Shown: piece after piece, positions 1-64,000 of the stretch | Layout of the letters: each line of letters opens with the position of its first letter | Position numbering within the stretch: the first letter of the stretch is position 1 | Assembly (NCBI GenBank): GCA_002946415.1 | Contig: NJPS01000062.1 | Location: 124,001 to 188,000, forward strand | DNA: 64,000 bases | Direction of reading: 5' to 3' | Source: Rutstroemia sp. NJR-2017a BVV2 | Taxonomy: Eukaryota; Ascomycota; Leotiomycetes; Helotiales; Rutstroemiaceae | The notes under the pieces: generated by a model | What the model was told of the DNA's origin: nothing | The model's database searches: none | Seen by the model: only the letters and a program-made list of their open reading frames with translations | Translations under genes and position numbers: made by a program

Positions 1-834
1 TCTGAGAAAGAGAGGTTTTATTAGAAAGGTACTCTCAAACTCTGGAGCGATAATGATCATGGGGAAAACGGTAGCACTTACCCAAAGGCCCATTACTGGT
101 ATGTGCGAAGTAGTTCCTAGGATCTCCCATAAGGTCGCACCGTCCTTGAAGCCATACGCCTTCGAGAATGGTGTGTCTGTTCCACTTGTGGGATTCTGGT
201 GCTTTTTCTCTCTCAGATACTCAGGTATAACTATCCATCCTGGAGCAAGAAAGTCAAAACTGTGCCACGAAAATTTCATTAGCTTGCCAGCCATACGCTT
301 TAAATACATGCACACCTACCATGAGAGAAGACAAGCTTGATGTCGTTTGTTGGCCAATGCTTTCGAAACAGTGTTCACAGAATATCCACTTTCGCCACTC
401 CCGTCGATAGCCCCGAATGATTCGAGACATCGCAGAAGTCGCCCTTTATACTAGTCAGACTTTAAAATCTGAGGGATAGAGCTGCATACTTACCCACGAG
501 GGTCGGGTCCGCACCATTAGTTCCCGCCGCTATCTCGTTGACACTAAGTGGTGAGGTGGCTTTCTCTAGCAATTCAAAAATGCCAAGATCAACGCCAATC
601 CTGCACGCTACTGTTTCCATAAGCTTACAGGCATAGTCAGTAAGAGCTTTCTGGTAGGAGAGCAGGGTCTCTCACTTGAAACGAGATTCTTTCAACGGCA
701 TTATCTTGTCTTTCCAGTGAGAGCATCAATTTCCTTGCTTCGAGCAGCAAGACCTCCCGTAGGTTTTGGTTCTCAGGCGTATCTGCTGGAAGATTCTGCT
801 GAATATCGCTCAATGTTTGTATAGTGGTAGCCAT
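1..834 (-). pseudogene. O-methyltransferase, 5' part, with exon-1 frameshift; runs off left edge
   Basis: This is the N-terminal part of a fungal SAM-dependent O-methyltransferase (plant/fungal O-MT dimerisation region); the catalytic domain lies outside the window. Exons read as 834-494, 443-320 and 259-82, with a fourth starting at the window edge. Each junction has a GT donor and an AG acceptor in matching phase. Recognisable stretches are LSYQKALTDYACKLMETVA, the winged-helix-like LVGRLLRCLESFGAI and the IPEYLREK...FSKAYGFKDG segment. Exon 1 is broken: the ATG frame (MATTIQTLSD...) hits a stop, and the conserved frame resumes only if four bases (GTGA on the minus strand, near 672-675) are skipped. 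GTGAG resembles a splice donor, but the next usable acceptor would delete conserved sequence, so a small insertion or frameshift is likelier. It heads the metabolite cluster to its right; it may be a dead gene or a variant allele. Confidence 0.72.
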
Positions 835-1777
835 GGCTATAAGTTTGTAATGACCTTTGAGTAAAACCGTGGTAAACTGATTGTGTGATCAAGGGAAGAA
901 TTCTAGCAAGTAACTGAAATAATAGAGGGATAAAAGGATGCCCAAAAACCCTTTTTATACCAGGATAGACAAGGAGCCCCCAATGTGTGGGGATTATGTC
1001 CGGAATTCTATCCAGGTGTCGGCCCCGGGTTCATGCGCATCCCGTTTCTTCTTCCTTGTCTATCTTAGAGGGCTGTCCAGCTATCCAGGATCAAGACTGC
1101 CTGTATCCATAGCTCCATCTCACCTAAAAACACGTTGGATGGAGGCTTGCATGGATTCTGTATGTAATGCTACCACAAATCCCAGAATAAAATTGTTTAG
1201 GCTGCTGTAGCTGTAAGCTGAGAAGAACAAATCGGCTTTGGTTATCTAAGAATGTTCGGATGTCGCCACAGAATTATTGGAGGTTACATAAGCTTCACCA
1301 AGTTTTCTGCAAGGGACCATACAGACCTAAACATGGGTCCAGATATCGACCTCGCTGAGCACCTCCCTGGCGAATAGTTTACATATGAATTGGGGGTTGC
1401 GCGCAAACCACTGCAGTTACCTAGGCGTGACTTAAATCAAACTCGGGGTCTTGAATAGCAATATACTCAACTGCAAATAATGATAGATAGAAAAAGCATC
1501 ACAGGAGGTCTATGCTTCCACATCGAAAGTTGTAAGATCAAGTAGGTCAAATATTTTCAATCTGAAGTATCAACTAAATATATAATCTGAGGCATGGGAT
1601 CCTTTCATAGAACTACCTTGAGTTGACTTTGGGGGAAGGATGAATACAATATGAACCCATGGACGAGAATGCGAATAAGTATTCAAATAAGTGTTCAACT
1701 GTACAAATTCACCCCCTCGTTCCTATACGCAAAGGATCCTTAAGCCAGAAGAATCAATACTTATTTGGGCCTCAGAC
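835..1777. other. intergenic spacer
   Basis: The spacer lies between the start of the left-edge O-methyltransferase and the stop of the glutathione transferase gene. It is AT-rich with scattered short open frames that match no family I recognise and show no signal peptide or motif. I see no RNA gene or repeat in it. Confidence 0.5.
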
Positions 1778-2563
1778 TTAGTTGGGCGTAGCCATAGCGT
1801 CTTTGCGATCCTTAACAGCCTTTTCAACGGAGGGTAGAGCATAGAGACGCTCAATCCACCTCTTGAAATTGGGCAATTCATCCTTCAATCCCTTAAACAA
1901 GCCGGGAGATACAGGCTCCAACCCCTCAGCTCCCCAATACCAAGGAACAAAAGCAAGGTCCGCAAATGTAAGCTTATCACCCACCAAGTATTCTTTACCA
2001 GCCAAGGCGGAGTCAAGAACTTTGGTGACTCTCTTGATCTCGTTGATGTACCGTTCTTTAGCACTGGCGATTTTGGTATCGGAATGGAAGTACGAGAACC
2101 ACTTGGTGCATTTTCAATCAGTTCATTGCTATCGGAGGGGTGTGAGGGTATGAAACGTACAAGAGCCTGTCCAAAGTATGGACCCTGTCCAGAGGCTTGA
2201 AAGAATAGCCACTGATCAAGCAAGTACTTCTCGGGTGAAGTAGTAATGTTCAATTTGCCCTCTTTATCATAAGTCTCGATTATGTATTTGATGATGGCTC
2301 CAGATTCCCAGAGGGTAATGTTGGTGTTTGGGTCGACGATAACAGGAACACTGGGACACAATCCGTTAGCTTGATCCTAAGGAGCCTTGAAAACCGTCAG
2401 CTTACCGGCCGTTTAGACTGTACTTCGCGAATTCTGGGGTATGAAGATCTTCAAAGCCTTTGAACACAGTCTCATAAGGGATATTGAGCTCATCGAGTAG
2501 GATGTTTATCTTCCAAGAATTTGGTCCACTGGCGTGAGAAAAGACTTTGATTGGTGATGCCAT
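1778..2563 (-). CDS. Ure2-like glutathione S-transferase
   Basis: This encodes a 223-residue soluble glutathione S-transferase of the fungal Ure2/GSTA group, which conjugates or reduces electrophiles with glutathione. Exons are 2563-2406, 2350-2161 and 2101-1778; the introns are 55 and 59 bp with GTAAGC and GTACGT donors and phases that join cleanly. The N-terminal thioredoxin fold starts with FSHASGPNSWKINILLDEL (the family's SxPNxWK loop), then VPVIVDPN and LWESGAIIKYI (the ESxAI glutathione-binding motif). The C-terminal helical domain has FQASGQGPYFGQA and DKLTFADLAFVPW. The start ATG is the only one that puts the glutathione-binding loop near residue 10. It lies between the broken O-methyltransferase and a P450 on the same strand. 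Glutathione transferases occur in many fungal metabolite clusters for tailoring or self-protection, so a role in the adjacent pathway is inferred, not shown. Confidence 0.9.
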
Positions 2564-3431
2564 TTTTCCTTGTAGTGGTTTGACCGCGCAAATGATTATT
2601 TCATTCAGAATGTGTTTCGATCAATGTAAAGATGGAGGATGAGAAGGTTGGCAGATTCTAATAACGTTCCGGTTCAATTCATGCTCAGCCATCCCGGATT
2701 AAATGCACTGTGCCTGCCAGTGGGTCATATATGCCAACTGTGCGCATGTAGTTTGCATTCGCATGTAGTTTGCATTCACAGGATTCGTTTTACTCATCGT
2801 ATTACCTTTCAGCTTCTGGTGCAACCAAAATCTCATTTCGCGCTAATGCCAGCGTCGTCATTGATATGTCAAATCAGTTCAACTTATTTAGCTATCAAGG
2901 CACCAAGGTAACATCAAAGTTTCCTTTTAGGATTTAACCAAGCGATCGCCAAGTCAGGCAAGTAAATACAGGAAAGCCAATACGGCCAGCGTTGCTTAAG
3001 ACTCCGCCCCAGGTCCCATGTAATACGCACTGGCGGTTACCAACTGTTTGGAACTTGTGTCACTCGTTGCTGTAAAGTAAGACAGGATAATGTTCTGATT
3101 TTCTGGATAGCGAATGCGGGGGTATTGATGGATGCTACTGCGTAACTTAGCCCCCTGCGCGGTCCCCGCCACTGACCCAGACCCGACAGTCTGGTTACCT
3201 AATCTCAATGCTGGGGTATCTTGACCAATCGACGCTGGTCCGTGCCACAAGCGCGCATCTTTTGATTCGCCTCAAGCATCTACTTGGCCGTCTGGCCGTG
3301 ATCAGGTGCCAGAGCCAATCGTACCAATGCAATAACCAACAACTGGAAAACGAAAACGATTGCGTTGCAATATTGGACCAACAATATGTAGACGTCTCAG
3401 ACAGCTCAACTTGAATAGGAAAGTAACATCA
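2564..3431. other. intergenic spacer between GST and P450
   Basis: The stretch holds the promoter of the minus-strand glutathione transferase and the 3' flank of the P450. A direct repeat of about 18 bp (GCATGTAGTTTGCATTC) occurs twice in tandem around 2744-2777. Apart from that I see no gene or structured element. Confidence 0.45.
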
Positions 3432-5112
3432 TCATTCCGTATTCTTTTCACATGCCAGGGTCTTCGCGGTTACCGCTCTGCACATCACCCTCTCCTTACA
3501 TGCTGCTCTTTGAAAGTTTTGGCAAGCAGAAAGTCCCTCGTATCGCTGGGCCAATCGGCATAGTACGTACAGGGACTCCGTAATGCCCATCTCGCGTCCC
3601 ATGCATGCTCGCGGCCCTCCTCCGAAAGGAATATACTCCCATCTTTTCGGCTTGACTTTACTCCATCTGTCAGGGTTAAACTCTTCGGCATCAAGCCCGA
3701 ATACGGCTTTGTCGCGATGAAGAGCCCAGACACAAACGAATAACAACGTATTCTTTGGTACGAAGATCGGTGCAATATTGTCCGGCCCTCCACCACTTGG
3801 CAAGACGGTATCTTCGAGCGCGCTTCGGAAAATAGTCGATGTAACACGATACATTCGCAAGCCTGTGTTTCTAATGTCAACTGTGGAAAGAAAAAGACTT
3901 TCCTGGCGTCTGAAGGCGATTCTGGAACTTACCCTCATTTAGCAGGTATCTGGCATATGTCATCTTTCTTACTCTTTCCGTGCTTAGAGAATCACCATAT
4001 GCCCCAAATCTCATACTTTCTTCTCGCAAGCGCTTCCAGAGCTTTGGGCTTTTACCTAATTCCATAACAATATGACTGAGTACGCCCGGACCATTGGTTG
4101 TAAATCCCATCAACACCTGGATAACAAGATCCCGTAACTCTGTAGGATCTTGGAAGCCACGTATGAATTTTTCCAGAAGAGTGCTTTCTTCATCGTTCAA
4201 AGTATGCCGATTTTTCATCCTGAGTCTTCCCCTTCCGATTGCTCCTTCTGCAAATTTTTGTACTGACCGGCAAGCGCTTTTCCACTCCGTATCCCGGTCT
4301 AAGTGCTTGAGAGGACCACGAAGAAATCTTCGGCGAGATCCTACTTCTCCTTCTTCCAGCCAACCAACTATCTCCAGCGCAGTGGTCTGTTCGAAGCCTG
4401 GTACTTTGTTGTACGGTTCTCCAACGAGAAACTCATAGCCCGCTTCAAACATCTAATGGCAGGTGCGGTCAATGCCTGTGCATCAGGCAAACGAAGAAGT
4501 ACTAACCATGGCATAAATACGTGGCTTCAATTCTACCGGCTCGTCGTTGGGAAGGTCTCCAAGGTATTTCGCAAAATACCTGTCTATGACCGCGAGGTTG
4601 AGACGCGGCGCGTCTCTCCCATAGAAATGTGGCTTTGTCAGTTCGTGTGTTTTTCTCCACAGTTCACCATCAACAGTAATAATACCTCTTCCGCAATATT
4701 CCCCCAGGACTTTCAGCCGAGGATGCTGCACACCCCAAAGATCAAAATCTGTTTTCCACACTGCTCGTATATTGGCAGGGTGAATAGTGTGAATGACATT
4801 TCCCATCGGGGTCAGCCTCTTGAAAGTGGCACCATACTCGGTGTGTAAAATAGCTTGTCCTTCAACTACGGTGTGTCTTTTTTGTTGGTTACGAAAACCA
4901 AAAGACAGCTTGATGTTCTTTGATAGCGGGAACTGTGCGGGCTCTCGACAACCTAGCTTACGAGCTTTGACCCATAAAGTAACTTGACAATGTATAATGT
5001 AGCAGCAATAACACAGTATGGTTAGTTCGAAAACGATCAGAAATTGAGACATATGGTTGTTCTTTCCAAGATGAGGGATGTCAAGGTTCGTTGAAAAATT
5101 CAGAAAAGTCAT
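3432..5112 (-). CDS. cytochrome P450 monooxygenase (CYP52-like)
   Basis: This is a membrane-anchored P450 of about 518 residues in three exons: 5112-4507, 4452-3933 and 3862-3432. The two introns are 54 and 70 bp and join in phase 0 and phase 1. An N-terminal hydrophobic anchor (SQFLIVFELTILCYCC) is followed by a fungal CYP52-type body with TVDGELWRKTHELTKPHF and YEFLVGE. The K-helix ExxR is LNEGLRMY, the PERF region is FNPDRW, and the heme loop is FGGGPRACMG with the cysteine ligand near residue 462. The I-helix is abnormal: the usual AGRDTT is replaced by MGFTTNGPG, so the acidic residue of the acid-threonine pair is missing. The last 25 residues do not look like the family; an overlapping frame reads KEQHV there, so the C-terminus may be mis-modelled or frameshifted. 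It is divergent from a UstYa gene and probably belongs to the peptide cluster as an oxidative tailoring enzyme. Confidence 0.86.
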
Positions 5113-6441
5113 AGTAGTAGATACAGCGAGATCCAGCGAATCTTTGACTCTGAGACAACTCGACAGTCCGATGGTGGATAGATAGGCTGCTTTTGCGAGA
5201 GCTCAGGTCCTCCAGCTCAGTAAGATAACATTAAACTATCACCTAACGCCAAACGATAAAGTAGCTGAAATAACAAGGGTGTTTCTATTCACGCTGCAGG
5301 AAACGCGTTGCTGAAAATGTCAGTGGAGATTCTCCATGTTGAGGAGGTACCGGAGATACCGGTAAAGTGTGATGGCATTCCGTTTGTCGTGACTTTTCCC
5401 GAGTTCTGTGTGTAGGTCTTGAGGGGTAAGTTCTGTGGGGAGCCCTAGTCTCTATGACTAGTAGGGATGCAGACGTCTAAACCCACCCCTATTCTGGTAC
5501 TTCCTTAAGCGACTTTGCCACTTTGCTATTGATTAGGCGGTACTCAAGGGGAGGTTATCGAAATGTAACATAGAAGTGCTTATTAAAGAATTGGGTGGCA
5601 AGTTGTCATGGGTTATCAGAACTGATCTGCAGTGTATAGCGCCTCTCTTACTTCTACACCTTGTCCAGATAATGAAGCACGGTAGATTTTCTGTTGGTCT
5701 CTGCTAGGTATTACATCGTGCATATGCATATGCACGGAAGAAGTATCCGCTGAAGGAATCATATACTTAAGGATTGTTGCTGTTGGTTGGATTGTCAAAC
5801 CCTTGATGAACTGTCAGCGACAACTAATAGTCTAATACGGATAATTTATCTTACACAGTCTTGTTGTAACAACCGTGGTCTTTGAATGCAACGCAGTATA
5901 TTGCAATAGAGTAAAAATGAGCATGGATCACGACAGCATAACCAGAGAGCATGCTTCCTTTGGCGCACTAATTACGTGAATTACGTCTACATTTAAGACA
6001 CTAAGTCCGCCTCATCTGTGTGCACGCGGCGTAGACGTGTCGGAATGAAGATTTGCGAGGCAGAAATGGATTCAGTTGCGCGAACAAAGGCCCTATGACG
6101 CTCGAATACCAGAGAATCTCCGCCACAGCACACTATCTATATGATTAACATCGGTATCGTATGCAGAGGATGCTTATGATACCAGTGATCAAAACCCTGC
6201 CAAAATATAGGGAATTATACGACCCGACCGAACAGGACAGGATGCAGAGAGATTTTCTTGCGAGGTGTGCGAGCTACTCGGTCAATCTTGGATTCTAGAA
6301 CTTCATCACCGACACCGGAGACAGCAGATGGGGATGAAAGACATCCCCCAAGCTTGAATGTTCACATGTTGGCAGCAGCACTGCAATATACATACACTTA
6401 GCAACCTCAAACTCAATCTACGACAGTACAGTTCAATCACC
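5113..6441. other. divergent promoter region between P450 and UstYa-A
   Basis: This 1.3-kb region drives two genes pointing away from each other. It has no convincing ORF. A candidate regulatory word, ACCGGAGA, occurs at 5349 (as part of the near-repeat ACCGGAGATACCGG) and again at 6314 (ACCGGAGACAGCAG); a similar element sits upstream of the precursor gene at 9535. Binding is untested. Confidence 0.4.
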
Positions 6442-7205
6442 ATGTTCATTAAAAACACTCAGTATACCGCGCTTGACAGCCAGAGCGAGCATTCTAACGA
6501 TGAGACGCACCTGGAAAGCTCAACTCATCGGGTGCGATGTATATTGCCCTTTGTGAGGTACATTCTATTTGTTGCGATTGTCATTTCCTGTTCCGTTCTA
6601 TCATTCCACGTTGGTAGTCAGAGGACTGCTCTCCGCCGTCCATTATGTGATGAATCTATGTCTACTATTCCTCGTAGGTTCACTCACTTCCAATATGACC
6701 CAACTAACCCGGTATCAAATTAGTCTCGATTAGACCACACACTCTCACATACCAGCGTCCCTTTGCTGATGATCCTGCTCTCCGTCCCACGGACATCTGG
6801 GACACCATATTTCCCAACAATGGCACTGTCGGTGGGTACTTTTCCCACCCTACCATTGCCCCCCAGCGATCTACATTCTCTGCTTTCCACCAACTCCATT
6901 GTCTTCATGCTATCAGGGAAGCATACTACGACGCCATCAACGCATCTGAATCACGTCATTCTCACTCCAGCCACGCAAATATGCCATCGCACACTTCACC
7001 GGCTCATATCAGACATTGTATCGATTTAATCAGACAGAGTTTAATGTGTTATGCCGACACAACGATTGAAATTAAGGATGAGGAGATTAACGGAGTGAGG
7101 GGCTTTGGCACAATACATATGTGCAGGGACTGGAATGGGTTGGTGAGATGGACTGAGGAGACGCAGGAGAAGTACGGGATGGGGGAAACGCCGAACGGGA
7201 ATTGA
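6442..7205 (+). CDS. UstYa-family (DUF3328) oxidase, copy A
   Basis: A protein of about 239 residues of the UstYa family, the proteins that catalyse oxidative macrocyclisation and other oxidations in dikaritin-type peptide pathways (UstYa/UstYb of ustiloxin, PhomYa of phomopsin). Exons are 6442-6711 and 6756-7205; the 44-bp GTATCA...CCAG intron removes an in-frame TAG and restores the conserved frame. Layout: a short cytosolic tail, one transmembrane helix (about 35-56, VRYILFVAIVISCSVLSF), then the lumenal domain. This contains PTDIWDTIFP, the first HxxHC motif (HQLHC, about 135-139), the second (HIRHC, about 174-178), LMCYADTT and a C-terminal HMCRDWNGL. The ATG at 6442 is preferred over 6358 because of its ATCACCATG context and a normal-length tail. 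It is convergent with UstYa-B and about 2.5 kb from the precursor gene. Confidence 0.9.
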
Positions 7206-7563
7206 TGGGAATAATGAATGGATAAACAGTCCTCAGATAAGATATTGCTTTAGACTTTGCTCGAGTACAAAATAAGCATCATAGTATACTCCCAACCGCC
7301 AAATAATTGCGGTTCTTATCAAAATTACAACATCTAGCGAGTAAGACAGCCTTCCCACACTGACTTACCTGAAGACTCTACTTATACTTACATTCGGAAC
7401 TTTCACAAATCCTGACCACAGTAATTACTGGTGGATGATTTCGTGTTAACCATTTCTGGATTGTATTCATTACAGTATCCATCACATCATACAAAATCAT
7501 TTGCTTCTCACAGATACATCGTCTCACGACTCTCACCCGACAAAATTTTCCCCAACTATTCAA
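7206..7563. other. convergent 3' spacer between the two UstYa genes
   Basis: The spacer separates the stop codons of two convergent genes and presumably contains both polyadenylation regions. It is AT-rich. I see nothing else in it. Confidence 0.5.
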
Positions 7564-8551
7564 TTAATGCTCTTCCTGCTTAGAACTCACTAATGGCAGA
7601 CTGATATGTACATCCTCCGCGTTCTGAACTCCTGCTACATGCAAAGGATTGATCAACCCCTCAACTTCCTCAAGGGAGACCACCCTGTCTTTCACCGAAT
7701 CAATCATACCATCCCAATCCACACACTCGCGCTCGAATGGCTCAATATTCAAGATTGGTTTGTCTTGGGAATTGACCCAGAGAAACGTGGTCAACGATGT
7801 GTCTGGTCGACACATGAGGACTTGACGTAACATTTCTAAACAGTGGTCTAGATTGTTAGTGGTAGCATGCAAATTTAGGAATGGGCGAAATACCAATGTG
7901 GCGAGACATTTTCAGCATAGTCATTTCGTCTGCCGTGGAGAAGTATACATCGCGGTAAGACCATTGTCGGAGCATTTTCTGTATGTGGTCAGCTGGACAG
8001 CAATCAGGATGATATATGGAGACGACGAACCACGCAGTGAAGATGGTGGGAGACTTCCATCCAGACTAACTGGCCTCCTCCTTCAGGAAGCAGTACAGAC
8101 GATGGATGATTCCGATTTTTGGCAATCTCTTCATCGGTGGCTCGGAGACTGATATTGTCCAGAAGATCATGCCACTTGAGATCAATGTCATGATGATTTC
8201 TTCCGGCATATTCAGAGTGTAGGAAGTTTGGCGAAACCTTGGGACTATACTCGACTTTTGTGGAAGTAATTACTTTCGAAATGTAAGTTTAATACGAACT
8301 GATAGGGGTCAAAATGTGGCAAACTCACCTGGTTGAGGACATGACGCTTCGTTTGATGCGTGGTAGATAGCAAAGAAGACAACCAGAAAAAGTACAGTGT
8401 AAAGAGTGACAATGCCGCAATGAATTATGAACTTGGACTTGGAGGAAACTTTGTCCCATTTTTCGACCAGTGTTTGTTTGAATTTAGGCAAAGCTGGCAA
8501 TCCAGCTTCGTCGTAGATTTCCATCAACGGTTGTTTGTCTTCGTCCGCCAT
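7564..8551 (-). CDS. UstYa-family (DUF3328) oxidase, copy B
   Basis: A second UstYa-family protein, about 277 residues, in four exons: 8551-8329, 8272-8031, 7978-7894 and 7847-7564. Intron phases 1, 0 and 1 match throughout. The N-terminus is cytosolic with one transmembrane helix (about 45-68, IIHCGIVTLYTVLFLVVFFAIY). The lumenal part has VEYSP near residue 83, WHDLLDNI, the first metal-binding-type motif HHLHC (about 150-154) and the second, HIDHC (about 182-186), followed by LEMLRQVLMCRPDT. The motif spacing fits the family, while sequence likeness to copy A is limited to these motifs. UstYa proteins often work as pairs within one pathway (UstYa/UstYb), so two different copies flanking a repeat-peptide gene is the expected cluster signature. 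It points away from the precursor gene, sharing a 1.1-kb promoter region with it. Confidence 0.9.
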
Positions 8552-9686
8552 CTTTTCGATGTGATTTTATTCGATTTCGTTTCAGCTCATTTCATTTCAC
8601 ACATCCAATATATCCCCAAATTCCCATCCTATAAAACAATGAAGATCTTCAAGAGCATGTAATGGCCAGAGCCGAATATCGGAGATGAGCTTTGATGGAA
8701 TTCTTAGATACAATGAAGTCACAAATGAAAGTTTAGCACAGCTCGGTAAGTCCTATCCTGTGCAGGCTGGCTGATCGGGCCCCAAAGTTCCGAGAATACT
8801 TCAGGAGCAGGTGAAGGATCGGTGAACAACGCCCACCAACATGCAGATATGTTGTATGTAACCTTGCAATATCACCAACGCCAGATATGCTATCTGTATC
8901 CTAGCAATAGAGATATTCTGTCTGTATCTTATTAGCACCTTTAATGATAGAGTCAATGTAACATACACGCGCCATCCTCGCAAATGTAGTCATCATACCA
9001 GCTACCCCGCATCGTATATGCAATGGTACTCTCACTTAACTGCTGTCGGAATTTTGAAAGCAGCACAGGACAATTACCCCAGTGATTATACCTTCAGCCT
9101 TGCTTCTGTCTATCTTTGCTTTCTTTGCCACATACCAGCAGTGAAAGTCAGCAAGATGGGTTACATTATATGCACCCCTATTGCCAAAATGAATGTGAAT
9201 TACAGAACACCATGTCCCGGACCTCTTAGTTGGGTCCCAAAGGAATTCCCAAAGCCAGTGAGCTTGAAATACAACGCAAATTTCAAGGTAGAGAATGACA
9301 CTCGGTGAAATTACCATTATAGGATCCCTCTTCCCATCGATAATATGCATGCTACATATTACCGCAGGAGAAGTGATTGCGAGTGCATTAGTTCATGTGC
9401 CAACGGGCCGTCAACACCTGGTGATAAAGAAAAAGAACTTCCCTAAACGGTGTGTTCTCCTAGAGCTTACGTCGGTGACCCCATGATCTGGCAATAATTG
9501 CACCGCCAGCTCGAATCGGGGATGATTGACACAGACCGGGGTACAGCAGGAAGTTTGACAAATCGAGAGAACTCGGCAGCGTGGGATTTATATATTTTAG
9601 CATATCGAAACCATCTCAATACCTCTTTCCTTCAATAGACACATTATAGAGCCACTACGAGATCTTTTTCATCATATTCAGCGAAA
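8552..9686. other. divergent promoter region between UstYa-B and the precursor gene
   Basis: No gene is recognisable in this 1.1-kb stretch. It contains ATCGGAGATGAG at 8678 and ACCGGGGTACAGCAG at 9535, both similar to words found in the P450/UstYa-A promoter, and a TATA-like element close to the precursor start. Confidence 0.4.
9589..9597 (+). promoter_or_regulatory. TATA-like element of the precursor gene
   Basis: TATATATTT lies about 90 bp upstream of the precursor ATG in an otherwise mixed-composition promoter. The position is right for a TATA box with a leader of roughly 60 nt. Function is inferred from position only. Confidence 0.4.
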
Positions 9687-10232
9687 ATGAAAGCAAGTTG
9701 GATAGTTGTTGCGGCCTTCGGTCTTGGTGTCATCGCAGCTCCCCTTCAAGGTACGTGACCCGGACGAGCTATTCATAAAGTAGTGATTAATTTAAGACAC
9801 CCGCAGTTCGTGCTGATGCCGATGATACTATCGCGTATCTCGATGTCGTTGTTGACAGAGACTCCGATGTCAGCTACGAAGATGTATACGTCGACATGAA
9901 GAGCAAGAAAGTGAAAGGTAGATATTACAACCGAGATCCCCCCATGGCATCAAAGCTTAGAGAAGACAGAACGATCCGATGCAGATGAAATCATTGCATA
10001 CTTGGATGTTGTCGTTGACCGAGACTCCGATGTGAGCTACGAGGACGTCTATGTTGACATGAAGAAGACAATTAAAGGTATGCGCACCGAGCAATATCCA
10101 AAATGATGAATCTATGTCTAACGCAGATATTTAGCTCGTGCGGATGCAGATGATACCATTGCATACTTGGATGTCGTCGTGGATCGTGATTCGGATGTCA
10201 GCTATGAAGATGTCTATGTCGACATGAACTAG
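9687..10232 (+). CDS. dikaritin-type RiPP precursor peptide with three repeats
   Basis: This encodes a 126-residue secreted precursor in four exons: 9687-9750, 9807-9917, 9970-10077 and 10135-10232. All three introns are phase 1, so every repeat exon is symmetric. The signal peptide is MKASWIVVAAFGLGVIAAP, followed by three repeats of 37, 36 and about 31 residues. A 23-residue segment (from IAYLD to YVDM) is identical in all three. Repeats are joined by basic linkers (KSKKVKERS and KKTIKARA) suited to furin-like Kex protease cutting, although no KR pair is present. Each repeat holds two copies of a Y-x-D-V-x-V-D heptad (YLDVVVD and YEDVYVD), plausible cyclised cores because dikaritin cores carry a tyrosine and hydrophobic residues. 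Neighbours are two UstYa oxidases, a P450 and an O-methyltransferase. The RiPP role is inferred from this architecture; the core boundaries are unknown. It could instead be an unmodified secreted repeat protein, which the UstYa context makes less likely. Confidence 0.88.
9807..9917 (+). repeat. precursor repeat 1 (one exon)
   Basis: The exon encodes RADADDT, the invariant segment and the linker MKSKKVK. It is flanked by phase-1 introns on both sides, so it can be gained or lost without disturbing the frame. Compared with repeat 2, 13 of the 23 codons of the invariant segment differ in bases while the amino acids are the same (hand count). Confidence 0.88.
9970..10077 (+). repeat. precursor repeat 2 (one exon)
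   Basis: The exon encodes RSDADEI, the same invariant segment and the linker MKKTIK. Outside the invariant part it differs from repeat 1 at several residues, mostly in the linker. Compared with repeat 3, 11 of 23 codons of the shared segment differ synonymously. Confidence 0.88.
10135..10232 (+). repeat. precursor repeat 3 (terminal exon)
   Basis: The last exon encodes RADADDT, the invariant segment and ends directly after the VDM motif with Asn-stop, lacking the basic linker. The absence of a linker after the final unit is what would be expected if linkers exist only to be cut between units. Confidence 0.85.
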
Positions 10233-10698
10233 AGCACGCGGAGTGTAGGTTGATAGGAGAGAAATCTGTGCAGGATAAATAATCTTTACATTACTCTTGT
10301 CTTTATTTTCCCGAGACATTTTATCAGTAACGAAACAAATGGTCTGCTTCCTTCGAAGCTAAAGTTCCAGGTTCGATATAACGATAGTCTATCAATAAAT
10401 CACTTGCTTTTAGAGAAATGAAGATCCTCATGGAATTCAATGCAATTGTAAACCAAACCTGATTGGGGAGGGTATCTCATGAGAAGGTACAAACCCTTCC
10501 CAAGCTGCAGCCATGAATTGTTTCCTCCGTGTTGTGCCTAATCCAGAAACAAACCTTCAGATTGTAATCAGTGTCCCACAATGATATATAAGCACAACCT
10601 GCTACCGAGCATGCATCGCCCCATTCATGGTCAGATGTCAACATTCCTGGTGCTTCCTATCGTCTCCAATCGCAAGACCACCAAGCAACTTCGTCACA
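10233..10698. other. spacer between precursor and O-methyltransferase
   Basis: This holds the 3' flank of the precursor and the promoter of the O-methyltransferase, including a TATA-like ATATATAAG near 10582. I see no additional gene or repeat. Confidence 0.45.
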
Positions 10699-12127
10699 AT
10701 GTTGACACCACGCACTGCAGAACTGACTGCCATAATCTCTTCCAGCATCTCCACCCTTAACGACCATCTCAACAAATCTAATCATCCTCCCCCTTCCTTC
10801 GACATCAGTTCACCCCCCAATTACCCCTCACTCCCACCAGAAATTGCAGGTGCACGCATTGCCGCGATCGAAGCAACGAAAGAACTGCATGCTCTACTTC
10901 TTGGGCCGACGGATCATGTTCTCGGAAGTTCTGGAGATGTGTGTTTGAACACTTCCTTCTAGCGCCTTGCCGATTTCGTGTCTAATCTTATGTTATAGTA
11001 CTTCGACTTTCTCGGTCTCCAGTTTATTCATCGGTACAAGATTGCAACTGTCTTTCCTCCAGGAGAAGAAATGACGTTTGAGGAGATTGCAGCCGCTAGA
11101 AATTTGGATGTGAATGAGACTAAACGGTTCCTGCGTCTAGCTATGACCAATTATGTTTTCACCGAACCACACGAAGGTGTCGTAGCACACTCTTCTTGCT
11201 CAAAGGTACTTGCTGAGAATCGATACGCTGCTGCATGGCTTGGACATGCGGTTGAGAATGTATGGCCGACAATACCACACGTGCTAGATGCTAATGAGAA
11301 GTGGCCTGGCTCCGAGGAGCCGAATGAAACTGTATTTCAACCCCATTTTCATGACAATAGAAGAATCACTGATCGAGTTAGGGTTATGTATTGATGCACC
11401 CAAAAGGACTTACCCCATTCGCGCATCTTGAAGATAATTTACAAGCTGCACAACAGTTCTCCGATGGAATGAAATTCTTCTCGTTGATCCCAGGTTTAGA
11501 GCCGGAGCATCTCCTCGAAGCATTTGACTTCTCCACTCTTCAGGAGAACTCCGTCTTCGTAGATGTTGGCGGCTCACATGGTGTAATCAGCATCCTGGTG
11601 GCTCGGGCGTTCCCTAATATACGATGTATTGTGCAAGACTTGCCTCCAACAATTGCGAAAGTTGCAGGAAATCTACCATCAGACCTTACAGGCAAAGTTT
11701 CATTCATGGAACATGATTTCTTCGAGGAGCAGCCAGTGCAGAACGCCAACGTTTACTTTTTTCGCTGGATCTTCCACGACTGGTCTGATCTCTATGGGGT
11801 GAAGGTCCTAAGAGCTTTGATACCAGCGTTGAAACCTGGAGCGAAGGTTATCATTAGTGAGATGTGCATGCCTGAGTATGGACAGATGCCTTTGGCTATG
11901 CAGAAACTTCCCCGGTGAGTGATTAAGACGTTTATTGGCGCAAGGACTAATATCAGATGTTCAGATCTATGGATATAAACATGAAAGCGCAGTTCAACGG
12001 TAAGGAACGTGATGCGAAGGAATGGGGCTCGTTGCTAGAGAGGGCGGATCCTCGGTTCACGGTGGATAGTATCCGCAGACCAGTGCGATCTAAGTTATCT
12101 TTCATAATCGCGACTTGGAGCCCATAG
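10699..12127 (+). CDS. SAM-dependent O-methyltransferase (intact)
   Basis: A complete fungal O-methyltransferase of about 422 residues in four exons: 10699-10938, 10999-11331, 11382-11914 and 11965-12127, all phases matching. The N-terminal dimerisation domain contains LLGPTDHVLGSSGDYFDFLGLQ, a winged-helix part (MTFEEIAAARNLDVNETKR) and NETGYVL. The catalytic Rossmann domain has the SAM-binding loop FVDVGGSHGVISILVA, the acidic VQDLP, FMEHDFF, and RWIFHDWSD with the family's catalytic His-Asp. It ends with RADPRF and SFIIATW. The ATG at 10699 (TCACAATG) is preferred over the upstream in-frame ATG at 10627, which would add an unusual tail. It follows the precursor gene on the same strand and is a good candidate for methylating the cyclised peptide, for instance on a tyrosine hydroxyl; the substrate is inferred. 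It is not a close copy of the broken enzyme at the left edge. Confidence 0.92.
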
Positions 12128-14269
12128 GGACGCTATGTTAATCCGTACGAGATACGAACGGGCGAGTGGTTGATAGCAAGTGTCGGGCACCGACCTCGTA
12201 CACAGCTAATTTGTGAAGAGCATATCCGTAGATGTTGGAGTCCATAAACGAATTTCTTGCAGTTCAGAATCATCCACATTATCTGCTTCATGACCCGACC
12301 CCGGGTTTGAGTATATATGAATTCTTCCCGCTCCACCTGCAACTCAAAAATCTCGCCTTTATTCCTTTCTCCTCTTTCCCATCACTTTCCTTTTTCTCTT
12401 CTCCCCTCCTCGTCCCCCCTTGCTATCTTCTCTGTTCTATCTTCTCTTTCCCCTCTTTTCCCTCTTTTCCCTCTTTTGCCTCTTTTGCCTCTTTTCCCTC
12501 CTCCTTCACGTCTCAGATTCCTTTTCCTCTTCCCCCCTCTCTTCCAACCTCTCAATATCCAAAAATCTCAAATTGGGCTGCAGCCTCTCCCCCAAATCAC
12601 CTCTCATGACTCAGAAATCCTAAATTTCATTACCTCTATAAACTACACCACCAATTTCATCAACCTCCTCCTTGGCACTTCACCTCTTTCAACTATCAAG
12701 GTCTTCACAACCCTCCACTCAAACAAAGGCTAGAACGGGAAGCATGTCTCCAATTCAACCTCCTAACCTTCTCTCCTCTCTCTTCATCTTACGTCCGATT
12801 GTACCCTCATCTACAGTCGCCCACCATTCCCAGTTTCCCTCATTGGAAGAAAAACCAGAACTATATTCCCTGCTCCGCACCCTCTCCACAATATTCGCTA
12901 TACAAAAGCTACTCTGTTCTCTTCCCCTCTTACTTCTCACCTATCAATTCATGTAAATAACATTCAATCCCTCCCCCTCTCCACTCTCCCATACACCTCC
13001 CCTCTATCTCTCCTCTCTGCTCCTCGCTGTTCTCTTGACCCATCCCATCCTTTCATCGATCCACTCCCCCCTTCTCCCTCTCCGCCGCTCATCAACTTTC
13101 ACTTATCTTCTTATCTCATCTATAAGAGCAACATCATCACTACTGTTCTTTCTTTCTTTCGTTCGTTCTTTCTTTCCTCTCCACCGATCCAGATCAACTC
13201 GACTTTACACCTCCCCTCCCCCCTTCCACTAATCCAGCAACCCCAACCTCCATTCACTTCCCGCTTTCCCTTTTATTTACCCCTACCGGACTCCTTCCCC
13301 TCACCTACCATGACCCCCACCCCTCCCCCCCTCAATCACACCCACCCAAAAACTCACCTCGCCCCCTACTCGCTTAATACTTACTGTACTCGAAGTATAC
13401 GACGCCTTCTCTCGCCCTCGTCGACTCTCCCCTTCTTAACTATATCTTCACCTCTCAAATCAATGCGATCTTCATATTTCATTGTAATATTCTCTGTCCC
13501 CCCCCGGCCCCTTCTCCTCCACCTCTCCCAGTCTCTCCCCTGCCTATTTCGAGCAAAATAGAATAAAATCCGACCCATGTTGATCAACTAGAATACATCT
13601 ATAAATAGAGAGAACTTCCCTAGCGAACGCAACTACTCATCTATTGACCCGATCACTTATTCGCTCACTTCATCCACTCCACTCATTCACTCTAAGGCAT
13701 CTATATCAAAACAAAATGAAAAAGTGTATATATATAGAGATACGGATATGGCTACTACTATACAACCACGCACCCTCTCCTATCCATATATCTGCCTCTT
13801 CATCTACTTTCATTTTCCCCTTTTCATGCATTCATTTCTACCCCCTATTCATATTCATTCCCCTCTATCAACCCATCAACTATCACTGCCCATTACAAAC
13901 AAAATGCCTATTCCATCCCAATCCTGTCCCAAACCAAAAATCACGCAAGCAAACTATACGGGTACAACCAAAGCCGAACCCAACGCCACGCTGATGCACC
14001 GTATTTCGAAGAAAAGTTTTATGAATTCAGTGTACATAAGGCGTATAAACCCAACCAAAATCCCAGCGGTTCATTATCGACCCCAATATCACATTGGAGC
14101 CCCGTCGTCCGTTATGGATGCAAATATGCATCGATGACATATATATGTTTTTTGCTTCGTCTCGTTCGTTTCGTGGTCCCTTTCATAGCACGATTGTGTT
14201 TTCGTCTTCATGTGGAATAGCTTCGTAGCAAAGGAGGAGAAGCAGGGAGGGAAGACAAAGTCCTTCAAC
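12128..14269. other. convergent intergenic region with strong pyrimidine bias
   Basis: This 2.1-kb region lies between the stops of two convergent genes. From about 12340 to 13560 the plus strand is very rich in C and T, giving long open frames of Ser, Pro, Leu and Phe that are compositional artefacts. It includes a 9-bp tandem tract at 12452-12496. From the minus-strand transporter's side the tract is purine-rich and would be its downstream or 3' untranslated sequence. No gene is supported. Confidence 0.6.
12452..12496. repeat. 9-bp tandem repeat (CCTCTTTTC), five units
   Basis: Five adjacent copies of CCTCTTTTC or CCTCTTTTG lie inside the polypyrimidine stretch. They account for the alternating Phe-Pro-Ser strings in open frames there. 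Confidence 0.85.
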
Positions 14270-16142
14270 CTAAGCTGCCCACTCCACCACCTCCAAAGCA
14301 CACATAACGAGGATAAGAGTAGATGGGAGAATCCTATCACGCACAAGTTAGCAATTTCGTCAATCTCTATTCCAGGAATCAGCAAAACTCACCAGATAAC
14401 ATAACTCTGGAAGAGCAGTTTACTCATAACCCCCTCATAAACTCCATTAATCTGACAAATCTGCGCCAACTGTAACGCGCTCGGCGCGCCCGTCAAGAGG
14501 AAACAGACAATAACAAAAATCGGATCATCCAGAATACTAACCGGCACATACTTCGCCGTCAGTGCCAAGAGAGGGGCCATGATGAGAGTAGGGAGTAACA
14601 TTCTGCTGATCAAACTCGCGACTAGAAGTTTAGTGCCGATTTTGTTCTCTTCCGAATTCTCGTCGTGCGCTTCTTGTGGCAGAGTGTTGCGCGCGAGATT
14701 AGCACCGAGCACGACTAGGATCAATGGGACAGCAACACCACCAGATTGGGAAACGGCTCGGGTAACGGAGTTGGCGATGAAGGAGCCTTCTTCAAAGAAC
14801 AGACGTTGGAGAGATGGAATAGAGGCGACGATAACGGCGAGGAGCATGGCCCAGAGTGGGGGGTTCATGAACTCCCAAAGGCCATTGATGAACCGGCTGA
14901 ATGCATTTGATACGCTGACGAGGGTGTGTTGGAGTGGAGTAGGGAGAGTTTCGAAGATCTTGTGGGAGACAGCTGCGATGTGCTCTGTGGTATGTGCAGC
15001 AGCTCTTCTGATCCGTAAACGCGTACGGGGGATCACTCCCTTGATTCCTTCTGGAATATCTTGCTCGTCCTCGATGGACTGGGTGCGGATGCTCGGGAAG
15101 GACGTAATATCACCGTCTGATGGGAGATAATTTCCGTTCGTCGGTGCGGGTATCATGCCGGGGATCTTCACAGGTTCCACAGGTTCGTCAGCTGACGGGT
15201 ATGAGCCAGCGTATTGATCATTCGTGACGGGAGTTCTCCCACCGGAGTGAAACGAGTTTGTTGAACTTCCGTGTTCATCCTCATCGCTATTTACGCCGTC
15301 CAGACCTGGTATTAACTCCGGTTCATCTCTGTATCGTCCACCTTCGATGTCCTCATCATCCTGGTATTTCTCGGGTGGTGCAAGCAAAACGTGATAACCC
15401 CAACTCCATCGAACAAGTTGTCCTAGCTGTTGGAAGATCAGCAAGTAAAGAATACCTCTCGCGGCAACCTCGTCGTCATTATCCCCAGGTATTCTGTCCC
15501 AATGCAGACCCTTAAGTGTTTGCGATAAAGAAATGACGAGTGAGATCGGCAGGGAGTTTGAATTTCCGAAGACCTAATAACGCACTGTTAGCACTTCCAT
15601 CCGCCATTCATATCAGTAAACTTACTCCCATAGCCGTGACGAAATTCGATGCGCGTTTAGTGAATCCGAATGCTCTGCCAACAGCAAGAGACACCAAATA
15701 CGAGACCAAAGTCTGAACGATGAAAATGACCGGGATAACCGCGAGCTCGACAAGTTTCTCAGCAGTCAATTGTGATGCCAATTTTGTGAAAACTATCTCC
15801 GTCAGTCTAGTCCATAATCACGCAGCTTCCATACGTACTCAGACATGGTGTGAAAAGGGCAACATTCAGATTCGCCACGAATTTCTGCTTGTCCGCATCG
15901 AACATCCCTTGTCTCGCAACGATATAACCCGGAAGACTGACGCAGACGACTTCCATCACCGCTTCGAATACCAGGAGTATGAGATGGCCTAAGGCCGGAT
16001 GTGAGCTGTGGTCGTTGGCTCGTCGTACGATTGATCCGAACGCCACATCCGTGAACGATCTCGTTGATAATGCGCCGACGTCATTATTTCCCGCAACAGC
16101 ATTTGCCAGTCGAAAGGATGTGGGTGAGGTAAATAACCCCAT
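14270..16142 (-). CDS. auxin efflux carrier (AEC)-family membrane transporter, Ecm3-like
   Basis: A 571-residue multi-pass membrane protein of the AEC/PIN-like family that includes yeast Ecm3; the substrate is unknown. Exons are 16142-15839, 15792-15626, 15573-14393 and 14333-14270, all phases matching. The N-terminal half has helices around HLILLVFEAVMEVVCVSLPGYIVA and LAVIPVIFIVQTLVSYLVS, then the conserved VFGNSNSLPISL segment. A long acidic and serine-rich cytosolic loop of about 130 residues follows (DEDIEGG...EDEQDIPEG). The C-terminal helix bundle has NPPLWAMLLAVIVASIP, SGGVAVPLILVVLGANLAR and FLLTGAPSALQLAQI. The last exon gives WILPSTLILVMCALEVVEWAA, typical of the family's end. The ATG at 16142 is the first true ATG; an open frame further upstream has only a GTG. 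It is convergent with the cluster methyltransferase and probably not part of the cluster. Confidence 0.93.
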
Positions 16143-18940
16143 TACGAAGTTATTGAATTGATCCTTCGTTCGTGATGATGGATGGAAGTTTCGCGATGGA
16201 TGTAAGGAGGTCGAAGGAGGTGGTAGTTCGTAGTTGTTTTTGATTCGAGGCACTTCCGTCCTCTTTGACCGTTGAGTTCACACGCAATAGGGAGAGGTCG
16301 GTGCGAAACAGGTTTGTTTAATTGATGGTTGGGCGTCGCAGAAGGTAAGAAAAAGTAGTCGACGATGTGACGGCACTGTTCCACTCTTCTATGCTTGGGA
16401 TAGATACAGTTGTCTGGTGTTGGCTGTGTAGTTTTTAGTAAACCGAGTAAATTGACCGTGTTTGGGCGTGAGACGGGTAAATTTGTTTTCCTTGGTACAA
16501 AAAAGCAAGTTCACACTTTGTACTCGTAAGGTTTCGATGCTCCCAATTGCCCAATCGCCCAATCTGATTTCTGATTTCTGATTGCGATAAGGCCAAGCCC
16601 AGACCGGCCCAATAAAGGCGTAGAACTGGGAAGGCGTAGAACTGGGAAGGCGTAGAACTGGGAAGCCGTAGGAGCTGGAACCTCGCAGGTTTAGCGTGCG
16701 ACAATCGCTACACATATAACGTCAGTCCGCGTGTACAGTACGTACTTGGATAGAAGTTGTATTCTTGTATTGCACTCAATATTATACTCAGGTCGCGCAA
16801 GTGCTAAGGTGAAGTGGTGCGAACAGGTGCAGGTGCAAACTGCTGCAAACCAGTCAGTGAAAGTGGTGCTTACCTTGCAGCTATCACGTCACTTCTTGAT
16901 ACAATCACCCACCGAGCCACCCAGTACCTGCTTTAGAAGGCTGGAAGCGACCTCATATGTCTCACGATGCGATGTTTCGAATGCGGTGAGTGGCTGGAGT
17001 CGCACAAAAAGGCGGATAGAACAAAGAAGTTTGATTGGATGGCAGGTCTGCTTGAAAAAGACCAAGAACTTTTCCTGGCAAACTGTGGAGATTTTCAATA
17101 GAAGGATCTGCGTCCTGTGCTGGTGCTGTTCGAAAGGAGAGCGGTGGTAGTAAGTACGACTGTGTTTGGGTACCGAGAGCTGAGGGCGGAGGGAAAGCAG
17201 AATAGGGGGAAGGGCGACAAGATGAGTCTATGAAGGATTCAACGAACAATACGATTCACTCAACTGCCGTTCTGGCTCTTCCTTTATATTCCTCGCGCGT
17301 TTCTCATGTCGTTACCTGCAAGCTCATGATGCTACCTAGGTAACTAGGATACCATACCACCTTAGCATACCATACTCAGTAGTACGTGGTACACCGTCAG
17401 GTAAGTGTTAAGTAGCTGAAAACAATAGTACATAGGTACATCCCGCACCGAGGCAGCCAAGACGATAATAGTCTCACATCCTTATCGTCCTCTTGCTCAT
17501 CCTTTCCATTTACTGCTTCTCCACACATTGCCATCTCAGAGAGCTGAATTGATATCCATTCCACGATTGGCATCAGCACTTCGCCCAGGAAAACTAAGCG
17601 ACGAGGGACGTCAATTTCTCCCTTGGCAGAAAGAGTGCAACCGAAGACAGCAAGAGATGCTTCTATCACTCTTCTGGGCGCGGGTGGCTTCAGTTAGCTA
17701 TCCTGATCTCCCAAAATATGATCAATTCATGTATCAGTCTCTGTCCGACGAGATATTATACTCATTCGTTGCATGCCCTGCTTCCGAGTCATCGCTGTAA
17801 CCCTACCAACCCGTAAAGTCCCTTTTTCAATGCCGCGTGTGCGGTGCGAGTATCATAAAGTATTGCATCAATTTTCTTACGATTAGCTCATCTGTGTACC
17901 GCGTCTGCCATCTTAAGCATCGGTCTGTCCCGCCGTCGCACCATCGGAAGCTGTCGTGGCAAGCCCAGATCCAGGTCGAAGGGCCAAGAACTGCTCTGAT
18001 CGTTTCATGCATATTGTGGTTGATCGGAGATGCGCTTTATGTACTGTAAGGTTACTCCAAAGCTTCAACGCTTTTTAGCAAGTCTACTATCGTCGGCATA
18101 TGGTATGTGTACATGGAAGTGTGGCTACCACCGAGAGGTACACGACGACCAATTACTGGATTCTGAATGTACCGCAAGCACAACAATATCATTTGAAAAT
18201 CCAATGAGGAACTTGTTCGATATTTGAACTGGTTTCGAACTAGAAAGTGTCCCTCTATTATCCAAACGATCAAGAAAGCTACCAATTTCAGGAGATAATG
18301 TGGTCGGCGAGTTAGTGCACGTCATCTCCCTGGTGTACAAGAGACGAATCTTACAACGAGCAAGTCACCGAACATTTAATATCCACCTTGGGTGATAGCA
18401 AAACTTATTCTTGGGATTGGAATGATTGCAATGAGTTATAGAATTTCTCATTTGAAGGCCTCTTCAGCCCATAGCCAGAAAGGAATCAGCGGCAAGTTAT
18501 TACATTTACTTGACCATGTTGGGGGGACAAAAACTGTGTAGCCGTTGCTTCGATTCAGACCAACATGAACAATTACGGCATGACGCTATACGCACAGTGC
18601 GCCGAAATCAACTTACACAGATTCTATCTCACGTACAACCGGGACCTAGATACGAGAGACCGCCACAGCGGCGAAACTTATGTCGGTCGAATTGTATATG
18701 CCAACCATATCAAGAACACAAAGATGTTCTCTATGTCGATATGATATTCCCTTCAGGATCCAAGACGTATCACCCGCCACATCCTGTTCAGTCGCGAAGG
18801 CAGCGATAAAGATGGATTCAGTCAGCTGCATCTCAAAGCTTGGTCCAGTGATGGTCACTCGCACACGCATCCGGCTTTCGTCTTGGCCCGTGTTCTTCTT
18901 CTCCTTCTGGTCCAGAAGGGCGGCGACTCTGAATTTGGAA
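16143..18940. other. gene-poor region upstream of the transporter
   Basis: The first part is the transporter's promoter. Short open frames on both strands show no family motifs. A 16-bp tandem repeat lies at 16617-16680. Between about 18510 and 18940 there are weak cysteine-containing frames (KLCSRCF) that may be the eroded front of the HET-domain relic to the right. Confidence 0.4.
16617..16680. repeat. 16-bp tandem repeat, three perfect units and one degenerate
   Basis: The unit GGCGTAGAACTGGGAA is repeated perfectly three times from 16617 to 16664, followed by a degenerate copy. It lies about 0.5 kb upstream of the transporter start. Confidence 0.9.
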
Positions 18941-19870
18941 GAATCATCAAGTGATGCCGTGTACTGTGGGTGCGCACGCACAATCCAGTGAAATCGGACA
19001 TGGAAGCCAAAGTAATTCGCACCATGCCGAGATTGATCTACTCAGGTCCTGGGTCAGCCAGTGCGAGACACCTCACCACGGTCAATGTATCCACTCAGCT
19101 CTTCCATACGAACAGTTTCATTTAATTGATACCGTGAGAAACCATTTGGTAATGCCAATCACGTTGCCTCGATATGTCGCTTTGAACTATATCGGGGGCT
19201 CTGCCGAGATACGAGAACTTAGGCTGGAGGGTGAGAGAGCAGCAGTTTCTCCACCGGGAAGACTGAATTGAGGCGCTTTGGGTGGGGTTCCGTCAACCGT
19301 CTCTAACCCAATCAAGCTCTGCCGTGCCATGGGCAAGCGATACTTGGCGGGGTGAACACACTTTGCATGAAGCAAGATGAGGAAGCCGATGAAGCTGCTC
19401 AAATCAGTGTTATGGACAGCGTGTAAGAGGGTGCGGCTTTCGTAATTTTAAGCACCTTTGTCTTGAGTTCCAGAGCAAAATTACCTGGAGTCGGAAGTAC
19501 ACCACGACACATAGCACAAGATGGAGATATTTCGAGGCATAATGCGAGCCCTGCCTTGGGTATCTAAAACGACGTTCTTCTGGGCGTTAACTCAGGAGAT
19601 TTCAGCGTAGCATTGTTTTTCATGATCGTGCCAGGCGTATCCGACACACTCAGTATCCCAGCTGGTCATGGCTTTGATGGAACCTGCGCGAGAACTAGTA
19701 GCAACTCTACAGCAGTGTTGATCCGGATCCTGACAACATGAACAAAGGGATCTTCTTCTACCGTTTCATTGACGAAACTCATACGATTCCAATCTGTGAT
19801 TCCGAAATACTTCTTCATCCAAGTGGAAATTCAAGCCGAAAGGCCTGGAGGGCCGGATATATGCCTTGGT
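18941..19870 (+). pseudogene. HET-domain (heterokaryon incompatibility) gene relic
   Basis: These are decayed remains of a gene with a HET domain, the family behind vegetative incompatibility and programmed cell death in fungi. Collinear family landmarks on the plus strand are WVSQCETPHHGQC and FHLIDTVRN before 19172, then YVALNYIGG at 19172 (family YVALSYxWG). These are followed by TVSNPIKLCRAMGKRYL near 19300, NTLCMKQDEEADEAAQISVM from 19351, EGAAFVI, and a degenerate tail around 19740-19860. The frame is broken by TGA at 19269, a shift in a G run near 19346-19352, TAA at 19424 and TAA at 19565. No intron pattern rescues these. It is a single relic with no intact neighbour of its kind. How far it extends on either side is unclear; upstream material may begin near 18510. 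Confidence 0.75.
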
Positions 19871-22800
19871 AAGTTCGTTACACTCTAGTTTAGCAACTAT
19901 AGAAATGGGTCTGCTCCTAATCTTCAAAAATTCAGCAGTTTGTCTTCCAGTGGGGACTTCGTAAGCAACAATATGAGGTGGCAGATTCCACTAGAGCATT
20001 TTCTTGCATCAATTGAGTGCATCCCAATATCCCGTATTCAAAGAGATATTTGACCGATGGGACCACTCGTACAACCAGTATCGGGGGTAACGCATGTGAT
20101 ATTAGGTATCAGTCGTTGAACGATAGAACAGGTAAAACCCATAGTTGTCAGTTGCCATAAGGAGCGGTCGAGGAGCTTTGAAAGGGGTCTTCATGAGATT
20201 GACACCCAAAGTTACATTGAAAGGTGATGTGGGAGGAGTGTCAGAAAGATTACCTCGTGTACAGATGAACCTACAGACGAGGAGTATGCAAAAAGTCAAC
20301 CGAGATGGACGCCTGTCTTCGAAGTGAATGATGTGTAGTAGACGGCCTGTATATGTCTTCCTTTGGACACTGACGTCTCGCTCCATCCATAAGCGAAAGG
20401 GTTGGGTTAACTCTCGAGCGGGACAGTGTCGTCGTCTCGTTCGCATCATTCGTATTGATTGGCGTCGGCTCTTCAGATTCGTGATCGCAGGTGAGATTGC
20501 TCGTCCACCTACCGTGGGCCCGCCTTGCCGTCGCCGAAGTTAAACCCCACCGGAGATCTTCGTGCCTGGTGAAAATAAACTTTCGAGCAATGATACCTAA
20601 ACAGTAGACAGCAAACTGCGACCCATGTCTGCTGCGAATTGCCGGGACATCAGTGGAGCACAATGCTGGCTGGCATACGGTAAAGCACACATTAGATGCC
20701 CAAGATCCAGTTTTCATGGATCCTTACCAATGTTGCCATGTACCTCTGGGCTTGTGTCCCAGGACGAACGCCGACGATCAGGACTCAATTGTCCCTGACG
20801 TTCAAAATAGAACTCCCAACCCAAAGTCACCGCGGCAATGTCCGTGTTCCGATGTAGCAATTGCCAACCACTGACTGCATTGTTGCATTGCACAGCTCTG
20901 TTCAACCCTACCCACCACTTCCATATGCGGTGTCCTGTTCCGAGTTGCGAGTCAGGTTTCCCTGAATATCAAATACTCACTACCCAACCTATATTTGGAT
21001 GGTAAGATCAATAATATCCAGAAACTTAAAATCCAGACCCCTACTTCCGCAACTCATCCAAAGAAAATTATCGTGAAGCCACAAAAGCAACAGGGAGAAG
21101 ATATGTTGTGGTTGGGTTAGTGTAACCGACGGTTTGGCAAAATCAAGGCAAGAATACACATCGGTCTGTAAGGTTGCTTCGCCTCGCCGGTAACCAGGGT
21201 TTTTGGGGATTTGACCCTGCATAAGATAAATTAAATGTTAACGGCTTTTTCCTTTGCTTGTTATACAACAGATTTTACCGGTTTGTGGAGAAGCAAGTCC
21301 GTGGTGATATCAAGTTAATTATAGAAGTATCGCGTTCCTCGTCCGGCCTTCTCTCCGGAGTTGTGGATGTTTCTTGTGTTGTTCGTTGTTCGTTGTTCGT
21401 TGTTCTTTTTTTCGATACTATAGTAAGCCACCGATGCGGGGGGAGAGACAGTTTTTCCTGCTGCCCCTCAATCACAGCCACTTTTCTCATCCACCGACGG
21501 ACGGCATGTCAGATAGCCGATACCACATGGCCTGATAAGGAAATCATCCCGCAAACGCGCACCGCCAAAGATGAGACTCCTAATGACTCTCGTTGACTCT
21601 CAATGACTCTCCACCTTCATCAGATATTCGTGTGTGATCGGTGGCTTCGGGACCGACGAAAGACAGGAAGACGGTGAAGAGGATGTCTACTGATGTCTGA
21701 TGTCTGGTGTCGGCGTTCTACAAGTATTGTCTTGAGCGTACAAGTATGCTGGCTGACTCGTGTGAATGTGGTCGATTCAACGGTTCCCCATGTCTCACTC
21801 CGGATCGTGCACAGTATGAAAGCACACTGCTGTCAACATCTATCATCACGGGTACTTGGTATGATGTGGAAGCGGCGGACCCCTCCGCCCTAATGGTGAT
21901 TTCGATCCGACACAAGGCCCGATTGGGATGATTTACAAGTATGTTTCTCACGTAGGATGGCGTGGACGTCGTGGATATCGTGCATGTTGAATGGGCATTT
22001 GCTGGTGATTGCTGGTGATTGCTGGAGATTGCTAGTGATTGCTGGAATGTGTATTACGGAATGGGATATAATCTAATGTCATGTGATGTAATGTAATGTC
22101 ATGCATGCAATGCCTTCCCTTCATTCATTGATATCTTTTACCATGGCTGCGTCACAGCCATGCATGGGATGCTACTTGTACTTTGAAGTATGGAGTTAGC
22201 CACATGCGAAGGCAAGAGGACAACATTCCGAGTTGTGCAAACAGCCAATGAGGACGACGGCAAGTGGAGAATGCGTCCTGCGTACAGTCCTGTGTGCTTT
22301 GTAGTTTCATTGCGGTCTTGAGTTATTCCCAAATTTTCTTATGGGGCCGACACTACCCCCTCGAACCAATCCCGCTGGCCCCTTTCCGCCCAAAGTCTTG
22401 GAGGGCGAGGAGCCACACGTTGGTACTTGCTTACACAATTTCGACCTTTAATCTTCAGTCTTCCACCTTACCATGCATCGTCGTCACACTTTCCAGTCCA
22501 CCTTACTGTCACCCGTCACCCGTCACCCTTCACCCCCGTTCACCCCTCCTCCGTCCCAACTTTCCCCCAAAAGGAAACAAGCCACCCCCAATATTACACC
22601 AACGTCATCGTGCTTGGAGCCTGGGACTGCTTTTCCTCCCACGCCTCTGCACCCTCCACGCCATCTTCACGACCGACTCCCTTTGCGCGCTTCCCAGTTG
22701 CCCTTGGCCTTGGCCTTTGCCGAATCCAATCGAGCCAGGACCTCACCCTTGCACACGCTCATGCCATTTTTCTTGACCTCAGGTTAGGGAAATGCGAATT

Positions 22801-23837
22801 CAAAAATAAAAAGCCAAGTAATTCGTGCGCTCTGATTGAAAGATTGAAAGATCGACATTTGACCGACGACAACGTCAATCATAGACAGCCAGTGGAGGCA
22901 GTAACCTTACGCCTTAACCCTTACGACTGGTGAACCGTGGTGTGTGACTGTCAATTGAGCGCCTCACATCAAAAGATCTCCAAGACAGACAGACGGACGA
23001 CAGACTCTTCCTTCCTTCCAAGATTAACCGGCACTCGACGCGCACAACTGCTTCATAAAAGGACTTCGTTGGCCTCGGTGAAGATAAACTTATAGAAGGC
23101 ACAGAAAGACAAATTAAATTTTTCAAAAGAAAGAAGAAAAAAGATTTATAAGAGTCACAGCATTCGTACAGAATTACAGAACTAGCTTCGATCCGAGGCA
23201 TCTTTTCTCTTTTCTTTTCTTTTCTTAAGGTTCGAGCTTTCTTTCCCTTCTATCTCACCCTCAGCCTCAGCCACAACTTCACCACAATCACAATCACAAT
23301 CAATAACCACACTTCAACCGCACTCTATCACGATATCCGAGCTCGGAATTTATTACAAAATAACTCCTTGTACTTTATTGTATATAGAGAAGACGTGTGC
23401 CGGCGAGGTGCAGGTGCAAGTGCAGCCAACCTGTCGCGCCAATTTTCATTTCCACCCACAGACTAAGATTTGAGATCAGATCCCATCCCTTCGCTCTTTC
23501 TCGCAGAAGTGCTCTAGAACACATAGATCAATCTAGAGAGCCACGAATATCCAGATAGCGACCACCACGTCGAACACGGTACAAACAAAGATCTGCCACA
23601 GATCCCATCGGTTTACTTCAAATCAACTCGCACAGCGAGGCAAAACTCAAGTTTGCCGTCATTGGGTCGCTCACCCACATTTGAAGGCTCTGCGGCTACC
23701 CGACTAGTTCAAATTCGGTGTTTGTCTCTCATTCTTTCAATATACTTCTCTGCGCTTCTACTTTGCTGCACTTATCCCAATAGCCAGAATTCTTGCTCAC
23801 TAATCCTTCTACGGCAGGTTGTCGAGATCAAAAACCC
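19871..23837. other. long non-coding region upstream of pbs2
   Basis: This 4-kb stretch has no gene I recognise. It contains a 7-bp tandem repeat (GTTGTTC, four units) at 21378-21405, a 10-bp tandem repeat (GCTGGTGATT-like, 4.5 units) at 22001-22045, and pyrimidine-rich tracts around 22340-22780 and 23200-23300. The last kilobase probably includes the promoter and long leader of pbs2. Confidence 0.45.
22001..22045. repeat. 10-bp tandem repeat, 4.5 units
   Basis: Units read GCTGGTGATT twice, then GCTGGAGATT, GCTAGTGATT and a partial GCTGG. It lies in non-coding DNA about 1.8 kb before pbs2. Confidence 0.9.
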
Positions 23838-23870
23838 ATGCGAAAACCCCACCACATGCCCTCTAGATAA
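23838..23870 (+). promoter_or_regulatory. upstream ORF in the pbs2 leader
   Basis: A ten-codon ORF (MRKPHHMPSR, stop TAA) ends 21 nt before the pbs2 ATG. It has a second in-frame ATG at 23856. If the transcript begins further upstream, which the long leader-like sequence suggests, ribosomes would meet it first. A regulatory role is inferred. Confidence 0.45.
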
Positions 23871-23891
23871 CTTCATACGAAAACACCCATC

Positions 23892-25842
23892 ATGGATAAT
23901 CTGGCGGATACAACTGCCCCTCCTGGGGACTCGATCGACTTTGCTTCGCCGAATGCTTCCTCTGCCGACTCTACATTAGATTTCACGAGTCAATCACCGA
24001 CGGGAGCTACCTCTCCTCGACCTCCCACTTTACCTAACCTCCGATCCGCCTCCGAACCCGACTCAACCCCTTCAATGACTGCGTCGTCCACACATCTTGG
24101 CATGCTGCAAAATGCAAGAAGGCCCAATCCACCCAGCTTATCGAGTACACGGTCCGGTCTAGGGGGCGCACAATCTGGTGGCGTACCATCCGACCTGCAA
24201 GCAAAGATGAAAGCATTCCATTTGTCGAGGCAAGGGACACCAAAACCACCTGTTTCCACGACAGCTTCTACTGGGTCCGTACCTGGTATACCTAATTCAC
24301 CCGTGGTAGGTGGTCTGCCTGCAGGTTTACATCTACCGCCTAACGTTCGCCCTCCTGTCAAGAACTTTGCTTCTGCTCCGGTAGTTCCGAAAATGCCGTC
24401 TGGGGGTCTGATGGCCAGAAGACAAGGGAAAGGACCACCCATGAAATTGCCACCAGCATCTCCCGCGCCTGGAGCCGAAGCCAATGGAGCTGCACCACCT
24501 GACGACACCAGCGGAGGGTCGCTGTTTAACAAATACGCTAAATACGTTGATACAAAGAATGGTACGCTTCAGTGGCCTGGAAAGGCTGTCATTCGCGGGG
24601 ACGGTATAGATTTTGCAAACGGAAGCAATTTCAAAATATCTTTAGATGAGGTTGACACTTTGGAGGAGTTGGGCAAGGGAAATTACGGAACAGTTTACAA
24701 AGTACGACATGCACGCCCGCGGATGCGCAAACCTGGAATGGGCCTCGCGGGAAACAAGTCATCGTCGCCGTTGACCCAATCAGAGAACAATGATGACTCG
24801 GAAAGCAATACCCCCCGAGGTAAAACAACTGGTATGGTTATGGCCATGAAAGAACTTCGACTGGAACTTGACGAAGCGAAATTTGCTGCCATCATTATGG
24901 AACTAGATGTTCTACATCGTTGTGTGTCGCCATACATTATCGACTTCTATGGCGCTTTCTTTCAAGAAGGTGCCGTGTACATTTGTATAGAGTTTATGGA
25001 TGGTGGATCGATTGACAAGATATATGGCGATGGTATACCGGAGAATGTCCTTCGAAAAATTACATATGCTACGACTCATGGCTTGAAGTCCTTGAAGGAT
25101 GAGCACAACATCATCCATCGTGATGTCAAGCCTACGAATATCCTTGTCAACACTAAGGGTCAAGTCAAGATTTGCGACTTTGGTGTTTCTGGAAACTTAG
25201 TTGCAAGTATTGCCAAGACAAATATTGGCTGTCAGTCCTACATGGCACCTGAACGGATATCAGGTGGTGGTATTAGTCAAGCTGGCGCCAATCCAGGCGG
25301 TGGAACCTACAGCGTCCAGAGTGATATTTGGAGTTTGGGTTTGAGTATTATCGAATGTGCCATGGGAAGATACCCATACCCTCCGGAAACATACAACAAT
25401 ATCTTCTCCCAATTAAGTGTACGTTCAGAGTCTTCCTTCTGCTTTTCCTTCATCTCAAATCATACTAATAAACCTATAGGCAATTGTCGACGGCGAGCCT
25501 CCCGATCTACCAGAAGAAGGCTTCTCCGAACTCGCACGCGATTTCGTCCGCGGGTGTCTCAACAAGATCCCCAAGCTACGACCTACATACAGTATGTTAT
25601 TACAACACGGATGGTTGGCGGAACTGTCTAAACCGGCAACGATATCTGAAGAAGCGGAGGATGAAGACGCGGATGGTGAGACGGATGGAGAAGTCGCGCA
25701 TGGTACGGAAGATAAAGAGGTTGCTGAGTGGGTTATTAATGCGATGGAAAGGAAGAGGAAGGGGCTTATGGGGACACATGCTGTGCCGGCTTTGCATAAG
25801 GCGCCGTTGGATACGGTTAGCCCGGCTCCTAGCCCAGGCTAA
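23892..25842 (+). CDS. pbs2: MAP kinase kinase Pbs2 (HOG pathway)
   Basis: This is the MAP kinase kinase of the high-osmolarity glycerol pathway, which phosphorylates the Hog1-type MAPK in osmotic stress and in response to phenylpyrrole and dicarboximide fungicides (OS-5 in Neurospora, Bos5 in Botrytis). The protein has 629 residues in two exons, 23892-25418 and 25480-25842. A proline/serine-rich regulatory N-terminus (1-250) precedes the kinase domain. The glycine loop is GKGNYG (261-266), the ATP-binding lysine K320 is in AMKELRLELD, and a low-complexity insert of about 40 residues separates them, as is usual in filamentous fungi. HRDVKPTN starts at 409 and DFGVSGNLVAS at 429; the activation loop SIAKT carries S439 and T443 as phospho-acceptors before MAPERI. 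The C-terminal tail is acidic. All catalytic residues are intact. Confidence 0.97.
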
Positions 25843-28800
25843 GTTTTTTTAGGACGGAGAGGAAGGGGAGGAGAATGATGGGATAAGGGGCCGTGTTGTG
25901 ATGATTGGAGTTGGGAATTGATAAGTTTTTTATTTTAAAGTTTTTGGGATGATGGACGGATGGTTTTTCTCCTCTTGGGAATGTGAAAATATGAAATGGA
26001 TGAGATGACCCGCGAGAGGAGATAGCATATGATTGGAGAGAAGAGGGTAGGAGAGCAATAGATACGATGAGTTGGGATTTGTGATGGGAAATTAGTCCCT
26101 ATCTGTTGAGATGACATGAAACGAATTGAGATGAGAGGGCGAGAGAGGATGGATGGGATAGTGATTAAACATAACATGAAAGCAATATATATCATTTTAT
26201 GATCTCTATCTTGCTTCGGTCTTTGGATCTTGCTTGTTCTGTTGCTGTTGTGCGTAGAGAGGAGAAAGTGTGTGCGTATGTGTATATTTCTTACTCCGAG
26301 GTGTGATGGTAGGATTTTATCATACTTTGCTCCGGGTATACTTATTATTATCAGGTAAGTGCTTCTCTTCATTGGTCGGTGAGTTGGTTGTTTGATTAAT
26401 TTGTCTATGGCTTTTGCGGAGAGGTAATTGTGTAAGTACGGCTAGATGGGCAGAGCGGGATACAGAAGAGGATGAGGCAAAATCCACCTTCGTAGGGAAT
26501 GGCGGGTGCGAGAACTCGGCGGGAGTGAGAAAGTAGTGTGCTGAATATACATATGTATATATATATATTTAAATAAGAGGCGAAAGCAGTTAAATCAGGA
26601 GGTGGCGAGACTATCTCCTTGGTACTACATCTAGGCCTGGGGGGCTTGTGCGACATTAAGAAAGGGGTGCAGTGGGTTTATATACATCTAGGCGTCTTTG
26701 TTGTAGGGGAAATGAAGAGGGGAGATAGGAACGGGACGCGGCTGGGCTGAGGTGGTGCGGTGAGGTTAGTAGGATGGATGAATGGATGGGTGGATGGATG
26801 GAGTGATATGATTGTATGGGAACGGGGAGGGAACGGGGAGAAGAGGGGAGGTATTTTGGGACTTGAAGGCACCACTACGATGCTGTGGATCTATTAATCT
26901 GCGCGAGATGAGGGCGGAAGGTTGAGTGGTGCTGATAGGAAGGAAGGGGAAATGTCATCTAGCAATCTCTGGCTTCAAAACTTTTTCCATAGTAAGAATT
27001 GTGCCTCTCGATCATGGTTATTTGCTATCACAACTGGTGTGGTTCGTGTTTGGAGCTGTGCCTCTGCCGATGGCGAAGGTTGACAGGAGGTTTATGGACA
27101 GGATGTGTATGGATAACAGTGCATCTGGATTTCTTGCCGTTATGTTGGCGCACACTGAAGTCTTAGAAATGCATATCGGGCTCGAGAGTAGGATCTGAGA
27201 GCAGGGAGAATATTTTCTGATCTGGGAGGAGGTCGATGGCTTTTGGCATTTTGGGGAGCTCATGCTGGATGAAATTCTATAGCTGGTAGGGCTGCGGCTT
27301 GGTCATTTCGGGACTTATGATGATCGACATCTGGAGCCAGGATAGGTAGCAGTGTGGTGAGCCTTGAAAGTACAGATGGAAGACCATGGCTTACTTCTCT
27401 GGCCGCTTGATTGACTACTGGCTCTGTCAGAAACTAATACGACTTCATACGGGCGAGGGATCCAATATACCATACTTGCTTGGGGTGAAGTACAGCAGTG
27501 AAGATGACACCCAAAGTAGATATAGTATTCCGCGCTCGAGGTTCTGCTTGGAGGGATGGCAATATGGATTTCAATATCTGGGAATGAGTGGCCGAGGTGC
27601 AAATTGATACTTCTCCCAATCACGCCTGTACTTGTAGGAAGCTTGCTCAAGAAGGAAATTCGTGGTATTATGTGTGCCTTGGGACATCCTCGAGTTGAAT
27701 AGATCTTGGGAAGTTGGGTGAAATAGCGTTAGATATGTAAAATGGAAGGAGTCTTAGATGTGGAACACCTGTGTTACTTTGCCGCTCCACTTGTATTTCC
27801 TATCTCTCGGATGATTAATTATGTCTTCTCTTGATAAAAGATATGGCAATCCTAGAAAATCTTGATATCTGTATCCCAGAAACGCTTCAGCATCCTCACT
27901 GGCGCCCACAAAAGTACTTATCCCAAAGTCGAAACTTCTATGCACGCACTATTGGATAAATCACAGCACAGGCAATTAATAGACTTCTCCTATGACTCCA
28001 ACCAATTCATTTAATGCAGGTCCCAGAAACAAACAAAGATATTCAGGACCGAAAATTAGCATTGTCTTAGAAGTGCCGATCACCAGGAGACCAAGCGGGA
28101 ACTATTCCAGTCGACGTGGTGTTCAGCATGCACTGGTGAAGAAGATGCACCGAACTCTGTTGAGCAAAACGATCCTATCGCCTAAAATTGCCTTTCATCA
28201 ATGTTGATGAGAAATCTAAGATGGACGAAAGGAAGTCACGCACTTCAAAAACACACGGTCCATCTCGGCGATGGATGAAGAAGTATCTCGGAACAAGCGG
28301 CACCGAGTGCCCAATCTTGGAGATCATCAAATCCTTCAATGCGACATGTAAACAAGACTGGAAAGGCAGCAACGCAGCACCATTTCAACACGAGTGACTT
28401 TCAGCTCGACGTGAGAATACAAGTAATGACGAAAGTGATATAAGTTGCATATATATGCCGATGCAGTGCAACTCGCAAACCATGCCGAAAACAAAATGAA
28501 AATGTAAATGCGGGTAGCACAAAAAGACTTTTCCGGAATATCTTAGTGAGGGAATAGGACTGCGAATTTCCTTCAACGTCCTCCGTCCGTAGATTAAAGG
28601 TCCATTGCTACCAAGATCTGACCTGCAGCTCCCCAAGCTACTCAAGCCACCCACGTCCGTTCCTGCGGGGTTCCCCGCAATGAGCCTCGGTTCCCCCTTT
28701 AATTATCTCCATCTCCATCCACCACCACACCTCATCGTGTGCGAAGTAATATATATTCACGAATACGAAAGGAAATTTGTATGCGTCTGAAGTGGGATAG

Positions 28801-29597
28801 AAAAGATACTTTTCACATGCACATCTGTGCACAAAATCCTATCCACAAAAATACACAAATAGGCATCCCACTTCGTCCATGGCACATTAATCCCCCATCC
28901 ATCTCATCACGTACCCCGCATTTTCCGTCTGCTAAGATGGCCTCTGTCGCTAGCCCTCTCCGGATATATCTCCGTCGTGCATGCATATACGCTCCAATGG
29001 AGCCCGTCGCGTGGACTGTCACTTTCTTCTTCTCCTACAATATCCCATATACTTTTCCCATTGGAAAGGGCCAATTCGCTATCGGATTCTTGGGAGACTC
29101 ACCCATTCAGCTTCGAGACCGGCACTTGTGACTTGGCGAGCTGGCTCAGATAGGAACTAATCCATCCTAGAAGCCTGGCTGAACCAGTCGGCGATGCCAT
29201 AGATAGTACATGGTGGCCTGGTGGGAGTAATAATGTATCTATTGTACATGCACATCCGTCCGGAGAAGTTTGTTGGGGGTCAGGTGGTGAGCGGCTCAAT
29301 GGCTACGACCGAGGAATATCGTGAAGCACATGCTTAAGATTGCGAATTTGGAGAATTGTTTTTTGGAGGTTTTGCGAGTTTCGATTACTGACTTTGAGTG
29401 TAGTGATGGGTTGCGTTGCGTTCGTTTCGTGAGGAAGGATTCAATGGGGAGAGATCCTCCGGATTGACCGAGAAGTAATTATATATTGCCATTCATTCTC
29501 TCGCCCCCTTTCGAAAACTCATTCTCTATCACTTCACACCTCTCTTTTATTCTTTTCTTGAAACCCTTTCCAAAGCTTCAGTGCTTTGCTGGTAATC
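25843..29597. other. long intergenic region, purine-rich at its left end
   Basis: About 3.7 kb without a recognisable gene. The first kilobase after pbs2 is G/A-rich on the plus strand, with an AT microsatellite near 26548-26570 and a GGAT-type microsatellite at about 26772-26802. The rest has only short anonymous frames. The last 150 bp before 29598 are pyrimidine-rich and probably the esterase promoter. Confidence 0.5.
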
Positions 29598-31334
29598 ATG
29601 AAGTTCTCCCTGATTTCGTTCCTTGCTCTCTCAGCAATCACAATAGCTGCTCCAGTTGAGCATGCTGCCCCTGAGGTCGAGCGCGATATTCCAATTGAGG
29701 AGCGTGCGTCCACACCCACCGTTACCATCACCTCCCCCGCCGCAACTATAGTTGGTATTCCGGGGTCCAAGGTCGAAGCTTTCGCCGGCATTCCCTTCGC
29801 TCAGCCTCCCGTGGGAGCCCTCCGTCTTAAGCCTCCCCAACCCATCACCAAGTCCCTAGGTAAAATTCAGGCAACTGCCAACGGCGCAGCATGTCCCCAG
29901 TTCTTCTTCAGTACTGTTTTGAATGATGCCATTCCTACTTCAGCACTTGGACTACTTCTCAACACACCACTTTTCCAGACAATCACCAATGCAGGTGAGG
30001 ATTGCTTGTACATTAATATACAACGACCTGCTGGGACGACTGCTTCGTCCAAGTTACCCGTTCTGTTTTGGATCTTTGGCGGTGGATTTGAACTTGGATG
30101 GTCGGCGATGTATGATGGGACGGGATGGGTGGAAGACTCCATTACGCAAGGAAAGCCTGTCATCTTCGTCAGTATAGCTTATCGAGTTGGTGGTTTCGGT
30201 TTCTTGCCAGGCGCCGAAGTTCTCAAGGATGGTTCAGCAAACCTGGGATTGTTGGATCAGAGATTAGGATTGCAGTGGGTCGCAGACAACATCGCAGCCT
30301 TCGGAGGTGACCCGTCGAAAGTCACCATTTGGGGCGAGTCTGCCGGAGCGATTTCAGTTCTAGATCAGATGGTGTTGTATAACGGGGACAACACCTACAA
30401 GGGGAAACCATTGTTCCGTGGAGCGATTATGAATTCCGGCAGTGTCGTACCAGCTGATCCGGTTGACTGTCCAAAGGGACAGGCTATTTATGATACAGTG
30501 GTGAAGGCCGCTGGCTGTTCATCATCAAGTGATTCATTGGCATGTCTTCGAGGAGTTCCTTATGCAACCCTTTTGAATGCGACCAATTCTGTCTCGGGAC
30601 TGCTGAGTTATACTTCAGTTGCGCTCTCATATCTTCCACGACCGGACGGAACAGTCTTCACTAAATCACCCGATCTTTTGGTGGCAGCTGGGAGCTATGC
30701 AAAAGTACCTTTCATCATTGGTGACCAGGAAGATGAAGGAACGATATTCGCCCTGTTTCAATCGAACATCAGCACCACATCTCAGCTCGCTACTTACTTC
30801 TCTGATATCTTCTTCAATCATGCATCCGATGCGACGATTCAAGGTTTGCTAGACACTTATCCAGCTGACCTCATCTCCGGTTCGCCATTCCGAACTCTTC
30901 TCCTCAACAACTGGTACCCTCAATTTAAACGATTGGCAGCAATCCTTGGAGACTTGACCTTCACACTCACTCGAAGATCATTTCTCCAAGCCACATTGAA
31001 AGTTGCACCTTCAGTGCCATCTTGGTCATACCTGTCTTCATATGACTATGGCACTCCTGTTCTCGGCACTTTCCACGGCAGTGATCTTCTCCAGACATTC
31101 TTTGGTATCCTACCCAACTATGCATCTGGCTCGACCCGGGCTTACTACCTGAGCTTCGTGAATACATTGAATCCAAACAATGGAACGAGTTCAGTATATC
31201 CCAACTGGCCGCAATACAGCGCAGGGGCGCAGTTGATGAACTTCTATGCTCTCACTTCATCGTTGATCGCGGATACTTTCAGAGCGTCGAGTTTCTCGTT
31301 TTTGCAGGCGAATTTCCCAAGTTTCTATATATGA
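29598..31334 (+). CDS. secreted type-B carboxylesterase / lipase
   Basis: A 578-residue intronless secreted hydrolase of the carboxylesterase type-B (alpha/beta hydrolase) family, close in layout to fungal extracellular lipases. The signal peptide is [18 protein letters not shown], followed by an acidic pro-like stretch to about residue 38 and then the catalytic domain. Family landmarks are [12 protein letters not shown] (62-73), the DCLYINI motif near 135-141, the oxyanion hole GGGFELG (161-167) and the nucleophile elbow GESAGA with Ser248. The likely triad partners are Glu380 (EDEGT) and His493 (TFHGSDL). Several N-x-S/T sites suit a secreted glycoprotein. The start is the ATG directly before the signal peptide; an upstream in-frame extension lacks an ATG. 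It may act on host or environmental esters; the substrate cannot be read from sequence. Confidence 0.95.
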
Positions 31335-32341
31335 GTGGGTGTTAATGGTAATAGTTAATGTCATGTAGTTGAGAAAGGTGGTGAAAACAAAAAGTAGGTG
31401 CAATTTTAGTGACGAAATGCAATGACAATATCTTCTTGAGCGCAGACTACTTGTGACCAAGTGAACTATTTTGCAGTTTGGTGGTGAGAATTGTGTGTAA
31501 AAGTCTCGCATATTGAGGAAAGGCTTGAGGGACTTATGAGATGCAGAGACGTAGAATGGAAGCATTGAGGACTAAGTTGGACAGATCCGTCGTTGATGAT
31601 ACTCTGCTCGATTTCGTTGAGGCAGGAACAGGTCTTGTTGGACCAAGACTGCGAGGACATCACCAAAAGACGGCTTCTGCATGTGACAAGTCGTGATCGT
31701 ACGAGAAGTTCTTCAAAGGTGGAAGCTCACACCTCCAATGATTGGTTGAAGCTGGACCCTTGACGCCAAAACAGGACTTTACCAATTGCGGTTAGAGCTA
31801 GGCACATATGCATGTGACCCTTGTGGAACGGCATTTGGAGCAGGCACTGCAAGATCCAACACCAACCAACTTTCTGGATGCGAGTGCGAGGTAACCATAT
31901 GACATCGGTCTCGGATTATCGCTATCACCATCACCACCGTCGCGACAACATCAACACTTAGAATCGCGACACACGCTGAATCGCTTCTTTGAGTACAAAA
32001 AGTAACACAAATAACACGCAACCTCATGACAATCTGCGCTTCACTCCACTCCACTCCACTCTCACCAGAGATCCACCGCGCCCACAGAGCAGAAAGAAGA
32101 AGGTGGGGTTAAATCAATACGAGGGGCTTTTTTTTTGGAGCTGCGAGCTGTACTCGAACGGCAGTACTAGTAGCAGTGGCAGGATTAGTACAAGTGCGGA
32201 CTAGGAGAGCCCTTAGTCTTGAGGATATTTCCAAGTTGTAGCCAGCACATTCTTGGTTATACTTCTTCTCTAATTCATAGTTGTTACCGGTTCGCAGACT
32301 ATCCCCAGCCACTCCAGTCTACTTTGGATTTACCAGTGAAA
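31335..32341. other. intergenic spacer
   Basis: The 1-kb spacer between the esterase and choline kinase holds a short CACTC tandem tract near 32042-32062 and a T run near 32128. No gene is seen. Confidence 0.5.
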
Positions 32342-34878
32342 ATGACTACACCGACAGAGTCCAACGGCAGTGCCTTGCCTCGCAGACCTGCATTGAGGAC
32401 GGATACCGTAGAAACTCCAAGCCCGAAGAGTGGGCCTACCAAATGTGAGATTGTTCTGCCGTCGTTGACTCTGTCCGTTTGAATGGTGAGCTACAAAACA
32501 TTGTCGCATCGCATTTACTGACTGTTGCCGCGTTCCATAGTCGTCTCGATCGATGCAGAGCCCGAAGAAATTCAACCCCCCCCCAGCGAAGAAAATCAAC
32601 GACCGAAACAGTTCAATGCCGGACTCGCGAAAAGGTTGACGGGCCGACCCCATATGGCGTCTACCAGTTCGTCCAAAGCGTCCCTTCGAAGTCAGTCCAG
32701 CAAAGATGAGCTTAATACAGCAGAGTCAACCCCAACAAACCAAGAAGGAAAGCATCACCACCATGAAAAGCTTCTTTCTCAAGTCGCAGATTGGCTCCAT
32801 GCCGAAAAGGCCAAGATGGCTGCACGAAAAGCAAATAAAGGTCGTTCAAACGACAAGGGCTCAGCTGAGAATGACGATCTACCGGACCGGCGAATGAACT
32901 CTAAACCTCGAACAGAATCAGAGAGTTCAGCCTCGAGTACGTACTCCTTAGAAAAACTGCAGAGAATACTAGAGGATAATATGCTTTCATTGGGCCATGA
33001 TCATCTCCCTCATACTCCGTCTCAAAGATGGTCCTCCTACGTGGGACGGCGACGATCTTCAGCGCGTTCTCTACGGGCTGGCAATCCGTCTTCGGATACG
33101 GAATATCAAGATGGAGATATTGTAGTTCCATCCTGTGACGTTGTTCTCGATAATTCCAAGACACTTTCTTACGGTGGTGGGGGGTCTTCTATGGAAATCC
33201 CAACGTTAAGCACATCAAAGCGCGCAGAGAAGGAGAGAAAGGCATGGCTTACATTCAAAAATGAGATCGTGAGGTTAGCACATACCTTGAGACTAAAGGG
33301 TTGGAGAAGAGTACCTCTGGAACGTGGGGGAGAGATCGAGGTGGTGAGATTGAGCGGGGCACTTACGAATGCCGTATATGTCGTCTCGCCTCCAGCAGAT
33401 GTACCGTCTGCTAGCAGCACGAGCCTTTCCTCAACCAAAAGCCATCTACCTAAACCTCCCCAGAAACTTCTTTTGCGAATCTACGGTCCTCAAGTCGAGC
33501 ATCTAATTGATCGGGAGCAGGAGTTGAGTATCTTACGAAGACTGGCGAGGAAAAAGATCGGTCCACGATTATTGGGAACGTTCAGAAACGGCCGATTTGA
33601 AGAGTTCTTCAATGCGCAGACGCTCACAGCCCAGGATCTGAGAATACCAGACACGAGCAAGAAGATTGCCAAACGTATGCGGGAATTACATGATGGGGTT
33701 GAATTGTTGGAGAAAGAAAGGGAGGAAGGACCATGTGTTTGGAGAAACTGGGACAAATGGGTCGACAGATGTCAAGAGATCATAACATATCTTGACAAGC
33801 AAATTTTGGAAGGCAGTTCAAGTAAGAGCGTGCGAGGGGAGAGCTGGAAGGACAGAGGTTTGGTTTGTGGTGTTGAATGGCCTGTTTTCAGAGCAGCTGT
33901 TGAGAAGTACAGGAAATGGTTGGAAGCAAGTTACGGAGGATTTGAAAACATGAGTCGGAGCTTGGTGTTCGCTCATAATGATGTACGCATTACTTTTCTG
34001 TACTTTACGTCCCGGCTAACATCATCCAGACTCAATACGGCAATATCCTTCGTCTTGTGCCGGAACCACCAACCCCAGGGTTGGCCCCATCACCTCTTTT
34101 ATTACCCTTGAACCAACACAAGCAACTTGTTGTCATCGACTTCGAATATGCCTCTGCCAATACCCCTGGATTAGAGTTCGCAAACCATTTCACAGAATGG
34201 TGTTACAATTACCATAGTCCACCGCCAGCGACTTGGACGTGCAATACAGCCGATTATCCTACCATTGAAGAACAAAGACGATTTGTTCGAGCATATGTTG
34301 ATCACCGTCCTCAATTCCACTCGAAAGCTTCTTCTACACCTCAACTTGACGGGAAAGATGCGCCGTCCGGAAGTATCAGCGCGTTTATGCTGGATAGTCG
34401 AACGCCGCTCAGTGAACGGGATAACAATAATATTTACGTAGAAGAAGAAGCTCGCCGTGAACAAGAAACAGACAGGCGCGTGGAAGAGCTTTTGAAAGAG
34501 GTTAGACTCTGGCGAGTCGCAAATACCGCACAGTGGGTGGCATGGGGTATTGTGCAAGCCAAAGTTCCGGAATTGGATGATGCTCCACCGTTGACGGCTA
34601 GCCCGGACGAGATCGATGGAGCGAATGGGAATGGGCAGTTGGAGCTAGGAAGTGAATTGTTGAGAGAGGAGATGAAGAGCCCGGTGGTTTTGGAAAAGAC
34701 CGAAGTGGATATTAAAGCGGAGGAGGCAGTCGAGGAGGAAGAGGATGAGTTTGATTATTTGGGGTATGCGCAATCAAGGGCGATGTTCTTTTGGGGTGAT
34801 GTGGTGGGGTTGGGACTTGTGAAGAAAGAAGAGCTACCGGAGGGACTGCTGGAGAGGATCAAGATGGTGGATTACTGA
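32342..34878 (+). CDS. choline kinase (choline/ethanolamine kinase family)
   Basis: This cytosolic kinase catalyses the first step of the CDP-choline (Kennedy) route to phosphatidylcholine. It has 797 residues in three exons: 32342-32444, 32541-33982 and 34030-34878. The exon-1 junction forms TKFVVSIDAEP. A long, charged, low-complexity N-terminal region (to about 260) includes a fungal choline kinase N-terminal segment near FKNEIVRLAHTLRLKGWRR. The kinase part has SGALTNAVYVV (phosphate-binding region), LLLRIYGPQVEHLIDREQEL, and the Brenner-type catalytic loop FAHNDTQYGNILR spanning the exon 2-3 junction. The metal-binding VVIDFEYASANTPGLEFANHFTEW follows. A C-terminal acidic stretch (EEAVEEEEDEFDYLGYAQ) closes the protein. 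All catalytic motifs are present. It is larger than yeast Cki1 mainly through the disordered N-terminus. Confidence 0.95.
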
Positions 34879-35213
34879 TGTGTTAATGGAAGCCGAGGGA
34901 TCAAGTGTTACCGGGTGGTCGACGGTGTTTGCATAATTGACGATCAAACGAGCGGCATAGACATTTGGTCCTTGGGTTACGAGTGTCTTTCAGCGATTTT
35001 CTCCTTGGACATAGAGCGCACATACCATTGAATATAGACCATTCGTCATATGGTTAGGCTCGAGCAAACTGCTGCAGTGCAAAAGCATCGGTTTTGTTAT
35101 TTCAGGTCCAAACTTTTATCCGCACTTCTCCAAGAATTGCACCACCCTACCTGCCTACTCACCTACTATTCTGACTTTCAACTCCACCATCTGAACAGGT
35201 ATATCACGTTATA
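34879..35213. other. short intergenic spacer
   Basis: This is the 3' flank of the choline kinase gene. I see no gene or repeat in it. Confidence 0.5.
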
Positions 35214-35423
35214 TCACAACCCCCTCACATCCCACCGCTTCCCGAACAAGGCCCCCAATATCAGCGGCCGTCCACATCGCGAGCATATTGGAACGTGGTG
35301 TTCAGCAAAGAGGATGTATATTTCTCGTCGGCATTTACGGCAATGATAGAGTTTGCTACTGGGATGTGAGGGGGGGTTAAGTGCTGAAAGGGAATCGGGT
35401 GGAAGAGGTGATTGGATATCCAT
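35214..35423 (-). CDS. possible small zinc-ribbon protein
   Basis: A 69-residue open frame from ATG 35423 (context AACCATGG) contains CRKC, then 16 residues, then CSRCG, a spacing typical of a zinc ribbon. The rest is proline/serine-rich at the N-terminus and ends with a basic tail. The frame stays open upstream to 35570 with no better start. I do not recognise the protein. It may be a genuine small protein or the last exon of a longer gene. The CxxC pair is the only evidence, and it lies in non-repetitive sequence. Confidence 0.35.
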   Translation of the reverse strand: MDIQSPLPPDSLSALNPPSHPSSKLYHCRKCRREIYILFAEHHVPICSRCGRPLILGALFGKRWDVRGL

Positions 35424-35766
35424 GGTTTGTAGGTTCTGGATATAAATTTGAAAAGGAGACGGTGGGGTTGCGTGTGGTCGTTGATAAGTTTGGTGGTGAG
35501 ACGCGGTTGGATCTATGGTGAGTGCAGAGCGGGGTGTCGTTGATGGGAAATTGTGGTTCTGGGGTTTCAAAGATATTTGAGATCGGATGAGAGTATGGGA
35601 GAAGAGTACTATATGGGTGGAATATATAGCTCAGAATCTGCAACATCAGATGTTATATTATTCACCTCTCCACGCAAATTATTCATTCTCTTAGTTGCTT
35701 CTCCCGGGCACTAAATCGGACGATGTCTCATTCATTATTGATCATGTTATTCACGTTCATCCCATC
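35424..35766. other. spacer between zinc-ribbon frame and broken adenylating enzyme
   Basis: This holds compositional open frames on the minus strand only. The region immediately left of the pseudogene shows no carrier-protein or reductase domain, so the enzyme to the right is not simply continued here. Confidence 0.4.
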
Positions 35767-37524
35767 CTAACTCGAGCTTGTACCTACTTGCATCGGAACA
35801 TCCTTTGCAGCCAGGTACATCTCATCCAACCCCCTTTATACAATCCCTCAGTCAGCTTCCTCAAAACCGTTCCTTTCCCTGCTCTCGCCATAGGTTTCCC
35901 CACCTTCGTGAACAGAATCAGCTTTTCCGTTATCCTCCCATACCTCGATTTTTTCTCATTTGCCTTTTCGATGAATGGCCAGAGTTCTTTTACAAACGCT
36001 GCCCTCTCATCTTTGTCTCTGGGTGGATTCCTGCCTCCACTAGCAATGAAACCCTCTCCCTTCCCTGCCCACAAACGATCGCTAACACCACAGAAGGATG
36101 GCCATTTACTAAACCTTCCATTCCTATCGGATTGAACTTCTGTCCCGTAGAACAAACAATCACGTCATCGGAACGCCCTTCGAATTTCCAAAGTCCAGGT
36201 TTATGTGGATGTTTAGAGAAGAGATCTTTTGTCCGGTATTCGTGCAAGGTAGGAAATGTAGAGAACACGCCTTGGAAAAGGCTCAGTTCGGCATTACGGA
36301 TAAACACAAGTTCATACAAATCGCCAGTAAATGGACGAAGTTCAATACCCATGCGCGAACTGAAGCTCATATACTCCCAATCCTCCGGGTCGGTAAGTAG
36401 GAGAGGATAGTAGCCCGTCTCTGTCGCGCCGAAGCTGATGAAAAGATGCGTTTGCGCTCTTATCATTTCGCCAGTTTCATGTGGAAGCGGACCACCGCCA
36501 TCGGTGACATACTTGAGTCGTCGGATACTTTCCAGGTACAAAGGATTCTTGGCGATGTCGACGAGGATAGAGGGGCTGAGGAAACTCACGTCGAGGTTCC
36601 CATGCAGGTGGGCTTGATTCGCGAGTTCGGCGGTCATGGGAACGGGTGGTGGGATGACGAGTGTGGTATTGGAGTAGATGGCAAATGCTACGGAACACAT
36701 TGCTGCGCTGTGAAAGAGCCCGAGACCAATGAATACTCTCTTGTTGCTGAAAATAGCGGATGCGACGGGGGCTTCACCAGGTGGTGGAAGAATGAGGAAG
36801 GTGTCGTGATGGGCTACGGTTCCGTGGGTTAAGATGACGGGTTTTGGGAAACCGGTTGATCCAGATGTGTGTAGGACAACAAAGGGATCATGTCGGGCCT
36901 CGTCGAATGTCATGGTGTATGGGTATGGGTTTACTGGGTCGGGATGGAGCAATTCATCCAGATTCTGTATTGTCAAAGTACGCATCTGTCTTTGCGATAG
37001 AACGATCCGAGTGAGAGCCGGTATATCTTCCGGAACCAGTAAAATCGTGCATTTAAGAGAATCGAGGAGTGACAAATGAGCGTCTGCACTGTTCATCGGC
37101 GAGCTGAAGAAAAGCTATATACTTAGATTAGCTAACTTCCTCTATTCGTTCGAAAATAGGCATTGACCTGATATCCAGTTTTGATGACAGCGAGCAGTAA
37201 TATGATGTACCTCAGGTCTTGGGGCCCAACATAGTTGATGGTCTCGAAAGTGTCGTTCCGTCCAATATTTGCTTCTATCCACCACGCACAACGATTGATA
37301 GCGCGACTGATCTCTTCAAAAGTTATGTCGCGAAATCCATCTTGAATACGGGTTGTGAGAGGTATGGACACGGAAACGCGTGTGGGATCGGTTGAGGCAA
37401 GCTGATCGATAACGACGGGGAGAAGTCGCCTTCCGCGGTCGGAGGGGTTAACGGATTCATTCTCCAAATTCACTCGAGAGGTTTGTGGTGATCGCTTCCT
37501 GAGCTTTGATATTGATGTGACCAT
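35767..37524 (-). pseudogene. NRPS-like / acyl-adenylating enzyme (AMP-binding), frame-broken and truncated
   Basis: This is the adenylation module of an NRPS-like or carboxylate reductase-type enzyme. The first exon (37524 to about 37165) carries RLLPVVIDQLA and FRDITFEEISRAINR; a GTCAAT...TATATAG intron leads to LFFSSPMNSADAHLSLL. Core motifs then follow: A3 LHTSGSTGFPKPVILTHG, LGLFHSAAM, VTDGGGPLP, A5 FGATETGYYPLL, A7/A8 YRTKDLF and FEGRSDDVIV. Near 36028-36036 the frame shifts; homology resumes in another frame with ERAAFVKELWPFIEKAN and the A10-like KGTVLRK. It shifts again in a run of Cs near 35829-35834 before a stop at 35767-35769. No carrier (PP-binding), thioesterase or reductase domain follows. 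The second shift in a homopolymer could be a sequencing error, but two shifts plus missing downstream domains argue for a dead gene. Confidence 0.8.
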
Positions 37525-38429
37525 TGAATGCCCGGATAGTTATCCTCTTGAAGGGCACCATGCTGACAATATTTGCTTCTGTCATCAATAAGCTGCCTAG
37601 ATTTCATAGGCCAGCATTATTTCTGTTCTTAAACATGCCAATTGCTGATGTTAGATGCCGTGCAGCCCGTCAATATTCTGCAGTGAGGATCCGCCATTCA
37701 CTAATCATCCCCGAGGGTTCACCCGTTTTGTGCTTCTTGACGTCAAATACTGTCGTTGATGACAGCAGAAAGGAGGTGTTATGGATATATCCTCCTCTCT
37801 CATCGAGCTCCCTCCGTGGATGTATGCCTTTGATGACTGTGCTGGCTGCATGGTGTCGATCACTTGGTGACCCGCCTGGTGAGTCCACGACGAAACGCAG
37901 GACTACCAAGAGCCGGATGCTTCGATTTTACGTTCAACGACGATTTGCTTTTCCAATTCACCTGCTGGGTTGGCATCTAGTACTAAAATGATGTTAATGA
38001 AAGATTTGATAGTAAGATAGTAAGATAGTACACAAGTGCAGGGTTCAATATGCGGGGAATACGTCGCTCTGAAGCAGAAGGGAACACGCTTACTGAGTAT
38101 TGGAAACAAAAATCTTAAACAATCATGTGATCAAAATGATAATGAGAAGTTCCAGAGAAGCCTCCAAAGGTTCGGTGGTTCTAGATTTTTAGACGAGTTA
38201 GAGACTCAAGAAGATACAAGAGACGGCGTTCAATTTACTGACAATATCATCCGCCGCCAAGCATTTCTACCGTAGCAGATCTCTCCCTGCGCACAGGCAA
38301 CATCCTCTCCCACCAACATTTCTCCAACCAACATTGCTTCTTCCGAGTTCACAGTAACCTCAAAGATCTTCTGCTCGATTATCCTGTCGGGATCTACATA
38401 GATAGTTAATTTACTCTCACACGGAAATC
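37525..38429. other. intergenic spacer
   Basis: This is a divergent promoter region between the adenylating pseudogene and the F-box gene. Short frames have no recognisable content. Confidence 0.5.
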
Positions 38430-39867
38430 ATGCAAAGCACTACCGTCGCCGACCTTCCATGTGAAGTGGTGGCTTCTATCCTCAAGAATCTCGATAACAT
38501 ACGCTTTATCCTCCCATGCCTTCTTGTTTGTCGCAAATTCTACCTCTCATACCAACAATATCCCGGCATTAAAAAGGATATTGTGGCAAATCACATAACG
38601 AAGAGCCTCCTTCCATACGCAGTCGCTGTAAGGGCAGCTTCTCACTTGCCCAAACCCCTCTCTGCAGCTTCGATTGACGAAGTCCTCGATAACATCTATG
38701 GACCGCAAGCGCAGCTCAATACTCGTTCCTGCCTTAACCAGATGCCTTTTGGTGACCTCCGTCACTTAGTTCGTATGCACGATATTATACACGAGTTGGT
38801 CATGGAGTTCGCCGGCAAGGCTTGGTCCATTCTCTTTCCAGATGATGTAAACTTGTCATCATTGGAGTACTTTCGTTTCTACCGCGCCTTCTACCGTTTC
38901 GAACTCCTCCGTAGCCTCTTCTTAACCCTGTCACCCAGTTACGACGATCTAGCGAATAGTAAAGCAAAGGCCCAGTTTCTTTCGAAACATCCACCGTGGG
39001 AGAATGAGCAGATTGCTTGTGTTCATGACTTCCTTTCGTGGAAGATGTCAAAAGGTCAGTTGCCGCCTGATCTTCTATGGGTCTTTACTGAGCACTGCTG
39101 TGTTAGGTCTCTATGAGGTTCTCAGCCATGATGTACAATTCGGGTATTATCGAGTGAATTATGTCGCATTTGGTAGTGAGATTTTTTGGCATCAAGTTTG
39201 GGTAAGTTTCGGTTGTATACGTGTATTCTTTCGATCGCGCGATATCAGCTACCTTCTGTTATATATTTGCCATTTGTACTCCTTTCACTTCGTTACTTAT
39301 ATAACTGATAATGAACTAAATAAATAGTTATCGCAAGGCATCGAGTTTGTGCATGGTTTGCAGAATCAAAGTTTCCATGACATTAAACTTAGCTTGCCAC
39401 ATTCACCCGACGGTCTTAGTGTTCAGCTTTGCGGGGAATTAAACACCGAGTACGATTCGAGCATCGAGGACAACGGTCTTCTTCTCAATGAATACTCCCA
39501 GTATGATTTGGATTCTTTAACCCCGCGTGAGGATCCTGCCGACACGGATACTGGTCCATACGAAGTTTGGGCTCCTACGCACTCGCATCGTTCGCAGTAT
39601 GCCTTCGTTATGTTCGTCGGCGATGATTGGCTTCGTCAACGTGCTTACGTTCTCTGGGACTCTTCTCGTCTCCATAGTAATAACTTTTTGGAGATGCTCC
39701 AGGATCCGCCAGAAGAGCGGACACACAGGCCTTCCCAGGCGGAGTGGAATGCCCTGACTCATTCCTGGACCGAGCGAACTGATGTATGGATCCAGGGCGG
39801 GTCCGGTTACTGGGCTGAAGGAGATCTTAGTAGGATTGTTTGGACGGAAAGAGCTCAACGTGCTTGA
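38430..39867 (+). CDS. F-box domain protein
   Basis: A 419-residue protein in three exons: 38430-39054, 39107-39201 and 39328-39867, phases 1 and 0. The N-terminus is an F-box, TTVADLPCEVVASILKNL...LPCLLVCRKFYLSY, the Skp1-binding module of SCF ubiquitin ligases. The rest has no leucine-rich or WD repeats. It is a mostly helical region rich in aromatic residues (WENEQIACVHDFLSW, FGYYRVNYVAFGSEIFWHQVW) and ends with an acidic stretch and WIQGGSGYWAEGDLSRIVW. This resembles the many lineage-specific ascomycete F-box proteins of unknown target. Splice sites at all junctions are canonical, although intron 2 is longer (126 bp). The adapter role is inferred from the F-box; the substrate is unknown. 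Confidence 0.85.
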
Positions 39868-40240
39868 TGAACACCTATTCGATAGCATCGAGGTGCTCCA
39901 ACCTGGAGTTGGCTTGGGATATTCTAATATACGCGATTGTTCTTTCTTGCAAGGAGAATAAGAAAATTGCATTGTTCTCATGCCTTCACAATGTTCAGGA
40001 GTTAATCACGAAATAAGGGCAAGTATCTCAAAAGCTGCATTAATGGAGATGTCACAGTGGGAAATATTGATATAGTAAAGCATCTATCATTCCTAATCGC
40101 TCAATCGAAGAATTTGTGGTTGGCAGAGCCTATGTTACAGGAGACAGCGAGTGTCTCAAAAGGTTATGTACAATGAATCAACGAATCCTCCCCCTTCAAG
40201 AAACACCAAATCTCAGAAATGGTAGTCAATACGGCACAAT
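39868..40240. other. convergent 3' spacer
   Basis: The spacer lies between the stops of the F-box and AA9 genes. No feature is seen. Confidence 0.5.
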
Positions 40241-41248
40241 CTATGCATCGCAAGAATCGTCATCATCAGATGCGGTTGCGGTTGGGGCAGCGGCAGCAGA
40301 TGTAGCCGACGCAACGCTGGTGACGAAAGTGGATGGGGCAGCGACGGAAGAAACAGCTGAGGTCTGCGAAGCGGCAGCGGCGGTGGTTGAAGCGGCAACT
40401 GCAGAGGTAGCAACGCTAGCAGCGCTGGTAGCAGATGCACTACCAGTAGCGGCACCAGTAGCACCGTATAATGCTGGTCCAGGGATGGTGTACGAGGCCA
40501 TGGAGGCGTAGATGTTGACCAAGATACCTGGGTCGGTTGGGGTGTAGAGAGCCTCACCGAGAGTCCCCGCTGGTGCAGCGGAGCCACTGCCAGTGACATC
40601 GAGGTTGATACATTGTGGGTAGTTCTGTGCTCCATCCGATGACTCGGCTCCGTGAAGAGCAATGATTTCGTGACGCAAGACGTAACCACCGGCGGCGATA
40701 TCGGAGGGAATGGTGATAGTCCATGTGTTGTTGTTGGCAATCATCTTATCAGATGCCCATGTTCCGGGGACGGTGGTGTCGTCGATCAAACCACCTTCAT
40801 CGATCTTGAAGAACTTGAGAGTAGTCTTGTCAACAGTGGTGCAGTCTCCGCCACAGTTTGCGAGGTAGCTAATGACTGGGCCGTGATGAGATTCGGGCCA
40901 TGTAGTCCACTGGAGGTCAATGGTTCCACCGGCAGCCACGGTGGCTGAAAGTGCAGCGTTGGTAGCACTCTTTGCGCAAATGATATCCGGACCGGCATAC
41001 TGAGAGGGGCTCTCGAATCCCAAGTCGAGGTTGGCATCAGCCCAACCAATTCGCTTTGGTGCGGTGCTTGCGTATGAATCCGATGGAGTCCAGTTCGGAG
41101 TGCTATCGTGGGGGTTAGTTTTGTCTCTTGACGCCCAAGAATATAGTTCAGCTTACTAAGTTCCGTCGATGACAATACCCGAAACGTAACCGTGGGCAGC
41201 GACTGATGCAACGCATCCAGCGAAAGCGGCGATCTTAGTGAAAGACAT
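40241..41248 (-). CDS. AA9 lytic polysaccharide monooxygenase, copy 1
   Basis: A secreted copper enzyme of 317 residues that oxidatively cleaves cellulose (AA9, formerly GH61). Exons are 41248-41157 and 41102-40241. The signal peptide [18 protein letters not shown] is cut to expose the essential N-terminal His of HGYVSG, which forms the histidine brace. The second copper His lies in [13 protein letters not shown] and the axial Tyr in QNYPQCINL. Conserved [25 protein letters not shown] and [13 protein letters not shown] complete the fold. Instead of a cellulose-binding module the C-terminus is a tail of about 85 residues rich in Ala, Ser and Thr, ending DDDDSCDA. It would be induced by plant cell wall material; that is family knowledge, not seen here. 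It is paralogous to the AA9 gene at 47784, from which it diverges. Confidence 0.95.
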
Positions 41249-44200
41249 CGTGATTCGAGTGGTTTCGAAAGTTGAGAGAATGGAGGCTTAGAGTTTGTTG
41301 ATTGATTGGGGTAAAAACAAGTAGTGATCTCAGACCAGCTTAATGAATGTAAAAGTGCACGAGGCAAAAGGAGTGAAAGTGAGAGAGCGAAAAAAGAATG
41401 ATAGACGTTTGAGAAGACAAAGAGCAACCTGGCTTTGGTGATGAGGAAAGAAAAAGACATGAGAAGACGGTCGAGTGAGTGAGAATATATACAATTGACT
41501 TCTCGTCTACAAGACCTGCCCAGACCTTCTCCTGTTCTCCGCTTCCCATCGATTAATTTCAGAGCCGCCCACCATTCTTGCCCTTCCAGATCCATGTTAG
41601 GACAAAGTCTATCAAGATCTGTTGTTCTGCATCGATGATCATTCGTTTCGGTAGCCAAGCCGTCGAGAATATATTAAGGCGGTAGGGGGGTTGCTTTCCA
41701 AGGGCCTGCCATCTCATCTCCCTTGTCAAAGCGCTACCCAAAGCGATTGAATCCCGTTTGTAAACGCAGGAAAATATAATATACTTTCATTGGTGGATTG
41801 ATTCGGATGTCATCATTGCCAAGTTAAGTCCCAGTGGATGCAAGTAAGCCGGAACTGATATTTAGTCCGTGTGTCTCGGATTGACAGATCCAGCTGGCAC
41901 GAACGGTCCTAAGCCTTCGCCCCTTCACGGCGCTCACTCTGCCTCCCTCATTTCGCTTATTCTTTTCGGCTCCGAAGTGGCACCAAATTGGCCCCTGCTT
42001 GTTTCGAGGATGGGTAATTTGCGGCGACGGCATACGACGCAATGAGAGGTTTGCTTATTGGGTAATATTCTTCAATTGTGCATAGGGCTCTCCGTCTTGT
42101 CGATATTTTGGTCCCTATGCCGGTACGTTTTCATAAACAACACCCAACCGAAACCTTACTGTTGTTTGAAGAAACAGTGATGATATTGTCAGGAGTGGCG
42201 TTGCGACTAATTCCCAGCTCAGCACTGTACTTACGATTGGAATTCGTGAGTCTTACTTCACAGACAAGTTATCATGGATAATGCTCAATGCGCGCCAACT
42301 GTTGAAAAATGGTGGATTCAAGTAGATTAAGCAGACGTGGACAACCTGGGGACAATTGCATGAGTGAGAGCAGAAAGAATAAAGAACAGCCAATGTTTTG
42401 TATCTCTTGGCGCGCTGAGGATTCCGATTGGCCCCTAATTCCCAGTCCTGGCGCTATCCTGTATGCTTATGCAAGGTACGGATTGCTGAAACATCATGGT
42501 AGAAACTTTTTTGTCATCGCTGGAAAAAAAGCCCGAAAAGAATAATCCATGCACCATCATATTACCATCACATCTGACTTGGCGGCTCGCTTTATTCACA
42601 GCGCAAATTGAAAGCTCAATGTCAAGTTAAGCGAAAATGTTCCATTAGACCAAATTCTTGCAGATTGTCCTAATCTTTTCATGTTCCTGTTTTTTCAACA
42701 GCCGTAGCTCTGTATATTGCGCCAGGAGCCTCAGAATCCACAGGGGAAGTAAAGTCAATTACCCTATCTAGTCTTCGTATCATGCCCTCTGTGAACAGCT
42801 AGGCTAGGTCCATGCTGTCTGATCTTAGATGTTATCATTTCTTTGCTTGTGGTTTGGGTCTCTCCGGACCTTCTCCCAAAGCGCTTTATCTCAGCACATG
42901 TCTTTTTTCACGGGTTCTGTGAGCCCCATTTTCATCCAGCGGGCCTGCCAATGGCGGACGTTGACGCAGCATAAGGTTTTCCATGAAGAGGTGAGAAACT
43001 ACACCGGGGCAAAACCTGACGGGTTCGAGGCCAGCTAACCAGTTCACTGCAGAAACATGCACATGCCGTCAATCACTACACGAGCTTCCGCGTTCAATAG
43101 CGAACTCCGTTCACGAATGACAATGAATCTCCACCTAGTGCGTCGACGACTCCAGTTGAGCCCTCAACACGCAGCAACTACAAGCTGGTTCAGAGAAATT
43201 CCTCACTGGAGAGAGTTTCAGAACACTACCTTCCGCGCTGCACGCTTCCACTTTCTCCGATATGACGTTCGATTCTATACTTCGATGTTAGCAAGTACCG
43301 GAATGAATCCATCGCGACTTTGAGCTTTGTGGACCATGAAGCTAGACTACATATTATGGAAGATATCCGAGAATAGGGGGAAGTAACACCCGAGATTAGA
43401 GCAAACAAGTCAACTGCCATCTAAGGCAGACGGTGCTATAGTTATACAATCAAACACTAGTCCAAGTGGTACCAGAATCCAGTCAGCCATAAGGAGTAGT
43501 AGGAGGCTAAAAAATCATCGTTGCAAAGACTATACCTAATCAATATTTCATACTTAACAATTCTTTTTAAGAATTCAAGTGTCAGGATCGCGGTACATAT
43601 TGCCAATTCTTCGGAAATGAGGCGAAGAATACCATGTTGTCAATACGCAAAAGCTATACTTGACGATTAGTTCGCAAGGAGTGAACCGAGGAGGGGTTTG
43701 CGAGTCTAGTCGTTCGCAAAATTAGGCTCTCTTTTCCTCTTCTATCCCAACATTAGCATTTCATTTTTACATTCTTGCTGACTAGAGCATCTTATTTGCT
43801 ATATACCGTATTGTTATCGACGGCTCGTGAAGTGGATCGTCCCCAGTTTATGTGTCAAAATCTATAGCGCAAGCGATTAGGCAGCAGCGACGGCATTTTC
43901 CCAGATCTCTCTTCACCACGTTCATGGATCCCACGGATTGAACTTGGCATTTGTTGCATATGAGACCAGTTTATGGTTCTTGCGTACAGATAGAAAATAA
44001 GAAAACCCCGAGAAACAAGCACAAATATACATTGTCAAAGGTTGGCCGGTTATTAATGATTGTTGAACAGTGAGCAAAAAGTAAGTCGGTAGACATTGTG
44101 AAGTATGATACGGCCTGAATGAGGGCCATTCAGGAATTGAGCCCTAGTTTCCAAACCTGTATGTAAGTGACAAAGTATGGTCGTTGGATGATCAAAGCCA

Positions 44201-47200
44201 ACTTCACCAAAATTGTGTGGACAGCTGTAGAGCATTAGAATACCCCTATACCGGCTTGACACTCACCTTGGATGCTACAAAAAGAGGTATGACATGACAA
44301 TAGAAGAGATTAAATACCACTGGAGTGGTTAAAATATGGATATTTTATTTAGTTTCCTGAAGACGCCAGCTTCCTTCTTCTTCTTCACCTCGATAATATG
44401 AGCTAGAATACAGACGTATATAAGTGGACGTTCTGATGCAGATAGTAATTGGGATCCAGAATGCGTATTTGCCAACCAGCTCTTCACTCCTTGTGCCCTG
44501 CCATTCAACTTACCTCTCCATATTCTTCACCCTTGCGTAATTGACTTGAGCAATTTTAGTTCTGTATTCAAGTTTCCATCGAGATGCTCTTCAACGAAGT
44601 GTTGAGAATGATTCAAGTCCCTGTGATGAACTTGAACGCTCATGTCATTATTTATATCCTGTTCGAAACTTTGATCTCGTGAGCCAGATCACTGCTGATA
44701 AACAGGTCATAACGATGGACAGGAAGATGAATAGAACAAGCGCTAAGCTTTGTGCTGGTATGCAGAATGGCTACTTGTTTCAATACTAATTGAGTAAGCT
44801 CGTAATTTCTCATGTTATTATTTAATCAACTGAGAATCAAAATCCTGGAAGAACAATCTTAACGTAAGAGAGGAGTCATCTCAAGCTCTTTGTGGTTTAT
44901 TACCATGGATGACTCCTACCAGATGATGTAGCTTCCCCGTCTGTAGACATCCGCTTGCTATCCCATTAATAGTTTGCTTCAGCTAACATCACTGCATCAG
45001 CCTGCTGCTGCTGGTAGCTGCTTTCCTAGAATCCTAGTGTGATATTATGGTCTTATTCTCCTGAGGCGATGCTATGTACCTACCCGCTGCAAATATTGGA
45101 AGACCCAAAATTTTGAGCGATGCGACTTCGGCGATATCGTTAAGTGATATATATGGCAGTGAACATACAACGACGGTTATTCAACCATGGAACGAGGTAG
45201 AAACAAAATATTTGCAGCTGGGCCAGATAAATGACCTGGAGCAACGAGCAATATCTGAAGTCGGAGCACTGGAGAATCGAGATGGAAACACAGGATCCAG
45301 GGGGTTTGGAGATTGTGCACAACGATAAGTAAGTTTGAAAACGTAGGTTTAGTCTGATTTCGGAAGTATATACATCTCGGATTTTATTCCACTTTATTGA
45401 TCAACAGGTCCTCAGCACGTCTCCCAGTTCAATGGGCTATACAGACACTTTACAATTCAGTAGGGATGTATATAGGTAAACTGTTTCTAGCTCTCGGGCT
45501 ACCAGCATGGAAAGATTATGGCACGTTGAGGAAGACAATTATGAAGCGAAAGTTGGCACACCAATATTAACTGCCGCTTATGTTATGAGTTATTCCCAAA
45601 TTCGACACCCATTCTAAACAAATACCTCCTGCAAAAATACTCAATCTTTTCATTGTCCCCTACCATATCCAGTTTAAAGTGGTAGGCTTGCCTTTAGTGA
45701 TTGATGCTTCGCTTCCTAATGCTTGATACTTTCAAGAAGAGTTATGTTACGAATAGCTGGTCTGTACTAGCGATGTTGCGACGATCGCCGGTATGGGTTC
45801 AGCAGTTGTGAATGCAGAAACTTTTCCACAGACCACTAGCATCTCACACCGAGTAATCACAAGATAATGTCCCCAATTAATGAATGACAAAGATATGCGC
45901 GCTGTTAACATTGAATTAAGAACAATCGATGTATGCTAAAGTGAATAGCAAAGCCAAGCATCTGAAATGCGCGTGAATTCATGTCAGATCAGTGTTCTTT
46001 TCTTGAGTAATTCCCAGTGACATCTATCAGGCATTGGCTATTCTTGATAGACACAATGAAAGTAAAGTAAACAGTTTACAATGGCAATTAGATTATGAAC
46101 ACAGATACTGAGTAAGAAGTATGATGCCCCTCGCAGACATATCATTACTAGGTTGATTGTCGGGACTAAGTCCGTAGACAAGCTTTCAGAGTGTCGGAAC
46201 CTGTCTAACCTTAACGCCAGGCGAGCCAACTGGCTATGGAAGCACAAATTAGTCTTCCTTCTCAGGAAGTTCATAATGTTCAAACAAGCTTTCGACGAAA
46301 ACTCAACTCCTTTTAAAGTGTTGAATCAATTGGACGAAGTTTTGACTTTATCTCGACCTCACGTCAGGAATGGAAGCGACGGGCGAGAATGCGAAATGCG
46401 ATATTATATGTCAAAGCACCCTGAATGCTTGAATGGCCGGAAATGTTTCGAATTCGGCTTCGCGGCGTGTAAATATGACCCCTTCGACTCGCATGCATCA
46501 AACAGCGCGGCAACGCCTGAGCATATGCCTCATTGCACTCTAATCCCAGATCGCTTCCACACTGGTGCGCTTCCTGCCACAAAATAAAAGTTCGATCATA
46601 ATGGAGCTACCATCGCGCGAAATTGTTATGGAATGTGAAGGAAGTGTCTCCCAATAGCATGGAAGCGATGCTCGAAGAGTACGGCGCGAGTACAATTTGT
46701 CGTTGAAAAGCGCCAAATTAGGTGCGAATAAAATAAAGGATGAACTATGCCAGGCACCGTTCAAGGTGTTTGCTGTGGCTTTGATCTTTTGGTAGGAGAA
46801 AGAAACTCCCAAATTGAGAAGGGCAATCTATCTTGCTTGAGCGTCAATATGGATGGGCGCCGACATGCAATTTATTACAACCATTGGCAGTTTCAAACAA
46901 ATACTTCATCCAAGCCTTGATTGGTCGAATACCGGATGTATAGTCAAAAACGTTCTAGTAAGCGTGAGATGCAGGGGCTTCCAATTCCTTTCTGGGGCCC
47001 AGAATTTAAAAAACACGGATATACTGTGCAGTGTCATGTTTCATGCTTAGACCAGCGACTAAGTGAGGATGAATTTATGAAATTCCACAATTTACTTCCC
47101 CCTGATAGGTTCTCACGTCAACCGACCACCAAATCGGCCATCACCCGCCAAAAACGACGGCTTCGGATATCGAAATATCGGATACCGGATAGCGCATTGG

Positions 47201-47783
47201 CGCGCATCGCCTAGGGATGGAGTCCTTTGTATGGGTTGTCAACCCTTCAAATTAACTCCATGCTCAAGCGAGCAGCAAATATATTGCTAATTACCGCTCG
47301 ACATGCACCTCTTTTTGACTGTTTCTTCGTTCTAGCCATGCGAGCCTTCCATTTCTGTTTCCGATTCACCTCTCCCCCCACTTTAAATCAAGCATAACCA
47401 GTTGCCCCCATCTCATAAACGAAACTTAATCATCTTGGTCAAGGATCAATCAGAGGAACTAGGATTCCCGCAGCGTTTGGTTTCCTGTATACTGGTGGAA
47501 TCTCTCCACTACTGAGATGTTCATCTGAGGTTGCGAACTCTAAGGGGGCCATCCTTCGAGTTTGTATATAAGTATCTTTTCTCGCAGCTTACAATGAATC
47601 CTACATCGTTCAACCAAAACACTTTCTTTCTTCACCACCACATTCATTTCAGTCCTAGTTGACTTATACATTCATTACTTCATTGATTGAAGCTTCCAAA
47701 CCAAAGCCTTTTACTCCCGACACTCATTCGACGTCCAAAGAAGTTTATCTTTCCCACTTAATTCATCAAACCAATCCATCAAA
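41249..47783. other. 6.5-kb gene-free gap between divergent AA9 genes
   Basis: Only short anonymous open frames occur on both strands; none carries a domain, signal peptide or convincing exon pattern. The DNA is AT-rich and lacks tandem repeats or terminal inverted repeats that I could find. The outer parts must contain the promoters of the two AA9 genes. A relic too decayed to recognise by eye cannot be excluded. Confidence 0.45.
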
Positions 47784-49090
47784 ATGTCTTTCTCCAAGAT
47801 CTCCGTCATGGCTGGTGCCGCTTTTGTTTCTTCCGTTGCAGCTCACGGTTTTGTCCAAAACATCGAGGCTGAGGGTGTCTGGTGAGTTGATCAGAGTCCC
47901 ATCTCAGGTCGAATTGCATTCTAATAGTTTCACCAGGTACCAAGGTTACAACCCAAGTTTCCAATACCAGACCCCAGCACCAGTTGTTGCCGGATGGTCC
48001 GACCCTAAGGACTCGGATAACGGATTCGTTGCCCCCGATGCGTACGCAACCGGCGACATCATCTGCCACAAGAGCGCAACCAACGGTCAAGGTTACGTCA
48101 ATGTAACTGCTGGAAGCGATGTTACTTTGGCATGGAACACCTGGCCAGTATCTCACCACGGTCCAGTCCTCGGTATGTGAAGGTATCAGCATGTACATAC
48201 AGTTGTAGCTAATATTTGACGCAGATTATCTGGCGAGCTGTGACGGTGACTGCACGACAGTTGACAAGACCGGCCTCGAATTCTTCAAGATCGACGGTGT
48301 TGGACACATTAGCGGTTCCAACCCAGGTATCTGGGCCACCGACAACTTGATTGCCAACAACAACTCCTGGGCAGTTAACATCCCAAGCACTCTCGCCCCC
48401 GGTCCATATGTTCTCCGCCATGAGATCATCGCACTTCACAGTGCCAACCAGGCTGATGGTGCTCAAAACTACCCCCAATGCATCAACTTGTGGGTTAGCG
48501 GTACCGGAACCGCAAGCCCCTCTGGTGAGGTCGCAACCTCGTTCTACACTGAGACCGACCCAAGCATTCTGTTCAACCTCTACCAGGACTTCTCCTCCTA
48601 CTCAGTTCCAGGCCCCGCCCAATGGTCCGGAGCCACCTCATCTGCTCCTCTAAGCGCATACTCTGCCACCCCATCCGGAGGTGCCGTCGCCACCGGAGCT
48701 GCCTCATCTGCTGTTTCCAGCGCCACCATCGCATCTTCATCCGCCATTGCCACTAGCGCCGCTGTTTCCCAAGCATCCAGCGCCGTTGCAGCTTCATCCG
48801 CCACCTCTGCCGTTGTCTCTGCCACCAGCGCAGCATCCGCAGTTGTTGCAACCAGCGCCGCCTCGAGCTCCAAGAAATCTTGCTCCAAGGCTGCTACATC
48901 TGTTCTTTCATCCGCTCAAGTCGCAGCTGTTACACCGGCCCCAGTTGTCTCCTCCGCCGCCGCCGCTGGTGGATCCAATGTTATTACTCTAGAAATCACC
49001 GACTACGAATGGGTCACTGACATTGTCACTGAGACTGTCACCGCTGGTGCCCAGAAGATGCGCCGTCATGCTCGTGATGTTCGCGCATAA
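47784..49090 (+). CDS. AA9 lytic polysaccharide monooxygenase, copy 2
   Basis: A second secreted AA9 copper monooxygenase, 399 residues, exons 47784-47881, 47937-48172 and 48225-49090. The signal peptide [20 protein letters not shown] precedes the mature N-terminal His of [17 protein letters not shown]. The brace His is in [13 protein letters not shown], the axial Tyr in [11 protein letters not shown], and the core includes [11 protein letters not shown] and [19 protein letters not shown]. After the catalytic domain comes a very long tail of about 170 residues, dominated by Ala, Ser, Thr and Val. It closes with [16 protein letters not shown] and a basic end; no carbohydrate-binding module is seen. 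It shares the catalytic architecture and the same kind of tail with the copy at 40241-41248 but has an extra intron after SHHGPVL, so duplication was not recent. Confidence 0.95.
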
Positions 49091-49710
49091 ATCTCTCGGA
49101 GCGCCGTTATCGTTCCTATCTAGGCAGTTGAATGATGAATCTGGTTGATAGCATTTTTGGGACTGGAAATTTTTGAATCGCTGTCTGGAATGGCGAGTCG
49201 ATGAATGAGTTGGGAAAATTAGGTTTTTATGGACTTCATGTCACTTTCTTGTAAATACTATGTACATTATCATCATACATATATATCGTTTGAACAAAAT
49301 TTTTTGTTCGCTATTTAGATCTTCGTGGTGATTGTAGTATGTAAATGCCTTGTGACCATGTTTAGAGGAACATGTCTCTTCCCCTTGAAGCAATAGATAA
49401 ATGCCTGACCAGGTGCAAATGAATAATCTCCAGAGTTTGGGTAGTATTTAAATAGTTTATTGACATTATTCCTTGTCACAGAGGAGCTGCGATTTCATCT
49501 CTCGCTCTTTGCTATGAAGTCTTGTGAAAGACTAGGACAGCATTTAGCTGAACGGGTGAGGACAGCGAGAGTCAATGACCAAAATCCTATCGTACAATTT
49601 CACAAGCCTGTCAGAATTCATGCTTGAGGTTCGCCACAGATACTATACACACGTTTACAATCGATCAAACTTGCTTTTATCACCAGCAAGGCAGCACCCA
49701 GCCCACCAAC
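49091..49710. other. convergent 3' spacer
   Basis: AT-rich sequence lies between the AA9 and sls1 stop codons. No feature is seen. Confidence 0.5.
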
Positions 49711-52695
49711 TCATTTCCCTTCATCCTCTTCCTCATGCTCTTTCGCAGAAGTTGTTTCTTCGACCTTCGCAGTCCCATCCTCATTCGTCGCAAGTTCACC
49801 CTTGAGCTTGCGCTGCCACTCCTGATCATTCCTACCAACTGTTCGTTTATCATAAATCTCGCTTGGTCTGTATGGCCAGAACTTGAATCGTCCATGCCGC
49901 CTCGCAGTGTTTGAGGAGAACGACAGTCCTACAATATCCTTCTCTGCCTTATCAGGCACTCTTGCGACAAGAACCGTATTAGACCCCACAATATCAACCA
50001 ATTTGTAGGCACTCTGCATAAATTCTTCTTCATACGCAGGCTGCTGATCTGTTCTTATGGGCAATAAACGTAATTCCGATCCAGATCCGCCAGCTTTTCC
50101 ACCTTCAATAGTTGTGTAAGTAGTCTCCCATCCATCGAAATCGAAAGCCATAGTATTCCTATACTCTAGGCCAGCAAACAGATAATCGACAGGGAAGAGC
50201 TTATGACCTTCAAAGCGGCCCTGCGGATCGATAAGTGATCGCGCACCCGGTGAACAGATGTGGTCTGCCATAGGAATTATTAGCGACGCCGGTGTTTCCA
50301 AAGGCCGATCGCTGGCAAGATCTAGATTGCATTTCCCTACGAAAGATTCAATGCTTGGAGAGAATTGGCGATCTTCTAAAGGACCATGAAATGGTATCAT
50401 GTAAGATGACACCCTGTGCTGGAAACGAAGATCATACTTAGACTGCGGGAGCATTAGATCGGAGGTATCGGCGGATGTGATGGCTCTGACATCACGAAGT
50501 TTTGCTTGACGATATTTGAAATTGATGGAGAACCTCATCTCGATCAGTGGGAATGCGGTCAACGCTTTCGCACCAATTAAACCACCATCTGTTTGCTCGG
50601 CCCAAGGATTGGGTTTAAATCTCATTATCAGTGTTTCGAAAGGCCTGAATGTTAAAAGGGGTGCATCGCGCAATGCACGAAAGATGCTGGAGATATCAGA
50701 AGAAAAAGTGTGAAGTACTTCGGGCCTAGATGTAGCGCTTAGTTCCCTCGGCACAAAAGTGTTGTCACTTGTAAAGCCATGCAAGACACGCCCAGCAACA
50801 GCAGAAGTTTCAATAGAGCCATCCCCTGACCACGCCACTTCTGTATCCCACGAAGCTTCCACTTCGTCCGTCTTAGAGGTAGGACTTCGTTGTCGAGAAC
50901 CGGATGTTATATCTTGCATCTCATCTGAATCTCTGATAGGGGCGTCATGGTGAGCCAAAATGGTCGACTGAGCCGGGGACTGGTCTTTTGAGGCCTGTGG
51001 TGTCTCATTTGATCTCTTTTTCGCATTAAGGGAATCTTGCTTGGGCTTCTTAGAGGTCTGGTCATCCGCCTCCTCCTTTGCGATCGGCACAGTCCATCGA
51101 TGCCATTTTTGCATTCTTTGATGCCAAGGAAGGCCCTTTAATCCCTCTTGCTTGATGAAAGCTCCTTTTTGATCTTCTAAAGGAGCTTTGTATTCTATTC
51201 TCAGAGACTCGCGGTCTGCAAGAGGGGAAGAACTAAGCAGTAATCTTCGCGCAACTTCATGCTTCGTTGATGTTTGGGTCGGCGCATCGAATTCAATATT
51301 TGAAATAATCACCTGTGACTTCATTAGAGAGATATATGAATGTGGGTGAGTGGAATGACTAGCCTGTGGTTGCCCTTTGTAGTCAGATTTTTCAATCTCC
51401 GTATTTGTTAGTTGACCAATAGTTCTCAGGATCAACTCGCTGCTATGCCTTTTCTCTAATTTTTTATCTTTGGTTTTTGGAAAAATAGGTCTTAACAGTA
51501 GCGACGTTCGAGAAATGTGTCGCAACGCATCTTCGATTTCCGCCACAATCAGAGCTGCCTTTTCTCGGTTCGATGTTATGCGCACAACGTCCCGTTTTCG
51601 GAACACTTCAATCTTTTCAACCTTACTGAAGATATAGTTGGCACTGATCGATTTCAGGAAGCCTTGTTCTGCAGGGGAAGTTCTGTTAGCCTTTGGGAGA
51701 GAAAAAGCCATGACTATTCACTTACTGACCAAGAGCTCAAGCTCTGCCGGATTGAATTGAACCTCAGCTTGACCAATGCCCTCCTCTATCTCGGGCACAC
51801 CAACTTTCCAACACTGCCTAATTATCTCAAGAGCAGAGATCTGCTTAGAAGTGAAGGATGGTGTAGAATACCCAATCAAAGGACTCTCTTTAAGAAGCTC
51901 CGTTGGCCCAAAGGTTTCCGGCACCCATGCTGACACTCGCACGATACCATTGGTATTGATTAGATCTGGAGCTAGTGATGGTAGTATTTTGGTCCTGCCT
52001 TCGAATGCCCTGAGATATTGGCGCATCTGGCCATATGTAAAACCGCCTTCCATGACTTGAACGAGATCGATGAGATTGGCCCAGCTCACCGAGTTCCCTT
52101 CCGTTGCAGGCCGGAAATCATTTATATTGGAAAAGATCTCATTGTTTGAGACAATGCCCCGCTCGCTTTGAAGTTTTTCAAGAATGTCTATGTTTACTGG
52201 TGGTTGCGCTACTTCGGTATTCTTTTTTTCGGACAGAAATGAAGTAAACTTAGCATCTCGAAGAACAATGACCTCTGCATTTTTACCCAGCGATTTCACA
52301 TCCAGAGCTTCACTTGTTTCCCATTGTCCATTTTCCTTCCCTCCTAGAAGGCGGCCCAAAGGCCGTTTCCAGCCTGCACTTCTCGGAAGGGTACGATAAT
52401 TCTTTCTCTTATGTGTTTGTGAGGTGAAATTCTCTTCTGGATCCCACGCATTACTTCTGCTGAAAGGTTTAGAGACTCTCTCACTCTGCGTGCCCAGTTG
52501 ATCATCTGCCTGTGCGCTCGAGGTATCATCTGCTTGTGTGCTCGAGGTATCGTCTGCTTGTGTGCTCGAGGAATCATCTGCTGCTGCGGAGCGGGTGCTG
52601 ATCGTTCGACATAGAAGAGAAGGTATTGGTCGTTGACCCAAACGTATCTGACATCTTAAGCAGACAGTCAGACCAGAAACTGGCCTACGAATCAT
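49711..52695 (-). CDS. sls1: Sls1-like mitochondrial inner-membrane gene-expression factor
   Basis: A 975-residue mitochondrial protein related to fungal Sls1, an inner-membrane-associated factor that coordinates transcription and translation of mitochondrial genes. Two exons, 52695-51726 and 51668-49711, are joined across a 57-bp intron with GTAAGT, GCTAACA and CTGCAG signals, giving LELLVKQGFLKSISANYIF. The N-terminus is a basic presequence (MIRRPVSGLTVCLRCQIRLG...RTISTRSA). Then comes an acidic repeat of ADDTSSTQ units, and a conserved region with NIDILEKLQ, INDFRPATEG and WANLIDLVQVMEGGFTYGQMRQYLRAF. The second exon has KVEKIEVFRKRDVVRITSN and a C-terminal part with FRFSINFKYRQ-like and FKFWPYRPSEIYDKRTVG. 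The ATG at 51711 lies inside the intron and is not a separate gene start. Assignment rests on overall resemblance to fungal Sls1. Confidence 0.82.
52495..52575. repeat. 24-bp coding minisatellite in sls1
   Basis: About three copies of a 24-bp unit encode ADDTSSTQ-like octapeptides just after the mitochondrial presequence. Unit variants differ by one or two bases. Length variation here would stay in frame. Confidence 0.85.
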
Positions 52696-52938
52696 CTAGG
52701 CGATTGACTAATAGTTGATGAAGGCAAAATGTTGACTTTCCCGCCCAAGAATATCTTTCTCAAAATTTGGTTGCGAAAGATCGGAAGCGGCCGACTGCAC
52801 CGCCATACGCGGGGATTTTTCCGGTCCACGCGCAAAGACGCGTCTAGATTACTGCAAGTACTTAACCACAGCTGCTACTAAGACGATTTCAAAACTTTTC
52901 TCAATATCTAGTTTCGGGAATTAGAGGTTTTCGAAAAT

Positions 52939-54100
52939 ATGCCTTCTGTTGCCCGCAGAGGTCGTCAGGTGGTGAGTTTAGGTTCAAAAGTGTTGGCCCA
53001 CACACTACCCCGCGTCCACTCCGGGCAGCTAATACGCAGCAGCAAATTAGAGAAGATGATGAATCTGAAGAGGAATCGTCTCACAACACTCAGTCTCGTC
53101 GTCGCGCATTGTCGGAAAACAGCGAAGAGGATGGAGAGGAAGAGAACGAGGGCATAGATCGAAGCGGGGAAGATTCTCAAGATCAAGTGGTGAAGAAATT
53201 GGTTAGATATGCTTTGGCATGCGAATTTCAACGATTACCAATTACGAGGACTGGCATTAAGGAAAAGGGTATGTAGATTCGACTTTCAAAGCTGCTGCGA
53301 TGACTGACAAGACAAGTCCTTGGTCAGCAGAGACAACCATTCAAATTCGTATTCGACTCTACACAAGAAGTTTTGAGAGGAAAATTTGGAATGGAGTTGG
53401 TTGAACTGCCGGTGAGGGAAAATGTGACTGTCAAGGGCAGATTGAGTAAGCCAATGTATTATGGGTTCTTCTTGCAAGCTAATTGTTTGTAGAGGATGCA
53501 AACAAGAAAAATAAAACCACGAAATCATCCGCCTACATTTTAACGAGTATCCTCCCTTCTAAATACCGAACACCTACCATCCTTCAACCGTCCAAAGTTG
53601 TTAGTCAATGGGAGGAAGCCACATATATTGGGTTTTACACAACAGTTGTTTCCATCATCATGTTGAGCCCTGATGGGACAATATCTGACAGCAAATTTAC
53701 ATCAATTTTGAGAAAGCTTGAGGCGGACGAAAATTTGCCCATAGACAAGACAGCTCTCGTCGTTAAGAAAATGCTACAACAGAACTACATCAGCAAAACT
53801 GTAGAGAAGACAGCTGATGAGGAAATAATTGAATGGCGAGTAGGACCAAGAGGCAAGGTCGAAATAGGCACAAGAAGTGTCCAAGGACTAGTGAGAGAGA
53901 TTTACGGAGAAAATGCCCCGGAAGATCTTGAGAAAAGATTAGATCGCAGTTTGGGGTTAGGGAAAAGAAAGAGTGAAGAAGATAGGGAAGGGAATGAAGG
54001 GCATGATGCTTTGAGCTCAAACGGAACAAGCTCCAAGAGTGCGGCCAAAAAGCAACGCAGTCGAAGAGCAGCAGAAGAGGAAGACAGTCAGGACGATTGA
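52939..54100 (+). CDS. nse3: Nse3-like MAGE-domain subunit of the Smc5/6 complex
   Basis: A MAGE-domain protein matching fungal Nse3, which pairs with the ubiquitin ligase Nse1 inside the Smc5/6 DNA-repair complex. The frame is open from ATG 52939 (MPSVARRGRQ); a first intron somewhere between about 52969 and 53040 (GTGAGT donor, GCAG acceptors) leads to the acidic stretch REDDESEEESSHNTQSRRR. Later exons are firm: one ends at 53268, then 53317-53445 and 53493-54100. The domain reads VVKKLVRYALACEFQRLPI, KEKVLGQQRQPFKFVFDSTQ, VLRGKFGMELVELP, SSAYILTSILP and the hallmark FYTTVVSIIMLSPDGTISD. The winged-helix continuation is ENLPIDKTALVVKKMLQQNYI. The C-terminal tail (KRKSEEDREG...KKQRSRRAA) is basic and likely nuclear. 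Only the exact first exon is uncertain. Confidence 0.88.
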
Positions 54101-54755
54101 CATATTAAGCGATATTTTGGAGCTTCTTTTGGGTTGTTCACGGTGCTTCTTGAGTCTGGGTGTCGCATGGTGTTTCTGGTGTCAATATGGTGTTTGGAAT
54201 GATGAATTTTGTGTTGTATAACTACTGAAGGCTTTGGGGGCTAGGCTAATATTATAATATAATATTAGAACGTGCTTGCGCGGGTTGGACGGTTCAATTC
54301 TATATGTACTAGCTTGGACCGTCATACAGGCTTACATACAGAACAGCGCCTCAACTTGCATGCGATGTAGATGTGAATCAAATAGGATAACATTTTAAAA
54401 TGAGGATAGAAAGCACCATCAAATGATTATCTTGCCGGCCCGAAGCCCAATGCGCCCGGCAAGGAATATATGCCCAAAGTGATGAGTAGTTGAATCTATG
54501 AAGCCAGTGCTAGACCAAACTGCATTTCCGCCTTCCTTCAAAGTACAATAGGGAGTTGTCGAAACATGCGACATCGGATTCTGATGCCGTAAATCCTCAT
54601 TATTCTGATTATCGAAGGTATAGCGTGTGAATGTCAGACCTAACATTCATTCTATGTCCAGCGCCACGAACGCCTTTGGGTATGATCCCGAAGCAAGAGA
54701 ATTGCCTTCTCATAAATCTCCACATTCTGCTGTGCACCTCAGAAGTCCCTTGCGC
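54101..54755. other. convergent 3' spacer
   Basis: This is AT-rich sequence with a TATTATAATATAATATTA-like palindromic stretch near 54250. No gene is seen. Confidence 0.45.
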
Positions 54756-55192
54756 TCAATCTTGTACCTCCGGCGGCTTTCCGACGGGTTGTATCATCTT
54801 CTGCAAAACGGTCAGAACCCGTAATAAACTCGAATGTCTTTCCTATTCAGACGTACCTCAATCATCATGCTCCTAACCATTTCCCGCGGCATTCCCATTC
54901 CAATGGCCATGTAACTTAGTAAAGGCGGATGTCCAACAAAAGAAGCATAGCTGTCTCTTTGAATGTTGCTTGTGAATTCAAACTTTGTCGTATCGGCATG
55001 TCCTGTCCCAACATATCTGTTTTGAAGTTGTTCGAGTTGCTGTTGCGCGCGTAGTTTGTCCGCCTAAGCAATAATGTTAGCAGCAGACTCTAAGAATACC
55101 ATGTGAACGATTATCTTGAAGGTATTATTCTGATCGCAATTGATACTGAAATCGCATTGTGTAGATCCGAGGAAATATGTATTACTTACCAT
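54756..55192 (-). CDS. ysf3: splicing factor 3B subunit 5 (Ysf3/SF3b10)
   Basis: An 84-residue core subunit of the U2 snRNP SF3b complex, which helps recognise the intron branch site. It has three exons: 55192-55190 (only the ATG), 55063-54857 and 54800-54756. Reading across gives ADKLRAQQQLEQLQNRYVG, TGHADTTKFEFTSN, IQRDSYASFVGHPPLLSYM, MPREMVRSMMIEKM and IQPVGKPP, collinear with human and fungal SF3B5. Length is close to the usual 85 or so. Donors are GTAAGT directly after the start codon and GTACGT; acceptors are TTAG and TGCAG. The gene is easily missed because its coding parts are short and its start codon stands alone. Confidence 0.95.
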
Positions 55193-55635
55193 TTTGTGGT
55201 TGTTTACAATGCAGCTTTCTTGTTGCTACAATTTCCAAAGGCTTAAGAGATTCCTAGCCAAGACCCCGGGGGTTTGTTCTTCCGACCGTACATCATCACA
55301 CTAGTACCTGCGCCACTCCAACTCAGATAACTTTCAACAACATTAGAACTACCCAGTAAAAGTACTGCGACTTCTTTCACTAGTATTGTAGACTCCTACA
55401 AACAATTCTCCTATTATCAGATGACGTAGGCGCCATTGTAACTGTGGTTATCATATGCGAATCGGAGAAGGCAGGGCCGTTAATTATGGAGTAAGTCCCT
55501 AGGTCAACCTACCCAAAGTTTCCACGTGATTAGAAGCTGGTATCACGCTGCTGTCACGTGTATTAAGCGTAACCTCAAGCAGCTTTAACACCAACATTCC
55601 CGGCGTTGAAAGAAATTATACCTTCCTGTTGTATT
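55193..55635. other. divergent promoter between ysf3 and the cysteine-rich gene
   Basis: This compact region is shared by two divergent genes. It contains two CACGTG-like words (CCACGTGAT near 55523 and TCACGTGTA near 55553), E-box-type sites common in fungal promoters. Confidence 0.4.
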
Positions 55636-57039
55636 ATGTGTGCTGACTTCGAAGTGATAGGGGTACCAGATTCGAACTAAGACCCACAGGTCCAGTCTAC
55701 CCACTCCCTTTCGACCAGAGACTCGCTCAAGGTGATAATTATCGCAAGGACAAAGAGATCCTCGAGAAAACACTGCAAAGCATCCATAACTTTTATAAAA
55801 CACCATATGCTAGTGCGCATACTGGCGAGCATCTCGATTGCGAACGATGCATTGGCTTGAAACGTCAGGTTAAGCAAGCCTACCGAGAATGGTACCTTTC
55901 CGAAGAGCCGGATCGCTGGTACTCGAGGTTATTCGACTACAGAACAGAGCTACAAGCCATGTTCGAAAAGCCAGATGAGTACGGCCTTGCTGCTATCCAC
56001 CAAAGAGCAGATACAGAACTTCGCTCTCATCTGAAAAGGGATATTTGTGCTCATGCACCAGGCGACACAGACGAAGTTACAGGATACAAGCTAATTGCCG
56101 CTCGGGAGCTAGATGAAGGGAAACCTATCCCTGAGGTTCTCGGAGCTTATCTTGAAAACCAGTTTAAATCCTGTCCTAGTTCCGATCTTGTGGACTTCAT
56201 TCGTGAACTCAATGCGACCACAAGCGACGAGGAGAGGATACCTATCTACATTAGGTTTTACTGTGCAGATTTGTGGGCGGATAGTAGTAATATCAAGAAT
56301 TTCAAGGCGAAATATTCACGTATGTTTGAGCAAGGCATACCCCACGACACAGTTGTTGCAGCTATGAGGAAGGAGATCTCAGCCTCGCGAGAAGTTGAGA
56401 TCTCCGATTTGCAACGTCGTCTTAACGAACTCAATCTCGCACAATCTGCACATCTGAAGGCAAAGGCTAAGAAAGCCGAAAAGGATCAAATGAAAGATCA
56501 GCGAAACATGAGTCTCGTTGAGATCGGTAAAGCAGTATGCGCTTATGATGAGTGCTCCAAGGATATCGACTTAGGAGTGGGTGATGAAGTTGTCCAATGT
56601 GTAGTGTGCGATTGGATTGATGGATTCATCACTGGGGAGAAGAACTTCTACTACTGCTCTCCTGAGCATGCTCAAATGGATCATGTAACTACTGTTTATC
56701 CTATCATTGTATTTTGCTGACATTTCATAGGAGAATCATAACCTGGCCGTTCACTCCTGCATCGCTACACAGACCAATTCTTGTATCAATGAACCTTTTC
56801 CTGGACCACCAGAATCTTTTGAAGCAAGCGGTTTATGTGGGGACTGTATTTATCGTGGGCGAAAAGCATTCTACTGCAGCCAGGAATGCTACACGAGCAA
56901 TCTTGGAGCCCATCGTCAGGAATACCACCCCATGGATGAGGGCCAAGGACAAGAGTTCTTGGAGCTTTTCAGGGTGCCAGAGGACCTGCATGTGGTTACC
57001 GAGAATGGGTTCGAGGATGTTGAAATGAAGGAGGGCTAG
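55636..57039 (+). CDS. cysteine-rich protein of unknown function with MYND-like C-terminal finger
   Basis: I do not recognise a named family. The best model has 435 residues: exon 1 is just ATG plus one base (55636-55639), then 55690-56684 and 56731-57039; both introns have canonical ends. The long middle part is soluble and helical, with DCERCIG near the N-terminus, LIAARELDEGKPIPEVLGAYLENQF and a predicted coiled stretch (ISDLQRRLNELNLAQ...KAKAKKAEKD). Near the C-terminus come paired cysteine clusters: CSKDIDLG...VVQCVVCDW...YYCSPEH, then LCGDCIYRGRKAFYCSQECYTSNLGAH. The latter has the C-x2-C...YCS-x2-C pattern of MYND-type zinc fingers, which bind proteins. It sits divergent from ysf3 in a housekeeping block, which suggests a conserved gene. 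The start is tentative; coding from 55690 is solid. Confidence 0.75.
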
Positions 57040-57674
57040 TTTGGGAGATTGGTTGATATGGTATGCCTCCTGTAGAGGTTAATAATCATACCTTGGTCGT
57101 GATGCACTTGGATTCTTTCCGAATTCGTGATTGTATGAGTCAATGATATTGTGGTTAGTAAGGCCAAAGAATGAAGTGACGACGCATGTTGGATAGTTCT
57201 TCATCGTCCATTTTATTCATCTCGCAAGTTTTGTATGGGAACCCTTGTGAATCTTCTTCAGCTTCTGGAGAAATGCAGTAGTATATATGATAACACGGGA
57301 TCCCTTCTTCATGCCTCTAGTCAGTCTATAGTCAACTTGTGCTATTTCAGGATGCCGTCGGGCTTCTTGAGTGTCCTACATAATTATTAAACATATTCGG
57401 ATTCATTTCTCGATCTTTTCCGATCCTGTGTAACGTCGGCAAATATGTCAAGCGTTTAACTTCTCCTATACCTTATTTGAATCACAATCAGGAGCTCAAC
57501 CAATTCCGTAAGTCTTTGACAGCCGACGAAAAATATTCGTCTATACATTCAATTGCTGACAAACTACATCAAAGGAACAGGCCAAACAAAACAAAATAAA
57601 ACAAGAGAAACTAGCTTCACTAATAACAAAAAGAAACCAACCACAAGCTTCGAGACCACCAGACCATCTATAAC
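57040..57674. other. convergent 3' spacer
   Basis: No gene is recognised. A long A-rich frame near 57590-57650 encodes only Lys/Thr-rich low-complexity sequence. Confidence 0.5.
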
Positions 57675-58166
57675 TTATTCTGTCCCATTCTGTTCGCAGG
57701 TTCCATACTGCATTTCCCCTGAAATTTGCATTCCCACGGACTGCTGAACACTACCACAATCGCATCCATCACGTTCGCAGTCATATAGATTGACACAAGT
57801 AGCTTGGTCAAAAATGTGCTGATCACCCTTTTTTCCGCCCACATATGAAACTTTCCAGTTGATGCTAGCCGACGCCTAAGGGGGAAGTGCGTTTCCAATG
57901 ACCGCCCAATCACTGCAGCGGTGGTATGGGTCGTTGCCATGCGTGTACGTCCCCGTAGCCCCCTTACAAGTTGCGACGATGTCATCTAGAACCTCCTAGT
58001 GTAGGTTGTATAACGCGGGAATTTCGTCTGGGTCTCCGTGCAATTCAGTGTAGCGGGGGTGGTCAATGCCGCAACCATTATGGCAGCCCAGGCTTGCGCT
58101 TTCCAGAGGTGCGGAAACTGCAAGTAGTCCAGCGATGAGGGACAGGTAGGCGGAGTTGGAAAGCAT
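57675..58166 (-). pseudogene. small cysteine-rich secreted protein with two in-frame TAG stops
   Basis: One reading frame of 164 codons, from ATG 58166 to TAA at 57675-57677, encodes a secreted-type protein. It has a signal peptide (MLSNSAYLSLIAGLLAVSAPLESA) and a mature part with nine cysteines, including GCHNGCG, YHRCSDW and a CERDGCDCG cluster. The frame is interrupted twice by TAG, at 57996-57998 and 57876-57878, yet the sequence between and after the stops keeps the same frame and a protein-like composition. No GT-AG intron would skip either codon. Both TAGs could come from CAG by a single C-to-T change, as repeat-induced point mutation tends to produce. Size and cysteine content resemble secreted effectors or defence proteins of plant-associated fungi; no family match is recognised. 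Stop-codon readthrough is the less likely alternative. Confidence 0.65.
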
Positions 58167-60587
58167 GATGACGAAGCAGCGGTATGGATCTGGATATGGT
58201 GGAAGTTTCTAGAAAGGGAATAAATGCGAGAAGTTGTGGACTGAATGAACAATAATGAATTAATGATAGTTTTGCGGATATGCTAGTGGAACTGAAGGAG
58301 AATAGGTGTGAAGTGAATCGAGATGTGAATGTTTAGATGAATGCGATGATGGGAAAAAGCTTGAGTAGAGCTCGCATCTTCAATCAACTACTTATACTTC
58401 ATCGCGATGAGTTCAAAGGCACCTCTCGCTCCAAAAACAGGCGAAAGAGCGTTGGTATTCCTGTAATCCTCTAGGATGACGGTTGCTGTCCTTCTCACTC
58501 GACTAGAAGATAATAGAATAGTACACTAAACGACGGCATACATGGTGGCATGATGGTGCTCTGTAAGTTAGGCGATACCAAGCTGACTGTTCCGTCCCAC
58601 AACTGGATCTGCCAAGAAATGCACAGCGCGGACCTTCCCTTGAACGTTCATTGGGAACCATATCTGGGATCAACTTCAAAGAGATACAAGGGGAGGAACG
58701 GGGGGAGGGAGGCTCAGGGAGTCCTTGGGATTGAGCTTAGGTTCAAACATCATGTTGAACCCAGTGTGAATAGATGCAGTTCTTTGTCCTGCTGTATCTT
58801 TCTTGCAATGCTATTCAGGCATAGTATCATAGTGTTAGTGTGGCGTAAAAGAGTATATTCGGAGTCTCGTGTTGTTATATAAGTTGACGAATGAAGTCAG
58901 CTTCGGAGTTGCGTCCGAACTTCAATTAAGCTTATCGCTCGTAGGAACCTTATTCATCTCCCGCTATGGCCGCGTTCGGCTTGGCGTAGAACTTTACTAA
59001 GCTCCGGTTGAGTTGATGACAGGATTGGCCGTTTCTACCATAAAAGTAACCGTCTTACTGTATCATGGTAGAAAATAGAATGTTGGAAAGTATAATTGTA
59101 TGAGTATTTCTGGTGACCAACAAAGATCCGTCGAAACAAGACTTGGAAACATTCTGGTGGACTTCCCGGCCACGGGAATACAGTTCCAACATAGACTGCT
59201 GATGGAGCTGAAAGTCGCGCTCAATCTCTCTCGCAATTGTTGCTTGCTCACTTCACTTACTCATCTCAACTTATAGCAATATACTTGGATTATTCCACTG
59301 TCCAAGGACACGTTCGTTGAGGCCATTTTCCTTCACTGGACTGTTCAGGTTAGGGAGGCACCTACTTCGTGGGAATCCCATAAAACGTCTCGACATCCCA
59401 ACCTTTCGAACCGATGCTTTCGGAGATACATTGTGAGCCTTATAAGACTCTGTTGATCTAGCATCGTGCGATCTATATTAGATGATTGCAGGGATCACTT
59501 CTAACCGCGTTAATGAATCAATCACAGTGATCGATCTCTCTTGCCAGGTCCATACACAATCTCCTGAGCTGCTGAGCTGAACCTGATGCCGGGGAGAGGA
59601 ACCTCTGTAAGCTTTGAGTGAGAAAGAACAGTTACCATAATAGCTAATTCATGATCAGCCAATGAAATGTAATTTACTGGGGCGAATGTAATCCCGCTTG
59701 GTTTTAGAGCTGAAAGGTAGTATCTCACTTGCGAGAAGGAGAAGCAGCCTCTCAAACTTTCGCACCGCCTTGCGGTTCAATATTGAAGACATTTCCAGAA
59801 TGAAAAGTCGGACCAGTAGGAATTGAGGTTCGCTCATCCGGTAGGTTTTCTCAAGAATACAAAATGTCCACCGCTATGGAACAATTTCAAGACAACCAGC
59901 GAGGGAATTGAGCAACTGCCGATTATCACGTGATTTGTCAGTTGATGATCTTGGATCGACTGGTTTTTGGAAAACCATATGCCGAAATTTGAAGCTTAAT
60001 TCAGCTGTCTCAAGCGCTCCACATTTTGATGTGGAGAAAATATCCACTATGAGCCTCTTTACGGCAAAGCCGTTGGAAAGCCGACGCTAAGCTCATGAAT
60101 ACGAGGAAATGAATACGGGCTCTCCACCTTTAGTGGATCAAAAATGAGGATCTACTTGCTTGCCGGCGAAACAATGGTTAAAGTTATTCTAGTGTATTCT
60201 ATGAACGAGAGTGTTTTATCAGATCAGGTTCTATGTTTCGTTACTTAGTCAGAACAAACTGGGGTGTTTCTATTGACTTTTGCTGCCCTAACACGTGCCC
60301 GAGTACGAAGCATAAGACATGAAGATATTGATACAAGCTCCTGCTCCATTTATAATCGTTGTATGTCTCCAGATTTCGATCTTAGCTTCCGAGGCGGCCG
60401 ATGGGCTATACGATCCGCCCCAGTTATAGGGGTCTTTCTTGTATATATAGACTTGAAAAGTTACTCGAATTCAATAATCATTCAAAGCATCAATCAAATC
60501 ATCACTACCAGCTTCCAACCTGAGCAACACTTAATTCCACCAACAAACCCAACTATTTCATCAATTCTACAACTTCCTTACCTCAAA
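58167..60587. other. intergenic region
   Basis: About 2.4 kb without a recognisable gene. Short frames on both strands lack motifs. The part just before 60588 is AC/CT-rich with a TATATATAG-like element near 60441, probably the PhiA-like gene's promoter and leader. Confidence 0.5.
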
Positions 60588-61225
60588 ATGTTCTCCAAGA
60601 CTTTCATCGCAACCCTCCTCGCCAGCACCGCCGTTGCTACCCCCATCGTCGCACGTACATCCAACAAGGCCTTCAAGCTCATTTCTTTCGCATTCGGACC
60701 TAACTCTCCAATTCAAGGCAGCGACATCGTAGCATACAATGGAGGTCTTTGGATTGGAAAGAACACTACATCATACTGCCCACCCAACATTGACTGCCCA
60801 GGTAAGCATGAGAAATTCCCTTTTTATGGAAATCAAGACCTAATAGGTGAACAGCCGGGACTGAGACATCATTCTTCTACGGTGACAACAAAAACGTCGG
60901 AATGAACGTTGTCGTTCCCGGAGGACAACAGCTCTACATCGGAACCGACTATGCAGTCTCATATACTGTTGCCCATTCCGCAGATGTCCATGGCGGCAAG
61001 GCTCAAGGTTGGGAGTACCTTGCCCCCGGTGTCGACGCAAATGGCCCTGTTGGACTTTTGACCTACCCCGACTACGGTTTCTTGGCTTGCGCAAGCCCCG
61101 AAGGACCCGGTATCTACTCTATCGCTGCTACTCCAGGTGGAGAGGGAACTGGTAACTGCACTGCTATTCAATTAGGTGCTCTCGAGTACACTGGGGATGC
61201 TACAGCATGGCAATACCAGAATTAG
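60588..61225 (+). CDS. PhiA-like secreted cell-wall protein
   Basis: A 194-residue secreted protein matching the PhiA / IgE-binding family of ascomycetes; Aspergillus PhiA is a cell-wall protein needed for phialide and conidium formation. Two exons, 60588-60801 and 60855-61225, join in phase 1 to give DCPAGTETSFFYGD. The signal peptide is MFSKTFIATLLASTAVAT, followed by KAFKLISFAFGPNSPIQGSDI. The central NGGLWIGKNTTSYCPP and MNVVVPGGQQLYIGTDYAVSYTVAHSADV are family landmarks. The C-terminal part has GFLACASPEGPGIYSIAA, NCTAIQLGALEY and the terminal TAWQYQN (family AWQY). The adjacent upstream sequence has a long A/C-rich leader typical of highly expressed fungal secretory genes. A role in spores or cell wall is inferred from the family. 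Confidence 0.9.
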
Positions 61226-63777
61226 GAGTAAATCCGTCGTCGAAGTTGTAATATGATGTTTGCTTCTTAGGAGTACTTCTAGTGAGCGTGGAGCAACATC
61301 TTTTTGTAAATAGATCTTCTGAACGCATAGCTGCAAGGTTCGAAAAAATATTATGACATATATTTGAATTATGAATGTCCCTAAATGATGGCGGCCGCCA
61401 GAGTTCTTTTCATAATCGTGCCCTTCACTCCTTTCTATTGTATTTTCGCTATGTCATCACGAGCACCTTGACCGGCTGCCTGAGATGTCCCCTGAAAACT
61501 GAAGCAAAAGCTACTACTTTCGCTCTCAGCTTAAAGTGTTGGGGAGTTGCACCGTGGCAAAGCGGATTTTAGTGATGATACAGCATAGTTCAATCCTAAT
61601 CCGTGGTATAGAACCAAACTAGGAACGTGAAATTCATTCCATCTGGTGGAAAACCAGAGCATGTATGGCAACATGGAGCTGGAAATTGCAATCTCCAAAT
61701 CAATGTACACTGTGTTGATTGGCACAAGAATTACGAGGTGCTCCCCAGCGATGAAGTGGCCTGCAACGTGCAAAGAAAAAATGACTTGCAATTTTAGATT
61801 GATATGCGGTCCTAAGTGTCTGAACCAACTACGATAGAGACGTGACTATGATAAGTCACACACCAATGTATCCAACATTTATTTGCAAGGGACGTTGCAT
61901 CAAACTTACTTGTTGGTTCTCGTGTGTGTAAATTTTTTGCTCTTTCGAGAAAATCCTCCGTATTGTGTGATATTTACGCCGCCAGCAACTGGTGAGTATG
62001 CGGTTAGCATGTTGGTTTTCGATTGTTACTTGCTGGTAATGTTACACAACCGTGCAATCTGTTGTTTCGTTGGAAGGGGGGAGTTGAATCAACATATGCT
62101 CAACGCGAAACGACCCCATATGTACTGGGGAAGGTACAAGGCCTCGAGGGCATAGTTGGCCATCGAGAGACCAATCTTCCTGCATAGGAAATGTACGGTC
62201 TATTTAAGCCGCATAATGATAGGCGATTAGTGATGCCAGAAGCTAACCGCCCACGCCGCCTTTATAGTCAAAGCATCCTTTGATGTGAGGTCGACTTTGT
62301 GTATTCAAAAATTCCGAAATTGCTAGTCATTCTCAGGCCTTATCAATCAGAATCTTAAGCTCCACCGTGAGAAGCTTTCTAGCTTGGATATGTGACCGGT
62401 TTCCAAAAAAACAACACTAGATGCGGTGTGTTCTCTTTTCAGGACGTAGTCGGGGCTAGACCCGAATTGGAGAAGTAACCGGTTCAATTCCAACGGCCGC
62501 AAACAGGCTTGCGAAGCCAGTACCATCCCGTCGGGTTTACCTCTCTATGGTGATTGGTTACTGCGAACAACATGTGATACGTCCGGAGCCACAAGAGATT
62601 ATCCACCTTTCTCCCAACATAACGAACGGCGTCGCAAGCATTTAATGGCTATTACTGGCTAATATAATTACATGGTTCAAACCCCACAAAAATACATACC
62701 AGTATCATCACGGTATTTGATAGGCTGAGTCACGGCTAGATAGCCCTCACCAGTGGTCGTACCACTTTTCTCATCATTTTAAGGGAATTGTACAACGGAG
62801 AACGTCTGGAACGGGCACATATGGAAAATAATTTGGCCAGGCTAACTTCTGATACTCTCGCAAGATTCGTAAGCTCATAGAAAAAGTGATAATAATCTTC
62901 TTTTTCATGTTGAGAATCCTTGGACAGGGTATCACTGGAATACAAGGGTTCTATACATCCGCAACCGAATGGATCATAACACGTCAAATCGAAGTTTCGA
63001 ACAACGGTCAGATGCAGAAGACACCGTAAATGGTGCGGATCCGTGGACTGTTGGCATGCCCTATGCGGCATCGGGAGAAACTGCTCCAGAGGTTAACGCT
63101 GCAGACACCAAGCATCATGTTGTCTTTTGATGGATTCTACCTAGTTCTAACTTGGACCTATGTTTCAATGAATAGGTAGACTAAGGTAGCCATCCCATCC
63201 AACACTGCTAGTTTGTTACCTTCGAGTGTACAGTCTCAAACAGTCAAACTTACAAAGGCTAGGGAGATGACCTTTTCCAGCCACACAACTGTTATGGTGG
63301 TTGGTACTTTGCCGCTAGAGCTATTTTGATAATGAAATGATTGAAAGAGCCTAGAGGTGAGCTGGGAAGTCCAAAGAACCATTAAAAGTATATGTATTTT
63401 AAGAGGCTATGATAGAGAAGTAACCTGTTGGAACCTCACTTGGTATAGAGCGGTGGAAACAGATATGCAAGAATCCTTGCTTGCATAGACTTTGCGGTGG
63501 GGTAATTAGGGAGAGTTAGAGGGGTTGCATACAGATGTATGTCTCTATTCGTCGATGTTGGTATATGAAAATGCCAAGGGGAGAGTACCGGATAATCCAG
63601 TTGTTCTATGGTAAGCTTACTTAATGCATGAAATTTAAGATTTCTTCTCCGTCCTGGATATGATCTTCAGAATATTTTCGGTCTTCTCTTCTCTTCTCTT
63701 TCTGTAACTGATAAAGTCCGCTCAAATTGTCCTTCACTTTTCACAAAGAAGAGGTATAACACAACTACATATCCACT
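61226..63777. other. intergenic region
   Basis: About 2.5 kb of AT-rich sequence with anonymous short frames only. A CT-rich run (TTCTCTTCTCTTCTCTT) near 63683 lies in the probable promoter of the right-edge P450. Confidence 0.5.
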
Positions 63778-64000
63778 ATGGCTCTATTATCGGCTATTGT
63801 GCCTGCTATCTCTTCTCTTCCTACCATCATCATCAGTTACCTGTTATGGAAATACTTCAATTCTCCACTGAAGAAAGTTCCTGGACCTCTTCTAGCGAAG
63901 TTCACCGACCTCTGGCGTCTGATTGTTGTCTATGAGGGCAGAGCCGAACTTACGCATTGCTTGCTACACGAAAAATATGGACCAGCCGTGCGTATTGGTC
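63778..64000 (+). CDS. cytochrome P450, N-terminal fragment cut by window edge
   Basis: The first 74 codons of a P450 run off the right end. They begin with a membrane anchor (MALLSAIVPAISSLPTIIISYLLWKYF). The proline-rich hinge KKVPGPLLAKFTDLWRL follows, and then LLHEKYGPAVRIG, which is the standard start of fungal microsomal P450s of the pisatin demethylase-like or trichothecene-type groups. ATG context is ATCCACTATGG. The heme domain is outside the window, so subfamily and integrity cannot be judged. It may belong to a different gene group to the right. Confidence 0.9.
   Translation, partial: MALLSAIVPAISSLPTIIISYLLWKYFNSPLKKVPGPLLAKFTDLWRLIVVYEGRAELTHCLLHEKYGPAVRIG

Follow-up and report, generated by a model that had tools for sequence, protein, structure and literature searches.

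The gene at positions 9687-10232 of a 64,000-nucleotide stretch from Rutstroemia sp. NJR-2017a BVV2 (the window, C59:124001-188000) raises the question of what a protein built of near-identical repeats does among genes of the UstYa family. A dikaritin-type RiPP precursor had been proposed in a sequence-only reading. The gene product is probably a RiPP precursor of the UstYa type. The genomic case is strong, whereas the product molecule, its cross-links and its methylation are predictions.

Table 1. Predicted features of the window and of a related cluster on contig C3 of the same genome
Feature	Position	Strand	Details
Precursor gene	9687..10232	+	4 exons, 126 aa; splice model
Precursor exons	9687-9750, 9807-9917, 9970-10077, 10135-10232	+	
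Probable signal peptide, MKASWIVVAAFGLGVIAA	9687..9740	+	N-terminal hydropathy; approximate cleavage near VIA/APLQ
Conserved block, unit 1, IAYLDVVVDRDSDVSYEDVYVDM	9830..9898	+	
Conserved block, unit 2	9993..10061	+	identical peptide
Conserved block, unit 3	10158..10226	+	identical peptide
UstYaA	6442..7205	+	2 exons, intron 6674-6723, 237 aa; HQLHC...HIRHC; PF11807 4e-23
UstYaB	7564..8551	-	4 exons, introns 8328-8273, 8030-7979, 7893-7848; 277 aa; HHLHC...HIDHC; PF11807 3.5e-37
O-methyltransferase (PF00891)	10699..12127	+	4 exons, introns 10939-10998, 11332-11381, 11915-11964; 422 aa; PF00891 1.6e-25 (exon 3 scanned)
Cytochrome P450 gene or remnant	3432..5202	-	only the last ORF, 3432-3938, matches PF00067 (4e-23); cluster membership uncertain
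C3 O-methyltransferase	735400-736939	-	paralog of window O-methyltransferase
C3 MFS gene	737672-738763 scanned	-	between O-methyltransferase and precursor
C3 precursor	740676-~741041	-	two units in one open frame
C3 UstYa, plus strand	~742090-742894	+	
C3 UstYa, minus strand	743428-~744246	-	best own-genome paralog of UstYaB

The four-exon splice model, predicted from the DNA, agrees with the position, exon number and three units originally claimed (Table 1). Its introns (56, 52, and 57 nt) are all GT..AG and all in phase 1, and the first lies just before unit 1 while the other two fall within linkers, so that each unit would occupy its own exon; by their coordinates, exons 2 (111 nt) and 3 (108 nt) form symmetrical modules. 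An alternative acceptor of intron 2 at 9960 is also open and would add three linker residues (129 aa), but the linkers of Sclerotinia nivalis seem to fit better with the shorter form. A TATA-like stretch was noted by reading at 9587-9599. The predicted protein has a hydrophobic N-terminus, consistent with the signal peptide already suggested, which is probable as judged by hydropathy alone, and then three units of ~36 residues, in the layout MKASWIVVAAFGLGVIAAPLQVR-ADADDTIAYLDVVVDRDSDVSYEDVYVDM-KSKKVKER-SDADEIIAYLDVVVDRDSDVSYEDVYVDM-KKTIKAR-ADADDTIAYLDVVVDRDSDVSYEDVYVDM-N.

The units had been described as near-identical, and their 23-residue centres, IAYLDVVVDRDSDVSYEDVYVDM (residues 30-52, 67-89, and 103-125), are in fact identical in all three. 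The DNA of these blocks varies in 20 of 69 columns, with pairwise differences of 14, 15, and 11 of 69 nt, and third codon positions hold 36 of the 40 pairwise differences. When 15 substitutions were placed at random, none of 20,000 trials kept the block peptide unchanged. This silent divergence, together with the simulation, argues for selection on the block peptide rather than chance or a recent DNA duplication. A hand-made alignment of 13 units (three from the window, three from S. nivalis, one of them without its start, two from C. jacksonii, and five from the metagenome fragments P0003, P0005, P0007, P0008, and P0009, with P0004, P0006, and P0010 excluded) is invariant, where residues are present, at positions 8-30 (12/12 for positions 8-10 and 13/13 for 11-30) except position 15, the sole variable residue of the block (V in eight, T in three, A in two of 13). 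Conservation ends at M30, after which the linker is variable. Within the block, five of seven residues agree between the heptads YLDVVVD and YEDVYVD; because D and V make up so much of the unit, this internal YxDVxVD repeat was put to a shuffle test, in which a best pair of 5/7 arose in 191 of 20,000 shuffles and a Tyr-anchored one in 27 of 20,000, and the repeat is suggestive only. A Pfam match of the unit to DUF7215 (PF23852) scored 23.4 bits against a cut-off of 27, had no genome hit and was attributed to chance.

From residue 25 on, 26 Asp and 19 Val are found among 102 residues, a very acidic and repetitive composition that would also suit a secreted protein acting whole, at the surface or in the matrix, with no peptide precursor involved. 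This explanation is hardly probable at all in view of linkers that are both variable and basic, of an Arg directly before the unit in 12 of 12 cases, of the small number of repeats (three in the window, two in the C. jacksonii model P0002), and of the UstYa and O-methyltransferase context. In several fragments, the residues upstream of that Arg are unreliable because the fragments resemble unspliced exon reads.

The linkers are indeed basic, as had been claimed, and their description can be corrected in detail: KR, RR, and RK are absent from the precursor linkers, KK occurs twice, and an [LVI]xxR motif stands ahead of each unit. The motifs preceding the units read LQVR, VKER, and IKAR in the window, IKAR and MKAR in S. 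nivalis, VKGR in C. jacksonii, and VESR on contig C3. In sections of PMC8528282, the Kex2 motif is expanded to an aliphatic P4 and a variable P2, with no direct Kex2 contact at P3, and the sites before the units would fit this motif, with Met as P4 being a stretch. The P2 residues of the window motifs (Glu, Ala, or Val) count against such cleavage, the proposed motif being an extension, as does the KR in the linker of the relatives P0007 and P0008 (EKRVKG). The same motif recurs inside the block as VV[V/A/T]DR/DSD, with position 15, where the block varies, as its P3, and a cut at VVDR/DSD would give two cores per module if Asp were tolerated at P2. The invariant spacer RDSDVS, on the other hand, argues for one 23-residue peptide; one such peptide and two short cores per module seem about equally likely.

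With regard to the neighbouring genes, the two UstYa genes and the O-methyltransferase noticed earlier are borne out by two PF11807 matches and one PF00891 match flanking the precursor. UstYaA and UstYaB are convergent, both with intact open models, each keeping two HxxHC motifs, and in 12 UstYa homologs taken from the best 120 of 331 hits both motifs retain their two His and their Cys without exception. UstYaB has four homologs at 60-66%, and P0011 and P0012 are close homologs of UstYaA. No solved structure was found among UstYa relatives by sequence search. It was reported, in parts of PMC12435403, that CctR, a member of the UstYa family, has a binuclear copper centre in the HxxHC motif, and the same paper cites a dependence of ApnU and AprY on copper and dioxygen. 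The O-methyltransferase starts 466 nt past the precursor stop. Of the 23 tyrosinase (PF00264) matches in the genome, none lies on contig C59.

Further left of UstYaA are P450 and GST ORFs, on which the RiPP argument does not depend. Reading of the P450 region (3432-5202, minus strand) gave no evident intact model, and the region is possibly decayed; its two upstream ORFs have no family at E <= 0.01. To the right, a Mem_trans ORF (14389-15573) is not evidently part of the cluster, a subset of the ORFs having been scanned. The UstYa pair and the O-methyltransferase might instead serve a polyketide, NRPS, or terpenoid pathway, with the precursor as a bystander. UstYa proteins do act on non-RiPP products too, cyclochlorotine being an example in parts of PMC12435403, and an AMP-binding ORF (35990-37114) was seen in a scan that covered part of the window ORFs. 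However, this ORF lies at a distance of ~24 kb, beyond protein-kinase and carboxylesterase ORFs, the precursor sits between UstYaB and the O-methyltransferase, and the same combination of genes is repeated on contig C3, so a bystander role is highly unlikely.

When the precursor was compared with its own genome (43.4 Mb, 79 contigs), three matches at E <= 1 were obtained, which are its three unit exons, and no other such locus was found. A whole-genome search for the DNA pattern encoding DDxIAY gave five sites, two in the window, two in a precursor on contig C3, and one elsewhere, while the reversed pattern gave none; the lead-in of the middle window unit reads DEIIAY, unlike DDxIAY. The fifth site, C29:159247, is antisense to an MFS-like ORF and was set aside.

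The C3 cluster (735-744 kb) resembles that of the window in having a precursor with the ADxDDxIAY lead-in and VxxR, a convergent UstYa pair, and a PF00891 O-methyltransferase, whose match to the window enzyme (735694-736858) reaches 54% in the best exon. It differs in its core (AYAWFNEDG instead of YxDVxVD heptads), in its units lying in one frame, and in an MFS transporter gene inside the cluster. The first own-genome paralog of UstYaB is found here (C3:743437-743952, 33%, 99.5 bits; the next, on C58, has 69 bits), ~2.4 kb from the precursor, whose second unit, RTPADGGDDDDAIAYAWFNEDGTEKEVE, has the lead-in and VxxR in common with the window. The plus-strand UstYa could not be read continuously across exons or frames, with a TGA inside the match and the first HxxHC not seen. 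Among the loci compared, UstYaA is closest to one on C12 (45%) and not to C3 (32%), which counts against the correspondence; neither a repeat precursor nor an O-methyltransferase was seen in the parts of C12 scanned. A diverged cluster with the same four gene types appears to be the strongest evidence for the RiPP reading. It also weighs on the possibility of a repeat protein cut by Kex2 into linear acidic peptides that leave the cell unmodified and serve as signals, pheromones, or effectors, while the UstYa enzymes and the O-methyltransferase act elsewhere. The long block, with no swapping of cores between genera, is what a signalling peptide would show, and a DUF3328 gene is near only 22% of the genes for Kex2-processed repeat proteins (KEPs) according to portions of PMC7329392; yet a related precursor is joined on C3 to two UstYa genes and an O-methyltransferase, the closest paralog of UstYaB among them, and unmodified peptides are therefore considered unlikely. 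Unit conservation, the flanking UstYa and O-methyltransferase genes, and the C3 cluster together make a RiPP precursor very probable.

The association of O-methyltransferases with UstYa genes extends through the genome. Of 21 O-methyltransferase-like loci, six have one of the 29 UstYa loci within 10 kb, where 0.31 would be expected (binomial tail 5e-7), and three have one within 5 kb, where 0.17 would be expected, duplicate-contig rows having been dropped. These six include the window, from which the query family was taken, and two of them flank a single UstYa locus on C39, which leaves five UstYa loci involved. No repeat precursor was found in the scanned parts of C39 and C68. A scan for repeats covered 20 regions, 19 with UstYa genes and one being the left flank of the window, and repeat precursors were recognised by reading beside UstYa genes in six of the 19, excluding that of the window. 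Precursors of this kind include those on C34 (L012, plus strand, ~4440-4900, AYVHGSYGYDKR three times), C50 (L018, plus strand, 8100-9080, HHTEAQIAAKKAKAAKGQRDVEEREP twelve times), C59 at 45.9 kb (L022, plus strand, 4900-5130, GTDADAANKVYKR six times), C38 (L026, minus strand, ~960-1230, QDRGTDTVTDDKVKR type), and C54 (L030, plus strand, 6600-6920, NNFEVDSEIGANRYATAKR type, about five times). Unlike those of the window, the units end in KR in four of these five. A possible exon-split precursor with KAREAAPEANPADYGNYGDC units adjoins a UstYa gene at C43:145-155 kb (L029, minus strand, 600-1700).

Relatives of the precursor were detected among predicted proteins by single-sequence search in S. 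nivalis (P0001, OCU04_008177, E 1.9e-39), C. jacksonii (P0002, ACMFMF_011706, E 1.5e-26, two units), and a JGI record (P0003, E 3.5e-13), and P0005, P0007, P0008, and P0009 were added by a profile search whose profile included the doubtful P0004. P0004 (E 0.35 alone) and P0006 were dropped, both being significant only once P0004 was in the query alignment, which is circular. These two JGI metagenome proteins are TPR-like by reading, occur in 24 and 13 contigs, end in or near DRDSDVSYEDVYFDM, and carry ADRDSDVSYEDVYFDM or a variant, close in sequence to the second half of the conserved block, by chance or homology. P0010 (PF09720) is unrelated.

Judged by UstYaA, the nearest named relatives among the best 120 of 331 hits are Rutstroemia sp. 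NJR-2017a WRK4, at 97% over the covered part of the query, and Clarireedia jacksonii, at 92%, in line with a probable place in the Rutstroemiaceae. In a composite neighbour search of predicted proteins (best 120 of 331 hits), the C. jacksonii UstYaA is ACMFMG_008734 and the O-methyltransferase (P0024) is ACMFMG_008731, the longest contig of both records being 1,209,886; the two tags in between would leave room for a precursor and UstYaB. A search of fungal genomes for the repeat next to UstYa genes had been proposed; the units themselves recur in S. nivalis and C. jacksonii, and gene order in other species is inferred from locus tags. P0014 (UstYaA-like) and P0015 (UstYaB-like) both come from 2,047-base contigs, possibly one and the same. 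Four Xylariales proteins (P0025, P0027, P0028, and P0029) combine PF00891 and PF11807 in single predicted proteins, either as true fusions or as merged neighbours, with a UstYa part resembling UstYaA by reading; either way, an O-methyltransferase lies beside UstYa. No UstYa or O-methyltransferase of S. nivalis was among the best 120 of 331 hits, though its precursor is present, and the precursor searches of predicted proteins gave none from Rutstroemia WRK4 or B. calthae, both of which have UstYa homologs. Such misses are weak evidence either way, because only predicted proteins were searched and short four-exon genes are easily missed. The C3 paralogous cluster, the core shared across genera, and the C. 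jacksonii tags three apart support the dikaritin-type interpretation, and these comparisons suggest a UstYa-type reading beyond mere adjacency.

The known dikaritins (ustiloxin, phomopsin, and asperipin-2a) likewise have an ER-targeted precursor with tandem Tyr-containing cores and an adjacent UstYa/DUF3328 gene. Their repeats are of 13, 14, and 8 residues for ustiloxin, phomopsin, and asperipin, as given in parts of PMC7329392, whereas the window has 36-residue units with a 23-residue invariant block, a length that counts against the RiPP reading. Methyltransferases are also present in the ustiloxin and phomopsin clusters, where they are N-methyltransferases (UstM and "PhonM" as printed, in excerpts of PMC11285071). 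DUF3328/UstYa is regarded as the class-defining dikaritin enzyme, and the five-gene definition of Ding includes a methyltransferase, a tyrosinase, and a transporter or peptidase (PMC12048977, in part). The window has UstYa proteins with two HxxHC motifs, a precursor with repeated cores and a signal by hydropathy, and a methyltransferase (PF00891), but no tyrosinase. It further differs from the dikaritins in the absence of KR, in having one unit per exon, and in the PF00891-type O-methyltransferase. To our knowledge, asperipin likewise lacks a tyrosinase. Without a tyrosinase and without a KR-bounded short core, the predicted protein is dikaritin-like by the DUF3328 criterion only. According to passages of PMC12048977, no dikaritin cluster had ever been reported with an O-methyltransferase. 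Lichen RiPP Clan R1 (Parmeliaceae), as outlined in the same passages, resembles the window in gene content, with two UstY genes and an O-methyltransferase, there between them; it has a tyrosinase and no identified repeat precursor, the reverse of the window.

The window protein is also similar to KEPs, as a secretory repeat protein with basic linkers. KEP mining requires at least three repeats of at least eight residues between KR, KK, RK, or RR (PMC7329392, in part), and with its two KK sites the predicted precursor might pass this rule. One KK is found in P0001 of S. nivalis, whose doubtful N-terminal part also has an RK, and one in P0002 of C. jacksonii; with so few dibasic sites, the annotated relatives may escape such mining. 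The repeat segment had been called unfamiliar, and strings from the window and C3 cores (YLDVVVD, YEDVYVD, SDVSYEDVY, AYAWFNEDG, and DTIAYLD) were found in none of the 5.39 million papers searched, a silent listing in the supplementary KEP tables of PMC7329392 or PMC6339444 being possible. Among the matches listed, titles and abstract openings of UstYa- and host-related literature do not mention the window cluster. Four adjacent DUF3328 gene pairs and one putative RiPP cluster are described for S. sclerotiorum in parts of PMC6941272.

For the preferred reading, a UstYa-type RiPP, the following route can be inferred. The precursor would enter the ER, each exon-encoded unit representing one peptide module, (A/S)DADDTIAYLDVVVDRDSDVSYEDVYVDM. 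A Kex2-like protease may free the modules at LQVR, VKER, and IKAR, each followed by [A/S]DAD, and their basic tails would be trimmed. As members of a family of binuclear-copper oxidases, UstYaA and UstYaB might recognise the ADxDDxIAY lead-in, which is acidic, and act on the Tyr-rich core, where oxidation would most likely give Tyr-O to C-beta cross-links, or similar ones, within YLDVVVD and YEDVYVD, its two YxDVxVD heptads. A Tyr/hydroxyl or an Asp/Glu carboxyl could then be capped by the O-methyltransferase.

More tentatively, and with the balance somewhat against it, the window could represent a distinct class of UstYa RiPPs, with an exon-modular precursor, a two-heptad core of ~23 residues, the ADxDDxIAY lead-in, LxxR-type release, and O-methylation. 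If true, this would explain why the precursors of some UstYa-O-methyltransferase clusters, such as lichen Clan R1, escape dibasic-site mining. The window and C3 clusters offer a candidate recognition element, ADxDDxIAY, and a candidate cleavage rule, [LVI]xxR, which differs from the dibasic rule of precursor mining. Leader-dependent bacterial RiPP enzymes recognise a conserved lead-in, and the pair of clusters makes it testable whether UstYa enzymes do so.

Some other features of the assembly and the window were also recorded. Contigs C74 versus C25 and C50, and C37 versus C8, gave identical match scores, with identical coordinates too for C25 and C74, which suggests redundant or chimeric contigs. 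A 24-bp tandem repeat of 3.4 copies at 52501-52582, within the ORF 51718-52695 (minus strand), encodes Ser/Thr-Gln-Ala-Asp-Asp repeats. In addition, two AA9 lytic polysaccharide monooxygenase ORFs are located ~7 kb apart at 40241-41152 (minus strand) and 48209-49090 (plus strand).
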